Positions 1 through 64,000 of a stretch of DNA of 64,000 nucleotides are shown here, in pieces (the first letter of the stretch is position 1; each line of letters opens with the position of its first letter). This DNA is from Bacteroidia bacterium (lineage in GTDB: Bacteria > Bacteroidota > Bacteroidia > Bacteroidales > Paludibacteraceae): NCBI GenBank assembly GCA_009929375.1, contig SAAO01000004.1, positions 62,001 to 126,000 of the forward strand. Direction: 5' to 3'. A model generated the notes under the pieces. That model was given only the letters and a program-made list of their open reading frames with translations. It ran no database searches and was not told the origin of the DNA. Position numbers and translations under genes: made by a program.

Positions 1-374
1 CAATGAAAACCAAACAGCTGGAAAAAGGTATCAATCAGCTTATGGACGAAGGTGTGGCGCAGTTATTTGTGAATCAGTTCAACAACCGTAAGATTATCGG
101 TACTGTGGGTCAGCTTCAGTTTGAGGTTATTCAGTATCGCCTTTTGCACGAATATGGTGCTCAGTGCCGCTGGGAGCCTATAAACCTGTACAAAGCCTGC
201 TGGATTGAAAGTGACGATGCCACTGAACTCGAAAATTTCAAAAAGCGTAAATCACAATTTATGGCTGTGGATAAAGATGGTCGCGATGTATTTCTGGCCG
301 ATTCAGGTTATGTGCTGCAAATGGCTCAAAACGACTTCAAAAATATCAGATTCCATTTTAGTTCGGAATTTTGA
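1..374 (+). CDS. prfC: Peptide chain release factor 3 (C-terminal fragment)
   Basis: This is the C-terminal ~123 residues of a translational GTPase of the RF3 family, which recycles RF1/RF2 from the ribosome after termination. The frame is open to the left window edge, so the gene is cut by the window rather than broken; the ATG at 3 is an internal methionine. The segment 'EGVAQLFVNQFNNRKIIGTV' followed by 'GQLQFEVIQYRLLHEYGA' matches the RF3 C-terminal domain, including the conserved G-x-LQF-x-V stretch. The G domain lies outside the window. Assignment is from recognition of the family; it cannot be an EF-G because of the short RF3-type ending. Confidence 0.9.
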   Translation, partial: MKTKQLEKGINQLMDEGVAQLFVNQFNNRKIIGTVGQLQFEVIQYRLLHEYGAQCRWEPINLYKACWIESDDATELENFKKRKSQFMAVDKDGRDVFLADSGYVLQMAQNDFKNIRFHFSSEF

Positions 375-571
375 GAATAGTAATTAGTTTCTTAGTTGGT
401 AGTGAGTAGTAAGTAGTTTTTAAAAAAGAATAAGACCCATTCATTATTATATCCCTGTTTGAATTGAATTTCAGACGGGGATTTTTATTAATTTCTCCGG
501 TATTTTGCAAATTGAAATTTGTTTTCTTATTTTGTGTCACTTTTCCAAATGATCAATTAACCTTTTCGTAC

Positions 572-3430
572 ATGAATATAAGCCATCGCATTATCACTTT
601 TTTTATTTTCCAAATGCTTTTGCAATGTGTGTTTTCGCAGGAATTTACGCCCATTGTAAAGCAATATAATAAAAAGGACTACGGCGCTGCCAATCAGAAC
701 TGGGCAGTGGGGCAGGGTGCCGATGGTATGATGTACTTTGGGAATAACAATGGTCTGTTGCAATACGATGGTTCATCATGGGAATTGCACCGTATGCCTC
801 AGAATAAAATTGTGCGTTCACTCCTGGTTTCGGGCGAAAGAATTTATGTGGGCTCGTTCGAAGAGTTTGGTTTTTTTCAGAAAGATGAACTTGGTCAACT
901 TGCTTACACCTCACTTTCCGATAGTCTGAAAGCCTACGATATGCAGAATGATGAAATCTGGACCATTTTGCAACTGAAGGACCGCGTTATTTTCCAGTCC
1001 TTTACTTCATATTTTGAAATGAAGGATAATAAGGTTTACGGGTATCGTTTGCCTTATACTTTTCTGTTTTTCAATCAGTACCGCGATAAAATTTACACAC
1101 ATACCGAACAGATTGGTTTTGGCATTTTCGATATGCAAAAACGAAAACCAATCCCTGTTCAGCAAAATATGTTTGGCAGTCAGGTGTTTTCGGTACTTAC
1201 TTTCGATCCGCTACATGCACTTGTGGTGACAAAGTCGGACGGGCTTTTTCTGTTCGATGGAGCAACATTCAAACCTTTTAAAACGGCTGCTGATGCGGAA
1301 ATTAAACGGGCTGAGATTAACCGCGCGCTGATCACCACCGATGGAATTATTGTACTTGGAACAATCCTCAACGGAGTAACTGCCATCGACAAAAAGGGAA
1401 ATCATTTGTGGACGCTTAATACTTCGAATATTCTGCAAAACAATACGGTTTTAGGCATGTTTTACGATAAAGACAAGAATCTCTGGCTGGCTATGGACAA
1501 AGGACTTGCGTCGATTCAGCTCAATTCCTCTCTGCGTTACATTCATGCATTCAAACCCTCTATCGGAGCTGTATATTCATTAAATTACAATGCTTCAAAT
1601 TTGCTTATCGGAACTAATCAGGGACTTTACCGTGCGCGATATGACGAGAACCGGCGGTCTGTAAGTGACCTGAGGCTTGAACCAGCCTTAAAGGGACAAA
1701 TTTGGAATGTGAGCCGCTTCGATAATCAGGTGATTTGTGGTAACAACGAAGAAACCTATAATATAAATCCCTCGGGAGTTTCGTTTATGTCGCCTGTGCG
1801 CGGAGGCATTTGTATCCGGAAAGGTTTGGTGCAGGGACAGGAAATTCTGGTGCAGGGGACTTATACCGACCTCTGTATTTATACACGCGAAAACGGACAA
1901 TGGAAATTCAGCCATACCGTATCCGGTTTTGTAAATCCTGTGCGCTATATCGAAATTGATTATACAGGTACTATATGGGCCAGTCACCTGCATCAGGGAC
2001 TGTATGCCATAAGGCTGAAGCCTGACTTGAGAAGTATTGAGTACATTCAGACTTTTAATACACTCGATGGAAAAACGCAGGCAAATATCAATGTATTTTC
2101 GGTGAACAACCGTGTGGTATTTACCGATCATAATGCTTTTTACACTTTCGACGATATTCAGAAAAAAATTATTCCGTATAACGAACTGAATGAAAAACTC
2201 GGATATTTTTCAAAAGCCTACAGGGTGAATCATTTCAAGTCGGATTTATACTGGTTTATCCTCGATGGCGAAGCTGCTCTGGTGCGTGTGAAACCAGGTG
2301 AAATTGCTATTCTTGACGTTGTTCATTATTCGCTGTTCCTCAATCAAACGGTTGACGATTATCAGAATATTATTCCCGTTTCGGACAATGAATGCATCTT
2401 TACACTCGAAAATGGTTTGGCACTTTATCGTTACGATGAGTCGCTTAATGAGAAACAAACTACCCGTTTAGCCATTCGGAGCGTACTTAGTTTTGATGCC
2501 GAATCAAAAGAAAATGTTTTTCTTCCTGTCAGTGATTCGGTACTCACAAAATTGCCATTCCGTACAAATAACCTGCTTTTCAGAGTTTTCTACCCGGATT
2601 ATCGTTTGGCTAATTTACTTTATCGTTTTAAACTGAACGGGCTTGATAAAGTGTGGAGCGAACCCACAGCAACTCCTTCGAAAGTATATAACTATCTGCC
2701 TTACGGAGAGTACACGCTCGAAGCTGAGGTGCTCAATAATACAGGAATTGTGCTGTCAACGGTTTCGTACCGTTTCGAAATAAAGCCTCCGTTTTACCTG
2801 AGTTTGCTGGCTAAAATTATATATGTCATATTGATTTTGCTGACGTTTGCGGGAATTTATTTTTATATCCGGCATCTGTTCATGGTTAAAAAGGAGAAAA
2901 TCCACCGAGAACAGGAGGAAATAAGAATGCGAGAAATCGAAAAACGTGAAAAACAGATTATCGAACTCGAAAAGGACAAACTGAAATCGGAGCTGACGCT
3001 GAAAAGCAAGGAATTGGCCGAATCCACCATGACCATTATCAAGAAAAATGAGATTCTGGTGGGAATCAAAGAGGAGGTGATGGCGCACAAAAGCATTTTA
3101 GGTTCGCAATATCCCAACAAGTATTATGATAAACTGATTCGTCTGCTGGACGAAAATCTTAGTTCTGAAGCCGACTGGGCAATATTTCAGACCAACTTCG
3201 ACCGTATTCACGAAAACTTTTTCCGTAACCTGCGCGAACGTTATCCCGAACTAACCTCCAACGACCTGCGCTTCTGTGCATATTTGCGTCTCAATCTGTC
3301 GAGCAAGGACATCGCGCATCTGATGAATATCTCACTCAAGGGGGTAGAGGTAGGCCGCTACCGTATCCGCAAAAAAATAGGTTTGCCCTCGTCGAAAAGC
3401 CTTACTGAATTTATGATTGAGTTTAAATAG
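572..3430 (+). CDS. Transmembrane ligand-sensing regulator: beta-propeller, Y_Y_Y, TM, LuxR-type HTH
   Basis: Predicted one-component transmembrane regulator of about 952 residues. A signal peptide (residues 1-22) precedes a long propeller-like sensor (about 25-660; W/Y-rich blade repeats such as 'MMYFGNNNGLLQYDGSSWE'). A Y_Y_Y-like beta domain follows (about 667-740), then one membrane helix (about 742-770), a charged coiled coil (about 773-830) and a C-terminal helix-turn-helix ('SSKDIAHLMNISLKGVEVGR'). There is no kinase or receiver domain, so this is not a hybrid two-component protein. Start chosen at 572 because it begins directly with a signal peptide; an in-frame ATG at 464 would add 36 residues that spoil it. 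It lies upstream of and codirectional with the GH3/GH144/SusCD genes, so it probably senses a glycan fragment in the periplasm and activates that locus (inference). Confidence 0.82.
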   Translation: MNISHRIITFFIFQMLLQCVFSQEFTPIVKQYNKKDYGAANQNWAVGQGADGMMYFGNNNGLLQYDGSSWELHRMPQNKIVRSLLVSGERIYVGSFEEFGFFQKDELGQLAYTSLSDSLKAYDMQNDEIWTILQLKDRVIFQSFTSYFEMKDNKVYGYRLPYTFLFFNQYRDKIYTHTEQIGFGIFDMQKRKPIPVQQNMFGSQVFSVLTFDPLHALVVTKSDGLFLFDGATFKPFKTAADAEIKRAEINRALITTDGIIVLGTILNGVTAIDKKGNHLWTLNTSNILQNNTVLGMFYDKDKNLWLAMDKGLASIQLNSSLRYIHAFKPSIGAVYSLNYNASNLLIGTNQGLYRARYDENRRSVSDLRLEPALKGQIWNVSRFDNQVICGNNEETYNINPSGVSFMSPVRGGICIRKGLVQGQEILVQGTYTDLCIYTRENGQWKFSHTVSGFVNPVRYIEIDYTGTIWASHLHQGLYAIRLKPDLRSIEYIQTFNTLDGKTQANINVFSVNNRVVFTDHNAFYTFDDIQKKIIPYNELNEKLGYFSKAYRVNHFKSDLYWFILDGEAALVRVKPGEIAILDVVHYSLFLNQTVDDYQNIIPVSDNECIFTLENGLALYRYDESLNEKQTTRLAIRSVLSFDAESKENVFLPVSDSVLTKLPFRTNNLLFRVFYPDYRLANLLYRFKLNGLDKVWSEPTATPSKVYNYLPYGEYTLEAEVLNNTGIVLSTVSYRFEIKPPFYLSLLAKIIYVILILLTFAGIYFYIRHLFMVKKEKIHREQEEIRMREIEKREKQIIELEKDKLKSELTLKSKELAESTMTIIKKNEILVGIKEEVMAHKSILGSQYPNKYYDKLIRLLDENLSSEADWAIFQTNFDRIHENFFRNLRERYPELTSNDLRFCAYLRLNLSSKDIAHLMNISLKGVEVGRYRIRKKIGLPSSKSLTEFMIEFK

Positions 3431-3511
3431 TGGGCTGTTTATTTATAGTAGTCTTTATTGGGTAAATATAATTATTTAGCTCTTTTGACATAGTTTATTG
3501 AACAGACCCAA

Positions 3512-4033
3512 CTATACCCGAAAACTGAATGATTTCTATTCTAATCAGAAATTTTTCTATTTTTATCCGAATAATTTCATGCCCGGATAGACAGTTTTCT
3601 GTTTCGACCCGAAAGATTTCTGGTTTCAACAGAAAAATGTCTGTTTCTACCCGAATGATTTCTACTTCCGGCAGAAAGTTTTCTAATCTGACCCGAATGA
3701 TTTCATGTTTGAGTAGAAAGATTTCCTCTGAAACATGAATGAGCGGTTATTTTAATGGAATGATTTCTATTCTGACCCAAATGATTTCATGTTCTGATAG
3801 ACAATTCTCTGTTCCGACCCGAAAGATTTCTGGTTTCAACAGAAAAATGTCTGTTTCTACCCGAATGATTTCTACTCTCAACATAAAGTTTTCTAATCTG
3901 ACCCGAATGATTTCATGTTTGAGTAGAAAGCTTTCCTCTAAAACATGAATGAGCCGTTGTTTTTATGGAATGATTTCTATTCTGATCTGAATGATTTCAT
4001 GTTTGACTAGAATGATTCCCTCTTACACATAAA
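3512..4033. repeat. 21-nt minisatellite with a higher-order duplication
   Basis: About 24 degenerate tandem units of exactly 21 nt, e.g. 'aaaatgtctgtttctacccg' plus one base. The block beginning 'atgatttctattct' recurs at 3529, 3760 and 3970. These starts are 231 and 210 nt apart, that is 11 and 10 units; the first block has one extra unit (about 3549-3570). The two large blocks are near-identical over several consecutive units, so a segment of the array was duplicated recently. Because 21 is a multiple of three, two 69-codon frames (3529-3738 and 3739-3948) stay open, but I see no reason to call them genes. This fills the 990-nt gap between the regulator and the GH3 gene. Confidence 0.9.
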
Positions 4034-4375
4034 TTGTCAGCTGTTTTTGTAGAAAAATATCAGGTTTGGGTCATGTATCAGAATATTTCCCTTCAAAAAT
4101 TGCTGTACTTTCACTGAATATTCAATGTCCGGCCAGTCTGAATTAGCCGGACATTTCCGTAATTATCCCTTTTTTGAGACTTTTTTCCTCTTTCGGCTTA
4201 TTAAAATTTAAAATTCTTTCTAAAAAATCACTTCGTATTAAATTGTAGATAATCAAAACTTTAGTCTCTGTCATTTTGTTATAGTAGTGCTTGTGTAGGG
4301 TTGGTTTTTGTGGGTAAATTTTTATGTAGTGATGTAGTGGGGTGTGAAAAAGTATCAATCTGATTTTTGTCCCCT

Positions 4376-4383
4376 TATATTTG
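4376..4383 (+). promoter_or_regulatory. Bacteroidota -7 promoter element of the GH3 gene
   Basis: TATATTTG matches the TAnnTTTG -7 consensus and lies 37 nt upstream of the chosen GH3 start at 4421. No convincing -33 TTTG was found at the usual spacing, which could fit an activator-dependent promoter. It would drive the catabolic operon separately from the regulator gene. Confidence 0.55.
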
Positions 4384-4420
4384 CAGCACAACAAAACCGA
4401 AAATAATAATATCACAAAAT

Positions 4421-6658
4421 ATGAGACACACAATTTATCAAATGCTGCTGATTTCGTTCAGCGTGTTTTTTGTAGCCTGCGGGTCAAAACAGAGTTCAGG
4501 CGATGCCGCACTCGATCAGAAAGTAGATTCAGTACTTCAACTTATGACGCTCGAAGAAAAAATCGGGCAACTTGTACTTTATACAAGCGACTGGGATGTA
4601 ACCGGTCCCACACTCCGAAGCACATATATGGAAGATATCCGCAAAGGTCATTGCGGAAATATATTCAATGCACATACGACGGCCTATGTACGCGAATTAC
4701 AGCGTATCGCTGTTGAAGAATCAAGGTTAGGTATACCGTTGTTGTTTGGTTATGATGTAATCCACGGGCACAAAACGATTTTCCCGATTTCGTTGGGAGA
4801 ATCGGCCTCGTGGGATTTGGAAGCTATTGAAAAAGGTGCCCGTGTAGCTGCTATCGAAGCTGCTGCCTCGGGTCTCAACTGGACTTTTGCGCCCATGGTG
4901 GATATTTCGGTTGAACCACGTTGGGGACGCGTTTCCGAAGGTGCCGGCGAAGATCCTTTTCTGGGCTCAAAAATCGCGGCTGCCCGCGTTCGTGGCTTTC
5001 AGGGCAAGGACAACGACCTTTCCGATACGCTGACTGTACTTGCCACTGTAAAACATTTTGCTGCTTATGGTGCTCCTCAGGCAGGTCGCGATTATAATAC
5101 CGTGGACATGTCGGAGCGTACTTTCCTCGATGTTTATCTCCCTCCTTACAAAGCTGCCATCGATGCCGGTGCTATGAGCGTAATGACTTCGTTCAACGAA
5201 CTCGATGGTGTGCCTGCTACAGGTAATAAATATCTGATGACCGATCTTTTGCGCGATCAGCTTGGCTTTAAAGGCTTTGTGGTGACCGATTATACTTCTA
5301 TCAACGAAATGGTACACCATGGTGTGGCTGCCGACGATGCCGAAGCCGGACTTCTGGCTATAAAAGCCGGAGTGGACATGGATATGCAGGGCGAAGTGTA
5401 TTTCAAATATCTGAAAAAACAGGTAGAAGATGGTTTGGTGGACGAGAAACTGATTGACGAGTCGGTGCGTCGCGTACTGAAAGTGAAATTTATGCTCGGA
5501 CTGTTCGACGACCCTTACCGCTATTGCAATTCAGAGCGCGAGAAACGCTATGTATATGCTCCTGAACATTTGGAAGCCGCTTTGGATGTAGCCAAAAAAT
5601 CGATGGTGTTGCTCAAAAATGATAATCAGGTTTTACCACTTACAAAAGGCGAAAAGTTAGCCGTGATTGGTGAACTAGCCACTTCTACCCGCGATATGCT
5701 GGGTTCGTGGAAAGCTGCTGGTGACTGGGATTTTATGAAATCGTCGCTCGATGAATTGAAAGCTTACAATGGCGAAGGCAATATTATTTTTGCCGAAGGT
5801 GCTAAAAAACAGGGAACTGATCGTAGTGGTTTTGCGGCTGCTGTAGCTGCTGCCCGTCGTGCCGACAAAGTTGTTTTCTTTATGGGTGAAGACTGGGAAT
5901 GGAGTGGCGAAGCTGCCAGTCGTACCGATATTTCGGTGCCGGGTGTGCAGACCGAACTTCTTGCCGAGTTGAAAAAAACCGGAAAACCAATTGTGGTGGT
6001 GCTGATGAATGGTCGCCCGCTGGTGCTCGAACGCGAAAACGCTCTGGCTGATGCCATGCTCGAAACCTGGTATCCCGGAACAATGGGAGGAAAGGCCATT
6101 ACACAGGTACTTTTTGGCGAATACAATCCTTCGGGAAAACTGACCATGACTTTTCCTCTGAATCTTGGACAGGTTCCTGTTTATTATAATGCTAAAAATA
6201 CCGGTCGCCCGATTTATTTGCCAAACGATAAGTACAAATCAAAATATATCGACAGCCCCAACGATCCGCTTTTCCCCTTTGGTTATGGTTTGAGTTACAC
6301 AAAATTTGAATATTCAGACATTACACTTTCGACAACAGAGTTATCGGCTAACGGTGAACTTACAGCCAAAGTGGTAGTGAAAAATACAGGTAAGTACGAT
6401 GGCGAAGAAGTGGTTCAAATGTATGTACGCGACCTTGTAGGCAGTGTTACCCGTCCGGTAAAAGAACTGAAGGGCTTTGAAAAAGTGATGATCAAAGCAG
6501 GCGAAAGCAAGGAAGTTACATTTAAAATCACCCCTGATATGCTTGCGTTTCACCGTATTGATATGACTTACGGAACCGAACCGGGTGACTATAAATTGTT
6601 TATTGGTGGTAATTCACGCGATGTAAAAGAAACAGGATTTAAGATCCCTGCCCCCTAA
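4421..6658 (+). CDS. bglX: Glycoside hydrolase family 3 beta-glucosidase, lipoprotein
   Basis: About 745 residues, BglX-like GH3 architecture: lipoprotein signal peptide ending at Cys20 ('SFSVFFVACGS'), (beta/alpha)8 domain, alpha/beta sandwich and a C-terminal fibronectin-III-like domain. The nucleophile is Asp290 in 'GFVVTDYTS' and the likely acid/base is Glu497 in 'EWSGEAASR'. It should release glucose from the non-reducing end of beta-gluco-oligosaccharides in the periplasm or at the outer membrane. Start at 4421 gives a clean lipoprotein signal; an in-frame ATG at 4367 precedes the -7 element and is unlikely. The last residues 'PAP' and the TAA stop are encoded by the left arm of a palindromic repeat (6647-6790), so the native C-terminus was probably changed by that insertion. 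Next to a GH144-like gene, sophoro-oligosaccharides are the best guess for substrate. Confidence 0.9.
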   Translation: MRHTIYQMLLISFSVFFVACGSKQSSGDAALDQKVDSVLQLMTLEEKIGQLVLYTSDWDVTGPTLRSTYMEDIRKGHCGNIFNAHTTAYVRELQRIAVEESRLGIPLLFGYDVIHGHKTIFPISLGESASWDLEAIEKGARVAAIEAAASGLNWTFAPMVDISVEPRWGRVSEGAGEDPFLGSKIAAARVRGFQGKDNDLSDTLTVLATVKHFAAYGAPQAGRDYNTVDMSERTFLDVYLPPYKAAIDAGAMSVMTSFNELDGVPATGNKYLMTDLLRDQLGFKGFVVTDYTSINEMVHHGVAADDAEAGLLAIKAGVDMDMQGEVYFKYLKKQVEDGLVDEKLIDESVRRVLKVKFMLGLFDDPYRYCNSEREKRYVYAPEHLEAALDVAKKSMVLLKNDNQVLPLTKGEKLAVIGELATSTRDMLGSWKAAGDWDFMKSSLDELKAYNGEGNIIFAEGAKKQGTDRSGFAAAVAAARRADKVVFFMGEDWEWSGEAASRTDISVPGVQTELLAELKKTGKPIVVVLMNGRPLVLERENALADAMLETWYPGTMGGKAITQVLFGEYNPSGKLTMTFPLNLGQVPVYYNAKNTGRPIYLPNDKYKSKYIDSPNDPLFPFGYGLSYTKFEYSDITLSTTELSANGELTAKVVVKNTGKYDGEEVVQMYVRDLVGSVTRPVKELKGFEKVMIKAGESKEVTFKITPDMLAFHRIDMTYGTEPGDYKLFIGGNSRDVKETGFKIPAP

Positions 6659-6790
6659 ATCCCCCAAGGGGGACTTAAATGCCCATTTTTAAAAGTTTGA
6701 TATATTTTTAATTTAAGAATTACGATTGAAAAGCTAAAATAATAACACACTATCTGCGCTTATTCCCCCTTTAGGGGGTTAGGGGGCTGG
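6647..6790. mobile_element. Palindromic C/G-rich element, 144 bp, no nuclease (non-autonomous copy)
   Basis: Two 27-nt arms in inverted orientation, 6647-6673 ('ccccctaaatcccccaaggg' core) and 6764-6790 ('ccccctttagggggttaggg' core), enclose about 90 nt of AT-rich non-coding DNA. The arms match those bordering the DUF559 insertion in purL. Each arm is itself a small hairpin (ccccc/ggggg). The GH3 stop codon lies inside the left arm and the element ends 15 nt before the next gene, so it occupies nearly the whole intergenic gap within the operon. Confidence 0.75.
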
Positions 6791-6805
6791 AAGATAATTT
6801 TAAAT

Positions 6806-8383
6806 ATGAATCGACTATTAGTTATATTCACTCTGATAATCTCAGTTTTCGGATTTGCAAAGGCCGAAAGCCCGAAGTACTTTGTTCCTTTCGAACTGAA
6901 AGCCAGTGCATATCCTGCACATGTGGAAATTACATTTCACAACCGCACGGGGTTTGAGTACGAAGTATATCGCTCGCAGAATCAGGGTAAGAAATTTGTA
7001 AAAGCAGGCGAAACAAACAAAGGATATTTTCTGGACTTTTTCGGAAAACCCGTGGCTTCGGAAAGCACTTTTGTATATCGTGTGCTCCCCAAAGGTATGA
7101 GTCTGAAAGATAAGAATGCTGAGAAATATCAGATTTCGGTAAATGTAAAACCTGCCACCGACGAAGCTTTGCTAGATATGACGCAGCGTTACACAACCCG
7201 TTATTTCTTCGATTTTGCTGAACCCAAAACAGGGATGGCACGCGAACGAAGCAACGACGTGAATGGCGAAATTGTAACCACAGGTGGCACCGGATTCGGA
7301 ATCATGGCACTTGTGGCGGGAGCCGAACGGAATTATCTGTCGAGAAATGATGCTTTTTCAACCATACGTAAAACCGTTGATTTTCTTGAAAATGCCGAAC
7401 GTTTTCACGGTGCGTGGGCGCACTGGTACGATGCCCGTTCGGGAAAGCCTTTCAGTTTTTCGAAATACGACGATGGTGGCGACCTTGTGGAAACGGCATT
7501 TCTCGTGCAGGGTTTGCTTACTGCCCGCGAATATTTCAAAAACGGAAATGTGGACGAACGTTTGCTTGCCAACCGCATTACACAACTTTGGGAAACCGTA
7601 GAATGGAACTGGTACACACGCGGCACCGATTCGCTTTACTGGCACTGGTCGAAAAACCACGAGTGGAAAATGAATCACCGTATCAAAGGCTTCGACGAAA
7701 CGCTGATTACTTATGTGCTGGCAGCTTCGTCGCCTACTTATCCTATTAGCCGGAAAGTGTACGAAAGCAGTTTTAAAAACTCACCTTATTTCCTCAATGG
7801 AAAATCGTATTACGGCATTAAACTCGATTTGGGAATGGATATGGGCGGTCCGCTGTTCTTTACTCATTATTCGTTTTTGGGTTTGAACCCTACAGGACTG
7901 ACCGACGAACATACGAATTATTTCGAACGTAACAAAGCACATGCATTGATTCACAGAGCTTATGCCATCGACAATCCGAAAAAACATGCAGGGTTGGGCG
8001 CCAATCTGTGGGGATTCACTTCGTCCGACGATCCTTTGGTGGGCTACACTTCGCACCACCCCGGAACCAACGACGAAAACGGAACTGTTCCGCCTACAGC
8101 AGCGCTGTCGTCGATAGTTTATACACCGGCCGAATCGCTTGAAGTGCTGAAAAATCTGTATTATAATCATGGCGCAAAGGTTTTTGGTAAATATGGTTTC
8201 TTCGATGCCTACAATCCTTCGATGGTCGAAGGGCAGCAGGTGGTAAAAAGCTATCTGGCCATCGATCAGGGTCCCATTGCGGTAATGACTGAAAACTATC
8301 GTTCGGGACTGATTTGGAAACTGTTTATGCAGAACCCGGAAATCAGAAACGGACTTGAGAAATTAGGATTTAACCATATCTAA
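6806..8383 (+). CDS. GH144-like endo-beta-1,2-glucanase (glycoamylase-like domain)
   Basis: 525 residues: signal peptide (1-20, 'SVFGFAKAE'), an N-terminal beta domain resembling Fn3 (about 25-115), then an (alpha/alpha)6 glycoamylase-like catalytic domain (about 120-520). Family hallmarks are 'TTGGTGFGIMALVAGAER', 'DDGGDLVETAFLVQGLL', 'GGPLFFTHYSFLGLNP' and 'AIDQGPIAVMTENYRSGLIW'. Proteins of this Pfam glycoamylase type include the Chitinophaga endo-beta-1,2-glucanase that founded GH144. The reaction would be endo-cleavage of beta-1,2-glucan to sophoro-oligosaccharides for the adjacent GH3 enzyme. Substrate specificity is inferred from family and neighbour; other glucans cannot be excluded. 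It is separated from GH3 only by a palindromic element. Confidence 0.78.
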   Translation: MNRLLVIFTLIISVFGFAKAESPKYFVPFELKASAYPAHVEITFHNRTGFEYEVYRSQNQGKKFVKAGETNKGYFLDFFGKPVASESTFVYRVLPKGMSLKDKNAEKYQISVNVKPATDEALLDMTQRYTTRYFFDFAEPKTGMARERSNDVNGEIVTTGGTGFGIMALVAGAERNYLSRNDAFSTIRKTVDFLENAERFHGAWAHWYDARSGKPFSFSKYDDGGDLVETAFLVQGLLTAREYFKNGNVDERLLANRITQLWETVEWNWYTRGTDSLYWHWSKNHEWKMNHRIKGFDETLITYVLAASSPTYPISRKVYESSFKNSPYFLNGKSYYGIKLDLGMDMGGPLFFTHYSFLGLNPTGLTDEHTNYFERNKAHALIHRAYAIDNPKKHAGLGANLWGFTSSDDPLVGYTSHHPGTNDENGTVPPTAALSSIVYTPAESLEVLKNLYYNHGAKVFGKYGFFDAYNPSMVEGQQVVKSYLAIDQGPIAVMTENYRSGLIWKLFMQNPEIRNGLEKLGFNHI

Positions 8384-8416
8384 AATAAATACTACTTACT
8401 TGAATATTATCACATT

Positions 8417-11400
8417 ATGAAGAAAAGACAAAGCATTTTTTTGATATTGTTATTTATGTTTGTACCATTAATGGCACAAGAAAGGGTGACAATAAAAGGA
8501 CAAATCACGAATGAGAGTGATGGTGAAACATTGATTGGCGCAACTGTACAGGTTGTTGGCTCTACTTTGGCAACAATTACAGATTTTAATGGAAACTATC
8601 AGTTAGTTAATGTCCCTGTAAATAGTAAGGTGGAAATAAGATATGTGGGGATGAAGTCAAAAATTGTCGATATTAAAAATGGAGGAGAGTTTAATATCAC
8701 TCTAGAATCTAATTCAAAAGATTTAGATGAAGTAATTGTAGTTGGTTACGGTACTTCCCGTAAGCGTGATCTTACCGGTTCTATTGTTTCAATTAGTGGT
8801 GAAAGTCTTAAAACTTCACCTGGTCATAACCCTGTTAAATCACTTCAGGGCAAAGTTCCTGGTTTGGTTGTTACGAATACCGGAGCAGCAGGAGGAAACC
8901 CCGATGTAAAAATTCGTGGGGTTGGTACAACCTATTCCGGAACGCAGCCACTGTATATTGTGGATGGAATGTTTACGGATAATATCGATTTCGTAAATCC
9001 CAATGATATTGTTTCTACCGAAGTATTGAAAGATCCTTCCTCTTTAGCAATTTTTGGGGTTCAGGGTGCTAACGGAGTTATAATTGTTAGCACCAGACGT
9101 GCCGAAAAGGGAAAAATGAGTGTAAGTTACGATGGTTATGTTGGCTCACAAATTTTGCATAGCCGGGATAGGGTTAACTTGACTAATGCCGATCAGTTTA
9201 CCATGCTTTACAATGAGCAATTGAAAAACATGAACCCTGCATCTTCTGAATGGTCGGGCGATTTGTTGGGTGGAGGAACAGATTGGCAATCATTGATTTT
9301 TCGTAATGCCATGGTTACAAACCACGGTGTGACGATAGCAAACTCAACCGATAAGGCTAACTCAGTATTCTCATTGGGCTATTTTAAACAAGATGGTGTT
9401 GTAAAATATAATACCTATCAACGCTTTAATGCGCGTTGGGCAGGAGATTATCAGATCTCAAATCATATAAAAGTAGGAAGTAATATCACACTGACCCGTT
9501 GGGATAGTGATCCGGCAGCTGCAAGTGTGTCGAATGCGGTACAGGCTATTCCTACCTACTCACCCTACTCACCTACAGAAGATCATAATCCTGAAAATAT
9601 GGGTTCGTATTATACTCCATCTCCCGGAATACAAAAAGACGTTGCAAATCCGGTGGCTGTCATGGAAATCAACAAAGGAAACACTGAGACTTATGGGTAT
9701 AGGGCTGTGGGTAATGTGTATGCAGAGATCAATTTTTTGAAGGATTTCACATTTAAAGCTGTAGGTTACGCAGATTTGGGCGTTAGTTTGGGAAGTAAAT
9801 TTACACCGCGTTTCGATGTAAATAATGCAAATTCTAATTCTTCACATAAGAGCGAGACAACCCGTTTCTCCCGTAATTCCGATGAATACACAAAATATCA
9901 GGCAGATTTTCTGTTGAACTATAATAAAAAAATTGGCGAACACCGTATTGGAGGCCTTTTGGGATACACTGCGCGTATTCAGACAAGTCAGGGCTTTAAT
10001 GCATCAACCGACTCACTTATCAGTGGTACAACCTGGATTGTACCCAAAGATTTTTGGATGCTGAGTGCCGGTGCTGATCAGAACAGAGGCAATGGAGATT
10101 GGTATTCCGCTGAAGCATTCACTTCTTATTTAGGTCGATTAAATTATTCGTATGCAGATAAATATATTGCCGTATTGACTTTCAGGGGAGATGCTTCATC
10201 GAAATTTGCGAAAAAATACCGTTGGGGATATTTTCCATCTGTCGGTTTAGCCTGGATTGCTTCCGAAGAAAATTTTTTTGAGCCTCTAAAGGCTACAGTA
10301 GATTATTTAAAGTTAAAAGCATCGTGGGGTAAATTCGGCAACGATAAAATCGGAAATTACATGATGTATCCGCAAATTAATCCTCGTGGACAGCAAGTAG
10401 TTGTTAATGGAGTAACTTATTATCTTCCTACTCAGGCAAATCATCCCGATACTACCTTGCATTGGGAAGTAATCAAAGAATTTGATGCCGGTTTTGAAGC
10501 ACAATTATTCAAAAACCGAATGAAAATCGATGTAGATTACTACAATAAATTAACAACCGACATGTTAGCGTTTCTCGAAACCTCTTCGGGAATAAACAGT
10601 GTCGATGTTACAAATATTGGCTCAATACGTAATAGTGGAGTTGAATTTATACTTTCGTGGAACGACAAGATTGGCAAATTTAACTACGGCGCAAGTTTTA
10701 ATGGAGCTACACTGAATAATGAGGTGATAGCCATTGGCAATACGAATGCTGATATTGTAACCGGAAAATACCACCGTACATCGGTAGGGCATTCAGTAGG
10801 AGCTATTTACGGCTACGTACAGGATGGAATTTTCCAGAATCAATCCGAAATAGATGCTTATTATCCTGCTCCATGGACTTCGAAACCGGGCGATATCAGG
10901 TACAAAGATTTAAACGGGGACAATAAAATTACTTCCGCCGACCGCGATTTTATTGGCCGAACCATTCCAACATTTACATATGGTTTTAGTTTAAATGCTG
11001 CTTATGCAAATTTCGATGCCAATGTTGATTTCAATGGAGTTTATGGCAACGATATTATCAATACAAAAAAATTACCAACTTATGCGCAATTTAATTTTTA
11101 CACAACTTCGCTCAAACGCTGGCATGGCGAAGGAACTTCGACAGTAGAGCCTGCTCTGAATACTGCGCAGGGTCATAATTTTGAATCGTCGACCAACTTA
11201 CTCGAAAGTGGAGCTTATTTACGTTTGCGCTCGGTTCAACTTGGTTATAATTTTCCATTACAGTTAATTAAGAAAATAAATCTTTCGAAAGTGCGAGTGT
11301 ATGCCAATGCACAGAATTTACTGACATTCAGAAAAAATAGTGGATTCACTCCCGAAATTGGCGGTTCTATATTAGCTGGCTCAATCGATAGCGGCGGCAC

Positions 11401-11449
11401 TTATCCAATTCCTACTACTTACTCATTTGGCTTAACTGTTAATTTCTAA
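8417..11449 (+). CDS. susC: SusC/RagA family TonB-dependent outer-membrane transporter
   Basis: 1010 residues, the usual SusC size. Order: signal peptide (1-20), carboxypeptidase-regulatory-like beta domain (about 22-100), the SusC junction motif 'LDEVIVVGYGTSRKRDLTGS', plug domain (about 120-230), and a beta-barrel ending in Phe ('YSFGLTVNF'). It imports the oligosaccharides captured by its SusD partner into the periplasm, powered by TonB/ExbBD. The start is 33 nt after the GH144-like stop and the stop is 13 nt before susD, fitting one transcript. The ligand is not readable from sequence; the surrounding enzymes suggest a beta-glucan. Confidence 0.95.
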   Translation: MKKRQSIFLILLFMFVPLMAQERVTIKGQITNESDGETLIGATVQVVGSTLATITDFNGNYQLVNVPVNSKVEIRYVGMKSKIVDIKNGGEFNITLESNSKDLDEVIVVGYGTSRKRDLTGSIVSISGESLKTSPGHNPVKSLQGKVPGLVVTNTGAAGGNPDVKIRGVGTTYSGTQPLYIVDGMFTDNIDFVNPNDIVSTEVLKDPSSLAIFGVQGANGVIIVSTRRAEKGKMSVSYDGYVGSQILHSRDRVNLTNADQFTMLYNEQLKNMNPASSEWSGDLLGGGTDWQSLIFRNAMVTNHGVTIANSTDKANSVFSLGYFKQDGVVKYNTYQRFNARWAGDYQISNHIKVGSNITLTRWDSDPAAASVSNAVQAIPTYSPYSPTEDHNPENMGSYYTPSPGIQKDVANPVAVMEINKGNTETYGYRAVGNVYAEINFLKDFTFKAVGYADLGVSLGSKFTPRFDVNNANSNSSHKSETTRFSRNSDEYTKYQADFLLNYNKKIGEHRIGGLLGYTARIQTSQGFNASTDSLISGTTWIVPKDFWMLSAGADQNRGNGDWYSAEAFTSYLGRLNYSYADKYIAVLTFRGDASSKFAKKYRWGYFPSVGLAWIASEENFFEPLKATVDYLKLKASWGKFGNDKIGNYMMYPQINPRGQQVVVNGVTYYLPTQANHPDTTLHWEVIKEFDAGFEAQLFKNRMKIDVDYYNKLTTDMLAFLETSSGINSVDVTNIGSIRNSGVEFILSWNDKIGKFNYGASFNGATLNNEVIAIGNTNADIVTGKYHRTSVGHSVGAIYGYVQDGIFQNQSEIDAYYPAPWTSKPGDIRYKDLNGDNKITSADRDFIGRTIPTFTYGFSLNAAYANFDANVDFNGVYGNDIINTKKLPTYAQFNFYTTSLKRWHGEGTSTVEPALNTAQGHNFESSTNLLESGAYLRLRSVQLGYNFPLQLIKKINLSKVRVYANAQNLLTFRKNSGFTPEIGGSILAGSIDSGGTYPIPTTYSFGLTVNF

Positions 11450-11462
11450 AATTATTACAATC

Positions 11463-12944
11463 ATGAAAAAGTACATTTTATATATCGCTGTGGTTTTTAT
11501 TGGTTTCGGTTGTGCCGACGATTTTCTTGAATTATATCCAAAAGGATATTATCACCCAAAAAACTATACTCCTGACATGGAAATAGATGCCACAATTTTG
11601 GCCGAGGGAAAATTAGCCGAAGCGTATGCTACATTGCGAGCGTGGGGTTTTCAGTGGGGTGGGTTAGGAATGCATAGCTACACCACACCTGATGCCGAAA
11701 AGGGAAGTACACCGAGCGATGGGGGTGAAGTTACTCAATTTAAATCGTTGAGTTATACATCAAGTAACGGGCCAATAAAGGATTATTATGCAAGTTGCTA
11801 CAGTAGTATTGTACTTTCTAACGAAGCACTTGTAATTGCCAATGCATTGGCTGATAGTGTTGTAAAGAAGAAAACCTACCAAGCGGAAGCACTATTCCTT
11901 CGTTCGGTAATGTATTTCCGGTTAGCTCAGGCTTTTGGAGGAGTTCCGTATATTACTACAGTTCTGAGCGCTACCGATAAAATTCCAGCACGCTCCACGC
12001 GTGATGAAATTTGGAGCAATATTGAAAAAGATTTATTGCTAGCTATTCCACATTTGCCCACACGTATGATGCTGGTTGCCAGTGGAAATACTGGCCGTGC
12101 AACTCAAAATGCAGCAAGAGCAGTATTAGCAAAAGTATATTTATACCAAAAAAGGTGGTCGGAAGCATTGGCGCAAACTACAGCAATTATTACTTCGGGC
12201 GATAATGACCTGACAACTCCATATGATCAAATATTTAATGAGCCTAATGAGTTTGGCCCCGAATCAGTATTCGAAGTGTATTGCGAACAAAAACCAACTG
12301 AAAAAATATTCCTTTCGAGTCAATATGGACAAATACAGGGATTCAGAGGCATTCCTAATTTAGGCTGGGGATTCAACGGTCCGAGTCAGGCATTGATGGA
12401 TGCATACGAAGCAGGTGACCCTCGCAAAGCAGCAACAGTTTTGGCTGATGGAGAAACGATTGAAGGCAAAAAAACAAAAGCAGATGCAGCAGCATATAAA
12501 TTCTTTAATAAAAAGGTTTATGTAAGTCTTGCAGAAAGGGCTTTGTATGGTCGCTCAACCGATATTCAGGCTTATTGGTTGAATATCCGTTTGATACGTT
12601 ACGCCGATGTGCTTTTGATGCATGCTGAGGCCGCTTGTGAGTTGGGCAATAGTACCGAAGCGCTTGCAAAACTTGAAATGGTACGTGAACGTGCCCGTGG
12701 TGGAAATTCATCTGTACTTCCCAAAATTACCACAACAAATAAAGAAGAACTCAGGGCTAAAATTCATCACGAAAGGCGAATTGAATTAGCATTGGAATGG
12801 GAACGATTCTTCGATTTGGTACGTTGGGATGAGGCAAAAACTGCCATTACAGGTTTTGTAGTTGGCAAACATGAACTATTTCCAATTCCACAAACTGAAA
12901 TTGATAAATCGGAAGGAGCTATTGTTCAAAATCCGGGATATTGA
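11463..12944 (+). CDS. susD: SusD/RagB family glycan-binding lipoprotein
   Basis: 493 residues. A lipoprotein signal ('VVFIGFGCADDFLELYPKGY', lipidated Cys17) is followed by SusD-like TPR helices ('YQAEALFLRSVMYFRLAQAF', 'NAARAVLAKVYLYQKRWSEA') and the characteristic C-terminal region ('HHERRIELALEWERFFDLVR', ending 'FPIPQTEIDKSEGAIVQNPG'). It is the surface lid of the SusC transporter, binding the polysaccharide or its fragments outside the cell. The acidic residues after the Cys fit a surface lipoprotein export signal. The TGA stop abuts the left arm of a palindromic repeat. Confidence 0.95.
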   Translation: MKKYILYIAVVFIGFGCADDFLELYPKGYYHPKNYTPDMEIDATILAEGKLAEAYATLRAWGFQWGGLGMHSYTTPDAEKGSTPSDGGEVTQFKSLSYTSSNGPIKDYYASCYSSIVLSNEALVIANALADSVVKKKTYQAEALFLRSVMYFRLAQAFGGVPYITTVLSATDKIPARSTRDEIWSNIEKDLLLAIPHLPTRMMLVASGNTGRATQNAARAVLAKVYLYQKRWSEALAQTTAIITSGDNDLTTPYDQIFNEPNEFGPESVFEVYCEQKPTEKIFLSSQYGQIQGFRGIPNLGWGFNGPSQALMDAYEAGDPRKAATVLADGETIEGKKTKADAAAYKFFNKKVYVSLAERALYGRSTDIQAYWLNIRLIRYADVLLMHAEAACELGNSTEALAKLEMVRERARGGNSSVLPKITTTNKEELRAKIHHERRIELALEWERFFDLVRWDEAKTAITGFVVGKHELFPIPQTEIDKSEGAIVQNPGY

Positions 12945-13050
12945 CCCCTAACCCCTAAAAGGGATGCATAATCAGAATACGAGATTAATGAAAACACTAA
13001 TAATAAATATTCGAACTAACCTCAAATCCCCTATTAAGGGGTTAGGGAGC
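12944..13050. mobile_element. Palindromic C/G-rich element, ~107 bp, entering a lipoprotein gene
   Basis: Left arm 12944-12964 ('cccctaacccctaaaaggga') and right arm 13027-13050 ('tcccctattaaggggttagg' core) are inverted copies of the same end sequence found in purL and after GH3, in a slightly eroded form. The copy starts at the susD stop codon and runs into the coding sequence of the next gene. There it encodes 'SPIKGLGSS', the same frame that reads 'SPFRGLGGS' at the right end of the purL insertion. The intervening sequence supplies the start codon of the GH144-like lipoprotein. Confidence 0.65.
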
Positions 13051-14655
13051 AGCATTCTTATATTAGTAGTTTTCATGTTTTTTTCCTGTAAAGATCCGGT
13101 TGTACCAACCATTACTGTTGTTAAGAACGATGAAACCTATTCGCCTTCGAAAGTGAGAGCGGTTATGGATGAATGGCAACGCAAAAACTTCAACTTCTTC
13201 TTCAACGGAGCTTCACCAACCGGAATGGCTCTCGAAGGGAACGACAGGGGAGATGTGGTTACAACAGGAGGTAGTGGCTTTGGTGTGATGGCTCTTATTG
13301 TTGGGACTGAACGTGGTTGGATAACCCGCGAACAATCAACAACACACATGCAAAAAATAGTTCGTTTTCTGGGGAAAGCTGAACGTTACAAAGGAGCCTG
13401 GTCGCACTGGTATAACCCCGATGGGACTGCACACGCTTTTGGCGATCAGGTAAAAACAGGAGATATAATTGAAACTGCTTTTATGATGGCTGGTTTGTTG
13501 GCTGCCGGAGAGTATTATACAAATACAACGGCTGTTGAGAAGGAAATACGCGATTCGGTTGCTTCTTTTTGGAAAACAATAAACTGGAGATTTTTTGCCG
13601 GAACAGACAATGCCCTGAATTGGCTCTATTATTCGCAGGAAAATCGCCTGACTATGCACATCAAAGGTTGGAACGAAGGTTTAATCAGCTATATTTTAGC
13701 ATTGGGAGCACCTGAACCAATGAATATTAGTGCAGATGTGTACAACAATGGTTGGTTAAGTGGCGGAGGTATTCTGAACAGAACAGGTAAGTTTTATGGT
13801 TACGATTTACCTTTGGGCGAGAACTATGGTGGTCCTATGTTTTTTGCACATTATTCGTTTTTGGGCCTGAACCCTAATTTAATGGAAGATAATTATGCTA
13901 ATTATTGGCTACAAAATGTAGGTCATACGATGATAAACAGACATTATTGCGTTTACGAAGCACCAAAAAGCTTTAAATACAGCGAACGTGATTGGGGGCT
14001 CACCGCTTGTTACGGTGGTCGTCCTCCCTGGGAGTATTCCGCCCGTTCTCCTTTAAATGATGATGGGGTTCTGGCCCCCACGGCTGCTTTGGGCTCATAT
14101 CCGTATACGCCTTTTTACAGCACACAGGTATTGATGCATTTGGCTGAAAATAGTCTGGCTCATGGTACTTATGGTTTTGTGGACGCTTATTCGCCTGAAA
14201 CATCTACTTCGGAAAAAAAACATTTGGCTATTGATCAGGGACCAATTGTCGTTATGATGGAAAACTATCGTAGCGGATTAATATGGAATTTGTTGATGAA
14301 AAATCCAGATATACAAAAAGGACTCGTATTGGCAGGTATGAAAGCAAAACCTGATTACAAAGAGGGATTTCACAAAGCAATATCAAACACTTATACAAAA
14401 GAATACGATATGATGCGACATCCAGACAGGGAGAGTTTTGAACTGGATTATTTTTTAAGTTCAGCTGGAGCAACCTGTTTTAAAATAAAAAGTGCCAATG
14501 ATTCTTTAGTAAAAGACACAACACTAAATAGTTTGTCAGGTGAAAATACTTTCAGATTTAAAAACACGAACTCCATATTGAATGGAAAACAGTATACTAT
14601 AACGATGACCACGCCATCAAACAAGAGTTATTCGTTGATAGTTCGTTTAAGATAA
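12988..14655 (+). CDS. Second GH144-like (glycoamylase-domain) lipoprotein
   Basis: About 555 residues, related to the protein at 6806-8383: shared 'VVTTGGSGFGVMALIVGTER', 'GDIIETAFMMAGLLAAGEYY', 'GGPMFFAHYSFLGLNP' and 'IDQGPIVVMMENYRSGLIWN'. It lacks the N-terminal Fn3-like domain but has a C-terminal beta domain of about 90 residues (from 'RESFELDYFLSSAGATCFKI'). The lipoprotein signal ends 'ILILVVFMFFSCKDP'. The acidic DDGG of the first enzyme reads VKTG here, so activity or specificity may differ. The N-terminal residues 'NLKSPIKGLGSS' come from a palindromic element; an alternative start is at 12964. It may act at the cell surface on long polymer while the first copy acts in the periplasm (inference). 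Confidence 0.75.
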   Translation: MKTLIINIRTNLKSPIKGLGSSILILVVFMFFSCKDPVVPTITVVKNDETYSPSKVRAVMDEWQRKNFNFFFNGASPTGMALEGNDRGDVVTTGGSGFGVMALIVGTERGWITREQSTTHMQKIVRFLGKAERYKGAWSHWYNPDGTAHAFGDQVKTGDIIETAFMMAGLLAAGEYYTNTTAVEKEIRDSVASFWKTINWRFFAGTDNALNWLYYSQENRLTMHIKGWNEGLISYILALGAPEPMNISADVYNNGWLSGGGILNRTGKFYGYDLPLGENYGGPMFFAHYSFLGLNPNLMEDNYANYWLQNVGHTMINRHYCVYEAPKSFKYSERDWGLTACYGGRPPWEYSARSPLNDDGVLAPTAALGSYPYTPFYSTQVLMHLAENSLAHGTYGFVDAYSPETSTSEKKHLAIDQGPIVVMMENYRSGLIWNLLMKNPDIQKGLVLAGMKAKPDYKEGFHKAISNTYTKEYDMMRHPDRESFELDYFLSSAGATCFKIKSANDSLVKDTTLNSLSGENTFRFKNTNSILNGKQYTITMTTPSNKSYSLIVRLR

Positions 14656-14698
14656 GTAAAACAAATAATTTTTTATTAATCCTTAAATTTTTATTTTT

Positions 14699-17209
14699 AT
14701 GAAACAGTTTTTTACTTTACTGGTAACTGTGCTCACATTCAGTGCTTTTACCTTTGCTCAGGAAACTTTTGTTCTTGACAATTTTGAGAATGGGTTGGTG
14801 AATTTCACCGATGTTGTAAATGGAAATCCTCCTGCACATTTTGATTATGCAGTAGTGGATAATCCCGTAAAAGCTGGAATAAATACCAGCAATAAAGTAT
14901 GGGAATGGAAGCGCTTTGATGCTGAAGCGGATAACAAAATTTGGGCCGGTTTTTATGCTACATTGAAAACTGAAATTCCGAAAGGTTATCATCGCATTGA
15001 AGTTAAGTATTTGCGTAAAAATTCAACATCGCAATTGAAGATTAAATGCGAAGGTGCAGTTAGCAAAGAAATTGCTCCGGTTAACGCAGCCTCAAAAACA
15101 AACGAATGGGAAACGCTGGTTTTTGACATTTATGCAAACGGAATTAAAAACATCAAAGTTTTCAGTATGTTTCCAGACTTTTACGAACCTATTGATGCAA
15201 GTGCAATAGTTTATATCGATGACATTAAAATTATTTACGATCCTACTATCGTACCACCTCCTGCACCAACTTCAATTTCGTTTTTTACAAATAGCGCCAG
15301 TAATCTTTTTCACGATCAAAGTTGGGTAAATCAAACTTCACCGAGTACAGTTAATGCAGTTCTTTGGTCTGATCCAACACAACCAGGAGATAAATTACCA
15401 GTAGTAACTACTCCTGTGAAAGATGGTGCCAATGCGCTTAAACTTCAGTGGAAGTCGGTTCCAACAGGCGATTGGATGGCTTTGGTTGCAGCTATTGGCT
15501 GGGTACCTGCTGATCTTTCGCAAATGACGCATCTCAAATTCTGGGTTAACTCTCCAGTTACAATAGCTAAAGCCGATTTACCTAAATTGCGTTTCGAAGC
15601 TACAAGCGGTAATCCAAACAATACAGGTAAAGTACTTATGGGTAATTACCTGACTTCCGATTTAGCTGCAAATACATGGACTGAGGTTTCAATTCCATTG
15701 GCTGATATTTGGGCCGCTGACCCCGCATTCTTGTCGAAAGATGTAGTAAAAGGAATATTTTTCTCGCAAAATACAACTGATAATGTGGAACACACCATGT
15801 TTATCGACGAAATAAAATTCGAAAAAGTAACACCTGCTTTAGTCCTGTTTTCGAATAGTTCTGATGATAGATTCCATGATCAAAGTTGGACAAATGTAAC
15901 TGCACCCAGTACTTTAGCAGGAGTTCTGTGGTCAGATCCAACACAGCCGGGCGATAAATTACCTGTTGTAACCACTCCTGTAAAAGATGGTGCAAATGCA
16001 TTGAAATTGCAGTGGAAATCGACCGAAGGTGGTTCGTGGATGGCTTTGGTTGCCGCTGTTGGTTGGACTTCTTTTGATTTGACTCCGATGACGCATTTAT
16101 CGTTCTGGGTAAATTCTCCGGTACGCATCAACAGAGAATTACTTCCAAATATTTACCTGGAATCGCATAGCGGAAATCCAAATAAAACGGGCAAATTACC
16201 AATGGGTAATTATGTAATAAGTCTGGCAGCTAACACCTGGACTGAGGTAAGAATTCCTTTGGCCGATTTGTATGCAACCAATCCTGCATTCACAGCAAAA
16301 GATGTGGTAAAGGGTATTTTCTTTGAACAACGTGTGGTAGATGCAACTGAACGTACCATGTATATGGACGAGTTCAAATTTATTGCACTTCCTGCAAGCG
16401 CAGCTAATGCCAGTATGTTTATTGATTTTGGTGAAAATAATCCAGCTTTAATGATGGAAGGTAACTGGAACAACGTAACAGACCATCAGGCTGCTAATAC
16501 AAAGTTGATTGATGAATCAGGAAATGCAACGGGTATTACCTTGGCAGTTACTGATCCATTTTACAATGGATATAACTCATCAGGAACTTCTGTGCCTACC
16601 GGAAATGCTGCTATTTTTTCCGGGAATGCAGGAGCGGATAATTTCTTTGGCAATGGCGCTGTTTGGGGTACAACTGCAGCTAATCCTGAAGGTATTATCA
16701 CATTCAGTGGATTAAATCCGGCTAAATTCTATTCGTTTAAAATTTTTGCTTCACGTACAGGTGTTACCAATATCAGAGACGCCAGGTATACGATGACAGG
16801 TTTGGGAGCAGATGTAAGCGATACTTTAAACGCATCTAACAATACGTCGCGCATAGCCGAAATCTCCAATGTGAAACCTACTGCCGAAGGTGTTATTGTA
16901 TTCAAAACTGAAGCAGGCCCCAATAATAATAGTGCTGAGAAATTCTATTTCCTTGGAGCTATGAAAATTTCGGTAAGTGATGCCCCTACCTCAGTTTTCA
17001 CTCCAAAATCAACAGAAACAATCAATGCAATGTATAACAACGGAGTATTAAAACTGTCGGATTACACAGGATTGGTTCGTGTTTACGGTCTTGCCGGTAA
17101 TTTGGTTGCCGAAAAACAGGTCGTGTTTGGATATGCCCAAATGCAACTTAACAAAGGCATTTACATTGTAAATACTGCCGAAGGAAATGCAAAATTATTT
17201 GTGAAATAA
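14699..17209 (+). CDS. Secreted multimodular protein, probable glycan-binding, T9SS-like C-terminus
   Basis: 836 residues with a signal peptide ('TLLVTVLTFSAFTFAQE'). After an N-terminal beta domain (about 20-180) come two tandem copies of a ~185-residue module (about 197-380 and 381-560), almost identical in places ('DPTQPGDKLPVVTTPVKDGA' occurs in both). A different module follows (about 575-760, starting 'MFIDFGENNPALMMEGNWNN'), then a C-terminal sorting-like domain ending 'GIYIVNTAEGNAKLFVK'. No catalytic motif is visible. Both module types recur in the SGNH hydrolase next door. The likely role is glycan binding at the surface or in the medium for this locus; the modules look carbohydrate-binding by size and beta character, but I cannot name a CBM family. 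Confidence 0.6.
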   Translation: MKQFFTLLVTVLTFSAFTFAQETFVLDNFENGLVNFTDVVNGNPPAHFDYAVVDNPVKAGINTSNKVWEWKRFDAEADNKIWAGFYATLKTEIPKGYHRIEVKYLRKNSTSQLKIKCEGAVSKEIAPVNAASKTNEWETLVFDIYANGIKNIKVFSMFPDFYEPIDASAIVYIDDIKIIYDPTIVPPPAPTSISFFTNSASNLFHDQSWVNQTSPSTVNAVLWSDPTQPGDKLPVVTTPVKDGANALKLQWKSVPTGDWMALVAAIGWVPADLSQMTHLKFWVNSPVTIAKADLPKLRFEATSGNPNNTGKVLMGNYLTSDLAANTWTEVSIPLADIWAADPAFLSKDVVKGIFFSQNTTDNVEHTMFIDEIKFEKVTPALVLFSNSSDDRFHDQSWTNVTAPSTLAGVLWSDPTQPGDKLPVVTTPVKDGANALKLQWKSTEGGSWMALVAAVGWTSFDLTPMTHLSFWVNSPVRINRELLPNIYLESHSGNPNKTGKLPMGNYVISLAANTWTEVRIPLADLYATNPAFTAKDVVKGIFFEQRVVDATERTMYMDEFKFIALPASAANASMFIDFGENNPALMMEGNWNNVTDHQAANTKLIDESGNATGITLAVTDPFYNGYNSSGTSVPTGNAAIFSGNAGADNFFGNGAVWGTTAANPEGIITFSGLNPAKFYSFKIFASRTGVTNIRDARYTMTGLGADVSDTLNASNNTSRIAEISNVKPTAEGVIVFKTEAGPNNNSAEKFYFLGAMKISVSDAPTSVFTPKSTETINAMYNNGVLKLSDYTGLVRVYGLAGNLVAEKQVVFGYAQMQLNKGIYIVNTAEGNAKLFVK

Positions 17210-17221
17210 TTGAAATCAATG

Positions 17222-17267
17222 GTATTCCCGACAGTTGAAAACAATTGACCGTCGGGAATATCTTTTA
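17222..17267 (+). terminator. Hairpin terminator between the modular protein and the SGNH gene
   Basis: 'tattcccgac' pairs with 'gtcgggaata' around an inner agttg/caatt stem with a small bulge, followed by 'tcttttat'. It lies 13 nt after the stop codon. It could end most transcripts or attenuate expression of the SGNH gene 40 nt further on. Confidence 0.6.
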
Positions 17268-17307
17268 TATATTGATGTAATAAAAGTGCTAATAAAATTC
17301 TTAGTAA

Positions 17308-19338
17308 ATGAAAAGACAAATTCTGCTAATTGCTTTATTCTCAATGTGTGTTGTTGCTAATGCACAATATCCACGTGCTTCACTTTGGACAGCCGATATG
17401 AGTGGGTTTGCAGCACAAGATGCTAATGGTGTTAAAAAAGATGTAGTTCTTTTCGCGGGGAGTTCAACTTTTACCATGTGGAGCAGCTTAAAAACTGATT
17501 TCCCAAATTCTAAAGTATTAAATCGTGCTTTTGGAGGCTCTATGATGACGGATTTATTGTATTTTTTTAATCAGGTGGTAGCTCCTTATAGTCCGCGTCA
17601 GGTGGTTCTTTATGAGGGAGATAATGATCTATACGGCACAACCAAAACACCCGAACAATTTATGGACGATGTGATTGCAATGACTCGCCTTATAAATATC
17701 TATTATCCGAACGCCAAAATATTATTGGTATCAATAAAACCAAGTCCTTCGCGCGCAAGTGCTTTCGCCAAATATCAGTCAGCTAATTTGTTAATGAAAA
17801 ATTATGCCGATAAGTTCGATTATATCGATTATGTGGACACATGGACGCCTATGTTGAAGCAGGACGGAACACCTAATGAAACACTGTTTGGTAGCGATAT
17901 GCTCCATATGAATGCATCAGGATATGCACTCTGGAAATCAATACTTGAACCACTGCTATTAACTGCCTTACCCGAGACCGAAGCAAAAGATATTATCCTG
18001 TTCGACGAAAGTTCGAATGCGACGTACCATGAACCAAGTTGGGTTAATGCAACTGCGCCAAGCACATTTACAACGGCAAAAGATGAGAAAATTTCGTGCG
18101 ATAGTGCGCACCATCATGCAGGTGCAACCTCATTGAAGCTGGCTTATCAGGGAATAGGAGTTGGTAATTGGAAAGCTTGCGTAGCCGCTAAAGACTGGGC
18201 TGCTTTCGATGTTTCAGGCCTGAAAGAACTCGAAATGTATGTTTATTCTGATAATAAGGTAGACTCGATTAACCTACCTTACGTTTATCTGGAATCCTAT
18301 TCATCAACTACAACAGCCAAACTTCGTCTTTCAAATTATATAAACGGAATATCAGCAGCTACTTGGACTAAAGTTGTTATCCCGATTCAGGACTGGAAAG
18401 CTAAATCACCTTCGTTTGCCTATAATAATGTAAAATCAGTATTCTTTTCTCAAATGAATTTGAATACGGCTCCGATTGTTATTTATGTCGACGATATAAT
18501 TTTCAGATTGCAAAGCGGTGGTTCAAATCCGGGCACCGGAAACTCGGGTAATATTTTTGTCGATTTTGGATCTCCGTCAAACAGCACAGACGGCAACTGG
18601 AATAATATTACTGATCATCAGGGTGCTAATGTCGAATTAATTGATGATCAGGGAGCTAAAACAGGTATAACACTTACAATTACAGATCCTTTTTATAATG
18701 GATATAATACAAGTGGGACTACGGCGCCAACTGGAGATGCCGCTGCAATTTTTCCTTCAACCGCCACAAGTGATAATTTCTTTGGTCACGGAAACGCATG
18801 GAGCACCACTGCTGCCAATCCGGAAGGTATATTTACATTAAGCGGATTAGACAAAACAAAGTATTACAGTTTTAAAATATTTGGTTCGCGTCCAAGTGCT
18901 TCCGACGACAGAGAAACTTTATACACAGCCACCGGAGCAGGTACAAAGACCGCTACGCTTAACGCTTCGACTAATGTAAGCTCGTTTGCAAATATTGACA
19001 GTTTGCTTCCGGATAATTCAGGGGTTATAACCATAAAATGTTCAGCCGGAGTAAATAATACTACAGCTGAGAAGTTCTATTATATTGGTGCAATGAAAAT
19101 TACAGTTGTTGGAAACCAGACTGGTGTTAATCTACCTAAAGCAGCTGCTTTTAGTGCCTATTACTCAAATGGAGTGATTAAAATTCCTGAATATACAGGT
19201 AAACTAACAATATACAATTTAGGTGGTACTATTGTTGCTCAGGGTCAAGCTTTATTTGGTCAATGTCAGCTCAACCTGCCAAAGGGTACTTATATCATTA
19301 AATCGACTATTGGCAATACTTCGTTACTGGTATATTAG
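17308..19338 (+). CDS. Secreted SGNH/GDSL hydrolase with shared accessory modules
   Basis: 676 residues. Signal peptide (1-19), then an SGNH domain (about 30-215) with block I 'LFAGSSTFTMW' (catalytic Ser in the GSS at 51-53), block II Gly in 'NRAFGGSMM', block III 'YEGDNDLYG' and block V 'SDMLHMNASGY' (Asp197, His200). A module follows that is related to the tandem repeats of the preceding protein (about 230-405), then the second module type (about 412-590, 'FVDFGSPSNSTDGNWNNITD') and a T9SS-like C-terminus ('GTYIIKSTIGNTSLLVY'). It probably removes ester groups (acetyl or other acyl) from the polysaccharide so that the GH enzymes can act; the leaving group is unknown. Confidence 0.75.
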   Translation: MKRQILLIALFSMCVVANAQYPRASLWTADMSGFAAQDANGVKKDVVLFAGSSTFTMWSSLKTDFPNSKVLNRAFGGSMMTDLLYFFNQVVAPYSPRQVVLYEGDNDLYGTTKTPEQFMDDVIAMTRLINIYYPNAKILLVSIKPSPSRASAFAKYQSANLLMKNYADKFDYIDYVDTWTPMLKQDGTPNETLFGSDMLHMNASGYALWKSILEPLLLTALPETEAKDIILFDESSNATYHEPSWVNATAPSTFTTAKDEKISCDSAHHHAGATSLKLAYQGIGVGNWKACVAAKDWAAFDVSGLKELEMYVYSDNKVDSINLPYVYLESYSSTTTAKLRLSNYINGISAATWTKVVIPIQDWKAKSPSFAYNNVKSVFFSQMNLNTAPIVIYVDDIIFRLQSGGSNPGTGNSGNIFVDFGSPSNSTDGNWNNITDHQGANVELIDDQGAKTGITLTITDPFYNGYNTSGTTAPTGDAAAIFPSTATSDNFFGHGNAWSTTAANPEGIFTLSGLDKTKYYSFKIFGSRPSASDDRETLYTATGAGTKTATLNASTNVSSFANIDSLLPDNSGVITIKCSAGVNNTTAEKFYYIGAMKITVVGNQTGVNLPKAAAFSAYYSNGVIKIPEYTGKLTIYNLGGTIVAQGQALFGQCQLNLPKGTYIIKSTIGNTSLLVY

Positions 19339-19411
19339 ATTAAAAACAATATCAATGAAAGTCTGATTATGTTTCATGAGGTGAAATTCTTGTAAATTGC
19401 TTAAAATAATA

Positions 19412-19484
19412 AACCACAAAAGAATACAAATAGAAACAAAAGGACTAATTCTCTTTTGTGTATCTAATGTGTTCTTTTGTGGTT
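19412..19484. repeat. Inverted-repeat element between convergent genes
   Basis: 'aaccacaaaagaatac' at the left pairs with 'gtgttcttttgtggtt' at the right, about 40 nt apart, with a second inner pairing (acaaaagg/cttttgt). It sits between the + strand SGNH gene and a - strand gene, so it may act as a bidirectional terminator. Its form is that of the short interspersed palindromes common in Bacteroidota. Confidence 0.65.
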
Positions 19485-19504
19485 CAACTATTTAGCAGAC
19501 ATTA

Positions 19505-19972
19505 TCAGGGCATATGATATTTCAGATATGAATCCTGCTTTGTTTCCTTCAGTGTGCCATCAGTAGCAAAATATAGGTCCACTTCGCTTTCACCTTTTTC
19601 CATGTCGAGCACATACACTGGTTCGGCATTGGCATATTCAATATAATCCACATCGTCGATGCGCCAGCCTGCATATTCGCTCTTGTCGAGAGTGCTTTTT
19701 ACTGCTGCCGGAATTTTCGAACTGCGAATGTCGGTTTCGGTCATCAACCAGGTACCGTTGGTTTCGAACCATGCATCCTTGCGGGCGCCATCATGTGTAA
19801 ATTCGGCATTTACATAACCGGCCTCCATTTCCCAATCCACAAAAACTGCTTTCGGGAACATAGATTTAAAGGTGGTTTTTACTGCGGCATCAGGTGTGTA
19901 CATGTCGTCGCTACACGAAAAACTCAAAGTGCTTATAATGCTTAAAATAAGGATATTCATTGTTGTTTTCAT
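19505..19972 (-). CDS. PepSY-like (DUF2874) lipoprotein
   Basis: About 155 residues with a lipoprotein signal ending 'SIISTLSFSCSDD', followed by two PepSY-like units of about 60 residues ('TFKSMFPKAVFVDWEMEAGY' and 'TLDKSEYAGWRIDDVDYIEY'). Start set at 19972 to give a short lipoprotein signal; the frame extends 15 residues upstream to 20017. Such proteins are periplasmic and often sit beside two-component systems; the molecular role is unknown. It is the last gene of a - strand group with another PepSY-like gene, a histidine kinase and a response regulator. Confidence 0.75.
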   Translation of the reverse strand: MKTTMNILILSIISTLSFSCSDDMYTPDAAVKTTFKSMFPKAVFVDWEMEAGYVNAEFTHDGARKDAWFETNGTWLMTETDIRSSKIPAAVKSTLDKSEYAGWRIDDVDYIEYANAEPVYVLDMEKGESEVDLYFATDGTLKETKQDSYLKYHMP

Positions 19973-20033
19973 TTTTTTTATTGATTGTTGTTTGTTACTT
20001 ACTTTCTTACCTCTCACTTTCTTACTTTCTTTT

Positions 20034-20486
20034 TTAATTATCGTATCTCAAAAACTTTCCTCCCGAAGTAAATTCTACTTCCAGTTTGTTTGATAGTTCC
20101 ACTTCAATACCCCAGAACTTTTTCTCAATCTGAACCACAAAAACATCATTGTCGAAGTTGTCTTTTACATGTTTCAGAATGTTGGCGGGAATAATGGTTT
20201 GCGGAACAGCCGTTTTTTTAGCGTCAATCTCTTTCCATTCACCGTTTTTGTAAAATTCAATTTCCTTGCCGCTGGTGAGCATAACCTCGAAAGTGGTTTG
20301 TAATCCATCCTTATCCACAATTACGTAGGAGATTTTTTCGTTAGGGAAATGTTTTTTCAAAAATTCCTGTGAATTTTTTGGCAGGCGGCTTTCGTTTTTA
20401 CTCATATTGTTACCTGCAACGCTATAATGGGTAAGTGTACCCAAAAGGCCTAAAGCCAGAATCAGTGCAATTACTTGTTGTCTCAT
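20034..20486 (-). CDS. PepSY-like (DUF2874) secreted protein
   Basis: 150 residues, signal peptide (about 1-24) and two PepSY-like units: 'FLKKHFPNEKISYVIVDKDG' and 'ILKHVKDNFDNDVFVVQIEK'. It is a paralogue of the downstream lipoprotein but has no lipobox. It lies 85 nt downstream of the histidine kinase, so it may be a target or a periplasmic partner of that sensor (inference from position). It lacks the metallopeptidase domain with which PepSY is often fused. Confidence 0.72.
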   Translation of the reverse strand: MRQQVIALILALGLLGTLTHYSVAGNNMSKNESRLPKNSQEFLKKHFPNEKISYVIVDKDGLQTTFEVMLTSGKEIEFYKNGEWKEIDAKKTAVPQTIIPANILKHVKDNFDNDVFVVQIEKKFWGIEVELSNKLEVEFTSGGKFLRYDN

Positions 20487-20571
20487 ATTTTTTTTGTTTT
20501 AAAATTTATGATACAAAGTTCTGCACCAAAACCGGAAAGATTTGGGAAAAACAGGAGGAAGGCAGTTTTTT

Positions 20572-21840
20572 TTATTTCTTTAACCTGAAATTATGTTTTC
20601 CGTCGTAGAAATAGTCGAGCGAAAGTCCCGACAATTGCGCAATTTCTTTGGCAATGGTGAGCCCGAGTCCGGTCGATTCTTTGGTTTTAGAATTTCCGGC
20701 ACGGTAAAAACGTGTAAATATCTTTTCGTTGTCGAGCGCAGCCTGACCTTCGTTGCTTATGGTGAGGCTTTTTTCGTGGCTTGTAATGGTGATAAGGCTG
20801 TTCGACGAAGAATGCACAATTGCATTTTTTACCAGATTGTTGATGAGTACCACAGCCAGCGAATCGTTCATTTGATGTATAAAATCACTTTCAGTTTCAA
20901 ATTTAGCCATAATGTTTTTATCGCTGTACACTTCAAGCATATCGTTGAGCACGCGCTGTATGGTTTGCGTAAGGTTTTGCTCGTTGACCTGTACAAACTG
21001 TTCGTTTTGTATTTGCGAAAGCAGCAAAAGCGACTTGTTGAGACGCGTGGCACGTTGTAAAGTTTCGAAAGTCTGGCTCAGAAGGTTCATTTGTTCCTCG
21101 TTGAGTTCGCCGCTGTTGGCTAGCATGTCCAGTTTGTTGAGCGAAATGGCCAGCGGGGTTTGCAGTTCGTGCGATGCATTTCCGATAAAGTCTTTTTGTT
21201 CTTCGTAGGCTTTCCGGCTTCTTTTCTGCATATTTACTGCGGCTTCGTTGAGCTTTTTGAATTCTGCAATTTCTGTTTCGTTATTCAGTTCCGGAGCTTC
21301 ACGACCCGGCACTATGCTGTTTAGCCAGTCCAACAGTTTGTATAATGGTCTGAAAGTTCGATTCAATACCAGACGCATGCCTACAAGCGTAATTCCAAGC
21401 ATTACCACAAACAATATTATCAGGTAAAAAAGAATATCCTCTATTACATTGTCGCGCTCAATGGTCGAAAGGTAAAGTTCTATTTCGTAAAACTGACCAC
21501 TGTTGTCTTTAAACGACGATTTGTAAACCCGCATGGGCTCGTATTCGTTCTCAATCTGGATGTATATTTTTGTGTCGTAAAAACTGTCGCGGTGGTTTAG
21601 CCCTGCCTTTTCGCTGATACGTCGTATATGGTAATTGTCCGATATAGTGTCAGCCGTCAGCAAACGCTCCGGTTGCTGCAACATGCGGTGCACCACCAAT
21701 CCTTTGTTGTTGAGCAGTCGGTCGTCGGTTTCATCCATTACTTCGTCCATCATGCTGATATAAAACAACGCTCCCCACAATATGAACAGTATAAACATGA
21801 GTGAGAACAGACGAATATATGTGTAGCGAATCAGTTTCAT
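20572..21840 (-). CDS. Sensor histidine kinase
   Basis: 422 residues. Two membrane helices (about 8-28 and 138-160) flank a periplasmic region of about 110 residues; then a HAMP-like linker, the H box 'GNASHELQTPLAISLNKLDM' (phosphoacceptor His224), an N box 'VLINNLVKNAIVHS' and a G box 'ESTGLGLTIAKEIA'. It should autophosphorylate and signal to the response regulator at 22289-22966. The two genes are codirectional but 448 nt apart because a ~300-bp repeat lies between them. The signal is unknown. Confidence 0.92.
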   Translation of the reverse strand: MKLIRYTYIRLFSLMFILFILWGALFYISMMDEVMDETDDRLLNNKGLVVHRMLQQPERLLTADTISDNYHIRRISEKAGLNHRDSFYDTKIYIQIENEYEPMRVYKSSFKDNSGQFYEIELYLSTIERDNVIEDILFYLIILFVVMLGITLVGMRLVLNRTFRPLYKLLDWLNSIVPGREAPELNNETEIAEFKKLNEAAVNMQKRSRKAYEEQKDFIGNASHELQTPLAISLNKLDMLANSGELNEEQMNLLSQTFETLQRATRLNKSLLLLSQIQNEQFVQVNEQNLTQTIQRVLNDMLEVYSDKNIMAKFETESDFIHQMNDSLAVVLINNLVKNAIVHSSSNSLITITSHEKSLTISNEGQAALDNEKIFTRFYRAGNSKTKESTGLGLTIAKEIAQLSGLSLDYFYDGKHNFRLKK

Positions 21841-21887
21841 GTGAGTAATTATTTTAAACGATTACCTTATTTGAAAATAAACAACAG

Positions 21888-22189
21888 ACATAAATTATGC
21901 AATAGAGTTTATCTAAGTTTGAATATTTTAGAGATATTAGAACGCTGATTCACGCTGACTAAGCGGATTTTAAATCGGATTTATATTATCTCCCTTTGGT
22001 CGATGACCGTTGGTTCCGACAAGTCGGAATCGAATAACAACGATGCTAATGATTAAGATCCCGTTCTTAAATCTTCCCCGATTTATCGGGGATTAAATCC
22101 GTTTTTAGACCTTTTTTTACATTTAATCAGTAAATATCCGCTTAGTCAGCGTGAATCTGCGTTCCAATTCTTTTTCTTAAATATAAAAT
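21888..22189. mobile_element. MITE-like repeat, copy 1 (~300 bp), splitting the RR-HK pair
   Basis: Copy 1 of a repeat whose inverted copy lies at 23768-24070. It has inverted ends: 'gaacgctgattcacgctgac' on the left pairs with 'gtcagcgtgaatctgcgttc' on the right. Inside are the palindrome 'ccccgatttatcgggg' and a shared stretch 'ctccctttggtcgatgaccg'. There is no open frame of note. It fills the gap between the response regulator and histidine kinase genes. Confidence 0.82.
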
Positions 22190-22288
22190 CCAATTTGTCA
22201 GAAAGATATGACCCGTATGGCAGTTGACATTTTATCCAAATATATAAAGTCACAATAAGTAGTGTCTCCGAGTCTCCGTGTTTAAAAT

Positions 22289-22966
22289 TCATTCCGAAAT
22301 CAGTTTATAGCCAAAGCCGTACACAGCCTTTATTTCGATGCTAGCACCGGCAGTTTTTAGTTTGCGCCGTAGATTCTTTACCTGCGAATACAAAAACTCA
22401 AGGTCGTCGGCCTGATCAATATTATCGCCCCACACAGCTTCGGTAAGCGTGGTTTTGTTCAGTAGCCGATCGGGATTTACCATAAAATAGTACAACAAAT
22501 CGAACTCTTTGCGGTTCAGCGGCAGTTCTTCGTCGTTTACAAATACAGTGCGTTTGTCGGGCAGCAGCTTTACATTTTCAATGCTTACGCTCATATCGCC
22601 TCCGCTCTGGTTGCGCCGTATCAGCGATTTTACACGGGCATTCAACTCAGCCAAATGAAAAGGTTTTGGCAGATAATCGTCGGCGCCAAGTTCAAGTCCC
22701 AGCACTTTGTCGTCGATCGCATCGCGGGCCGAGATGATAATTACACTTTCGCGCTTGTTCATGCGTTTCATTTCAGTGAGCAAATCGAGTCCGCTACCAC
22801 CGGGAAGCATAATGTCGAGCAAAATGCAGTCGTAGTCGTACACGCTGAGTTTCGAGAGACCTGAATCGAAATCGTGTGCAGTTTCCACCACAAATTTCTG
22901 CTGCACGAAAAATGTTTCGAGGGTCTCGCGCATGCCTTTTTCATCTTCTATAATAAGTATTTTCAT
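22289..22966 (-). CDS. OmpR-family response regulator
   Basis: 225 residues: receiver domain (about 1-115; acidic 'EDE' at 7-9, phosphoacceptor Asp51 in 'ILLDIMLPGGSG', Lys in 'YLPKPF') and an OmpR-type winged helix (about 130-225, 'LNRKEFDLLYYFMVNPDRLL'). It is the partner of the kinase downstream on the same strand and probably controls the PepSY-like genes. A -7-like CAAAAATA (TATTTTTG on the - strand) at 22994-23001 lies 28 nt before the start. A 22-nt-period repeat array begins just upstream of it. Confidence 0.92.
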   Translation of the reverse strand: MKILIIEDEKGMRETLETFFVQQKFVVETAHDFDSGLSKLSVYDYDCILLDIMLPGGSGLDLLTEMKRMNKRESVIIISARDAIDDKVLGLELGADDYLPKPFHLAELNARVKSLIRRNQSGGDMSVSIENVKLLPDKRTVFVNDEELPLNRKEFDLLYYFMVNPDRLLNKTTLTEAVWGDNIDQADDLEFLYSQVKNLRRKLKTAGASIEIKAVYGFGYKLISE

Positions 22967-23020
22967 TGTCTGAAAATTATTTGTTTAGCAATACAAAAAT
23001 AGCACTTCAAAAATCATTGG

Positions 23021-23115
23021 GACGATTTTCAAAATCTCAACGGAGACTTTGTCAAATCTCAACGACGATTTTAAAAATCTCAACGGAGATTCCGGCAAGT
23101 CTCAACGACGATTTC
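23021..23115. repeat. 21/22-nt tandem repeat array (AAATCTCAAC family)
   Basis: Four units alternating 21 and 22 nt, each ending in a close match to 'aaatctcaac', separated by 'gacgattt' or 'ggaga' starts. The array lies between acpH and the response regulator and overlaps the last codons of acpH (which end 'GHSGNRR'). The same 10-mer occurs at 46822-46886, partly inverted. Confidence 0.8.
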
Positions 23116-23713
23116 CCGAATGCCCCTGCAAGCCTTGTAGATGGTCTTTTGCATAGTTTAGCACTTCAGGCATAAAGTCGTGAAAAAGTACGTTCAACTG
23201 TACTTCATTCTCTCTCAGAAAGGCCACACTCCGCTCCGGTTCAATGGCCTTCGATTTATAGTTCGACATTATTGTAAGCGATGCTTCGAGTCCGGCATAA
23301 CTTTTATACTGTTTCAAGCGGTTGGTGCTTATAAAATGAAAAATAAAGCCCTGCACACGCTCAGGTAGCCAGCGATAATGCAAAAGTGCAGAAGCATAAA
23401 AGTTGTATGCAAAGCAGTTCAGACTTTTTCCGCCACTGTAACGATCGAAATGATTTGCCAGAAAATAGTCGAAATACATATCGGCCATAATGCCCGAATA
23501 CCTTCCGAATGCAGGTCGCAGCACTTCAACCGTGCTTTTGAAAGCAGGATGCGCATCGGTAAAGCTGTCGATTTGCCGGTGCAGCAGAATGCCGTCTCTT
23601 ATTCCCGGAGGATAATCGTCGTAACGGCTGCCCTTTACAAAATCGCCTATGAAGTTTCCCACCTGCAAAGCGCGGTCCTCACCCGAAAGAAGTATATGTG
23701 CAAGATAATTCAA
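23102..23713 (-). CDS. acpH: Acyl carrier protein phosphodiesterase family protein
   Basis: 203 residues, typical of AcpH, which hydrolyses the 4'-phosphopantetheine arm from holo-ACP. Conserved segments are 'MNYLAHILLSGEDRALQVGN', 'GDFVKGSRYDDYPPGIRDGI' and 'LHRQIDSFTDAHPAF', with the metal-binding His/Asp residues of this HD-like fold. The 3' end runs into a 21/22-nt repeat array, so the final residues may be repeat-derived. It sits between two inverted copies of a MITE-like repeat together with the response regulator; there is no functional link visible. Confidence 0.87.
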   Translation of the reverse strand: MNYLAHILLSGEDRALQVGNFIGDFVKGSRYDDYPPGIRDGILLHRQIDSFTDAHPAFKSTVEVLRPAFGRYSGIMADMYFDYFLANHFDRYSGGKSLNCFAYNFYASALLHYRWLPERVQGFIFHFISTNRLKQYKSYAGLEASLTIMSNYKSKAIEPERSVAFLRENEVQLNVLFHDFMPEVLNYAKDHLQGLQGHSGNRR

Positions 23714-23767
23714 AACTAAATATTAAAGATTAGATATTATAATGGTTATATGTGTTTTACAAATAGA

Positions 23768-24070
23768 GTTTTATATTTAAGAAAAAGAATTGGAACGCGG
23801 ATTTAGTCAGATTAAGCGGATATTTACTGATTAAATGTAAAAAAAAAGTCTAAATACAGATTTAATCCCCGATATATCGGGGAAGATTTAAGAGCTGAGT
23901 CTTAGTCATTAACTTCGTTGATCTTCAATTCAGACTCGTCTGAACCAGCGGTCATCGACCAAAGGGAGATAATCGAAATCCGTTTTAAAATCCGCTTAGT
24001 TAGCGTAAATCCGCGTTCTATTATTTTCATAATATTCAAACTTGTGTAATAAACTCAATTGTGTAATAAT
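23768..24070. mobile_element. MITE-like repeat, copy 2, inverted relative to copy 1
   Basis: The reverse complement aligns with 21888-22189 along its length. Shared blocks include 'tttaagaaaaagaattggaa', 'ggatatttactgattaaatg', 'ccccgatatatcgggg' and 'cggtcatcgaccaaagggag'. By eye the copies are about 80-85% alike; I could not compute it. It occupies the gap between acpH and the first nitroreductase gene. From 24071 to 24348 I see only AT-rich sequence and one operator-like site. Confidence 0.82.
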
Positions 24071-24222
24071 TGAGAGTTAAACATTGAAAATATCAAAACA
24101 AACCTATGTCAGGGTTCTTTTTATTTTTGATTTGCGACAATATCCAAATACAAATGTACAAATTTAGCCTGATAAGCTCATGTTTTCTTTATTTTCTGCT
24201 TTTTGCTAAAATAATGCTTTCT

Positions 24223-24240
24223 AAAATAAACAATCGTTCG
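24223..24240. promoter_or_regulatory. Operator-like site upstream of nitroreductase 1
   Basis: 'aaaataaacaatcgttcg' agrees at 15 of 18 positions with the start of the palindrome upstream of nitroreductase 2 (25641-25662). It lies 109 nt before the gene. It is a candidate weaker binding site for the TetR protein encoded between the two genes. Confidence 0.35.
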
Positions 24241-24348
24241 CCAAAAACGTTTGAAAAGGAGTTATAAAGAGAGAATGAGTATTGATATTGATAAATAACT
24301 GCTCCCGAAGCTCTCTGAAGCTATTTACAAACTATTTTAAAACTGAAA

Positions 24349-24978
24349 ATGAATTTTATTGATAAACTGAACCGTCGCTATGCCAGTAAAATGATGAACG
24401 GCACTCCTGTAGCCGACGAGAAAATTGAAAATATCCTTGAAGCCATTCGTTTGGCTCCCACATCGCTTGGCTTGCAGGCTTTCGAGGTTTTTGTGATTAA
24501 AAATCCTCAGATACGTCAGCAGATTTACGAACAGGCTGCTACCGGTCAGCCACAAATTCCGGGTTGTTCGCATTTACTTGTATTTGCCGCCAAAAAACGT
24601 ATTTCAACCGAAATGCTCGACGAATATGTGTCGCTGATACGTCGTACCCGCGATTTTCCCGAAGAAAAGCTGACTTCATTCCGTAATATGATGGGTTATC
24701 TCGAAAAACGTACCGACGAAGATAATTTTACATGGGCTGCCCGTCAGGTTTATATTGCATTGGGCTTTGCATTGGCTGCTGCGGCTGTCGAAGAAGTCGA
24801 TTCTGTGCCTATCGAAGGTTTCAAACCTGCCGAAGTGGATCGCATTCTGGCTCTGAATGATAAAAATCTGGCTTCGGTTTGCATGATGGCCATTGGTAAC
24901 CGCGACGAAGCACTGGATTATAATGCAAAACTTCCCAAGGTGCGCAAGCCGAAAGGGCAGATATTTACCGAATTATAA
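24349..24978 (+). CDS. Nitroreductase family FMN-dependent oxidoreductase (paralogue 1)
   Basis: 209 residues, NfsB/NfnB-like flavoprotein that would reduce nitro compounds or quinones with NAD(P)H. FMN-binding features are 'RRYASKMMNG' near the N-terminus (Arg/Lys contacting phosphate) and 'RLAPTSLGLQAFEVFV'; the C-terminal part has 'SVPIEGFKPAEVDRIL'. Roughly half the residues match the gene at 25716-26342, so the pair is a tandem duplication with a tetR gene between. The 'KP' rich C-terminus ('KVRKPKGQIFTEL') is normal for the family. Confidence 0.88.
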   Translation: MNFIDKLNRRYASKMMNGTPVADEKIENILEAIRLAPTSLGLQAFEVFVIKNPQIRQQIYEQAATGQPQIPGCSHLLVFAAKKRISTEMLDEYVSLIRRTRDFPEEKLTSFRNMMGYLEKRTDEDNFTWAARQVYIALGFALAAAAVEEVDSVPIEGFKPAEVDRILALNDKNLASVCMMAIGNRDEALDYNAKLPKVRKPKGQIFTEL

Positions 24979-25014
24979 TCTTTTTTATGAATAAATTTAT
25001 GTATTTTGTTTTAT

Positions 25015-25023
25015 AATGAATGA
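25015..25023. promoter_or_regulatory. Operator half-site in the tetR promoter
   Basis: 'aatgaatga' is the reverse complement of the 'tcattcatt' half of the palindrome at 25641-25662. It ends 9 nt upstream of the -7 element of tetR, a position where a bound repressor would block RNA polymerase. It suggests autoregulation. Confidence 0.4.
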
Positions 25024-25032
25024 ATATTTATT

Positions 25033-25040
25033 TATATTTG
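25033..25040 (+). promoter_or_regulatory. -7 promoter element of the tetR gene
   Basis: TATATTTG, a perfect TAnnTTTG match, ends 4 nt before the tetR ATG. If used, the transcript would have almost no 5' leader. Confidence 0.55.
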
Positions 25041-25044
25041 CGAC

Positions 25045-25620
25045 ATGAGAGTAAAAGATGAAGAAAAAATACCCCGTATATACCACGCGGCCATCACGGT
25101 AGTCAACCGTTATGGTCTCGAGGGCTGCTCCATGTCGAAAATAGCCGAGGAAGCCGGAGTTTCGCCGGCGACTATTTATTTATATTTTGACAATAAGGAA
25201 GATATGCTCACCAAACTCTTTATACATACCAAAGACAGGATGGGGCATTCGTATTTCAGCGATAATATGGATATGTCGGTTTCCAAAGCCACTTTCAGAA
25301 CAATTTTTCTGAATCATTATCAGTATATTATCAATAATATCGAAGAATATATTTTTTTGGAGGATTTCAGTACTTCGGCTCAGATAAGTCTTGTGAAACC
25401 TGAATTCAGAGTGGATTACTGTCCTGTGTTCGAGTCGCTGTTCAACAGATCGAAAGAGTCGGGACTGCTACAGAACATGCACAACGATATTATCTATAGT
25501 CTGCTTTTTGCACCACTGAGTTTTTTGATTAAAAAAACGCTGAATGAAAAGAGTCATTCGCTCAACACCGATGATTTGATGCGTATTTTTGAGTCATCAT
25601 GGAAAGCCATTTCAAAATAA
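25045..25620 (+). CDS. TetR/AcrR family transcriptional regulator
   Basis: 191 residues. The N-terminal HTH is typical ('GCSMSKIAEEAGVSPATIYL' then 'YFDNKEDMLTKLF'). The C-terminal ligand/dimer domain is not diagnostic. It sits between two nitroreductase paralogues on the same strand and probably represses one or both together with itself; three related operator-like sequences lie in front of the three genes. The likely ligand would be a nitro or quinone compound. The start follows a -7 element by only 4 nt, and no later methionine would keep the HTH. Confidence 0.9.
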   Translation: MRVKDEEKIPRIYHAAITVVNRYGLEGCSMSKIAEEAGVSPATIYLYFDNKEDMLTKLFIHTKDRMGHSYFSDNMDMSVSKATFRTIFLNHYQYIINNIEEYIFLEDFSTSAQISLVKPEFRVDYCPVFESLFNRSKESGLLQNMHNDIIYSLLFAPLSFLIKKTLNEKSHSLNTDDLMRIFESSWKAISK

Positions 25621-25640
25621 AATATATTTTTTTTGAATTT

Positions 25641-25662
25641 AAAATGAACAATCATTCATTTT
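25641..25662. promoter_or_regulatory. Palindromic operator upstream of nitroreductase 2
   Basis: 'aaaatgaa' and 'ttcatttt' form a perfect 8-bp inverted repeat around 'caatca'. It lies between the tetR stop and the nitroreductase start (54 nt before the ATG), a standard size and place for a TetR-family operator. Confidence 0.6.
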
Positions 25663-25715
25663 AGACGTTAGAAGAGAAAATAATTACTAAAACAGAAAAA
25701 TAAACAACGCAATTT

Positions 25716-26342
25716 ATGGAATTAATTAAACAACTTAACTGGCGTTATGCCACCAAACGCATGAACGGAACAGTCGTTCCTGCCGAAAAAGTAAACCTTA
25801 TCAAAGAAGCTATTCGTCTCGCACCAACTTCGTTTGGTTTGCAGGCATTTCAGGTCATCGAGATTGAAGACAAAGCCCTGCGTGAACGTATTTTCAACGA
25901 AGCCTGTCAGCAACCTCAGATCAAAGAGGGCTCGAATGTACTCGTATTTGCAGCCAACAAAAAGGTAACAGCTGAAATGGTTGACAATTATATGAATAAT
26001 ATTGCTGCGACCCGTGGAATTCCTGTGGATGCGCTCGCTGGATTCAGAGCGGCTTTCGATGGTGCTGTAGCCGGTAGCGTTGAGGAAAACTTTGCCTGGA
26101 ATGCACGTCAGACTTATATTGCACTTGGAGTGGGACTCACAGCTGCAGCTACGCTCGAAGTGGATGCAACTCCTATGGAAGGTTTCAATCCTGCAGCGCT
26201 TGACGAAATTCTGGGACTGGCCGATAAAAACCTTGGTTCGGTGACTATTATGGTGCTTGGCTACCGTGATGCTGAGGCTGATGGATTGTCGGGTGCAGCA
26301 AAAGTTCGCAAAAGTGCAGATGATTTATTTGTGAAATATTGA
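25716..26342 (+). CDS. Nitroreductase family FMN-dependent oxidoreductase (paralogue 2)
   Basis: 208 residues, same family as the gene at 24349: 'NWRYATKRMNG', 'RLAPTSFGLQAFQVIEI' and 'TPMEGFNPAALDEIL'. It differs in the middle, with an Ala/Gly-rich segment 'FRAAFDGAVAGSVEENFAWN' where paralogue 1 has 'MMGYLEKRTDEDNFTWA'. This could change substrate range. It lies directly behind tetR and a palindromic operator, so it is the most likely direct target. Confidence 0.88.
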   Translation: MELIKQLNWRYATKRMNGTVVPAEKVNLIKEAIRLAPTSFGLQAFQVIEIEDKALRERIFNEACQQPQIKEGSNVLVFAANKKVTAEMVDNYMNNIAATRGIPVDALAGFRAAFDGAVAGSVEENFAWNARQTYIALGVGLTAAATLEVDATPMEGFNPAALDEILGLADKNLGSVTIMVLGYRDAEADGLSGAAKVRKSADDLFVKY

Positions 26343-26362
26343 TTTTAAATAACAGATAATTT

Positions 26363-26402
26363 AGCCGGAGGATTCAAAATATTGAATTTTTCCGGCTTTT
26401 TT
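26363..26402 (+). terminator. Terminator after nitroreductase 2
   Basis: 'agccgga' pairs with 'tccggct', with an inner attcaa/ttgaat stem, followed by a T run. From here to 26687 there is no gene; the rest is the leader of the RRM gene. Confidence 0.75.
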
Positions 26403-26519
26403 ACATATAATAATTATACATGTAAGGCCGTAATATTCACCTGTTGACAACAGATTGATGTTTAAAATGCCCTGTGACGATAAGTTTTTGTTTCAAAATG
26501 AATAAATTTAAACAATTTG

Positions 26520-26550
26520 TTGCATAATTAAAAATAAATGTTTTTCTTTG
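26520..26550 (+). promoter_or_regulatory. Probable promoter of the RRM protein gene with long leader
   Basis: TTG at 26520-26522, 20 nt, then TTTCTTTG at 26543-26550, one mismatch from TAnnTTTG. Transcription from here gives a 5' leader of about 130 nt, unusually long for an 81-codon gene and pyrimidine-rich. Such leaders often carry cold- or self-regulatory structure. Confidence 0.4.
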
Positions 26551-26687
26551 CGAACGTTAAGACTCTGTATTTCTTTCGCATGGTTATTCTATCTCTTCTT
26601 TTCCTGAACAGATTTTGCTTTAACCCTCCGTACGTTTACTCTGTTCTTTACAATAAAACTTATAATTAATTTCTTATTTAATTTTTT

Positions 26688-26933
26688 ATGAACATTTACG
26701 TTGGTAACTTAAGTTACAAAGTTCGGGAAAATGACCTCCAGGGGGTTATTGAAGAGTATGGAAAAGTTGACTCTTGCAAAATTATCAAAGATCGTGAAAC
26801 AGGAAAATCAAAAGGCTTTGCTTTTGTTGAAATGCCTGACGATGCTGCTGCTACTAAAGTTATTGAAGAACTGAATGGCGCTGAATTCGACGGTCGTACC
26901 ATGGTGGTTAAAGAAGCAAGACCAAGAGCTTAA
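26688..26933 (+). CDS. Single-RRM RNA-binding protein
   Basis: 81 residues, one RNA recognition motif with RNP2 'NIYVGNLSY' at the N-terminus and RNP1 'KSKGFAFVEM' in the middle, ending in a short basic tail 'EARPRA'. Bacteroidota carry several such small RRM proteins in place of other global RNA chaperones; it probably binds single-stranded RNA and affects stability or translation. It is monocistronic, with its own promoter candidate and a strong terminator. Confidence 0.93.
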   Translation: MNIYVGNLSYKVRENDLQGVIEEYGKVDSCKIIKDRETGKSKGFAFVEMPDDAAATKVIEELNGAEFDGRTMVVKEARPRA

Positions 26934-26957
26934 TTTTCTGAAGACGAATTAATAAGG

Positions 26958-26992
26958 CTTCCGTTGTTGTATGACAACGGAAGTTTTTTTTT
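26958..26992 (+). terminator. Rho-independent terminator of the RRM gene
   Basis: Perfect 10-bp stem 'cttccgttgt'/'acaacggaag', loop tgtatg, then nine T residues. It lies 25 nt after the stop codon. Confidence 0.92.
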
Positions 26993-26999
26993 GTCTGCG

Positions 27000-27030
27000 T
27001 TGATTATCACCTGCCTAAATTGTATCTTTG
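27000..27030 (+). promoter_or_regulatory. Promoter upstream of the CPBP protease gene
   Basis: TTG at 27000-27002, 20 nt, then TATCTTTG at 27023-27030, a full -33/-7 match. The next gene starts at 27257, so the leader would be about 220 nt and would contain the palindrome at 27097-27168 and an 8-nt tandem repeat. Confidence 0.55.
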
Positions 27031-27096
27031 GACTTTATTTGCATTTAAGTAGTAGAAATAATTTAATGTCGCAAAATGTAAACAATATAATTTTCT

Positions 27097-27168
27097 GAAC
27101 GCAACGGCGCAAAGTCGCTATGACACAAAGAAAAATATAAATCTGGCGACTTCGCTTTTTCGCGTTCA
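27097..27168. repeat. Palindromic interspersed repeat
   Basis: 'gaacgcaacggcgcaaagtc' on the left and 'gacttcgctttttcgcgttc' on the right form an imperfect inverted repeat. It is of the same style as the other short palindromes in this window. Confidence 0.7.
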
Positions 27169-27216
27169 AAATACGACATTATATTTGTCACATTACTTAT
27201 AGTGTATAATTCTTTT

Positions 27217-27247
27217 TTCAAATCTTCAAATCTTCAAATCTTCAAAT
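27217..27247. repeat. 8-nt microsatellite (TTCAAATC)
   Basis: Nearly four copies of 'ttcaaatc', ending 10 nt before the CPBP gene. The same octamer on the opposite strand occurs at 62231-62260. Confidence 0.85.
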
Positions 27248-27256
27248 AAAATATAT

Positions 27257-28120
27257 ATGTGGAGAAGTTTTTTTCGTGATTCAGGTCTGCTATCCAGAAT
27301 ATTGCAATTGCTTTTTCTGTTTTTCTTTTTCAGCCTGGTGGTCACTGCCCTGGTAGCTGTATTGTTTGGTAGTGGTCAGCAACCCGAAACTTTACGTCTT
27401 CAAATGATATTGCAGCGCATATTTATGTTTATTTTGCCTCCGTTGCTTGTGGCTTACTTGTGGTTCGACAAGCCGTTTTCATGGTTACGCCTCAATAAAT
27501 TTCCGGGTTTATGGCAAATAGTGTCTGTGGTAGTGCTGTCGGTGGTGATTGTTCCTTTTGTGAATGTATTGACTGCTCTGAATGCTCAAATGGCATTACC
27601 TGAATGGCTTTCGGGCGTGAGTGAGTGGATGAGAACAATGGAGGATTCGGCTGCAGGTCTTACCAATCAATTACTGAATGTAAATGAGCCTGCTCTGTTA
27701 GTGCAAAACATGATATTGGTAGCTGTGATTCCGGCAATTGGTGAAGAATTATTTTTTCGCGGTGGAATTCAGAATATTATTTCAGATAAAAAAAACATTC
27801 ATCTGGCTGTTTGGATTTCAGCTTTTGTATTCAGCGCTATTCATTTGCAGTTTTATGGGTTTATTCCGCGTATGCTGTTGGGTGGAATGTACGGTTATCT
27901 GCTTTTCTGGAGTGGTAGTTTGTGGTTGCCTGTAATTGCTCATTTTGTAAACAACGGAATGGCCGTACTGGTTTATTATCTGCGTTATAATGGTTCTTCA
28001 ATGCCTGATCCTGATACTCTGGGGCACGGTCAGCAGTGGTGGATGGCAGTTGTGAGTGCTTTGTGTACCGGTGCTCTTCTCTTCTTTCTTTTTAAAACAA
28101 GAAAGGAAGATGCCTCTTAG
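27257..28120 (+). CDS. CPBP family intramembrane glutamic protease
   Basis: 287 residues with about seven hydrophobic segments. The CPBP (Rce1/Abi-like) motifs are present: 'GEELFFRGG' with catalytic Glu163-Glu164 and Arg168, then 'FSAIHLQFYGF' and 'LPVIAHFVNNGMAV' with the conserved His residues. It would cleave or process a membrane substrate; in bacteria roles range from peptide maturation to unknown housekeeping. It stands alone. The stop codon lies in the loop of a hairpin shared with the convergent gene. Confidence 0.88.
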   Translation: MWRSFFRDSGLLSRILQLLFLFFFFSLVVTALVAVLFGSGQQPETLRLQMILQRIFMFILPPLLVAYLWFDKPFSWLRLNKFPGLWQIVSVVVLSVVIVPFVNVLTALNAQMALPEWLSGVSEWMRTMEDSAAGLTNQLLNVNEPALLVQNMILVAVIPAIGEELFFRGGIQNIISDKKNIHLAVWISAFVFSAIHLQFYGFIPRMLLGGMYGYLLFWSGSLWLPVIAHFVNNGMAVLVYYLRYNGSSMPDPDTLGHGQQWWMAVVSALCTGALLFFLFKTRKEDAS

Positions 28121-28134
28121 CTGAGACATCTTCC
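28105..28134. terminator. Hairpin between convergent genes
   Basis: 'ggaagatg' pairs with 'catcttcc', with an inner ctc/gag pairing. The CPBP stop codon is in the loop. There is no long T run, so its strength as a terminator is uncertain. Confidence 0.5.
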
Positions 28135-28173
28135 TTCGGTGGTTACAAAAGATTTTATTTTTCAAAAGGTTCT

Positions 28174-29454
28174 TTATCTTCTTCCGCCTTCGTTATTGCC
28201 CGATCTTGAACTTTTGTTGCTCGATGATCTGTTGCTGTCGTTACGGGTGCTTTTATTGTTCGAGTTGCTGCTTCGGCTTGAGCTCTGTACTGATGATTGG
28301 CGACTTTTGTTTTCAGATTTTGACTGAACACTTGTGCTTCGTCCGGTTGAGCGCTGAGCAGGTTCCGATTTTTTTACATTTTCGCTGTTGCGGTTTGGTC
28401 TTTCATTTCTCGGAGTTGTGACTGTTGGTCTCGATTCCGGTTTGGGTCTTTCGTTATATCTTTCCTGATTTCCGCGGTTTCCTTCATTTCTTTCCACATT
28501 GGTATTGCGGGTGCCGTTCTGATAAGAGTTGTTATCGCGGTTTCTTACACCGGATTGATTGTTGTTTTCACCTGAACGTTCGCGGGTCTGATAGTCCCTT
28601 GTGTTATTGTTGATCTGACGGCTGTTTTCCGAGCGACGAACTCCTTCGTTATAGCTGTTATTTCCGTTTGACTGACGTACGCCGTTGTTCTGACCTGAGC
28701 GGTTGTAGTCGCGTTTGCTGTTGAAGTCTGCTTTGTTGCGTACATCGCTGTTTCGTTTGCTGAAATTACGATCTGGGTAACGAACTCCGTAATCGTTTCG
28801 TCCAACTGAAGAATGCATTTTTAAGCTGTAATCGTTACGGCGATGATCATTGTATCTGTAATTGTGACGAACGTTGATATGACGGTGTACATTGCTCATG
28901 TAAATGTTGATTTCGAGCGGGCTGCGATAGCGATAGTATCGTGGATAATATCCCCAGTAGTAAGGTGATACCCAACGGTGATATCTCGGAGTCCAGAACC
29001 AGCGAACCAAAGCCGGTGTACGATAATAAACAGGTTCGATAATGTAATTGTGTCCGTAAAGGAACGGGTCGCCGATAACCTGAACATATGTTTTTCTGTA
29101 ACGATCGCGTTCAACTACAATGCTTGCCACATCCTGGTAGGTGTCGCGGTCGAGAACGGCCTGGATAACTACGAGGTGAACATTGTTTTCCGAGGTTTCA
29201 ATTACCCTGAGATAATCGATATAGCCATCACCATTGAGATCGAGGTTCGAAATGCCTGAATCGTAATCATTGATTCTTCGTTCGAAATCTTCGAGGTCGC
29301 GTGAGTCACCAAATACTGAAGCCACTGCTTTCAGATCGAGATAATAACTGATGTCATTATTGTAAGCTTCAACTGTGATTCTGTTTTGAGCCTGCAGCTG
29401 TACTCCGGCAGCCATTGCGATAAGAACTATGAGGCTTTTTAATGTTGTCTTCAT
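28174..29454 (-). CDS. Secreted protein with basic low-complexity C-terminal half
   Basis: 426 residues. A signal peptide (1-22, 'GVQLQAQN') is followed by a folded region (about 25-200) containing an EF-hand-like loop 'LDLNGDGYIDYLRV' and aromatic-rich 'YHRWVSPYYWGYYPRYYRYR'. From about 205 onward the sequence is low complexity: first R/N/Y/D-rich, then S/N/R/K-rich to the end, ending 'SGNNEGGRR'. The N-terminal part resembles a conserved Bacteroidota family of unknown function. The basic disordered tail might bind nucleic acid or anionic polymer (speculation). Confidence 0.6.
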   Translation of the reverse strand: MKTTLKSLIVLIAMAAGVQLQAQNRITVEAYNNDISYYLDLKAVASVFGDSRDLEDFERRINDYDSGISNLDLNGDGYIDYLRVIETSENNVHLVVIQAVLDRDTYQDVASIVVERDRYRKTYVQVIGDPFLYGHNYIIEPVYYRTPALVRWFWTPRYHRWVSPYYWGYYPRYYRYRSPLEINIYMSNVHRHINVRHNYRYNDHRRNDYSLKMHSSVGRNDYGVRYPDRNFSKRNSDVRNKADFNSKRDYNRSGQNNGVRQSNGNNSYNEGVRRSENSRQINNNTRDYQTRERSGENNNQSGVRNRDNNSYQNGTRNTNVERNEGNRGNQERYNERPKPESRPTVTTPRNERPNRNSENVKKSEPAQRSTGRSTSVQSKSENKSRQSSVQSSSRSSNSNNKSTRNDSNRSSSNKSSRSGNNEGGRR

Positions 29455-29690
29455 AACTGTATTTTTTAATGGAAATGAGTATTATGTTTGGCTATCTGAT
29501 CGGAAAATCCGTTCGTGCTAATCATATTTCAAAAGCTGTGCCAGAAATTCCGGATATTGAGTTATACTGTGAATTTATTTAATGTCTGACAATGTTTTTT
29601 TGTTTTAAAATGCAGATTTATTGTCTTTTATGTGTGTTTTTATTTGTGGCTGTATATACAGCTCCATTTCAATCCGGGTTTGAAAAATGG

Positions 29691-29717
29691 TTGTTTAATG
29701 CAAAATTCTTATCTTTG
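29691..29717 (+). promoter_or_regulatory. Promoter of cvpA-rnhB
   Basis: TATCTTTG at 29710-29717 is a consensus -7 element 21 nt before the cvpA start; TTG at 29691-29693 is a possible -33 with a short 16-nt spacer. From 29455 to 29690 I see nothing else. Confidence 0.5.
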
Positions 29718-29737
29718 CGATAATAATATTTTAAGAA

Positions 29738-30241
29738 ATGAGCAACATAGATATCAGTATTCTCATAATTGTCGGGGCTGGCTTTGTATTCGGACTTTTC
29801 AAAGGGCTTGTCAGAGAGCTTGCTTCGTTGGCAGCCATTGTATTAGGTATATATGGTGCGAAATTATTTTCGTCGTTGTTGGTGCCTTTGGTTGTGGATA
29901 TGCTGGGCGTGTCCGAAAAAGTGGCTCAGCCGCTTTCGTATGTTGTATTATTTATAGCTATAGCTGTTGCATTGCTAATTTTAGCGAGGACTGTTGATAA
30001 GGTTTTCGATGCAGTGAGTTTGGGAGGGCTGAATAAGTTTCTGGGGGGTGTGTTTGGAGCCTTGAAATATGCGCTTATTATAAGTGTGCTGATCAATGTA
30101 TTTGAACCGCTTAACCAGAAATTTCGGTTTATGTCTGAAGAAAAACAGCAAAATTCAGTTACTTATCGACCTTTGCTTAATCTTGCACCTGACTTGTGGG
30201 ACGAAGCCACACAATATCGCCATGAAAGTGAAGCAGAATAA
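29738..30241 (+). CDS. cvpA: CvpA family membrane protein
   Basis: 167 residues with four hydrophobic helices and the CvpA N-terminus '[20 protein letters not shown]'. CvpA proteins are inner-membrane proteins linked to colicin V export and envelope stress in enterobacteria; the role here is unknown. The C-terminal 40 residues are soluble and charged. The last 20 nt overlap the start of rnhB, so the two are probably translationally coupled. Confidence 0.85.
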
Positions 30242-30884
30242 ACTGAACATTAATTTTTCGGGGATTTTTCCTGAATGTGGATGCGACGAGGCCGGGCGTG
30301 GTTGTCTGGCAGGGCCTGTGGTGGCTGCTGCTGTGATTTTGCCATCTGATTTTGATTGTCCGCAACTAAATGACTCAAAGCAGTTGACTGAGAAGGAACG
30401 TGATGCTTTGCGCCCTTTTATCGAAAAAAATGCGCTGGCATGGGCTGTGGCCGAAGTGGATAATCATGAAATAGATAAGATTAATATTCTGAATGCTTCT
30501 ATTCTGGCCATGCAACGAGCCATTGCAAAACTTAAAATCCGTCCCGGATTTATTATTGTGGATGGAAACCGGTTTAAACCATTTGAAGATATACCGCACC
30601 AAACTGTTGTGAAAGGAGATGCTAAATATCTTTCGATTGCAGCGGCATCGGTACTTGCCAAAACGCATCGCGATGAAATGATTACCCTGCATCATGCAGA
30701 ATATCCGCATTATTCATGGGATAAAAACAAAGCTTATCCCACAGAGGCACATCGAAAAGCCATCCGCGAGTATGGAGTAACTCCGCTGCACCGGCTCAGT
30801 TTTAATCTGACAGGCGAGAAACCGAAACCATTACCAAAGAGAAAACGCAAAAAGACAAGTTCGCAGACCGAATCGCTTTTTTAA
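30222..30884 (+). CDS. rnhB: Ribonuclease HII
   Basis: 220 residues. It cuts RNA in RNA-DNA hybrids and initiates removal of single ribonucleotides from DNA. The first catalytic pair Asp22-Glu23 is in '[15 protein letters not shown]'; the third is Asp in 'FIIVDGNRF' and the last in '[11 protein letters not shown]'. Substrate-binding '[14 protein letters not shown]' is also present. Start at 30222 gives the normal length; a start at 30096 would add 42 unrelated residues inside cvpA. The tail 'PKRKRKKTS' is basic. Confidence 0.95.
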
Positions 30885-30900
30885 ACTGAAACAAAAAAAA

Positions 30901-30929
30901 GGATAAGCAAAAAGCTTATCCTTTTTTTT
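30901..30929. terminator. Bidirectional terminator between rnhB and the winged-helix gene
   Basis: Perfect stem 'ggataagc'/'gcttatcc', loop aaaaa, with A8 before and T8 after, so it works on both strands. Confidence 0.93.
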
Positions 30930-30948
30930 AAGAGATTGTGTCAGCATT

Positions 30949-31314
30949 TTAGCTGATGATCATTTTGTGACCTTTGCCATGAATGTTCACGATGTTTACA
31001 TTTGAGTCTTTGTCGAGAAGTTTACGCAGTTTGTATACGTATACGTCCATACATCTTGAGTTGCGGAAGTTATCTTCTTTCCAAATGGTGTTAAGAATAA
31101 ACTTACGTTCCAGGAAATTGTTTGCATTGGCAGCAAGGAGTACCAGGAGGTACGATTCTTTAGCTGTCAGTTTTACTCCGTTACCGCCGTGGGTAAGAAC
31201 TCTTTTGTCCACATCAAATGTGTAAGCCCCGATTTTGTAAGTGGGCACGCTCATAAGCGCTTTCAGGTGTTCGTCAACTCCGTTTAATACGAGTTTTTCA
31301 GTTTCAATTTTCAT
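30949..31314 (-). CDS. Stand-alone OmpR-type winged-helix protein without receiver
   Basis: 121 residues. About 25 N-terminal residues ('LVLNGVDEHLKALMSVPTYK') precede a complete OmpR C-terminal winged helix: 'VLTHGGNGVKLTAKESYLLV', 'FLERKFILNTIW', recognition helix 'NSRCMDVYVYKLRKLLDKD' and wing 'VNIHGKGHKMI'. There is no receiver domain, and none is hidden in the 589 nt upstream. It could be a constitutive regulator, compete with a full-length response regulator for sites, or be controlled by level alone. It is divergent from the two-component system at 31904. Confidence 0.82.
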   Translation of the reverse strand: MKIETEKLVLNGVDEHLKALMSVPTYKIGAYTFDVDKRVLTHGGNGVKLTAKESYLLVLLAANANNFLERKFILNTIWKEDNFRNSRCMDVYVYKLRKLLDKDSNVNIVNIHGKGHKMIIS

Positions 31315-31589
31315 TTTCGTGTTTTTTTTAAAGATATGTGATAGTGAATTGTGATAGTTATTCTAAATATGATAGCGCCCTATTGTTGAATCTTTAAAGT
31401 TGAAAATATAATCATATTTGTCAATGAAAAATGTCTTTGTATTAATAACCTTATTTGTAAAAAAAAAGTTCATTGTAAATTAATTTTTTTGTAAATTTAT
31501 TTTACAGGGTCAAAGATCAAAAAACGCTTTTCAGATAAAACACATTTAATTTATTTGCAAATATAAAACAAGTTTCATAGTTAACATCT

Positions 31590-31617
31590 GATTTTGTGTG
31601 AAAAATCACACAAAATC
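31590..31617. promoter_or_regulatory. Perfect 12-bp inverted repeat in a divergent intergenic region
   Basis: 'gattttgtgtga' and 'tcacacaaaatc' around aaaa, between the - strand winged-helix gene and the + strand response regulator. It could be an operator or a hairpin terminator. The rest of 31315-31903 is very AT-rich; a -7-like TATCTTTG at 31812-31819 probably serves the response regulator. Confidence 0.5.
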
Positions 31618-31811
31618 CTTAAAAATAGAGTTAAATATGTATCAATTTCTAAAATACTGTATTGTATTTGGTTTTTTATGCCAAAATCTGCTGTGCATGA
31701 AAAGTTTTTTTGCCCTTCTATCAAGCTCATTAAATTCAAATGCAAAATTCTGTAGTAATAAAATAATAAGACATTATTGTTCAGAACTTCCGCAAAATTG
31801 CTAATTTGTAA

Positions 31812-31819
31812 TATCTTTG
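31812..31819 (+). promoter_or_regulatory. -7 element of the response regulator/kinase operon
   Basis: TATCTTTG, 84 nt before the response regulator start. No good -33 at the right distance, so activator help is possible. Confidence 0.5.
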
Positions 31820-31903
31820 TAACAGGTATTACATAGGAGCGAAACAACACTTTACTTATTTTGCAACAGAATTTAATCACTTAATTAATTTAAATGCAAT
31901 TTT

Positions 31904-32593
31904 ATGAGTACATATCGCATTTTAGTAGTGGACGATGAAGAAGACTTATGCGAAATTCTTCAGTTCAATCTCGAAACCGAAGGCTATCAGGTAGATGTGG
32001 CATATTCGGCTGAAGAAGCTCTTCAAAAAAATATATCCGAATACAATTTGTTGCTTCTCGATGTGATGATGGGCGAAATATCGGGATTCAGAATGGCACG
32101 AACCCTGCGCGATAATCCTAAAACAGCCCGCGTTCCTATAATATTTCTTACCGCAAAGGATACTGAGAATGATAAACTTACCGGATTTAATATCGGGGCC
32201 GATGACTATATTTCGAAACCTTTTTCAATCAGGGAAGTTCTCGCCCGTGTGAAGGCTGTGATTCGTCGTGCCGAATCGCTTAAAGGAAACGATGAGCCCG
32301 GGCAGGTGCTTACTTACGAAAAACTTGAAATGCAGCTGAGTAATAAAAAAGTTTTGCTGGACGGAAACGAAGTGGCTTTTACCAAAAAAGAGTTTGAAAT
32401 TCTGAAGCTTTTTCTCGAAAATAAAAACCGTGTTTTTACCCGCGAAGAAATGCTGTCGCGCGTATGGTCGGACGAAGTGGTGGTACTCGATCGTACTATC
32501 GATGTGAATATTACGCGTTTACGTAAAAAAATAGGTGAATACGGCCGTAATATTGTAACCCGGTTGGGATATGGATATTGCTTCGAAAGTTAA
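31904..32593 (+). CDS. PhoB/RprY-like response regulator
   Basis: 229 residues: receiver (about 1-120; 'VVDDEEDL', phosphoacceptor Asp53 in 'LLLLDVMMG', Thr in 'FLTAKD', Lys in 'YISKPF') and an OmpR-type winged helix (about 135-229, ending 'RNIVTRLGYGYCFES'). The insertion of a second acidic cluster and the 'DVMM' motif are typical of Bacteroidota PhoB-like regulators. It is followed after 43 nt by its kinase. Confidence 0.93.
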   Translation: MSTYRILVVDDEEDLCEILQFNLETEGYQVDVAYSAEEALQKNISEYNLLLLDVMMGEISGFRMARTLRDNPKTARVPIIFLTAKDTENDKLTGFNIGADDYISKPFSIREVLARVKAVIRRAESLKGNDEPGQVLTYEKLEMQLSNKKVLLDGNEVAFTKKEFEILKLFLENKNRVFTREEMLSRVWSDEVVVLDRTIDVNITRLRKKIGEYGRNIVTRLGYGYCFES

Positions 32594-32636
32594 TGTTCAT
32601 GAAGTTTGTTGTTGTTTTTTTATAGTGCTGAATAAT

Positions 32637-34364
32637 ATGACATTAAGCCGTAAACTGTTTCTTTATTTTTTCGGAATATTTTTTCTGATTATTTCGGTAA
32701 TTACTTTTTTTCAGTACGAAAGAGAAAAGGAATTTCGTACCGAACAGCTTGATCAGTTACTCAGTACCTACAACCGTACCATCGAAAAATACGTTTCCAC
32801 ACAACAGTGGAACCCGAATAGTCTCGAGGAGTTTATTTCGATTTTTCCGGACTCATTATTGCGCGTAACTCTGATTGACAGTGCCGGAGTTGTTCTTTTT
32901 GACACTTCTGTGAGCGACGAATCGAAGCTTGAAAACCATATTAACCGTCCGGAAATTCAGCAAGCGCACGTAAGCAAAATAGGAAAAGCCATCAGGCATT
33001 CAAAAACCCTTGGAGTCGATTTTTACTACATGGCTCATTATTTCGGGAATATTTACGTGCGTACTGCGCTGCCATACAACCTCAGTTTAATTGAAATGCT
33101 GAAAGCAAATACATTTTTTCTGTATTTCATGTCGTTTATTTTTGTGGCTGCGGTAATTGCACTTTTTCTTATTTCCAAAAATTTTACCGATTCGATTACC
33201 CGATTACGTTTGTTTACAATAAAAGCCGAACAGGGCGAAATTGAAGAAACCGATATTCGGTTTCCGAACGATGAGCTTGGTGAAATAAGTAATTATATTG
33301 TTCACATTTACAAGAATTTGCTCAAAGCGAAGGATGATGTGAACAATGAAAAGGAAAAACTTATTAAACACCTCCAGATTTCGCAGGAAGGTTTGGGAAT
33401 TTTTTCGGCCGATAAAAAGGAATTGCTGGTAAATTCTCACTTCATACAGTTTAGTAATATTTTGGTTGGCTCGCAAACCCATAATTCCCACGAATTGTTT
33501 CAGCTTCAGGAATTTGCGGAGATTAATGGTTTTATCGACGAGAGTTTTGATAATAATCAGTTGACGCAAACCAAAAAGGTAATTGAGAAAAATGGTAAGG
33601 TTTTTATGGTTCGTTGTATTGTTTTTCAGGACGATACATTCGAAATATCGATCAATGATATTTCGGCTCAGGAGCATGAAAATGAACTGAAACGTCACCT
33701 CACACAAAACATATCTCACGAACTTAAAACGCCTGTAAGTAGTATTCTGGGTTATATGGAGAGCATTATAGATAATCCCGATCTGACTCCTGAGCGCCAG
33801 AAGTTTTTTATCGAAAGGTCGTATCAACAGGCTCACAGGTTAAGTGCTTTGTTGCAGGATATTTCAACGCTGAATAAAATTGATGAGGCAGGACGATTGT
33901 TTGCAAAGGAAAATTGTGATGTAAATCAGGTGATTCGCGATGTGCTCAATGATGTGCATTTGCAACTTGAGCAACTTGAGTTTACCGTGAATCTGAAGTT
34001 GAGAAACGATACTTTTGTAAGCGGAAACCGTTCGCTTTTGTATTCTATTTTCCGGAATCTGACTGATAATGCAATGGCTTATGGTGGTCAAAATCTGACA
34101 ATTGAGATAAACTGCTATCGTGAGGATGAGCAATTCTATTATTTTTCGTTTATGGATAACGGGGTTGGAATTCCCGATGAGCATTTAAGCAGAATATTCG
34201 AACGTTTCTACAGGGTGGATAAAGGTCGAAGCCGTAAAGCGGGAGGGACCGGTCTTGGTCTTGCCATCGTAAAAAATGCTGTGCTTTTTCACAAAGGAAC
34301 TATTTCGGCCAAAGCCGGTGAGGCTGGCGGAGTAACTTTTCTGTTTTCGCTTCGTAAGTTTTAG
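32637..34364 (+). CDS. PhoR-like sensor histidine kinase
   Basis: About 575 residues. Two membrane helices (about 6-28 and 158-180) enclose a periplasmic domain. A HAMP region and PAS-like segment (about 240-345) follow, then the H box 'NISHELKTPVSSILGYMESI' (His361), the N box 'SIFRNLTDNAMAYG' and G boxes 'DNGVGIPDEHLSRIFERFYR' and 'GGTGLGLAIVKNAV'. Start set at 32637; a longer frame from 32571 overlaps the response regulator and adds no domain. The signal is unknown. Confidence 0.92.
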   Translation: MTLSRKLFLYFFGIFFLIISVITFFQYEREKEFRTEQLDQLLSTYNRTIEKYVSTQQWNPNSLEEFISIFPDSLLRVTLIDSAGVVLFDTSVSDESKLENHINRPEIQQAHVSKIGKAIRHSKTLGVDFYYMAHYFGNIYVRTALPYNLSLIEMLKANTFFLYFMSFIFVAAVIALFLISKNFTDSITRLRLFTIKAEQGEIEETDIRFPNDELGEISNYIVHIYKNLLKAKDDVNNEKEKLIKHLQISQEGLGIFSADKKELLVNSHFIQFSNILVGSQTHNSHELFQLQEFAEINGFIDESFDNNQLTQTKKVIEKNGKVFMVRCIVFQDDTFEISINDISAQEHENELKRHLTQNISHELKTPVSSILGYMESIIDNPDLTPERQKFFIERSYQQAHRLSALLQDISTLNKIDEAGRLFAKENCDVNQVIRDVLNDVHLQLEQLEFTVNLKLRNDTFVSGNRSLLYSIFRNLTDNAMAYGGQNLTIEINCYREDEQFYYFSFMDNGVGIPDEHLSRIFERFYRVDKGRSRKAGGTGLGLAIVKNAVLFHKGTISAKAGEAGGVTFLFSLRKF

Positions 34365-34372
34365 TTGAATTG

Positions 34373-34399
34373 AAAAAGGCTGTCAACGACAGCCTTTTT
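34373..34399. terminator. Bidirectional terminator between the kinase and tonB-like genes
   Basis: 'aaaaaggctgtc' pairs with 'gacagccttttt' around aac. A and T runs on both sides serve the two convergent genes. Confidence 0.9.
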
Positions 34400-34421
34400 G
34401 TATTTATGATAAGCTTTTCTT

Positions 34422-35096
34422 TTACATTAATCTGAATACAACAGGTAATGTGAATTTTACTCTGACGGGTTTTCCGTTCATTTTTCCGGGTTTCCAGGCC
34501 GGCATCGTTTTAATTACTCTTATAGCCTCTGCATCAAGATATTTGTCTACTCCACGAACTACCTCAATATCGGTAATTGATCCATCGCGGTTGACCACAA
34601 ACTGACAAATGACTTTTCCCTGAATGCCGTTTTCCTGAGGAATAATGGGGTATTTCAGACTTTTCGAGAGATAAGCGAATACATCGCCGTTAAATTCAGG
34701 GTTTTCTTCAGCGAATTTAAAAATTACTTCCGGGTCATCTTCCTGACCTGCATTACCCACGGGTCGGTTCATAATATCCTTAAGAGCTTCCACAGGCGTC
34801 ACATCGGTAATAATATTACTATTTACCGTTGGCTCATTGTTTTCTTTTACCTCAATAATGTCTGAAACAGGAGGAGGTGGAGGCGGTGGTGGTAGCGGTT
34901 TTTCGGGCATGGTGACTGGTGGAAGATCTTCAACGATCTCAACATACGCCGAAGCTAAGTTGTCAAATGTTTTGAAATCGTTTTGCGACCATTCGAATGC
35001 AATAAACAGCAACGAAAGTACCATCACAAGTCCCATCATCATCGGAATGGCTTTTTTGTTCTCAAGGTTTGCCTGAGGTGATTTTTTGCTTACCAT
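34422..35096 (-). CDS. TonB family energy transducer
   Basis: 224 residues: one N-terminal membrane helix (about 17-35, 'IPMMMGLVMVLSLLFIAFEW'), a periplasmic Pro-rich spacer ('PEKPLPPPPPPPPVSD', about 65-80) and a C-terminal TonB domain (about 135-224, 'GKVICQFVVNRDGSITDIEV', 'VIKTMPAWKPGKMNGKPVRV'). It would connect the proton-motive ExbBD complex to outer-membrane transporters such as the SusC protein in this window. No exbB/exbD genes are beside it. From 35097 to 35448 I see a -7-like TATTTTTG at 35357-35364 and two 'tgtgtgat' copies at 35377 and 35395, and nothing else. Confidence 0.9.
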   Translation of the reverse strand: MVSKKSPQANLENKKAIPMMMGLVMVLSLLFIAFEWSQNDFKTFDNLASAYVEIVEDLPPVTMPEKPLPPPPPPPPVSDIIEVKENNEPTVNSNIITDVTPVEALKDIMNRPVGNAGQEDDPEVIFKFAEENPEFNGDVFAYLSKSLKYPIIPQENGIQGKVICQFVVNRDGSITDIEVVRGVDKYLDAEAIRVIKTMPAWKPGKMNGKPVRVKFTLPVVFRLM

Positions 35097-35448
35097 AATG
35101 TTGAATTTTTATAAGGTTAGTATTCCGAATAGGATTCCATTGATTGGAATTTATTATTAAAACGTTTGATACGATGATATTATTATGTAAATTGACTTAA
35201 AATTTTATTCAATTGTAATTTTTGGTTGATTTTTTATTCTGCGGATTTATGAGCCTGACACGAATGCTTATTCAGGGACTTGAGCAGCACTTTTTAAAAT
35301 ATCATTTTATTATCAAATTCTGTCATTTTGTACACACAGTACTATATCGCAATTTGTATTTTTGTATGTGAAGTTTTGTGTGATAATACAGAGCTGTGTG
35401 ATTTCATAAATTTAAAACCTGTTGATTAAGCGGTTTATTATCATAGTA

Positions 35449-36774
35449 ATGAAAAAGAAATTGTTATTTGTGTTTTTTTTATTCCCGGCCATGCTGGTTC
35501 AGGCAGCTCCTTTTCGAACAGACTCGCTTTACTCGAAGTGGATTATTGATTCCCGTATGAGTGATTTTCGGAATAAAGCAGAGGATCACCATTTTATGAC
35601 ACCGGTTTCCGAACGTAATGTGAGCTGGGATTATGTGCCTGGATTGGTTGCAAAAGCGATTGGAAAAGCCTGGGAGCAATACAGCGACAAAGCCTGGAGT
35701 GCTTACTGGTTTGCGGGAATTCAGGATTATGCCGATAATGTGGAAATGCATTTGGGCGAAAGTAATATCGATGACCTGAATGCAGCCAAGATTTTTTTCG
35801 AATTGTATCGTGGAGCACTTGCCAAAGGTCAGATAGAAAAAGCAGCTATGTATCGTGAGAAGGCTACAATATGCAGAAACAAACTAAAATATGAGCATAC
35901 GCGGATTGGTGGAGAATTGCCCGGTAAAGGTGGTTTCTGGCACAAAAAACAGTATGTGAATCAGATGTGGCTGGATGGTTTGTATATGGGTCCGGCGCTT
36001 TATGCAGAATGGGAAGGAAACTTCGGATTGAAAAACAGTAAAACAGAGAGAAAAGCCTCATGGGATGACATTGCGTTGCAGTTCGACACGATTTTTAAAT
36101 ATACATGGGATGCGGAGAAAAAGCTGAATTATCATGCATGGTCGGCCGAACCAACGAATAAAGCTTCGAAATTCTGGGCCGATCCCAATACCGGTCGTTC
36201 GGCTGAATTTTGGGGCAGGGGAGTAGGCTGGTTTTTTGCAGCACTGGTTGATGTGCTTGAATATATGCCGCGCGATCATGCAGCCCGTAAACGTCTTGTG
36301 AATTACACCAATCTTGTGGCCGATGGATTGAAAGATCGTCAGGATCCGAAATCGGGTGTGTGGTATCAGCTTTTGCAATACGATAACAGTCTAAAGGGTG
36401 AGAGTTGCGGAGTGAATAACTATCTGGAATCCTCAGCTTCTTCAATGTTTACTTATGCATATTTTAAAGCAGTAAGACTGGGAATTCTGAAGAAGAAAAC
36501 CTATTTGCCGGTTGCTGAAAAAGCCTATAAAGGTTTGATTGAGAATTTTGTGGTAGAGGAGGCCGATGGTAAAATTAAACTGATACAGAGTTGCGAATCG
36601 GCCGGGCTAAGCGGAACACGTAAAGGGGATGCTGCTTATTATCTGTGTGGCAGTGATGTGGCTATTCATAATAACACTGAAGGTAAAGTGCTTGGGCCGT
36701 TTATTATGGCGAGCCTCGAATACGAAAAGTACGTAGCAAAACCGAAAGGAAAATGGTTGCGTTGCTCTGAATAA
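35449..36774 (+). CDS. GH105/GH88-like unsaturated uronyl hydrolase
   Basis: About 441 residues with a signal peptide (1-20, 'FLFPAMLVQAAPF'). The (alpha/alpha)6 fold of GH88/GH105 is indicated by 'YVPGLVAKAIGKAWEQYSDK', 'NQMWLDGLYMGPALYAEW', 'AEFWGRGVGWFFAALVDVLE' and 'YYLCGSDVAIHNN'; the Asp of 'WLDG' is the expected catalytic residue. These enzymes hydrate the unsaturated uronic acid left by a polysaccharide lyase. The next gene is a BNR_4 propeller of the type that includes lyases, so the pair may act in series. Start 35449 avoids nine extra residues before the signal peptide. Confidence 0.87.
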   Translation: MKKKLLFVFFLFPAMLVQAAPFRTDSLYSKWIIDSRMSDFRNKAEDHHFMTPVSERNVSWDYVPGLVAKAIGKAWEQYSDKAWSAYWFAGIQDYADNVEMHLGESNIDDLNAAKIFFELYRGALAKGQIEKAAMYREKATICRNKLKYEHTRIGGELPGKGGFWHKKQYVNQMWLDGLYMGPALYAEWEGNFGLKNSKTERKASWDDIALQFDTIFKYTWDAEKKLNYHAWSAEPTNKASKFWADPNTGRSAEFWGRGVGWFFAALVDVLEYMPRDHAARKRLVNYTNLVADGLKDRQDPKSGVWYQLLQYDNSLKGESCGVNNYLESSASSMFTYAYFKAVRLGILKKKTYLPVAEKAYKGLIENFVVEEADGKIKLIQSCESAGLSGTRKGDAAYYLCGSDVAIHNNTEGKVLGPFIMASLEYEKYVAKPKGKWLRCSE

Positions 36775-36844
36775 ATTTATAAATGATGAGTTTTTGTTGT
36801 ACATAATGCATAATAGTTTGGATAATTAAGGTTTGTAAAACTTG

Positions 36845-36876
36845 AAAAAGCGCGTCGTTGTGAAACGATGCGCTTT
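36845..36876 (+). terminator. Terminator after the GH105 gene
   Basis: 'aaaaagcgcgtcgtt' pairs with 'aaacgatgcgctttt' (one G-U) around gtg, followed by 'gttt'. It separates GH105 from the BNR_4 gene, which has its own -7-like TATTTTTG at 36956-36963. Confidence 0.8.
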
Positions 36877-36996
36877 TGTTTATGGAATAAACCGATTCAG
36901 TTTTTGTTTATTCCTTTCTGACAGTTTTTTACTCCCGGAACATGTATTTTGTAAGTATTTTTGTACTATAAAAACAAAATTTCTAAAAGCTATATA

Positions 36997-39900
36997 ATGA
37001 AAAGAATTTTTACTCTCCTCATTGCTCTTGTTTGTGTTGGTTCAGGAACAATATTGCTTTCGGCTCCTAAAGCAGTGAAGGTGGCTGTGTCAAATCCCAA
37101 TGTGTCGGCATACGTAATGGGAACAGGCGAGCAACTTTCGGGACAACAGTTTCAGACAGATGCGATTGTGACTTACAAGGGTTATCAGTACACAGTTTAT
37201 TATAATCAGACACGAAATGTAAGTATTGCACGTCGTAAAATGCCTGTGGGAATATGGGAAGAGGTGGTTTTACCTTACCGGAATGCTGTGGACGATGCGC
37301 ACAATACTATTTCGATGGGTATTAGTGCAAAGGATGGACGAATTCACCTTTCGTATGATCATCACAATGATGATTTGCATTATTGCTATTCGGTAGTGGG
37401 TTCTGCCAATCAGCCGGAAGCTATGCCCTGGCAGGCTTCTTCATTTTCAGCCACTACCAATATTATGGATAAAGCAGTTCCCAATGTTACTTATCCGCGC
37501 TTTATTTCCAAACCTGACGGAAATCTGCTTTTTGAATGTCGTTTCCGCTGGAGTGGTTATGGTGATAGCTATTTGCGTGAGTATAATGCAGATACCCAAA
37601 CATGGAGTTTGATTGGCCGGTATGTACAGGGCGAAGATGTGACACCCGATGCCTGTGCTTATATCAATGGAATGACGTACGATAAATCCGGTAAGTTGCA
37701 TGTGACCTGGTGCTGGCGCGATGATTTTGGCGGTGGTACAAATCACGATTTTTATTATGCATACAGTGAAGATCATGGTCGGACATGGAAAGATACTTTT
37801 GGCGATGCAAAGGCTTCGGTTGATGCGATGGATCCTGTGGAAGACAGAGTAACCCGCAATGCGCTGAGTCAGACAAAAAAAACATATCAGATTGAGGCTA
37901 TCCCGTATAATCGTGGCTATATCAATCAGGAAACACAGGATGTGGATAGCCGTGGACGTATTCATGCAGTTAATTCTCACATTCCCGATGGTCAGGCAGC
38001 TGATGCCAACTGGGCAACTTCCCGAACCAAATCGCGTTTATATCATCGTTTTCGCAAAGAAGATGGTACGTGGATGAAACGCCTGATTACGGTCAATGGG
38101 GTGTCGGTAAATTCAACCCGTCGTGTGAATCTGGCTATAGACAGCTATGACAATGCATATGTTGTGGCGAATGGTTATGGTGTGCTTATGGCCTCGCCTG
38201 ATGACGATTATGCTACATGGACTTTGCTTTCGGAAGATGGAAAAACGGGATATTATTCCGAACCTCAGTCCGACAGAGCTTTACTTCGCAATAATGGCGT
38301 TCTGTCGTTTGTCTACCTGAGTGCTGATAAGAAAATTACAGTGTTCGATTATCTGACTAAAAATCCTAATATTCCCAATGGAACCGGATTGAAAGCTGAA
38401 TATTTTGCTAATGAAGACTTTAGTGGGAAAATCAGTGAGGAAGTTGTGGTTACTCCCGATCAGAGCGTGGTGCCTGGAGGAACAAAAAGTATTCGCTGGT
38501 CAGGTGCTTTCGAAACCATTGAAGGTGAACAATATACTTTGTATTTGAATACCAATGCCCGTACCGATGTGTATGTGAACGATCGTTTGCAAAAGATTAT
38601 CAGTAGCTCTGATGCAGCTCAGGAACATAGTTTTACATTTCAGCTGATTGCTTCTCATAAAAATAATATTGTGATCGAATCGGTTACTTCGGAGCCTTTA
38701 AGCTTATTGTGGTCGGGTTTGAGTACTACTAAACAAATCATTCCTTCAGCATCGCTTTATGCCGAAAAGCTAAACGACGCTCCGGGTTCGGTGACTCCTC
38801 CGGTGCTTCCTGCAAAGCGTGAACTCAGTGAAAAATTACTGAATACTACAAAGTTGATAAATAGTACAGAACGGGAAATGACAGTTTTGTCACCATTTGC
38901 ACCTGCAAAAGATTTTAGTGTGGATGTACGTGCCAAAATCAATGCTGTGGAAGGTCGTGGGCTCGATATTGAAGCCCGTGCTAATAATGGAAAAGGTTTC
39001 CGTATTACACTGGATAAAACCACTGCAAACTGGTCGGCTCCGTTGAACAAAACAAATGAAATTTCGCCTGCCGATAATGCTGTAGAGCAAACTTATCGCT
39101 TTGCCTTGAAAGATGACAAGGTGCACATTTATCGTGGAATGCAGTTTCTGGGTACAAGAGATGCAGATTTTATCAAAGAGATTCAGGCAGATGATACCGA
39201 AGCTGAGACTAGTGGAGTTTATGGAGCCAATGTAATGGCAAACTGGGCAGGACCTTCGGAAGCTGGAAATGGAATGCCAACGGAATATGGTTGGTCAGCA
39301 TCAGCTGCAGTGCCATGGAATGTGGCTGCCGGAGGCGGTGGCGTGCGTTACGAAAATGTAACTCATAATATCGAAGGAGGAGGTAGCTATACAGGAAGGT
39401 TTATGACAATCCGCTGGGATGGAAGCACTATTTCTTCGGCTACATATTTTTACCCTGTAACGCTCGAAGCCAATAAAACCTACGAGTTTTCATTTTTGTA
39501 CGAATACTGGTCGAATGCCACGACAGCTCAAACCATGACAGTAGGTGTGAGTAAAACTGCAACTGCAGCAGGCATTTACGATAGTAAACCTTTTGTGACT
39601 GCAGCCACAGGTCAGACTGTTCGTCCCGGAACTTTTATGTTTAGTTCGCAGGAAGCAGGAACTTATTATATTACCTTTAACGCTACATGGGCAATGTACG
39701 GAATTGCTAAACTGTCGCTGAAAAGTCTTGCTTATGATAGCAGATTGCAATTCGGAAAAAACTATAATTCGGGAAGCCTGAATGCCGAAGTTTACTCGGT
39801 TAGTTATCAGGATGGAGCTTATGCACCTGCCGAAGAAGATGTGGAACTGACGCCCGATTTGCCTGAAAAAGCTGTTTTGCCAAACGAAATTCAGAGTCAA

Positions 39901-41133
39901 ATGACTTTTAATTCCGTTACAGGCTCAAAGGATGTACGAAATCTGGATTTTAATACCTCTGATAATTATTCGGTTGAAATTTCATCGACGATAAATGCTG
40001 CTGTGGGTCGTGGTTTGGATCTGGAAGTGCGCAATGGTCAGGGTAAGGGATTTCGTACTGCATTCTCAAATGAAAGTCTGCGCTGGGCAAGCCCCTTTGC
40101 TGATATTCGTCAGGTTGATGTGCTGAATAATCATAAACAGGTAATTCGTTATGCCGTGCAGGGCAATAAAGTGCATTTGTATCGCAATGCTACATTTGTA
40201 GAAACTTTTGATGTGACCGAAATCGGAAATATGGATGCGGCAGGCAGTGCGGAATTGCCTGTAAGTAGCACTAAGCCACAAAATCTGTACGATGGAGTCA
40301 ATATTATAAGTAATGCTGATTTCAAAAATGATGTGCACAATGCAGCGCCTGCAGGTTGGGTTTCAGATAAAGCGATGGGTGTTTCACCAAATTCGCGCAT
40401 TCAGGAAAAAAGTCAGACAACCGAGCTTTCGGCTTATCCCGATGGGAAAAAGGCTTTTATGTTCCGTTTCGACGCCAGTGGTGGTACTTATTATGCTTAT
40501 CCGGTAATGCTGAAAACCAATAAATGGCACGAGTTAAGTTTCGATCTTATCACCTGGGGTGAAAATCAAAGCAAGGAATTTGATGTTGTGGTGGCTACCT
40601 CGGCCGATGGACTTAACGGTGTCATTGCAACGCAAAAAGTGCTGACACCTGCTGTGCGGGCTACTGCTAAAAGAGAAGTTGTCAGATTCTTTACCGGTAC
40701 TGTTGCTGCTGTTGAGCAAATGCAATATTACATTGTACTTAAAAAAACAATCACTTTTGGTACTGCTGCCATTACCGATTTGTATCTGAAAGAGGGTGGA
40801 ATTAATCATATTTTGTTTGGCAAAAACTATACTGATGGTACGCTTGAGGCTTCTGTGGACTATATTACAGTAGATAATACCGGTGCTTTTGCTCCTGTGG
40901 CAACAGAGCCAAATGCGTTGACTGAGGTTGAAAATTTGTCGAATGTATTTGTGGCTGACAGGCAAATAATTTTCCGGAATGTTGCTGTTGGTTCGGGTGT
41001 GACTATACACGATTTGCTGGGACGAAAATATCTTTCGATAAATGCTGTCGCCGAAAACTTTTCAGCAAAAGTGAATCCCGGTATTTATATTGTGAAAATA
41101 AATAATAAGGCATCTAAACTTGTTGTTCGCTAA
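36997..41133 (+). CDS. Large secreted BNR_4 beta-propeller protein with PA14 and T9SS sorting domain
   Basis: About 1378 residues. Signal peptide (1-24), then a BNR_4 propeller (about 35-440) with the hallmark 'DDAHNTISMGISAKDGRIHL' followed by 'SYDHHNDDLHY'. A PA14-like domain is next (about 455-580, 'GTGLKAEYFANEDFSGKI'). Then come two copies of a ~110-residue jelly-roll-like unit (from 'FSVDVRAKINAVEGRGLDIE' and 'YSVEISSTINAAVGRGLDLE'), each paired with another repeated segment. A T9SS type A-like C-terminus ends 'NPGIYIVKINNKASKLVVR'. BNR_4 families include ulvan lyases PL24/PL25 and GH145; the paired His residues fit a lyase. With GH105 next door, a uronate polysaccharide is a likely substrate (inference). 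Start 36997 chosen for the signal peptide. Confidence 0.75.
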   Translation: MKRIFTLLIALVCVGSGTILLSAPKAVKVAVSNPNVSAYVMGTGEQLSGQQFQTDAIVTYKGYQYTVYYNQTRNVSIARRKMPVGIWEEVVLPYRNAVDDAHNTISMGISAKDGRIHLSYDHHNDDLHYCYSVVGSANQPEAMPWQASSFSATTNIMDKAVPNVTYPRFISKPDGNLLFECRFRWSGYGDSYLREYNADTQTWSLIGRYVQGEDVTPDACAYINGMTYDKSGKLHVTWCWRDDFGGGTNHDFYYAYSEDHGRTWKDTFGDAKASVDAMDPVEDRVTRNALSQTKKTYQIEAIPYNRGYINQETQDVDSRGRIHAVNSHIPDGQAADANWATSRTKSRLYHRFRKEDGTWMKRLITVNGVSVNSTRRVNLAIDSYDNAYVVANGYGVLMASPDDDYATWTLLSEDGKTGYYSEPQSDRALLRNNGVLSFVYLSADKKITVFDYLTKNPNIPNGTGLKAEYFANEDFSGKISEEVVVTPDQSVVPGGTKSIRWSGAFETIEGEQYTLYLNTNARTDVYVNDRLQKIISSSDAAQEHSFTFQLIASHKNNIVIESVTSEPLSLLWSGLSTTKQIIPSASLYAEKLNDAPGSVTPPVLPAKRELSEKLLNTTKLINSTEREMTVLSPFAPAKDFSVDVRAKINAVEGRGLDIEARANNGKGFRITLDKTTANWSAPLNKTNEISPADNAVEQTYRFALKDDKVHIYRGMQFLGTRDADFIKEIQADDTEAETSGVYGANVMANWAGPSEAGNGMPTEYGWSASAAVPWNVAAGGGGVRYENVTHNIEGGGSYTGRFMTIRWDGSTISSATYFYPVTLEANKTYEFSFLYEYWSNATTAQTMTVGVSKTATAAGIYDSKPFVTAATGQTVRPGTFMFSSQEAGTYYITFNATWAMYGIAKLSLKSLAYDSRLQFGKNYNSGSLNAEVYSVSYQDGAYAPAEEDVELTPDLPEKAVLPNEIQSQMTFNSVTGSKDVRNLDFNTSDNYSVEISSTINAAVGRGLDLEVRNGQGKGFRTAFSNESLRWASPFADIRQVDVLNNHKQVIRYAVQGNKVHLYRNATFVETFDVTEIGNMDAAGSAELPVSSTKPQNLYDGVNIISNADFKNDVHNAAPAGWVSDKAMGVSPNSRIQEKSQTTELSAYPDGKKAFMFRFDASGGTYYAYPVMLKTNKWHELSFDLITWGENQSKEFDVVVATSADGLNGVIATQKVLTPAVRATAKREVVRFFTGTVAAVEQMQYYIVLKKTITFGTAAITDLYLKEGGINHILFGKNYTDGTLEASVDYITVDNTGAFAPVATEPNALTEVENLSNVFVADRQIIFRNVAVGSGVTIHDLLGRKYLSINAVAENFSAKVNPGIYIVKINNKASKLVVR

Positions 41134-41177
41134 CGATTAGCGTTATATTGTTTTTGTTTCGATTCTGAGTGTTGTAG

Positions 41178-41216
41178 AAAAGGGTTTGTTTCCAATAATG
41201 GAGACAAACCCTTTTT
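41178..41216 (+). terminator. Terminator of the BNR_4 gene
   Basis: 'aaaagggtttgtttcc' pairs with 'ggagacaaaccctttt' (one G-U) around aataat, followed by T. Confidence 0.92.
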
Positions 41217-41280
41217 GTTAATAGATGTATGAAATATAGCGGTAAGTTTTTTTTAGATGTGCTCTTTTTTTTTCTTAGTC

Positions 41281-41314
41281 TTTTGCGCAAAAACAGTTTT
41301 TTTGTATACTTTTG
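41281..41314 (+). promoter_or_regulatory. Promoter of the secreted papain-fold-like gene
   Basis: TTTTG at 41281-41285, 21 nt, then TACTTTTG at 41307-41314: a full -33/-7 match, 25 nt upstream of the start at 41339. Confidence 0.65.
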
Positions 41315-41338
41315 TATTAGTCTTTAATTTATTTAAAT

Positions 41339-42346
41339 ATGTTGCTGAATTTATACATCTTAAAAAGATTTTTTCTGTTTGTTCTGCTGATTTTCAGTCT
41401 TTCGGGTCTATTAAATGCTCAGGATTTAAGTAAGAAATCTGAACATGAATTTACAGTTTATGTAATGCCTACCATGTATCCGCTCGATTGGTCGGGGCCG
41501 GCGAATTTATATAAAAGCATGAAAAGCTGTTATTTGAAAACCATTACATTGCCTGATAATTATTTATTGGGACATGTGGCTGTTGGTCTGACTTCTTCTC
41601 TGCTCGAAAAGGAATTGTTTATTGCTCAGACTTCCAGTTCATTACAGGAAAAGCTTGATTTGATAATGAAGCAAAAAGTGGGCTTCGGAATTCTGGGTGC
41701 ACCAATGCAGGGACGTATTGAAACTCACGATGAACTGGCCCGTAAGCTTGATGTATATGCCCACAGAAATAAACTTGCATTTATTCGATTTAAAATCAAT
41801 GAGCTGGCAGCAAGGAGAATGCTGACATTTATCAAAAACTATTCTTCAAAAATAAACAAAACGAATTCTGCGTCCGATTTTTATGGTGGTGCTTTATGGC
41901 CACTGTATCACAAAGAGGGTGCCGGTTGCTCGGCTTTTGGAATGGCAATGCTGGATTTGGTCGGGATTTTACCTCCTGAAAGTAAAGAGTGGTATGTGGA
42001 TGTGAAAATTCCAATGAAAATTGTAGGTGGTGAGTATAATAATGGGAAAAAAGTCAGGGTAAAAACCATAAAAAGAACCGAAAAATGGTTTAGGAATGAC
42101 GGTGTGGCGAATGTGGATTATGTGCGTCACCTGTTGTACGAACCAAGTATAATGTTCGACTGGATTCTTGAACGCCGAGAGATGTCCGACAGTATTTACA
42201 AACCCTTTAATGATGGAAATGTCCCCGGTTTAATTGTGGATATGACGCATGTGGTTCCTGATACAGCAAAACCCATTTTTACCGAACGTATTAGCCCTAA
42301 TATTTTTGTTGAAAAGTATATGGAAAAAATAAATGCAGCAGAATAG
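41339..42346 (+). CDS. Secreted protein of unknown family, possibly permuted papain-like fold
   Basis: 335 residues with a signal peptide (about 1-28, 'FSLSGLLNAQDL'). I do not recognise the family. Two segments stand out: 'DNYLLGHVAVGLTSS' with His79, and 'HKEGAGCSAFGMAMLDLVGI' with Cys197. A His-before-Cys order with Cys at the start of a helix is what permuted NlpC/P60 (YiiX-like) proteins show, so a periplasmic hydrolase acting on peptides or lipids is possible. The C-terminal third ('WFRNDGVANVDYVRHLLYEP') has no known motif. It has its own promoter, and the gene after it is unrelated. Confidence 0.5.
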   Translation: MLLNLYILKRFFLFVLLIFSLSGLLNAQDLSKKSEHEFTVYVMPTMYPLDWSGPANLYKSMKSCYLKTITLPDNYLLGHVAVGLTSSLLEKELFIAQTSSSLQEKLDLIMKQKVGFGILGAPMQGRIETHDELARKLDVYAHRNKLAFIRFKINELAARRMLTFIKNYSSKINKTNSASDFYGGALWPLYHKEGAGCSAFGMAMLDLVGILPPESKEWYVDVKIPMKIVGGEYNNGKKVRVKTIKRTEKWFRNDGVANVDYVRHLLYEPSIMFDWILERREMSDSIYKPFNDGNVPGLIVDMTHVVPDTAKPIFTERISPNIFVEKYMEKINAAE

Positions 42347-42507
42347 TTTCAAACTAAACTGCTGCTGTTTTAGCAATACTTCTGAAGAACAGGTAACTCG
42401 CTGATTGCCATTTTAAACAAAGTCAGATATTCCGTATTGACTATTATCAGCTCATAATCGTATTGCCAAATATGGATTTTTCGCTTTCCATCCCCACAAA
42501 ATTTCCT

Positions 42508-42515
42508 TATCTTTG
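42508..42515 (+). promoter_or_regulatory. -7 element of purL
   Basis: TATCTTTG, giving a leader of about 87 nt before the purL start at 42609. I looked for a purine riboswitch in the leader and saw none. Confidence 0.5.
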
Positions 42516-42608
42516 CAGCCAAATCAGAGTAGTCATGGCTGTTGAATTAATGGCTTGATTTTCAGATAAAATTATTGTTCCGAAATCAATAACTTCACAT
42601 ACAATACA

Positions 42609-45600
42609 ATGATTCAGTTTTTCCGAACTCCCGCCCAACATGTCTATGCAGTGCATACTGCCGGCAATTTGTCGAACGATGATGTCCGAAAGTTAGAATG
42701 GCTTTTCAGCGAAGCAAAGTTAGTACCTCAGCCCACAGTTGAAGGAAACTTTGTCGGCCCGCGCCGCGAAATGATTACTCCCTGGAGTACAAATGCCGTT
42801 GAAATAACTCAAAATATGGGTATCAGCGGCATTCTTCGTATTGAAGAGTTCAGGTTGTTGCCGCATACACCTTCGGTGCAGGGCACATTGGAGTATGATC
42901 CTATGCTCGAGCGTATTTACACAAATCTGAATCAGGATATTTTTACGATTGACAAACAGCCCGAGCCAATTCTGTATATCGACGATATTGCCGCATACAA
43001 CGAAAAGGAAGGACTTGCACTTAGCAGCGATGAAATTGCATATCTCAACGAAGTGAGTACAAAAGTAGGTCGCAAACTCACCGATAGCGAGGTATTTGGT
43101 TTTTCGCAGGTAAACTCAGAGCATTGTCGTCACAAAATATTCAACGGACAATATATTATTGATGGAGAAGAAAAAGAACTTTCACTTTTCAAACTCATCA
43201 AAAAAACTTCGGAAGAAAATCCTAATGCGCTTGTTTCGGCTTATAAGGACAATGTGGCTTTCAATGCCGGACCAAAAATTGAACAATTTGCACCTGCCAG
43301 TGGCGATAAACCTGACTTTTTCCAGACAAAGGAAATTGATTCAGTTATCTCGCTGAAGGCTGAAACGCATAACTTCCCCACAACAGTAGAACCTTTCAAT
43401 GGTGCAGCTACCGGAACCGGAGGCGAAATCCGCGACCGTCTGGGTGGAGGTAAAGCCAGTTTGCCAATTGCTGGAACAGCTGTGTATATGACTTCTTATG
43501 CCCGCAACGACAACAACCGTCAGTGGGAAAATAATATTGCGCCACGCAAATGGTTGTATCAAACACCTGAACAAATTCTGATCAAAGCTTCGAACGGAGC
43601 TTCTGATTTCGGAAACAAATTCGGTCAGCCACTTATCTGCGGTTCGTTGCTTACCTTCGAACATCAGGAAAACGACAAGAAATTCGGTTACGATAAAGTG
43701 ATTATGCTTGCCGGAGGTGTGGGATTCGGAACTGTACGCGACGCTTTGAAAGGTAATGTGGAAGCCGGTGAAAAAGTGGTGGTAATGGGTGGCGACAACT
43801 ACCGCATTGGTATGGGTGGTGCTGCTGTATCATCGGTTCAAACCGGAGAATACGAAAATGCGATTGAACTTAATGCAGTACAGCGCGCTAATCCTGAAAT
43901 GCAGAAAAGGGTAGCGAATGTTATCAGAACGCTTGCCGAATCTGACGAAAATCCGATTGTTTCTATTCACGACCACGGTGCAGGCGGACACCTCAACTGT
44001 TTGTCGGAACTGGTGGAAACAACAGGTGGAAAAATTGATATGTCGAAACTGCCTGTGGGTGACCCTACTTTAAGTGCGAAGGAAATTGTGGGTAACGAAA
44101 GTCAGGAGCGTATGGGACTCGTGATTTCGGAAAAAGATGTGGAAAAAGTGAATCGAATTGCCGAACGCGAACGTGCTCCGTTTTATGTGGTGGGTGAAAC
44201 TACCGGTGATATGAGATTGACTTTTGAAATGCCGCTGCCCCCTAACCCCCTGAAGGGGGAACAACAGGGTATGCAAACGGCGTATCCATCTATATATTCC
44301 CGATTAAAAGAATTGTCTGTAAGAAACAGACATAATCCAACTCCGGCAGAAGAATTTCTTTGGGAACAATTGAAAGGAAAAAATCTTGAAAATTTTAAAT
44401 TCAGGAGACAACATATTATTGGTGATTGTATAGCTGATTTTGTGTGTTTGCAAAACAAATTAGTAATTGAAGTTGATGGAGGGTATCACAACGACCCTGA
44501 AGTAGTTGAATACGACAAATTAAGAACTCAACTTTTTGAAGAATATGGATTCAAAGTAATTCGCTTTACAAACGAAGAAGTATTAGGAAAAATTGAGAAT
44601 GTTCTTGATTCAATAAAACTTGAGTTGCGCTCGGATAACTCCCCCTTTAGGGGGTTGGGGGGCAGCTATCCTATTGATTTAGCTTTAGAAGATATGTTCG
44701 GTAAACCACCCCGTATGGTTATTACCGATAATAGTATCGGGGAACATTATGCAGCTCCCGAAATTTCGGAAGAAAAACTGCAATCGTATATCGAAAATGT
44801 ATTGCAGGTGGAATCAGTGGCTTGTAAAGACTGGTTGACGAATAAAGTAGACCGTTCGGTAACTGGTAAAATTGCCCGTCAGCAATGTGCGGGCGAAATT
44901 CAGTTGCCATTGAACGACCTCGGAGTAGTGGCTCTTGATTATCGCGGAACAAGCGGTATTGCTACTTCTATCGGACATGCGCCACTGGTAGCCATGGCAG
45001 ATTCTGAAGCCGGTTCGGTAATGGCTATTGCCGAAGCTCTGACCAATATTGTATGGGCACCACTTAAAGACGGACTCGATAGTGTGTCGCTGAGTGCTAA
45101 CTGGATGTGGCCGTGTAAAAATCCGGGTGAAGATGCCCGCCTGTACAAAGCTGTGGAAGCTTGTTCGGATTTTGCCTGTTCATTGGGTATCAATATCCCG
45201 ACAGGAAAGGATTCGCTCTCGATGACTCAGAAATATGGCAACGACAAAGTGTTTTCGCCCGGAACTGTAATTATTTCGGCAGGTGCTGAGGTGTCGGATG
45301 TGAAGAAAGTAGTTTCGCCTGTGTTGCAAAACGACGAAAAAACGACTATTTATTATATAGATTTCTCTTTCGATAAACATAAACTGGGTGGCTCGGTACT
45401 GGCTCAAACGCTGAATAAAATTGGCGATGAAGTGCCAACCGTACAAGATGCTGAGTACTTCAAAGCTGCTTTCGATAGCATTCAGGAAATGATTGCTCAG
45501 AATCTGATTCTGGCCGGTCATGATATTTCCGAAGGAGGTATGATTACTGCATTGCTCGAAATGTGTTTTGCCAATTCGAAAGGAGGTTTGAATGTAAACC

Positions 45601-46733
45601 TCGATTATATTGCCGAAAACTCACTCGTAACCATGCTTTTTGCCGAAAATCCGGGTGTGCTTATTCAGGTGAAAGACCGTAAACCGGTTGAGAAAATCCT
45701 GAACGACAACGGAATTGGTTTTGCGCGCATTGCTACACCGATTGCTGAACGTCGTTTGGATATTACACGCAAAAAAGAATCATATTCCTTCTCAATCAAC
45801 GACCTGCGCGATCTGTGGTTCAAAACTTCATACCTGCTCGATCGTAAACAAAGCGGTGAGGTTTGTGCACAACAACGTTTTACAAATTATAAAAACCAAC
45901 CACTCGAATTTGCATTCAACAGTTCGTTCAAAGGTAAATTCTCGCAGTTTGGTATTTCTCCTGATCGTAAGCAGAGCGGTGTGAAAGCTGCGATTATTCG
46001 CGAAAAAGGAACAAACGGTGAGCGTGAAATGGCTTATGCACTTTATCTGGCCGGATTCGATGTGAAGGATGTGCATATGACCGACCTTGCAACCGGACGC
46101 GAAACGCTCGAAGATGTGAACATGATTGTATTCTGCGGTGGTTTCTCCAACTCGGATGTGCTTGGTTCTGCCAAAGGTTGGGCCGGAGGTTTCCTTTTCA
46201 ACGAAAAAGCAAAACTGGCGCTGGATAATTTCTACAAACGCAACGATACATTAAGTCTCGGAATTTGCAATGGTTGTCAGTTGATGGTCGAACTGGGTGT
46301 GCTTACCCCTGATCAAGATGTGAAACCACGCATGTTGCACAACGATTCACATAAATTCGAATCTCAGTTTGTGGGTCTTACTATTCCTGAAAATAATTCA
46401 GTGATGCTTGGTTCGCTCAGCGGAAGTAAACTTGGTGTCTGGGTAGCTCATGGCGAAGGAAAGTTCAATCTGCCAAAAGCTGAAAATGAGTACAACATCA
46501 TTGCTAAATATACACATGCCGATTATCCGGCTAATCCAAATGGCTCCGACTATAATACTGCAGGTATCTGCTCGGCCGATGGACGACACCTGGCCATGAT
46601 GCCACACCCTGAGCGTGCCATTTTCCCGTGGCAGTGTGCTCATTATCCTGTTAATCGTAAAAATAACGATCAGGTTACCCCGTGGATCGAAGCATTTGTA
46701 AATGCCAGAGTCTGGGTTGAGAAAAATAAATAA
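42609..46733 (+). CDS. purL: Phosphoribosylformylglycinamidine synthase interrupted in frame by a DUF559 insertion
   Basis: 1374 residues. FGAM synthase uses glutamine and ATP to convert FGAR to FGAM in purine synthesis. All large-type PurL parts are present: N-terminal PurS-like domain (about 1-150), first synthetase half ('FGFSQVNSEHCRHKIFNG', 'LKAETHNFPTTVEPFNGAAT'), second half (from 'PIDLALEDMFGKPPRM'), and a glutaminase domain with Cys1220 in 'LGICNGCQLM' and His in 'MMPHPERA'. Residues about 542-686 are foreign: a complete DUF559 nuclease-like domain between 27-nt inverted repeats. Removing them leaves about 1230 residues, the normal length. The frame stays open through both arms ('PLPPNPLKGE' and 'NSPFRGLGGS'). 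The site is a loop just before a conserved segment, so the enzyme may still fold. No intein splicing motifs are seen. Confidence 0.95.
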   Translation: MIQFFRTPAQHVYAVHTAGNLSNDDVRKLEWLFSEAKLVPQPTVEGNFVGPRREMITPWSTNAVEITQNMGISGILRIEEFRLLPHTPSVQGTLEYDPMLERIYTNLNQDIFTIDKQPEPILYIDDIAAYNEKEGLALSSDEIAYLNEVSTKVGRKLTDSEVFGFSQVNSEHCRHKIFNGQYIIDGEEKELSLFKLIKKTSEENPNALVSAYKDNVAFNAGPKIEQFAPASGDKPDFFQTKEIDSVISLKAETHNFPTTVEPFNGAATGTGGEIRDRLGGGKASLPIAGTAVYMTSYARNDNNRQWENNIAPRKWLYQTPEQILIKASNGASDFGNKFGQPLICGSLLTFEHQENDKKFGYDKVIMLAGGVGFGTVRDALKGNVEAGEKVVVMGGDNYRIGMGGAAVSSVQTGEYENAIELNAVQRANPEMQKRVANVIRTLAESDENPIVSIHDHGAGGHLNCLSELVETTGGKIDMSKLPVGDPTLSAKEIVGNESQERMGLVISEKDVEKVNRIAERERAPFYVVGETTGDMRLTFEMPLPPNPLKGEQQGMQTAYPSIYSRLKELSVRNRHNPTPAEEFLWEQLKGKNLENFKFRRQHIIGDCIADFVCLQNKLVIEVDGGYHNDPEVVEYDKLRTQLFEEYGFKVIRFTNEEVLGKIENVLDSIKLELRSDNSPFRGLGGSYPIDLALEDMFGKPPRMVITDNSIGEHYAAPEISEEKLQSYIENVLQVESVACKDWLTNKVDRSVTGKIARQQCAGEIQLPLNDLGVVALDYRGTSGIATSIGHAPLVAMADSEAGSVMAIAEALTNIVWAPLKDGLDSVSLSANWMWPCKNPGEDARLYKAVEACSDFACSLGINIPTGKDSLSMTQKYGNDKVFSPGTVIISAGAEVSDVKKVVSPVLQNDEKTTIYYIDFSFDKHKLGGSVLAQTLNKIGDEVPTVQDAEYFKAAFDSIQEMIAQNLILAGHDISEGGMITALLEMCFANSKGGLNVNLDYIAENSLVTMLFAENPGVLIQVKDRKPVEKILNDNGIGFARIATPIAERRLDITRKKESYSFSINDLRDLWFKTSYLLDRKQSGEVCAQQRFTNYKNQPLEFAFNSSFKGKFSQFGISPDRKQSGVKAAIIREKGTNGEREMAYALYLAGFDVKDVHMTDLATGRETLEDVNMIVFCGGFSNSDVLGSAKGWAGGFLFNEKAKLALDNFYKRNDTLSLGICNGCQLMVELGVLTPDQDVKPRMLHNDSHKFESQFVGLTIPENNSVMLGSLSGSKLGVWVAHGEGKFNLPKAENEYNIIAKYTHADYPANPNGSDYNTAGICSADGRHLAMMPHPERAIFPWQCAHYPVNRKNNDQVTPWIEAFVNARVWVEKNK
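44234..44666 (+). mobile_element. DUF559-encoding palindromic element inserted in purL
   Basis: Inverted ends 44234-44260 ('accccctgaaggggga' at the inner side) and 44640-44666 ('tccccctttagggggttg' at the inner side) agree at 25 of 27 positions after reverse complementing. Between them an open frame, in frame with purL, encodes a DUF559 domain of the Vsr/PD-(D/E)xK type: 'NPTPAEEFLWEQLKGK', 'KFRRQHIIGDCIADFVC' and 'LVIEVDGGYHND', then 'EEYGFKVIRFTNEEVL'. The Asp of 'ADF' and the Glu-x-Asp of 'IEVDG' fit the metal-binding core, so the nuclease looks intact. The DUF559 part could be made as part of the fusion or from an internal ATG at 44271. No clear target duplication is visible. Confidence 0.9.
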
Positions 46734-46758
46734 GAATGCCCCTTTAATGAGGAATAAG

Positions 46759-46789
46759 AAAAGGCTTCACAGAAATGTGAAGCCTTTTT
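46759..46789 (+). terminator. Terminator of purL
   Basis: 'aaggcttcac' pairs with 'gtgaagcctt' around agaaat, with A before and T5 after. Confidence 0.92.
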
Positions 46790-46821
46790 GTTGTGTAGAA
46801 ACTCTCGCCTTAGACTTATCA

Positions 46822-46886
46822 AACTCTTCGTTGAGATTTGTCAAAATCACGGTTGAGATTTTTAAAATCTCAACCGTGATTTTAGA
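46822..46886. repeat. AAATCTCAAC-family repeats, inverted and direct
   Basis: Two 'gttgagattt' units about 25 nt apart, then one 'aaatctcaac', giving the palindrome 'cacggttgagatttttaaaa' plus its complement. It is the same motif as the array at 23021-23115. It sits between the terminators of purL and the POT transporter gene. Confidence 0.75.
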
Positions 46887-46947
46887 ATGTCATTACAGTG
46901 AGTTTTTTTACGTTTTTATTATTCCGGAATTGTAGTACCACATAAAG

Positions 46948-46985
46948 AAAAGCGCAGATATCAGCAATTGATATCTGCGCTTTTT
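46948..46985. terminator. Terminator of the POT transporter gene
   Basis: 'aaaagcgcagatatca' pairs with 'tgatatctgcgctttt' around gcaat. The stem is long and symmetric with A/T runs on both sides, so it can serve both strands. Confidence 0.93.
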
Positions 46986-47004
46986 CAATAAAATTATAAG
47001 CTAA

Positions 47005-48567
47005 TTATTTTGCTACTCTTTCGAGCCATTTTACCATGCTTAACATTACGAGCATTGAGAGTCCTGTAGCTATTACGAATACCAACCAACATGCCCAGAT
47101 TGGAACACTGGTATAAAGCAATCCTCCAATGAAAAGTATTGAGTTTCCAATGGCAGTTGCAGCGAGCCAGCTACCCTGCATTAATCCCTGAAGATGTGGG
47201 GGTGCTACTTTTGATACAAATGATAAACCAAGCGGAGATATAAATAATTCGGCTACAGTTAGAATAAAATAAAGAATAATCATAATCCAGGGCGTAACAC
47301 GCATCGCATCTAATTGCGTTGCACTCATTCCCGAAAGGGCTTCTTTTGCTGGTAATGCGAACGAGAATATCATCAGGAAAACATAAGCCAAAGCTGCAAT
47401 TCCCATCCCAATAGCGATCTTCATTGGAGTTGAAGGTTCTTTTTTTCTTTTCTTAAGAGAACCAAAGACCCACATAATGAGCGGAGTAAGTAATACTACA
47501 AAAATTGGATTTACACTTTGAAATATCTCTGCTCCTTTGATACTTGTAAAGCCAAGGTCGATGTTTATAACTTCCAGATTTACATAATCGCGGGCAAAAT
47601 ATGTCAGGGAATATCCGTTTTGATGGAATGAGAGCCAGAAGAAAATCACCACACCAAATACAGCAAACAAAGCATAAACACGTTGTTTGATTTCCTGAAC
47701 ACTCATTTGAATCTCTTCTTTTGATATGTTTGAAGAGGCATTCTTTTGATTTACTACTTTCTTAGCAGGATCAGGAAATTTGTTTTTGTTTACAATATAA
47801 ATTACAAGTGAGATAAGCATGGCAATAATTGCAGCAGCAAATGCATACTGAAATCCACGATTGAATACCTCAAGATAGCTATTTGAAAAAGCAGTAAGAT
47901 CAGTTACAGTAGAACCATCCAACATTGCTTTGTTAGCATATTCTGTCAAACGGCTTAGCGATTCGGTAGGCATGGCTGTACCCTCAGCTATGTATTGATG
48001 ACATAGTTCCGGTAATGAGCCGTTATAATCAAAATTATTTGTCTTTAACCACCAGTTTCTTACACCAATAGCAATAAATGGCGCGAACATTGCACCAATA
48101 TTGATAAACATATAAAAAATCTGGAAACCTGAATCTCTTCTATCTGAATACTTTGGGTCATCGTACATTTGTCCCACCAATGCCTGGAGATTTCCTTTAA
48201 ATAATCCATTACCAAATGAAATAACCATGAGACCACCTATAGTGATAGCCAGATAAAGACCCATGCTTGGTACCGGAGTAGGCGTAGGAATTGCAATAAT
48301 CAGATAACCAATAGCCATTAATATAATACCTATCAGAATTGTGCCTTTGTAATTCTTGGTTTTGTCTGCGATTAACCCGCCAACCAAAGCCAGCAAATAT
48401 ATTGATGCATAAAAGGCGGAGTAAATGTAGCCTGTTGTAGTTTCGGACAATCCGAACTTAGATGAAATGAACAGCGTTAGAATTGCCATCATTATGTAAA
48501 ACCCGAAACGTTCGCCCATATTGGCAAGTGCTGCAGCTAACAAACCTTTAGGATGATTTTTGAACAT
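47005..48567 (-). CDS. POT family proton-coupled oligopeptide transporter
   Basis: 520 residues, 12 or more membrane helices. The POT signature 'NMGERFGFYIMMAILTLFIS' (E-R-F-x-Y motif of helix 1) and the second signature 'GFQIFYMFINIGAMFAPFIA' are both clear. It imports di- and tripeptides with protons across the inner membrane. The chain is longer than the minimal family because of a cytoplasmic loop around 200-235 and 280-300. It is a single gene with its own promoter at 48620-48650 and a strong terminator. Confidence 0.93.
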   Translation of the reverse strand: MFKNHPKGLLAAALANMGERFGFYIMMAILTLFISSKFGLSETTTGYIYSAFYASIYLLALVGGLIADKTKNYKGTILIGIILMAIGYLIIAIPTPTPVPSMGLYLAITIGGLMVISFGNGLFKGNLQALVGQMYDDPKYSDRRDSGFQIFYMFINIGAMFAPFIAIGVRNWWLKTNNFDYNGSLPELCHQYIAEGTAMPTESLSRLTEYANKAMLDGSTVTDLTAFSNSYLEVFNRGFQYAFAAAIIAMLISLVIYIVNKNKFPDPAKKVVNQKNASSNISKEEIQMSVQEIKQRVYALFAVFGVVIFFWLSFHQNGYSLTYFARDYVNLEVINIDLGFTSIKGAEIFQSVNPIFVVLLTPLIMWVFGSLKKRKKEPSTPMKIAIGMGIAALAYVFLMIFSFALPAKEALSGMSATQLDAMRVTPWIMIILYFILTVAELFISPLGLSFVSKVAPPHLQGLMQGSWLAATAIGNSILFIGGLLYTSVPIWACWLVFVIATGLSMLVMLSMVKWLERVAK

Positions 48568-48619
48568 AAAATTGTTGTGTTTTGACTGTTGTTTTTAAAT
48601 TATTTATTTTTTGCAGTCG

Positions 48620-48650
48620 CAAATATACTAAAAATCGTTTGAAAAAGCAA
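48620..48650 (-). promoter_or_regulatory. Promoter of the POT transporter gene
   Basis: On the - strand TATATTTG (48627-48620) is preceded at 20 nt by TTG (48650-48648), a full Bacteroidota promoter, 53 nt before the start codon. Confidence 0.65.
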
Positions 48651-48669
48651 TAATTATACATTCACAAAC

Positions 48670-51639
48670 TTAAATGTCCGGTTTCATTATTACACCTACA
48701 TTTTTACGTCCATCTACTTTTATAGTAATTGGTTTTTCAAAACGTACATGACGGATATATTGCGATTCGTAAAGGGCTTCGCGGGTGTTCAGAAACTCTG
48801 TGTCGTAACTTCCATCACCACGGAAAGGGTTGATCGTGAAATAAGCCACGCCCAGTGAAGTGAGATTCTGGAAAAAATGCGTACCCTGACTCGGGTCGAT
48901 GCGGTATTGCTCCAATCCGGATTCCACAATGACACGCGCCATGCTTATCTGAGGCCATTTTACAGGTATACCGAGCCAGTGATCGCTTGAGCCCCAACGA
49001 CCCGGACCTACCAACACATAATGACGGTTTTCGGCCTGCATCTGTTTGTTTATTTTTTCCAGATCATAAGCAATCAACTGGTTTTTGGCAGAATTGAAAG
49101 CTTCAGGACGAACATAAATTACATCGAAAACATCGTTGGTAATGCCATGTCCCAAAGCACTTTTACTACTAATAATTGTGTTCGCTATATCAATTGCCCC
49201 AATATCTTCGTGAATAATTTCCTTGCTATCCACAATAGGACGAATCTGCAGAAGATAGAATACATGCTGTTTCTTTGGCGAATAATCCAGATTTACGGCA
49301 AATTCAATTTCAATGGCACGACCCATCTCGTTTTGAGCAGTGTGCAAAATTTCTTTCAGGATAGCGGCAAGCGGAAATACATCGTGTTTCAGGATATTGG
49401 CAAACGTAATGACTTTCCTGCCTTCGTACAGACCATCCTCAATGGTTCCGTTCTGATAATCGTAAGTTGAAGCTATATATTTGAGTGTTCCATCGGGCAT
49501 AGCGTCCTGTACGCGCACTTTCAGCAGGTTGAAACCATCGTCGACCTGAGGAACAAAGCAGTTCTGACAAAGGTCGAGTGCGTTGAACCATGTTTGTGTT
49601 TCACGAAGCGCAAATTCCAGTGTGCTTGTTTGTAATGCGTTGTGCGGATATGCAGGCGAAAAGCGTAAGGTCATTCCGCCATCCACAATATATTTCCCTA
49701 GTCCGAGCGCAATATTCGCAATGCCGTCTTCAGGCTGTTCAGAGCCGATAGGGTAATAGTTCAGCGAACGCGCAACACCCGAAAATGATGGATAATAACG
49801 AGTTCCGTAAGCATTTCCACAAATTTCCTGAAGCACAATGGCCATCTTCTCCTCGTCGATTACATTTTTTGTAGCCGTCATATACGCCTTGCTGTCCTGA
49901 TAAAATACCGAAGCATAAACAGCTTTCACTGCTTCGGTAATCATAACGAGCATGTGGGTCTTACTTTTTGGGTCGAAAGGCACCATGTAAGTTGAGTAGA
50001 TTCCGGCAAATGGCTGATAATGAGAATCTTCAAGAAGACTTGACGAGCGGACTGCAATCGGAGCAGTAATAGAGCCCAGAAACGCATAGAGGTCCGCAAT
50101 CAGTTTTTGCGGAAGTCTGGCTTTCAGAAAATATGAGAGAATTTCTTCGTCGCTCAGATCTGATAGTGCGATGGGATAAAGCTTGTTCAGCTCCATGAAT
50201 TCCGTGAAAATATCGGTACACAACACTACTGTGCGTGGTATGGTGATTTGAGCGTTCTCGAATTGTTCAAACTTTTCATTTCGTTTTATCATGGCATCGA
50301 TAAATGCCAGTCCTCGACCTTTTCCACCCATCGAACCATCACCGATACGTGCAAAATTTGAGTATTGGTCAAATCTGTCGCGTTGAAAAACGGCCACGAC
50401 TCCACGGTTTTTAATTTTACGGTAATTTACAATGGCATCGAAAATAATCTCGCGTACCTTCAGCAAATCAGTCTGATTGTAATCGGGTACCCTGATGTTT
50501 TTAAGAAATTCGGCCAGCGGAAACATAGCGCGTGAATACAACCAGCGAGAAATATTATTGCGCGAAACATGATAATATAATGCTACATCGCTGATTTTAA
50601 ATATAGTGTCCTGGAGTCCGCGCAGGTTTTTTATCCGCGCTTCTTCCTCTCCGGTATCAGGATTCAGAAAAATGAAGTCGCCAAAACCAAAATTATTGGT
50701 GATGATTTCGCGAAGTTCGAGATTGAAGGTTTTCGAATGTTTGTGAATAAACGCTGCTTTTACGATATCGGCTCCCTGTTTATTCGCTTCTTCGGTAGAC
50801 TGCACCACCAGCGGGATAAGAGGGTCGTTACTACGGATATATTTACAAAGATCGATACCAGCCTGTCGGTTTTTAAGCCCTTCCTGCGAAAAACTTACGT
50901 CGGTAATGACACCGAGCATATTTTTTTTGAATTTCTGATAAATAGCAGTGGCTTCTTCGAAATTACGGGCCAGCAGAATTTTCGGACGGCCACGCATACG
51001 AAGCATTTGTTCGTGCTCATTCAGTGCCTCTGTCATAAACGAGTGTGATTGCATAAACACGAATTTGTAAAGCTGCGGCACTATCGATGAGTAAAAGCGT
51101 ATGGAATCTTCGACGAATAAGATTACCTGTACCCCAACGGATTGTACATCCTCTTCCACATTCATTTTATCCTCAATCAGTTTGATAATGGCCAGCAGAA
51201 TGTCAGCGTTGCCCAACCAACTGAACACATAGTCGATAGCGCTGAGGTCTTCGTTGGCAATACGGCTCGAAACCGAACGTGAAAAAGGCGTCAAAACCAC
51301 AATGGGTATATCCTGAAACTGTTTTTTTACCCCCTTGGCCCATTCGAAAGGATTAATGCTATCGCCACTGGGCATTGAAATAATAAGTTCGAACGAACGT
51401 TCTCTGAGCAATGCATTGGCCTCTTCCTCGCTCGAAACCAGAGTGAATCGAGGTGCATAACGCAGGTTAAGGGCTGTATATTCGTTGAAAATCTGTTCGT
51501 CGATGCGACCGTCTTCCTCAAGTACAAATACATCGTATTTACTGGCAAAAAGCAATACATTGTATATGCGATGGCGCATCAGGTTGGCAAAAGTAGTGTC
51601 TTTGAAATATAATTTCTTTAAACTCGAAGTATTCATCAT
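48670..51639 (-). CDS. Receiver-like / PEP-pyruvate dikinase ATP-grasp fusion protein
   Basis: 989 residues. Two receiver-like domains come first. Domain 1 (about 25-160) has no phosphoacceptor ('ELIISMPSGD' where Asp is expected). Domain 2 (about 170-320) keeps an acidic 'VEDS' pair and Asp247 in 'LGVITDVSF'. After a linker comes a pyruvate-phosphate-dikinase-type nucleotide-binding domain (about 425-810; 'GDGSMGGKGRGLAFIDAM', 'APIAVRSSSLLEDSHYQPFA', 'YLLQIRPIV'), then a ~180-residue tail with 'LVGPGRWGSSDHWLGIPVKW'. The phosphohistidine and PEP-binding domains of real PEP synthase are absent, so it cannot carry out that reaction alone. It may be a phosphorylation-controlled kinase or phosphotransferase of unknown target. 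Confidence 0.8.
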   Translation of the reverse strand: MMNTSSLKKLYFKDTTFANLMRHRIYNVLLFASKYDVFVLEEDGRIDEQIFNEYTALNLRYAPRFTLVSSEEEANALLRERSFELIISMPSGDSINPFEWAKGVKKQFQDIPIVVLTPFSRSVSSRIANEDLSAIDYVFSWLGNADILLAIIKLIEDKMNVEEDVQSVGVQVILFVEDSIRFYSSIVPQLYKFVFMQSHSFMTEALNEHEQMLRMRGRPKILLARNFEEATAIYQKFKKNMLGVITDVSFSQEGLKNRQAGIDLCKYIRSNDPLIPLVVQSTEEANKQGADIVKAAFIHKHSKTFNLELREIITNNFGFGDFIFLNPDTGEEEARIKNLRGLQDTIFKISDVALYYHVSRNNISRWLYSRAMFPLAEFLKNIRVPDYNQTDLLKVREIIFDAIVNYRKIKNRGVVAVFQRDRFDQYSNFARIGDGSMGGKGRGLAFIDAMIKRNEKFEQFENAQITIPRTVVLCTDIFTEFMELNKLYPIALSDLSDEEILSYFLKARLPQKLIADLYAFLGSITAPIAVRSSSLLEDSHYQPFAGIYSTYMVPFDPKSKTHMLVMITEAVKAVYASVFYQDSKAYMTATKNVIDEEKMAIVLQEICGNAYGTRYYPSFSGVARSLNYYPIGSEQPEDGIANIALGLGKYIVDGGMTLRFSPAYPHNALQTSTLEFALRETQTWFNALDLCQNCFVPQVDDGFNLLKVRVQDAMPDGTLKYIASTYDYQNGTIEDGLYEGRKVITFANILKHDVFPLAAILKEILHTAQNEMGRAIEIEFAVNLDYSPKKQHVFYLLQIRPIVDSKEIIHEDIGAIDIANTIISSKSALGHGITNDVFDVIYVRPEAFNSAKNQLIAYDLEKINKQMQAENRHYVLVGPGRWGSSDHWLGIPVKWPQISMARVIVESGLEQYRIDPSQGTHFFQNLTSLGVAYFTINPFRGDGSYDTEFLNTREALYESQYIRHVRFEKPITIKVDGRKNVGVIMKPDI

Positions 51640-52131
51640 TTTTAGTTAGTATTGAGCAGAATACTGCATTCAGGATATTTTTTTCCATGAATGGGATTCG
51701 TTTTGCGACTGTAAATATATTTCTAAAAATCCGAAACTCAAACGAAAAAAAGTATTTTTCAGAAACATGTAAAATAGTTGCTCAAATGTTTGATTTTACC
51801 AAATAAATAAATTAAAATTGCATTGTAATCGAAATGAAAGCAAAAGTTCGTTGATGCTCTGAAAATCAGTCTTATTTTTACATTAAAACGTCTTATATAA
51901 AAGTATTTTCTGACAAAATGATATATTGCATCACTATTCTCAGGTAAGAAACTCATTTTTGCTTACAATTTGACAGGTATTATACCGGATTCTTTACTTT
52001 AAAAATAATATCGTGTGAAATGGCTTTCATAGCTGTTTTATTCGGCCTTAAAACTAAAAATAATACGTATGAAACGAGTCATGTTTTGACGGGACGAGTT
52101 CCATATGACATTTAAAATTAATTATTTTCAT
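51640..52131. other. 492-nt divergent intergenic region
   Basis: This region lies between the receiver/ATP-grasp gene (- strand) and gdhA (+ strand). It is AT-rich. I see no open frame of note, no clear TAnnTTTG promoter at a good distance from gdhA, and no repeat family member. Confidence 0.5.
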
Positions 52132-53466
52132 ATGAATATCGACAATTTAATGCATTCGCTGGAAGCAAGGCATCCGGGCGAACATGAGTATCTGCAGGCA
52201 GTGAGAGAGGTGTTGATGACCATCGAAGAGGTTTACAACCAGCATCCCGAATTCGAAAAAGCCAAAATTGCTGAGCGATTGGTGGAGCCCGACCGCATTT
52301 TTACCTTTAAAGTGCCCTGGGTCGACGATCGTGGCGAAGTGCAGATAAATCTGGGCTATCGCGTACAGTTCAACAATGCTATCGGCCCTTACAAAGGCGG
52401 TTTGCGTTTTCACTCTTCTGTAAATCTTTCTATTCTTAAGTTTTTAGGTTTCGAACAAATATTCAAAAATGCCCTTACCACATTGCCAATGGGCGGTGGA
52501 AAAGGTGGTTCCGACTTTAATCCACGCGGAAAATCGGATGCCGAAGTAATGCGCTTTTGTCAAGCTTTTATGCTTGAATTGTGGCGTCATATTGGTCCTG
52601 AAACCGATGTGCCAGCCGGTGATATAGGTGTGGGTGCCCGCGAAGTGGGTTATATGTACGGCATGTATCGTAAACTTGCTCAGGAAAATACCGGTGTTCT
52701 TACAGGAAAAAATCTCGAATTTGGTGGTTCACTGATTCGTCCCGAAGCCACAGGTTTTGGCGGTTTGTATTTTGTGAATCAAATGCTTGAAACTGCAGGT
52801 CAGAGTATTAAAGGCAAAACCATTGCTGTTTCAGGTTTTGGTAATGTGGCCTGGGGGGCAGTGCTTAAAGCTAACGAACTGGGAGCCAAAGTGGTGACTA
52901 TTTCGGGCCCTGATGGTTATATTTACGACGAAAACGGAATTTCAGGTGAGAAAATTGATTATATGCTCGAACTTCGTGCTACCTGCAACGATATTGTAGA
53001 ACCTTATGCCGAACAGTTTGGTGCTGTATTTGTGCCGGGCCGTCGTCCGTGGGAAGTAAAAGTGGATATTGCATTGCCTTGTGCTACTCAAAATGAACTG
53101 AACGAAGAAGATGCACGTCATTTGATTGATAACGGAGTGATTTGTGTGGGCGAAATTTCGAACATGGGTTGTACTCCTGAAGCTATCGAATTGTTACTGC
53201 ATCACAAAGTAATGTACGGACCCGGAAAAGCTGTAAATGCCGGTGGTGTGGCTACTTCGGGACTTGAAATGACTCAAAATGCTATGCATATTTCATGGAC
53301 TGCAGCCGAAGTGGATGCCAAACTGCAACAAATCATGTCGCAAATTCATGATCAGTGTGTACGTTATGGCCGTGAATCGGATGGTTATATCAACTATATG
53401 AAAGGAGCAAATATCGCCGGATTCCTGAAAGTGGCCAAAGCTATGCTGGCTCAGGGAATTGTATAA
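52132..53466 (+). CDS. gdhA: Glutamate dehydrogenase, hexameric NADP type
   Basis: About 444 residues, close to E. coli GdhA. It interconverts 2-oxoglutarate plus ammonium and glutamate. The substrate and catalytic segment is 'LPMGGGKGGSDFNPRGKSDA' (Lys124 expected catalytic), preceded by 'GPYKGGLRFHSSVNLSILKF'; the Rossmann domain has 'VSGFGNVAWGAVLKANELGA'. Start set at 52132 ('MNIDNLMHSLEARHPG') to match the family N-terminus; an upstream ATG at 52105 adds nine residues. Cofactor choice (NADP or NAD) cannot be settled by eye. Confidence 0.94.
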   Translation: MNIDNLMHSLEARHPGEHEYLQAVREVLMTIEEVYNQHPEFEKAKIAERLVEPDRIFTFKVPWVDDRGEVQINLGYRVQFNNAIGPYKGGLRFHSSVNLSILKFLGFEQIFKNALTTLPMGGGKGGSDFNPRGKSDAEVMRFCQAFMLELWRHIGPETDVPAGDIGVGAREVGYMYGMYRKLAQENTGVLTGKNLEFGGSLIRPEATGFGGLYFVNQMLETAGQSIKGKTIAVSGFGNVAWGAVLKANELGAKVVTISGPDGYIYDENGISGEKIDYMLELRATCNDIVEPYAEQFGAVFVPGRRPWEVKVDIALPCATQNELNEEDARHLIDNGVICVGEISNMGCTPEAIELLLHHKVMYGPGKAVNAGGVATSGLEMTQNAMHISWTAAEVDAKLQQIMSQIHDQCVRYGRESDGYINYMKGANIAGFLKVAKAMLAQGIV

Positions 53467-53493
53467 ATAGAAAAAAGTTTTATTGTTGCAAAG

Positions 53494-53526
53494 AAGGAGA
53501 TTGTCCACCGGATAATCTCCTTTTTT
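53494..53526 (+). terminator. Terminator of gdhA
   Basis: 'aaggagattgtc' pairs with 'gataatctcctt' (one G-U) followed by T6. Confidence 0.9.
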
Positions 53527-53575
53527 GTATATTAAAATTCTGAAAATGGAAATGTGGGTTATGCTCTCTTTCTGA

Positions 53576-54853
53576 TTATTTTATTGGTTCAAAAATTTTC
53601 CATGCAGCAGTGAAAGTCAGCATTGAGGTACTCATTTTATCGAATACACGCGAGTCGAAAGAGGTTTCGAACTTGTTTGCAATACGGGTGTAACGAATGC
53701 CCAGACTGAAACGTGAATAGTCGAACATGGCCGCTGCGGTAATGCCTGTGCGGAACGAATTCATAGTTTCCGACTCCGACGACAGCGTGTAGTTACCGAA
53801 GGTGTGATAATATATTATGTTCGCTCCGGAACCCATGTCGAAACTGAATTGCGGACCGGCAGCGACACTGATTTTAAATTTATTTTTGTTCAGAAAGTTA
53901 TAGCCTAAAAGCAGAGGAACTTCAATTGTTTTATAGCTGGCTTCCTTTTTCATGATAATCTGTTGCAAAGACGGATCTAAAAAGCAGAAATAATTTTCGC
54001 CTTGTCCTGAACTGTATGAGACCTCCGGTTGGAATAAAAAGTTCTTATAATATACACGTCCGAAAAGTCCTCCACTGAAATTACTTTGAATATTCCTCAT
54101 TGGTTCGATAAACGATAACGGAGCAGGAGCTTCATTGGGCTTTGTATTCATAGCAAATGAAGACGAAAAACCTGCCGTCACTCCGAATTCAATATTCGAC
54201 AGCCAAGGACGTTTTTCGACTTTCTGTATTCGTTTTTCTGTAATTTCCTGCTTGATTTTTTCAGTTACCGGATTCATTATTGCAATTTGTCTGTTGATGT
54301 TTTCTCTTGAAATACTATCCATGAATTGCGAAATTTCATTTTCATTCGAAAAAACAATTTCAAAACCGTCGGATACAGCAGTACTGTACAACGACGATCT
54401 GAGTTTCCCTGTTGCCACTTTGAGGTAATATGCGCTTGAGTCTTCAAAAATTTCAGCGACTAGGTCGAATTTCAGCATCAGATTGTAATCGTAATACCAC
54501 TCGTTCGTTTTAAAAAATGCATCGGAATTTACAAACATTCGAAGCGACTTGTTGAGTTTTTTACGTTTCCCGTCCTGTAGTTCCTTTTTCCATGTTGTAT
54601 ATTCCTGTTTGGCAATATTCATCCCTTCGTAAAAAACCTGATACTGATTTTCCTTGATGGCGATTCCTCCGGTTTGCACTGCTCCACCCGCAGGAAGTCC
54701 GCTAATCCAGAGTGTGAAATTCTGATGCGTAAGCGACATGAAAACGGGATTGTCGAATCCGTGATAGCTGTTGCGATACGAAGTAAATGCTTCCTGAGCC
54801 TGTATGGCTGTGAAGCATAAAAGCAAAAATATGATGCTGAACTGCTTTTTCAT
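53576..54853 (-). CDS. Outer-membrane beta-barrel (PorT-like) protein of unknown function
   Basis: About 425 residues. Signal peptide (1-19, 'FTAIQAQEA'). The N-terminal half (about 20-215) is a soluble domain ('GLPAGGAVQTGGIAIKENQY'). The C-terminal half (about 225-425) is an eight-strand-like barrel with 'EFGVTAGFSSSFAM', 'LLGYNFLNKNKFKISVAAGP' and 'ALFDYSRFSLGIRYTRIAN'-type strands. Start set at 54853 because a -7 element CAAATATA (TATATTTG on the - strand) at 54882-54889 lies just upstream, which would place longer starts before the promoter. Function is unknown. Confidence 0.65.
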   Translation of the reverse strand: MKKQFSIIFLLLCFTAIQAQEAFTSYRNSYHGFDNPVFMSLTHQNFTLWISGLPAGGAVQTGGIAIKENQYQVFYEGMNIAKQEYTTWKKELQDGKRKKLNKSLRMFVNSDAFFKTNEWYYDYNLMLKFDLVAEIFEDSSAYYLKVATGKLRSSLYSTAVSDGFEIVFSNENEISQFMDSISRENINRQIAIMNPVTEKIKQEITEKRIQKVEKRPWLSNIEFGVTAGFSSSFAMNTKPNEAPAPLSFIEPMRNIQSNFSGGLFGRVYYKNFLFQPEVSYSSGQGENYFCFLDPSLQQIIMKKEASYKTIEVPLLLGYNFLNKNKFKISVAAGPQFSFDMGSGANIIYYHTFGNYTLSSESETMNSFRTGITAAAMFDYSRFSLGIRYTRIANKFETSFDSRVFDKMSTSMLTFTAAWKIFEPIK

Positions 54854-54881
54854 TCTGATATTTATTAATAAATTCCGAGTA

Positions 54882-54889
54882 CAAATATA
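54882..54889 (-). promoter_or_regulatory. -7 element of the beta-barrel gene
   Basis: CAAATATA on the + strand, i.e. TATATTTG on the - strand, 29 nt upstream of the chosen start. It decides the start codon at 54853. Confidence 0.55.
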
Positions 54890-54986
54890 ATTGTTTGTAG
54901 CTGAAAAATATATATAGCTTTTTAAAAAATGAGTGCTGATATACATTTGTTTTGCTGTATTTTCATGCATTTCAGGCTTTTTGTTT

Positions 54987-54994
54987 TATATTTG
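54987..54994 (+). promoter_or_regulatory. -7 element of the OPT transporter gene
   Basis: TATATTTG, 38 nt before the start at 55033. No clear -33. Confidence 0.5.
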
Positions 54995-55032
54995 TGACCG
55001 TTTTGCTAAAAATATACATTCAAAAGTAAGAT

Positions 55033-57033
55033 ATGAATATGGAAGAAGAAAAAATTACAGGATTACCTGAGAATGCTTCACGTGAATTACGCGAAGGCGA
55101 AGAGTATAAGCCACTATTGTCGCCTGATAAGAACTATCCCGAAGTAAACTTCCGTTCGGTGACCTGGGGGTTACTTATGGCCGTATTGTTTTCGGCTGCG
55201 GCAGCTTACCTTGGACTTAAAATCGGACAGGTTTTCGAAGCGGCCATTCCTATTGCCATTATTGCAGTCGGACTTTCGAGTGCTTCGAAGCGCAAAGGAG
55301 CTTTAGGTGAGAATGTGATTATTCAGTCGATTGGTGCAAGTTCAGGTGTGGTAGTAGCCGGGGCAATTTTTACCCTGCCTGCTTTGTATATTCTTCAGGC
55401 CAAATATCCTGAAATCACAGTGAGTTTTATGCAGGTGTTTTTGAGTTCTTTGCTCGGAGGTATTCTGGGTATTCTGTTTATGATTCCATTTCGCAAGTAT
55501 TTTGTGTCGGATATGCACGGAAAATATCCCTTCCCGGAAGCTACAGCCACAACTCAGGTGCTTGTATCCGGCGAAAAAGGTGGCGATCAGGCTAAACCAC
55601 TGATTCTGGCAGGTGCTATCGGTGGTATTTACGATTTTGTGGTGGCTACTTTTGGCTCGTGGGCCGAAACATTTACCACCCGTGTGCTGCCTTTTGGCGA
55701 AGCACTGGCGGAAAAGGCAAAAGTGGTTTTCAAACTTAATGTGGGTGCAGCAGTGCTTGGCTTGGGTTATATTATCGGATTGAAATATGCAGCCATTATT
55801 GTAGCTGGTTCGGCTCTCGTTTGGTTTGTAATTGTACCGGTTTTGCCGCTTTTGGGTGATCAATTGATACAAGTGTTGAATCCTGCTTTCAGTGGAGCAT
55901 TGAGCGAAGCCGCACCGGAGCTTATTTTCAAAGAATTTGCACGACATATTGGTATTGGTGGTATTGCTATGGCCGGTATTATTGGTATTGTACGTTCATG
56001 GGGAATCATCAAAAGTGCTGTTGGACTTGCTGCCTCTGAATTTAAGTCGAAAGGTAAAGCTGTGGATGTGGCAGTGAAACGTACGCAACGCGATTTGCCA
56101 ATGAAAATTATTGCTATTGGTGTGGTTTTGGCTTTGCTCACAACTTATGCGTTTTTCTATTTCGGAGTGTTTGAATTCAATCTGTTATATGCTACTGTGG
56201 GTATTCTGGTAGTAGCGGTTATCGCTTTTCTGTTTACTACTGTGGCAGCAAATGCCATCGCAATAGTGGGTACAAATCCTGTTTCGGGTATGACATTGAT
56301 GACACTGATTCTTGCTTCGGTGGTTATGGTGGCTGTGGGATTGAAAGGAACCACAGGAATGGTGGCTGCGCTTGTAATTGGTGGCGTGGTTTGTACAGCC
56401 CTTTCAATGGCAGGTGGTTTTATTACCGACCTAAAAATCGGTTACTGGATTGGAACAACACCTGCCAAACAGCAAACATGGAAGTTTTTGGGAACATTGG
56501 TTTCGGCAGCTACTGTGGGTGGTGTAATTATGGTGCTTAATAAAACGTATGGTTTCACAGGCGACAATGCTCTTGTAGCTCCGCAGGCTAACGCCATGGC
56601 AGCTGTCATCGAACCTCTTATGTCCGGTGCCGGTGCTCCCTGGTACTTGTATGCTATCGGTGCTGCCATTTCTCTTTTGCTTACTTTCTTTAAAATTCCG
56701 GCTTTGGCTTTTGCTCTCGGAATGTTTATTCCTATGGAACTGAATGCTCCGTTGTTGGTAGGTGGTCTGATCAGTTGGTTTGTATCCACACGTTCTAAAA
56801 ATGCAGAACTGAATTCTGCTCGTCAGGAAAAAGGAACATTGCTTGCTTCAGGTTTTATTGCCGGTGGTGCTCTTATGGGCGTAGTAAGTGCCGGACTGCG
56901 TTTTGCCGGTGTAAATGTGATGAATATGGAATGGGCTGAAAGTAATTCAGCGCAGTGGCTTGGTCTGTTTATGTATGTTTTGTTGTCCGGATATTTGATT
57001 TGGGATGCAATGCGTGTTAAAAATAACAGGTAA
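55033..57033 (+). CDS. OPT family oligopeptide transporter
   Basis: 666 residues with about 15 hydrophobic segments. The N-terminal 'FRSVTWGLLMAVLFSAAAAY', 'LGLKIGQVFEAAIPIAIIAV' and the cytoplasmic 'KYPFPEATATTQVLVSGEKG' are typical of the bacterial branch of the OPT family. Members move oligopeptides or metal-chelate peptides across the inner membrane. With the POT gene at 47005 this gives two unrelated peptide importers within 10 kb. A second in-frame ATG at 55039 is equally possible as start. Confidence 0.92.
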   Translation: MNMEEEKITGLPENASRELREGEEYKPLLSPDKNYPEVNFRSVTWGLLMAVLFSAAAAYLGLKIGQVFEAAIPIAIIAVGLSSASKRKGALGENVIIQSIGASSGVVVAGAIFTLPALYILQAKYPEITVSFMQVFLSSLLGGILGILFMIPFRKYFVSDMHGKYPFPEATATTQVLVSGEKGGDQAKPLILAGAIGGIYDFVVATFGSWAETFTTRVLPFGEALAEKAKVVFKLNVGAAVLGLGYIIGLKYAAIIVAGSALVWFVIVPVLPLLGDQLIQVLNPAFSGALSEAAPELIFKEFARHIGIGGIAMAGIIGIVRSWGIIKSAVGLAASEFKSKGKAVDVAVKRTQRDLPMKIIAIGVVLALLTTYAFFYFGVFEFNLLYATVGILVVAVIAFLFTTVAANAIAIVGTNPVSGMTLMTLILASVVMVAVGLKGTTGMVAALVIGGVVCTALSMAGGFITDLKIGYWIGTTPAKQQTWKFLGTLVSAATVGGVIMVLNKTYGFTGDNALVAPQANAMAAVIEPLMSGAGAPWYLYAIGAAISLLLTFFKIPALAFALGMFIPMELNAPLLVGGLISWFVSTRSKNAELNSARQEKGTLLASGFIAGGALMGVVSAGLRFAGVNVMNMEWAESNSAQWLGLFMYVLLSGYLIWDAMRVKNNR

Positions 57034-57082
57034 TCTTATGTTTTTTTTAATATTTAAATTCGGATTCCTGATATTTTTACTC

Positions 57083-57090
57083 TAAATTTG
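57083..57090 (+). promoter_or_regulatory. -7 element of the SDR gene
   Basis: TAAATTTG, 50 nt before the SDR start. Confidence 0.45.
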
Positions 57091-57139
57091 CAATTCGGAA
57101 GAATTAATCAGGATGATGACGCATTTATTATAACTTAAC

Positions 57140-58108
57140 ATGATCAAGAAAAACTGGACTATTGAAGACATTCCTGATTTACAGGGAAAAATAATTATCG
57201 TAACAGGTGGAAACAGTGGATTGGGGCTGGCTTCAGTAAAAGCATTAGCGGCTAAAAGAGCAGAGGTTATTATGGCCTGTCGCTCGGTACAAAGAGGAAA
57301 CGAAGCACGAAAATTATTACTTAAAGATCAACCCAAAGCAAAAATAAAGGTTATGGAGCTCGATTTATCGAACTTCTGGTCGATACGCATGTTTGCGGGT
57401 GATTTCAAAAAAGATTATAATCAGCTGGATATTTTGCTCAACAATGCAGGCGTAATGATGACGCCTTACACTCAAACAAAGGATGGAGTGGAATTGCAGC
57501 AAAGTACCAATTATTTCGGACATTATGCATTGACAGGCTTGTTGCTCGATATGCTGGCAGCGACTCCGGGTTCGAGAGTGGTGAATGTGAGTAGCCTGGC
57601 ACACAAGACAGGAACAATGAATTTTAAAAACCTGCTTTATGAAAAGGGCAGGGGATATACGCCCTATAAAGCTTATTCACGTTCGAAACTCGAAAGTTTG
57701 TTGTTTACCTTTGAACTTCAACGGTTCTTCGAGAAAAATAAGCTTGACTGTAAAGCGCTTGTGGCACATCCGGGAGTTTCGTACACCAACTTGTTTAGCC
57801 ATGCAGCACCCAAATGGATCAGAGCTATATTACTCCCTGCAGTAAAAAGTTTTATGCAGCCGGCCGAAATGGGAGCTTTGCCGGGTTTACGGGCTGCTGT
57901 TGACGAAAGTGCTAAAGGAGCTGACTTTTTCGGACCAGACGGAGCTATGCAGATGAAAGGTTATCCTGTTCGTGTAACGGCATCTCAGCATGCATGCAAC
58001 AAAGATGTGGCCCGTCAGCTATGGGATTGTTCCGAAAGAATCACAGGAGTAATGTTTGAATATACACCTGTGCTGAAAATGGAAGTAACCTCAAAAATGG
58101 TTGTATGA
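57140..58108 (+). CDS. Short-chain dehydrogenase/reductase
   Basis: 322 residues. Rossmann motif 'VTGGNSGLGLASVKALA' (TGxxxGxG), 'LLNNAGVMMTPYTQTKDGVE' (NNAG) and the active site 'VSSLAH...AYSRSKLES' (Ser, Tyr-x-x-x-Lys). The length and the 'GHYALTGLLLDML' segment place it with the retinol-dehydrogenase/protochlorophyllide-reductase-like SDRs. NADP preference is suggested by 'ACRSVQRGNEA'. The substrate is unknown and the neighbours do not help. Confidence 0.88.
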   Translation: MIKKNWTIEDIPDLQGKIIIVTGGNSGLGLASVKALAAKRAEVIMACRSVQRGNEARKLLLKDQPKAKIKVMELDLSNFWSIRMFAGDFKKDYNQLDILLNNAGVMMTPYTQTKDGVELQQSTNYFGHYALTGLLLDMLAATPGSRVVNVSSLAHKTGTMNFKNLLYEKGRGYTPYKAYSRSKLESLLFTFELQRFFEKNKLDCKALVAHPGVSYTNLFSHAAPKWIRAILLPAVKSFMQPAEMGALPGLRAAVDESAKGADFFGPDGAMQMKGYPVRVTASQHACNKDVARQLWDCSERITGVMFEYTPVLKMEVTSKMVV

Positions 58109-58133
58109 TACTTTAGATAATTATTTCTACAAC

Positions 58134-58167
58134 AAAAAAGGCTATCACATTGCGTGATAGCCTTTTT
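58134..58167. terminator. Bidirectional terminator between the SDR and dps genes
   Basis: 'aaaaaaggctatcac' pairs with 'gtgatagccttttt' around attgc. Confidence 0.93.
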
Positions 58168-58182
58168 CGTAACTGATTTTCA

Positions 58183-58656
58183 TCAGGCAGTGTATGCAGT
58201 GAGCATCCACATAAGTTTTTCCTGTTCACTGATATAGTCGCTCATTAGTGCCACAGTGGTTTCGTCACCTGCTTCAGAAGCTAATTTCAGTATGTTACGT
58301 TCCGAAGCAATAAAGTACGAAATAGTCTCCATTACATGTTGAATACCTTCGCTGCCCCTGGTTACATAACCCACTTCCTTTACTTTTGAAGTTTTCAGAT
58401 ATTCACTGAAATTATGAACCGGAACTCCATCGAGCATGAGTATTCTTTCTGCAATTTCGTCTACTTTTTCAGCTGTATTGTCGTACATTTCCTCATACTG
58501 CTTGTGAAGTACAAAGAAATCTTTTCCTTTTACATTCCAATGAAAACCACGAAGGTTACTGTAATAAATCTGATAATCGGCCAATAATTGCTGTAATGCG
58601 TTAACTACCGGTTTTACAGCTTCTGCACTGAGTTTTGTGTAATCTAATGTTTTCAT
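58183..58656 (-). CDS. dps: Dps family ferritin-like DNA-protection protein
   Basis: 157 residues. Ferroxidase residues at the dimer interface are in 'LRGFHWNVKGKDFFVLHKQY' and 'EEMYDNTAEKVDEIAERILM', the standard Dps signature. It stores iron and detoxifies peroxide in a 12-mer; a basic N-terminal tail for DNA binding is short here ('MKTLDYTKLSAEAVKP'). It is a single gene with a strong promoter (58704-58735). Confidence 0.93.
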   Translation of the reverse strand: MKTLDYTKLSAEAVKPVVNALQQLLADYQIYYSNLRGFHWNVKGKDFFVLHKQYEEMYDNTAEKVDEIAERILMLDGVPVHNFSEYLKTSKVKEVGYVTRGSEGIQHVMETISYFIASERNILKLASEAGDETTVALMSDYISEQEKLMWMLTAYTA

Positions 58657-58703
58657 AATGATTTGTTTTTATATATTTAAACTATTATTTCTTGTTTGTG
58701 ATA

Positions 58704-58735
58704 CAAAGATACTATAGATAAACATATAAATCAAA
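58704..58735 (-). promoter_or_regulatory. Promoter of dps
   Basis: On the - strand TTTG (58735-58732), 20 nt, then TATCTTTG (58711-58704): a perfect -33/-7 pair, 48 nt upstream of the start codon. Confidence 0.75.
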
Positions 58736-58781
58736 CAGATTGTATTTATGAAAATATAGATATTGACTATTATTTTTCTGG

Positions 58782-60410
58782 TTACTTACTTGCTTTTTTG
58801 TTCGCTAACACGTCAATTGCTTTCAGTATTGTTTTATCGTCTTTATAGAAGAGTGGATAAAAACCGTTTTCGCCAATTATATTACGTGTAATATAAGCGT
58901 TTAGCTGTCTTTGAATAAATTTTCCTGAGATGGCAAGGTCACGTCCGGTTGGTTTTACGCCTTTAGTGCCGGCAAATTTTACAAATTCAGCAAGCAAATT
59001 TTGTGTGTTCAAATGCGCTTCCATTTTTTGCCAGTCCCTGAATGCTTTGAGCGTATTACGGTGCTGGTCGCTGTACTGAAATGCAAACTGATAAAGATAG
59101 CCGTAATTGACTACTTTGTTCAGATAAGTGCTGTATTCCGAAGTGTCGCGCGATACAAAAATGTCGGGCATAATGCCACCACCGCCATATACAGTTCTTC
59201 CTTTCAGTGTTTTATATTTCAATGTGTCTTTAAGTTGTACACTGTCTTTATTGTCAATTTCGCCATGCATGTATCTGTTCAGAATGTCGAGTTCATAATC
59301 GTCGGCTTTGCCGTTTTCATATGGTTTCTGAATGCTGCGTCCTGATGGTGTATAGTAACGGGCCACAGTGAGTCGTACTGCAGATCCATCTGTCAGATCC
59401 ATTTGTTGTTGTACAAGCCCTTTGCCGAATGAACGGCGACCAATCACTGTGCCACGGTCGTTGTCCTGAATAGCTCCGGCAAAAATCTCACTGGCTGAAG
59501 CCGAGAATTCGTCGATAAGTACTACCACAGGAGCACTTATGAGACTGCCTTTTCCTGTTGCACGCGCTTCGTAACGTGGATAGGCTTTTCCTTCAGAGTA
59601 CACAATCATTTGATTGGCAGGTAAAAACTCGTTGACCATATTGATGGCCTGATCCATAAAGCCGCCGCTGTTTTCACGCAGGTCGATAATATATTTGCGT
59701 GCTCCTTTAGCCCTTAAATCGGCTATTGCGTTCAGAAATTCGCTGTAAGTGGTGGCTGCAAATTTGCTTACTTTGATAAATCCGGTTTGCGGAGCTATAA
59801 TATACGAAACATCAACCGAGTTCACAGGTATTTCTCCACGGGTAACTGTATAAGTCAGTTTTTCGGCAGTTCCATGTCGTCTTATACCTAATTTTACTTT
59901 GGTGTTGGCTTTACCACGAAGCTTTTTCATAACCTTCTCGTTGGTAACCTTTTTACCTGTAAATGCAGTATCGTTAACCTCCACAATACGGTCGCCGGCG
60001 AGTAAACCCACTTTTTCGGATGGCCCTCCGCTGATAACCGAAACAATGGTGATAGTATCGTTCTGGATATTGAATTGTACACCAATGCCACTGAAACTTC
60101 CTTCGAGTTCACTGTTTACGTTTTCAAGATCAGCTGCAGGAATATATACCGAGTGCGGGTCGAGCTTGGCTATTAAATCCACCATCATTTCCTCGGTAAG
60201 CTCATTTACATCTATCGAATCGACATATTGCTGATCGATAAGTGCGAGGACTTCATCCAACTTGTTGCTGCTGAAACTTTTAGATAAAAAGCTGTAATCA
60301 CCCTGAGTTCCACGTAATCCGGCTCTGTGGGCTAATAGATTTCCAAGAATTAAACCCACCACAACCGACAGGAATACAATAAGGACAAGAATCAGATTTC
60401 TTTTATTCAT
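58782..60410 (-). CDS. S41 family C-terminal processing peptidase
   Basis: 542 residues. An N-terminal membrane anchor (1-28, 'LVLIVFLSVVVGLILGNLLA'), a PDZ domain (about 95-175, 'GLLAGDRIVEVNDTAFTGKK') and the S41 protease domain with 'EFSASASEIFAGAIQDNDRG' (catalytic Ser) and 'RRSFGKGLVQQQMDLTDGSA' (catalytic Lys). It degrades or trims periplasmic proteins from the C-terminus. The C-terminal ~170 residues beyond the core are usual for Bacteroidota members. It is probably in an operon with the two upstream genes on the - strand. Confidence 0.94.
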   Translation of the reverse strand: MNKRNLILVLIVFLSVVVGLILGNLLAHRAGLRGTQGDYSFLSKSFSSNKLDEVLALIDQQYVDSIDVNELTEEMMVDLIAKLDPHSVYIPAADLENVNSELEGSFSGIGVQFNIQNDTITIVSVISGGPSEKVGLLAGDRIVEVNDTAFTGKKVTNEKVMKKLRGKANTKVKLGIRRHGTAEKLTYTVTRGEIPVNSVDVSYIIAPQTGFIKVSKFAATTYSEFLNAIADLRAKGARKYIIDLRENSGGFMDQAINMVNEFLPANQMIVYSEGKAYPRYEARATGKGSLISAPVVVLIDEFSASASEIFAGAIQDNDRGTVIGRRSFGKGLVQQQMDLTDGSAVRLTVARYYTPSGRSIQKPYENGKADDYELDILNRYMHGEIDNKDSVQLKDTLKYKTLKGRTVYGGGGIMPDIFVSRDTSEYSTYLNKVVNYGYLYQFAFQYSDQHRNTLKAFRDWQKMEAHLNTQNLLAEFVKFAGTKGVKPTGRDLAISGKFIQRQLNAYITRNIIGENGFYPLFYKDDKTILKAIDVLANKKASK

Positions 60411-60420
60411 ATATTAATTT

Positions 60421-60712
60421 ACTATTTCGTCATTTACCATTTACCATTCAATACAACCGACTATAAAAACAAAAACTAATCAACTAATTAACTAATCAAC
60501 CCATAATAGTTGAAAATTTACTATTTCGTGATTTACCATTTAATACTGCCGATTATGAAAACAAAAACCAATCAACTAATTAACCAATCAGCCCATAATA
60601 GTTGAAAATTTACTATTTCGTCATTTACCATTTACCATTTAATACTGCCGATTATAAAAACAAAAACCAATCAACCAATCAGCCAATCAACTCGAAACAC
60701 AAAACCCGAAAA
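60421..60712. repeat. Three tandem copies of a 92-99-nt unit
   Basis: Units start at 60421, 60520 and 60612 with 'actatttcgtcatttaccat'. Unit 2 lacks one 'accattt' heptamer, which explains the 99 and 92 spacing. Each contains 'aaccaatcaactaatta'-type A/T/C-rich sequence. The array fills the gap between the dCMP deaminase and S41 genes. Confidence 0.88.
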
Positions 60713-60714
60713 TA

Positions 60715-61137
60715 CTACTCGTCTGCCAGATACACAATTTCAATACCAGCCCGTTCCAACAGCTCCACGCCATCCATAATGCGGTATTTTTCGCCATAAA
60801 CCACCCTTTTGATACCTGCCTGAATAATCAGTTTCGAACATTCGATACAAGGCGAAGCGGTTACATAAAGTGTTGCGCCATCGCTACTGTTGTGCGATCG
60901 GGCAATTTTGCTGATGGCATTGGCCTCGGCATGTAAAACATATGCTTTCGAGACATTGTTTTCGTCTTCACATTTATTTTCGAAACCCGAAGGGGTCCCG
61001 TTGTACCCATCGGAAATTATCATCTTGTTTTTTACCAGCAAAGCACCTACTTTACGGCGTTCGCAGTATGAATTTTCGGCCCAGATACGAGCCATACGCA
61101 TATATCTGTGATCAAGTAATGATTGTTTGTTATCCAT
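60715..61137 (-). CDS. Deoxycytidylate (dCMP) deaminase family protein
   Basis: 140 residues, zinc-dependent deaminase: zinc ligands in 'VLHAEANAISKIA' (His, with the catalytic Glu) and 'TASPCIECSKLI' (two Cys). It also has the dCMP-deaminase insertion 'YNGTPSGFENKCEDENN'. It makes dUMP from dCMP for thymidylate synthesis. It lies 42 nt downstream of the Mpl-like gene. Confidence 0.93.
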   Translation of the reverse strand: MDNKQSLLDHRYMRMARIWAENSYCERRKVGALLVKNKMIISDGYNGTPSGFENKCEDENNVSKAYVLHAEANAISKIARSHNSSDGATLYVTASPCIECSKLIIQAGIKRVVYGEKYRIMDGVELLERAGIEIVYLADE

Positions 61138-61179
61138 ATATAGATGTCTTATTTCAATTTTAAAAACGCAGGAATACAG

Positions 61180-62100
61180 CTAAAAATTGTTGGGTATATT
61201 AAAATCTGTGATTGCATTCAGAAACTGATCGTCGTAAATACCTATCTGACGGCATGCCAGACGGGCTGCATTCAGACTTAGCAAATTTTGTTCTCCCGAG
61301 AAAGTCAGCGGTATATCTGATTTTTTTGTTTTCAGATAAATAATATTGTTTTGAATTTCGTAATCAGGAATTCCGTAGTAAAAAGCAACTATGTCGCGGC
61401 GAAGATTGGTACATACGTGGTTTAAATTTTCGTCGCCGGAAAAGTAAATCAAACGCCCCTGTACTTCCATGGTTTCAATCAGTTTACATGCTTTTTGTAT
61501 CCTGTCGTCCTGAAGTGCTTCAGTGTCACTGTTGTGTGCAGCAATGCCTGTCATTACTGCAATGTGTGGCTTACAAGCCTGAAAAACAAGTCCTGTGTTT
61601 TCGTTGTAATCATAGTCTTCAAAAACAGCAATGCGCGATTCGTACGATAATCTGCATTTTGGTTCTGTTTTGTTTAATTGCTTTGAAGTCAGGAAGTCGG
61701 CCTGCATTCTTGTTTTTCGCAATACATGCAGAATCATAGCCGTAACAACCGGAACATCGTTTCTCCCACAAACAACAATCCTTGTTTTACTACGTGTTTG
61801 CTGATAAAGATATTCAGCCATATTGTAAACCTTCAGTCCAAGTTCACGGGCTTTTATTATTTCAGGATTGTCGGGTAGTGTATGCAAGCCGGTCACCACT
61901 GCATTCAGATTTTTGTGAATTCGGTCGGGATGCCAGCCCGGACTTTCGGGCCACAGGCCATTTTCGATAAGTGTCGTGTATGACTCTCCCGAAAATTTTT
62001 CGTCAGAACCGCTTACCGAAAAATTATTTTTCCGGTTTACTGCAATTGCAATGCTCAACATTGCAGGTTCTCCTATGCCTGTAAAGTGTACTTTCTGCAT
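61180..62100 (-). CDS. Degenerate Mpl/MurC-like protein lacking the ATP-binding P-loop
   Basis: 306 residues. It follows the Mur ligase Mpl from the first residue: 'KVHFTGIGEPAMLSIAIAVN', 'SVSGSDEKFSGESYTTLIEN', 'DNPEIIKARELGLKVYNMAE'. In the central domain the GxxGKT ATP loop is replaced by 'VVCGRNDVPVVTAMILHVLR' (Arg113-Asn114-Asp115-Val116 where Mpl has HGKT). The chain is about 150 residues shorter than Mpl, although a reduced C-terminal domain remains. It therefore probably cannot ligate tripeptide to UDP-MurNAc. The frame is intact and the residues beyond the loop are still Mpl-like, so it may be retained as a binding or regulatory protein. A -7-like TACCTTTG (- strand) lies at 62160-62153. 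Confidence 0.78.
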   Translation of the reverse strand: MQKVHFTGIGEPAMLSIAIAVNRKNNFSVSGSDEKFSGESYTTLIENGLWPESPGWHPDRIHKNLNAVVTGLHTLPDNPEIIKARELGLKVYNMAEYLYQQTRSKTRIVVCGRNDVPVVTAMILHVLRKTRMQADFLTSKQLNKTEPKCRLSYESRIAVFEDYDYNENTGLVFQACKPHIAVMTGIAAHNSDTEALQDDRIQKACKLIETMEVQGRLIYFSGDENLNHVCTNLRRDIVAFYYGIPDYEIQNNIIYLKTKKSDIPLTFSGEQNLLSLNAARLACRQIGIYDDQFLNAITDFNIPNNF

Positions 62101-62200
62101 GGTTGACCTGATAAAGTTTTTTCTTATTTTTGTATCGGAAAGAAAGTAGTTACAAAGGTAATAAAAAAAACGTTGGACGAGAAGGAATTGATGTGGTGAA

Positions 62201-62224
62201 GTGATAATGTGATAATGTGATAAT
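62201..62224. repeat. 8-nt microsatellite (GTGATAAT x3)
   Basis: Three perfect copies of 'gtgataat'. This is the first of several short tandem repeats in the 393-nt gap before the MBL gene. Confidence 0.85.
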
Positions 62225-62230
62225 TTCTTA

Positions 62231-62260
62231 ATTTGAAGATTTGAAGATTTGAAGATTTGA
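62231..62260. repeat. 8-nt microsatellite (GAAGATTT)
   Basis: About 3.5 copies of 'gaagattt', the reverse complement of the octamer at 27217-27247. Confidence 0.85.
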
Positions 62261-62323
62261 CAAACTAACTCTTAGTAAATCAATTCAAAGTAAATATTAT
62301 ATAAAATTGCACACAGTTACAGT

Positions 62324-62366
62324 TCCCCTTTAGAGCCTGTCCGCCGTGGCGGAGGGTTGGGGGCTG
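62324..62366. repeat. Solitary palindromic-element arm with an internal insert
   Basis: 'tcccctttag' and 'gggttgggggct' are the two halves of the right-end arm of the purL element. They are separated here by about 20 nt containing its own palindrome 'tccgccgtggcgga'. No matching left arm is seen upstream. It lies 128 nt before the MBL gene, which has an inverted partner arm at its 3' end. Confidence 0.6.
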
Positions 62367-62370
62367 AGTA

Positions 62371-62437
62371 GATGTGATGATGTGATGATATGCTAATGTG
62401 ATGATATGCTAATGTGATGATGTGGTGATGTGATGAT
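62371..62437. repeat. Degenerate 'gatgatgtg' microsatellite
   Basis: Imperfect repeats of 'gatgatgtg' and 'gatatgctaatgt', ending 57 nt before the MBL gene. Replication slippage is the likely origin. Confidence 0.8.
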
Positions 62438-62493
62438 GAAACCCGAAACTATGAAACATGTAAACTGTAACACGAAATAATAAATAACAATAA

Positions 62494-63342
62494 ATGAAAC
62501 TACACAAAATAGAAGCAGGTTCGTTCCATGTGGACGGTGGAGCGGCCTTTGGCGTGGTGCCCAAAAAAGTGTGGCAGAAACGATATCCTGCCGATGAAAA
62601 TAATTTTTGCAAACTCCATATGCGTTGCTTGCTGGTGGATACGGGCGACCGTCGCATTTTGGTAGATGCTGGGACAGGCGACAAGCAGCTCGATTATCTG
62701 AAGTATTATGGTTTCGAAGGAGTGATTAGTTTTCCCCACGAACTGGCAAAACTCGGATATAGCTGCGACGATATTACAGATGTGGTGTTTACGCATTTGC
62801 ATTTCGATCATTGTGGCGGAGCTACCCGTTACAATGCTGATAAATCGGCTGTGGAGCTTGTTTTTCCCAATGCCACACACTGGGTGGGCGATGCACAGTG
62901 GCAAAACTTCCTGAATCCGAATGTGCGTGAAGGCGATTCGTACTTCAGCGAGAATATGCTGCCCATAGAAAATGCCGGAAAATTACAGAAAGTAAGCAGC
63001 GATTTGGTACTGACCGATGGCGTGGAGCTGCGTCTTTTTAATGGACATACAGTGGGGCAAATTGCAGTGTATGTACAACTTCCCGAGCGCACGTTGGTGT
63101 ATTGTGGCGATGTGATTCCGTTGGCTGCCAATGTGCCTGTGGCATGGCTTTCAGCTTATGATATTTTCCCGCTCGACGCCATGACGGATAAACAGCGTAT
63201 GCTCGAAGAGGCTGCTGAAGAACAACAAATTCTCTTTTTCGAACACGATGCATACACCGAATGTTGCCTGGTAGAGAAACAGTATAATAAATTCAAAGTG
63301 TCTAAAACCCTTCGGTTTGAGGAGGTAGCCCCCAACCCCTAA
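62494..63342 (+). CDS. MBL-fold metallo-hydrolase (lactonase-like)
   Basis: 282 residues. Zinc ligands: 'VFTHLHFDHCGG' (His101, His103, Asp105, His106), His in 'LFNGHTVGQIAVYV', Asp in 'YCGDVIPLA' and His in 'FFEHDAYTECC'. The layout is like AHL lactonase and related cytoplasmic hydrolases; there is no signal peptide. The substrate is unknown. The last residues 'VAPNP' and the TAA stop come from a palindromic repeat arm (63327-63348), so the native C-terminus has been replaced. The gene lies between two such arms and behind several microsatellites. Confidence 0.85.
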   Translation: MKLHKIEAGSFHVDGGAAFGVVPKKVWQKRYPADENNFCKLHMRCLLVDTGDRRILVDAGTGDKQLDYLKYYGFEGVISFPHELAKLGYSCDDITDVVFTHLHFDHCGGATRYNADKSAVELVFPNATHWVGDAQWQNFLNPNVREGDSYFSENMLPIENAGKLQKVSSDLVLTDGVELRLFNGHTVGQIAVYVQLPERTLVYCGDVIPLAANVPVAWLSAYDIFPLDAMTDKQRMLEEAAEEQQILFFEHDAYTECCLVEKQYNKFKVSKTLRFEEVAPNP

Positions 63343-63348
63343 AGGGGA
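63327..63348. repeat. Solitary palindromic-element arm providing the MBL stop codon
   Basis: 'cccccaacccctaaagggga' plus two flanking bases matches the left-end arm of the purL element. The TAA in it ends the MBL frame. No right arm is seen downstream. Confidence 0.65.
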
Positions 63349-63480
63349 GTTACGCCTGCAAATATTGGAATTATCAATGATATTCAAACTTTGTTGTGGA
63401 TGGAGGATCTAGGGAGTTTTATTCAGATCGTATCGAAGAACCTCAGATGTTTAGTCGGTCAGTAGGTTTATTTAATGTAT

Positions 63481-63936
63481 TATTATTGAACTTTCGCAAA
63501 CTATTAAATACTTGATTGATAATTATTAGTAATTTCAAAGCCACTGACAATTAGAGGCTTATGGAATACTGTTCATTTGTATTTATGTTTTCTGCAAACC
63601 TTTGATTTTTTCACTTGAAGTGAAAAAGCAAACTTACACAAAGCGATGCTGCTCTTGGACGCGCGACATCGGCTGGTGAGCCGAAAAATAAGAGAGGAAG
63701 GCGGTTAAAAATCGTCCTTGTTTGAAGTTGAAGTTCGTAGTGGGCGCTCTTAAAAATTGCAGTCTATTGGTCGAACTTCAACAAGTTTGGACGATTTGAG
63801 CCTTCCGAACGTAGATTTTTCGAGCGAAGCAGGCGAAGTCTTGATCTTTTTGCTTACTTTTTGTATCAAGACAAAAAGTAAGTCGGGGTTTGGGGCGGAA
63901 GCCCCCTTATCAGAACTTGCGAAAGTTGAGTATTAT
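63481..63936. mobile_element. ~455-bp repeat with inverted ends and a large internal palindrome
   Basis: Ends: 'tattattgaactttcgcaa' (63481-63499) and 'ttgcgaaagttgagtattat' (63917-63936) are inverted. Inside, 'ggaaggcggttaaaaatcgt' plus 'cgtccttgtttgaagttgaa' on the left pairs with the reverse complement of 'cgaacttcaacaagtttgga' and 'cgatttgagccttccg' on the right, giving an imperfect stem of about 36 bp. No protein-coding frame is evident. It could be a non-autonomous transposable element or a structured RNA locus. From 63349 to 63480 I see nothing. Confidence 0.55.
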
Positions 63937-63939
63937 TAT

Positions 63940-63985
63940 AAAAAAGCAGAGCAAAATTATTCCTTTCAGAATAATAGCTCTGCTT
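63940..63985. terminator. Strong hairpin terminator at the window edge
   Basis: 'aaagcagagc' pairs with 'gctctgcttt' outside an inner attatt/aataat stem. A and T runs are on both sides. It probably belongs to a gene beyond the right edge. Confidence 0.8.
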
Positions 63986-64000
63986 TCGTTGTGATAGTGA

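Follow-up and report, generated by a model that had tools for sequence, protein, structure and literature searches.

A DUF559 nuclease-like domain between inverted repeats, in frame within PurL: a candidate splice-free, homing-like element of Bacteroidota

The purL gene of a Bacteroidia bacterium (Paludibacteraceae) raises the question of how a nuclease-like domain bounded by inverted repeats comes to reside in the reading frame of an essential-type enzyme, and whether it belongs to a mobile element that is tolerated rather than removed. The window, that is, the whole stretch of DNA analysed, comprises 64,000 nucleotides of a genome of 3.87 Mb in 122 contigs (completeness 99.98). The following features of the window are relevant to this question.

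42609 to 46733, + strand: purL open reading frame (phosphoribosylformylglycinamidine synthase), from open-frame reading and Pfam; the sole purL match of the genome
about 44235 to 44665, + strand: the element, 431 nt, with ends CTG...CAG to CTG...CAG
44235 to 44260, + strand: left end repeat, read as LPPNPLKG in the host frame
44304 to 44627, + strand: DUF559 nuclease-like domain, amino acids 566–673, from Pfam and conserved positions
44640 to 44665, - strand: right end repeat, inverted, read as SPFRGLGG in the host frame
6651 to 6786, no strand assigned: second inverted pair of end repeats, 136 bp, without a gene, the left copy having 3 mismatches

The purL frame is a single open frame of 1374 aa that includes the element, whose borders were deduced from flank conservation among 38 repeat copies together with sites that are empty. 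A preliminary description of this locus had reported an in-frame segment with 27-nt inverted repeats, both arms of which are translated, and an intact DUF559 domain within an otherwise normal PurL, and both statements were confirmed. The arms (44234–44260 and 44640–44666) are 93 % complementary and encode Pro/Gly-rich linkers in the host frame; the left arm contains a stop in both non-host frames and the right arm in one of the two. The DUF559 match (PF04480) is strong (E 2.4e-31, 108.3 bits, with a curated cut-off of 20.6) and is flanked by PurL domains on either side. The C-terminal half of PurL has one match in the genome, this being the only purL detected, and since no stop lies between DUF559 and the remainder of PurL, the nuclease would be joined to at least the C-terminal part of the enzyme, unless it is freed by a protease.

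Judged by the frame and by the border residues as read by eye, the element is an internal domain of PurL, neither a free gene nor situated in a visible intron or intein. A Pfam scan of the fusion returned PurL domains, DUF559 and MTES_1575 only, with no intein splicing domain, and reading of the junctions by eye revealed no splicing residues, in agreement with the preliminary description; identity with an intein was rejected on these grounds. One might nevertheless suppose that removal takes place at the RNA or protein level, by way of an intein, an intron or translational bypass, leaving an enzyme that works without the insert. Residence in conserved loops of essential enzymes is indeed intein-like, but in addition to the missing border residues, the reading frame runs on across both ends and linker-like sequence has taken the place of the loop, neither of which would be required by splicing or bypass, and removal is considered very improbable.

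Comparison with relatives indicates how the PurL loop came to be occupied. In the family survey of 150 genomes, 123 matched the PurL-plus-insert query, with four PurLs matching the whole query (genomes G000, G094, G031 and G076). The preliminary description had held that presence of the segment in all relatives would speak against mobility; among 27 PurLs with readable flanks, which are the best-scoring loci giving both flanks and whose proportions are not frequencies, four are occupied, two carry shorter in-frame remnants and 21 have empty loops of 6–11 residues. The remnants are a 34-aa in-frame end pair without DUF559 (G051, locus L121) and half an element, also in frame (G039, L120), both at the PurL loop. 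The earlier idea of an insertion into a loop was upheld as to the site, which is empty in relatives, but not as a simple addition, as the loop codons (E)QxDGxK have largely been replaced in comparison with empty relatives, with a net gain of 414–423 nt. No target duplication was seen at the PurL or RecG junctions, for which the empty relatives are too diverged for certainty. Loop replacement without visible duplication would fit a break, the loss of a few codons and repair, and the empty loop of G092 holds GGGGAGGCT, which also terminates the element in G076, a hint of microhomology.

On a PurL tree built without the insert, occupied PurLs are nested among or beside empty ones, and four changes are needed, four being forced by the starred branches, which is incompatible with strict descent of the insert without gains or precise losses. 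Gain and loss are not distinguishable from the tree itself; gains are taken to dominate because the conserved loop is present in empty relatives and would have to be re-created by any precise loss. In a tree of the DUF559 domains, which is short and has 48 of 114 inner branches unresolved, the window's insert and that of G094 cluster with those of SpoIID-like proteins (support 95), and the inserts of G031 and G076 with those of ValRS (support 97), such that two or more lineages of the element seem to have arrived at the PurL loop. The mobility that had previously been deduced from the repeats is therefore supported by the separate changes found in the PurL phylogeny and by two DUF559 lineages at one loop, and additionally by near-identical copies at two ileS sites and by in-frame relatives in many enzyme families.

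The ileS copies occur in genome G042, at two different places, and share 416 of 433 nt (96 %). Their identity begins at CAGACCCCCC and stops at GGGGG(C/G)TCTG, i.e. at the element ends, and such near-identical copies at different sites are a feature of DNA transposons; since both are near contig ends, they may belong to one gene. A further occupied site lies in RecG. Among 120 genomes of the family to which G252 belongs, RecG was matched in 119, and three of the 119, including G252 as the search centre, match over the insert. Reading of 44 RecG loci (L187 and L290 being from the same genome, and L249 and L288 identical in host sequence) revealed 17 occupied and 27 unoccupied ones, six of the latter with lengthened loops. 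On a RecG tree of 43 rows, the occupied state needs nine changes, at least four of them forced, and the occupied label is clustered (6 of 500 shuffles as low), so part of the occupation may be inherited. End-like pieces joined in frame are found at the RecG insertion site of L293. The RecG loops of L291, L292, L302, L312 and L315, which are longer than usual at this site, may be old scars.

As far as can be judged from sequence, the purL case is one of many. DUF559 was matched in 65 of the 150 family genomes, and half of the family DUF559 rows of at least 92 bits (44 of 88) belong to open frames 400 aa or more in length; in a survey of the phylum, 162 of 395 genomes match DUF559 at 1e-15. Among 118 domain rows drawn from both surveys, with one copy (L143/L204) counted twice, the frame extends for 70 aa or more to either side of the domain in 81 rows (80 copies), a share that is not a frequency because long frames were fetched by preference. 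A scan of named genomes confirmed at least 574 stretches, and the 80 best loci, at least six of which repeat survey records, contain 81 domains; 64 of these domains have host frame to either side, unlike the other 17, and the titles of the best 80 refer to Bacteroidota groups, save one Ignavibacterium MAG.

Outside restriction-modification, 21 enzyme families carry related elements in frame, several of them known from one case and each named by a profile or solved-structure match of one representative: PurL, ValRS, IleRS, LeuRS, MetH, UvrA, DegT aminotransferase, SpoIID, PrmC, RecG, urocanate hydratase, PaaZ, ABC-F, CinA, MazG, MetRS, MnmE, GH31, IcmF, UvrD-type helicase and peptidase M23. DUF559 is also present in three kinds of restriction-modification methylase, which were left out of the 21 families because there it may be a true restriction nuclease; by eye, two further clusters resemble restriction subunits. 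Many of these genomes are drafts, that of the window itself being in 122 contigs, and an assembly or binning artefact might be suspected; its probability is practically negligible, as in-frame copies occur in single-contig genomes (LeuRS and RecG of G252, MetH of G385, LeuRS of G178 and RecG of G601) and in named strains, for example Salegentibacter holothuriorum DSM 23405 (MetH) and Tenacibaculum gallaicum DSM 18841 (RecG).

Standalone copies were considered as relics of broken host genes, an explanation that was rejected since host-like sequence lies upstream in just 2 of the 37 copies that lack host frame on at least one side. In L207, a DUF559 copy is fused to the end of a frame for a PurL-like amidotransferase, whereas in L085 one lies downstream of a metH frame, with stops between. 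Phages as vehicles were also rejected; the 49 loci in viral contigs have identities of 26–50 %, and the best of them, L318, is an in-frame ValRS copy (frame 1–3180). Further along the ValRS of L318, a second short in-frame stretch resembles, by eye, a pair of ends. Several end-like peptide stretches in series surround DUF559 in L071 (PrmC) and L098 (UvrA), as if elements had inserted into or beside one another, and in L193 (G410) an N-terminal DUF559 between end-like stretches continues in frame into a part that by eye is HisF-like.

The exposure of insertion sites was judged solely by where alignments to solved structures break, that is, at 205/210 of ValRS (1gax), 238/243 of LeuRS (2v0c), 535/540 of IleRS (1ile), 516/519 of RecG (1gm5), 92/96 of MetH (1bmt) and 600/624 of PurL (9n9w). 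In ValRS and LeuRS alike, the insertion site leads into a TTRPxT-like motif, so that the two loops may be equivalent.

With respect to the nuclease itself, the domain profile matched first, among solved structures, 3HRL, an 'endonuclease-like protein' (E 3.9e-30), and second 3R3P, a 'mobile intron protein' (E 1.9e-6), followed by PvuRts1I (0.007). We take 3R3P to be I-Bth0305I, of the EDxHD or Vsr-like homing endonuclease type. The positions invariant in 18 relatives include E21, D50, E61, D63, H67 and D76, which would presumably suit an EDxHD or PD-(D/E)xK site. The nuclease domain is under purifying selection, as indicated by insert dN/dS values of 0.046–0.354 in the computable pairs, many pairs being saturated at silent sites; for the G000 and G094 inserts, dN is 0.138 and dS 0.787. 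Silent change is lower in the insert than in far host codons in 11 of 11 pairs, with p <0.05 in four and not in seven, where the p values are uncorrected and the 11 pairs are not all independent. The four comprise two Tenacibaculum (15/126 in the insert vs 172/551 in far host codons), the window and G094 (35/97 vs 438/912), L043/L047 and L252/L255. No clear co-conversion tract was found around the insert, although two Tenacibaculum recG genes show a sharp edge.

Purifying selection may also be taken to mean that DUF559 serves the cell, for example in defence or DNA repair, as an inherited fusion that empty relatives have lost, and the presence of related DUF559 domains in restriction-modification proteins and the partial clustering of the RecG label on the host tree point in the same direction. 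This explanation is at odds with the sporadic distribution of the element (4 of 123 PurL-matching and 3 of 119 RecG-matching genomes, one of them the search centre), with different DUF559 lineages at the single PurL loop, with the unrelated hosts and with the decayed in-frame remnants, and it appears improbable.

Far from being absent elsewhere in the genome, an absence that the preliminary description had named as an argument against mobility, end repeats with at most 3 mismatches occur 41 times (22 on the + and 19 on the - strand), with none in a reversed control; a slightly wider pattern occurs 54 times, again with none in the control, and the window holds 4 copies vs 0 in 100 dinucleotide shuffles. 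Of 38 distinct repeat copies taken from 32 loci, 36 have a G ahead of the C-run, with conservation tailing off about four bases farther out. The ends do not occur with DUF559 alone; across the genome, the majority of copies stand singly or as inverted pairs spanning 129–148 bp without DUF559; by eye, several sit right before a start codon. Conversely, both DUF559 copies in the window's genome are enclosed by inverted ends, and in the family an inverted repeat (score of at least 12 within 300 bp each side of DUF559) flanks 50 of 58 distinct DUF559 copies vs 2 of 53 control flanks farther out. Arm sequences vary among DUF559 groups, and the C-run/G-run design is common to all. Folding of the ends as single-stranded DNA was no better than in shuffles (z -0.55 and -0.76). 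At L028 (C53:59110 of the same genome), a single end repeat lies in frame within a 687-aa aldolase/short-chain dehydrogenase frame (855–2915).

Repeats of this type may be ordinary REP/BIME-type ends moved by RAYT, a Y1 transposase, or by some other cellular enzyme, with DUF559 as a passenger between two of them. The predominance of repeats without DUF559 would suit such a passenger, as would the occurrence of RAYT genes in 86 of 150 family genomes (5 matches in the window's genome), with a slight enrichment in repeat-bearing genomes (18 of the 24 with at least 5 end repeats vs 68 of the 126 others, p 0.044). DUF559, however, is present in 20 of these 24 genomes vs 45 of the 126 others (p 1.6e-5), and at 10 or more repeats the link is with DUF559 (12 of 14, p 0.00088) and not with RAYT (10 of 14, p 0.2). 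G076, G092 and G112 are rich in repeats (91, 72 and 26, respectively) and possess DUF559, while lacking a RAYT match; on the other hand, G127, a genome 87 % complete, has 34 repeats with DUF559 not detected, which counts against a homing-like reading. None of 12 RAYTs read sits between these end repeats; one has a single end-repeat copy about 1.2 kb off, and several have other inverted repeats. Among the matches listed, no RAYT is found in a long frame, the longest RAYT frame of the family genomes being 250 aa. RAYT as the simple partner of the end repeats was rejected because its surroundings differ and the DUF559 link is stronger at 10 or more repeats, and movement of a passenger by RAYT or another cell enzyme is unlikely as a general explanation, although it may hold for founding jumps. 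At two RAYT loci of G031 (L134 and L135), the inverted repeats that enclose RAYT are long and of another kind (scores 44 and 41.5).

The reading that best accommodates these observations, to which we assign a probability of about 0.65, is that the element is a mobile unit of about 0.43 kb, composed of REP-like inverted ends and DUF559, which would live as a translated, unspliced loop domain of housekeeping proteins and spread in a homing-like manner. Residence, frame, repeated occupation, remnants and constraint can be read from the sequences themselves, and the 'tolerance instead of splicing' proposed in the preliminary description fits what was seen. According to the mechanism proposed, the nuclease would cut an unoccupied loop or a sequence resembling it, whereupon repair would copy the element in, in the fashion of a homing endonuclease. 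Rare jumps to new loops would found new host lineages, with in-frame, tolerated insertions being the only survivors. A conserved essential gene as residence would offer expression, a conserved target and a shield against deletion, and the terminal repeats may have been selected both as DNA ends and as harmless protein linkers. Aged copies would drop the nuclease, leaving in-frame scars.

Similarities to several known systems are apparent. Homing endonucleases of the EDxHD or Vsr-like type (3R3P) have a related nuclease domain, occupied and empty alleles at conserved sites, as seen here in PurL and RecG, and decay at the site; whereas they sit in an intron, an intein or a free gene, the element seems to be a permanent, in-frame domain of a host enzyme between repeat ends. 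A DUF559 gene has been assigned to the EDxHD homing family, and the parts of that paper available to us make no mention of in-frame, tolerated residence in housekeeping enzymes (PMC9403480). Inteins are likewise in frame at conserved sites of essential proteins and contain a nuclease, but the element is devoid of a splicing domain and of visible splicing residues, and the loop is replaced rather than restored. As far as described in the accessible parts of the source, Rickettsia palindromic elements (RPE) and other in-frame bacterial MITEs have palindromic ends and are tolerated in frame in conserved proteins without splicing, RPE being 105–146 bp long with no nuclease (PMC2229807). The element differs by embedding an intact DUF559 domain, while the 34-aa remnant in the PurL of G051 looks RPE-like. 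With REP/BIME and RAYT it has in common short GC-rich palindromic ends and solitary and paired intergenic copies, except that DUF559 and not a Y1 transposase lies between the ends.

In fungal mitochondria, homing genes are fused to host genes such as rps3, at the C-terminus and with duplication of host sequence. A nuclease gene is joined in frame to a host gene in both situations, but the element described here is internal and is found in many unrelated enzymes across a bacterial phylum. No description of a splice-free, in-frame nuclease element was found in the literature searched, the scope of which excluded most subscription papers and bioRxiv preprints. Because the element departs in some defining feature from every known kind considered, it was judged to be a new kind. 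It seems fairly probable that a separate class of selfish elements is involved, namely splice-free 'read-through' homing elements, the nuclease of which would exist solely as a domain of essential enzymes, and which would spread across a phylum through repeated entry into the same loops and the occasional founding of new host proteins, with ends that double as linkers. Each part of the element has a precedent, and giving more weight to the homing kinship would make it a variant of the homing family.

The selfish nuclease genes known from within essential proteins belong for the most part to introns and inteins, both of which erase themselves. If tolerance suffices, the element would represent a third mode of residence in an essential gene, and a parasite would be harboured by many Bacteroidota proteins annotated as 'enzymes'. 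The occupied PurL, tRNA synthetases, MetH and RecG would then constitute natural repeated experiments in domain insertion and a route to new protein architecture, and the elements could serve to trace gene flow and might perhaps yield compact nucleases that recognise long targets.
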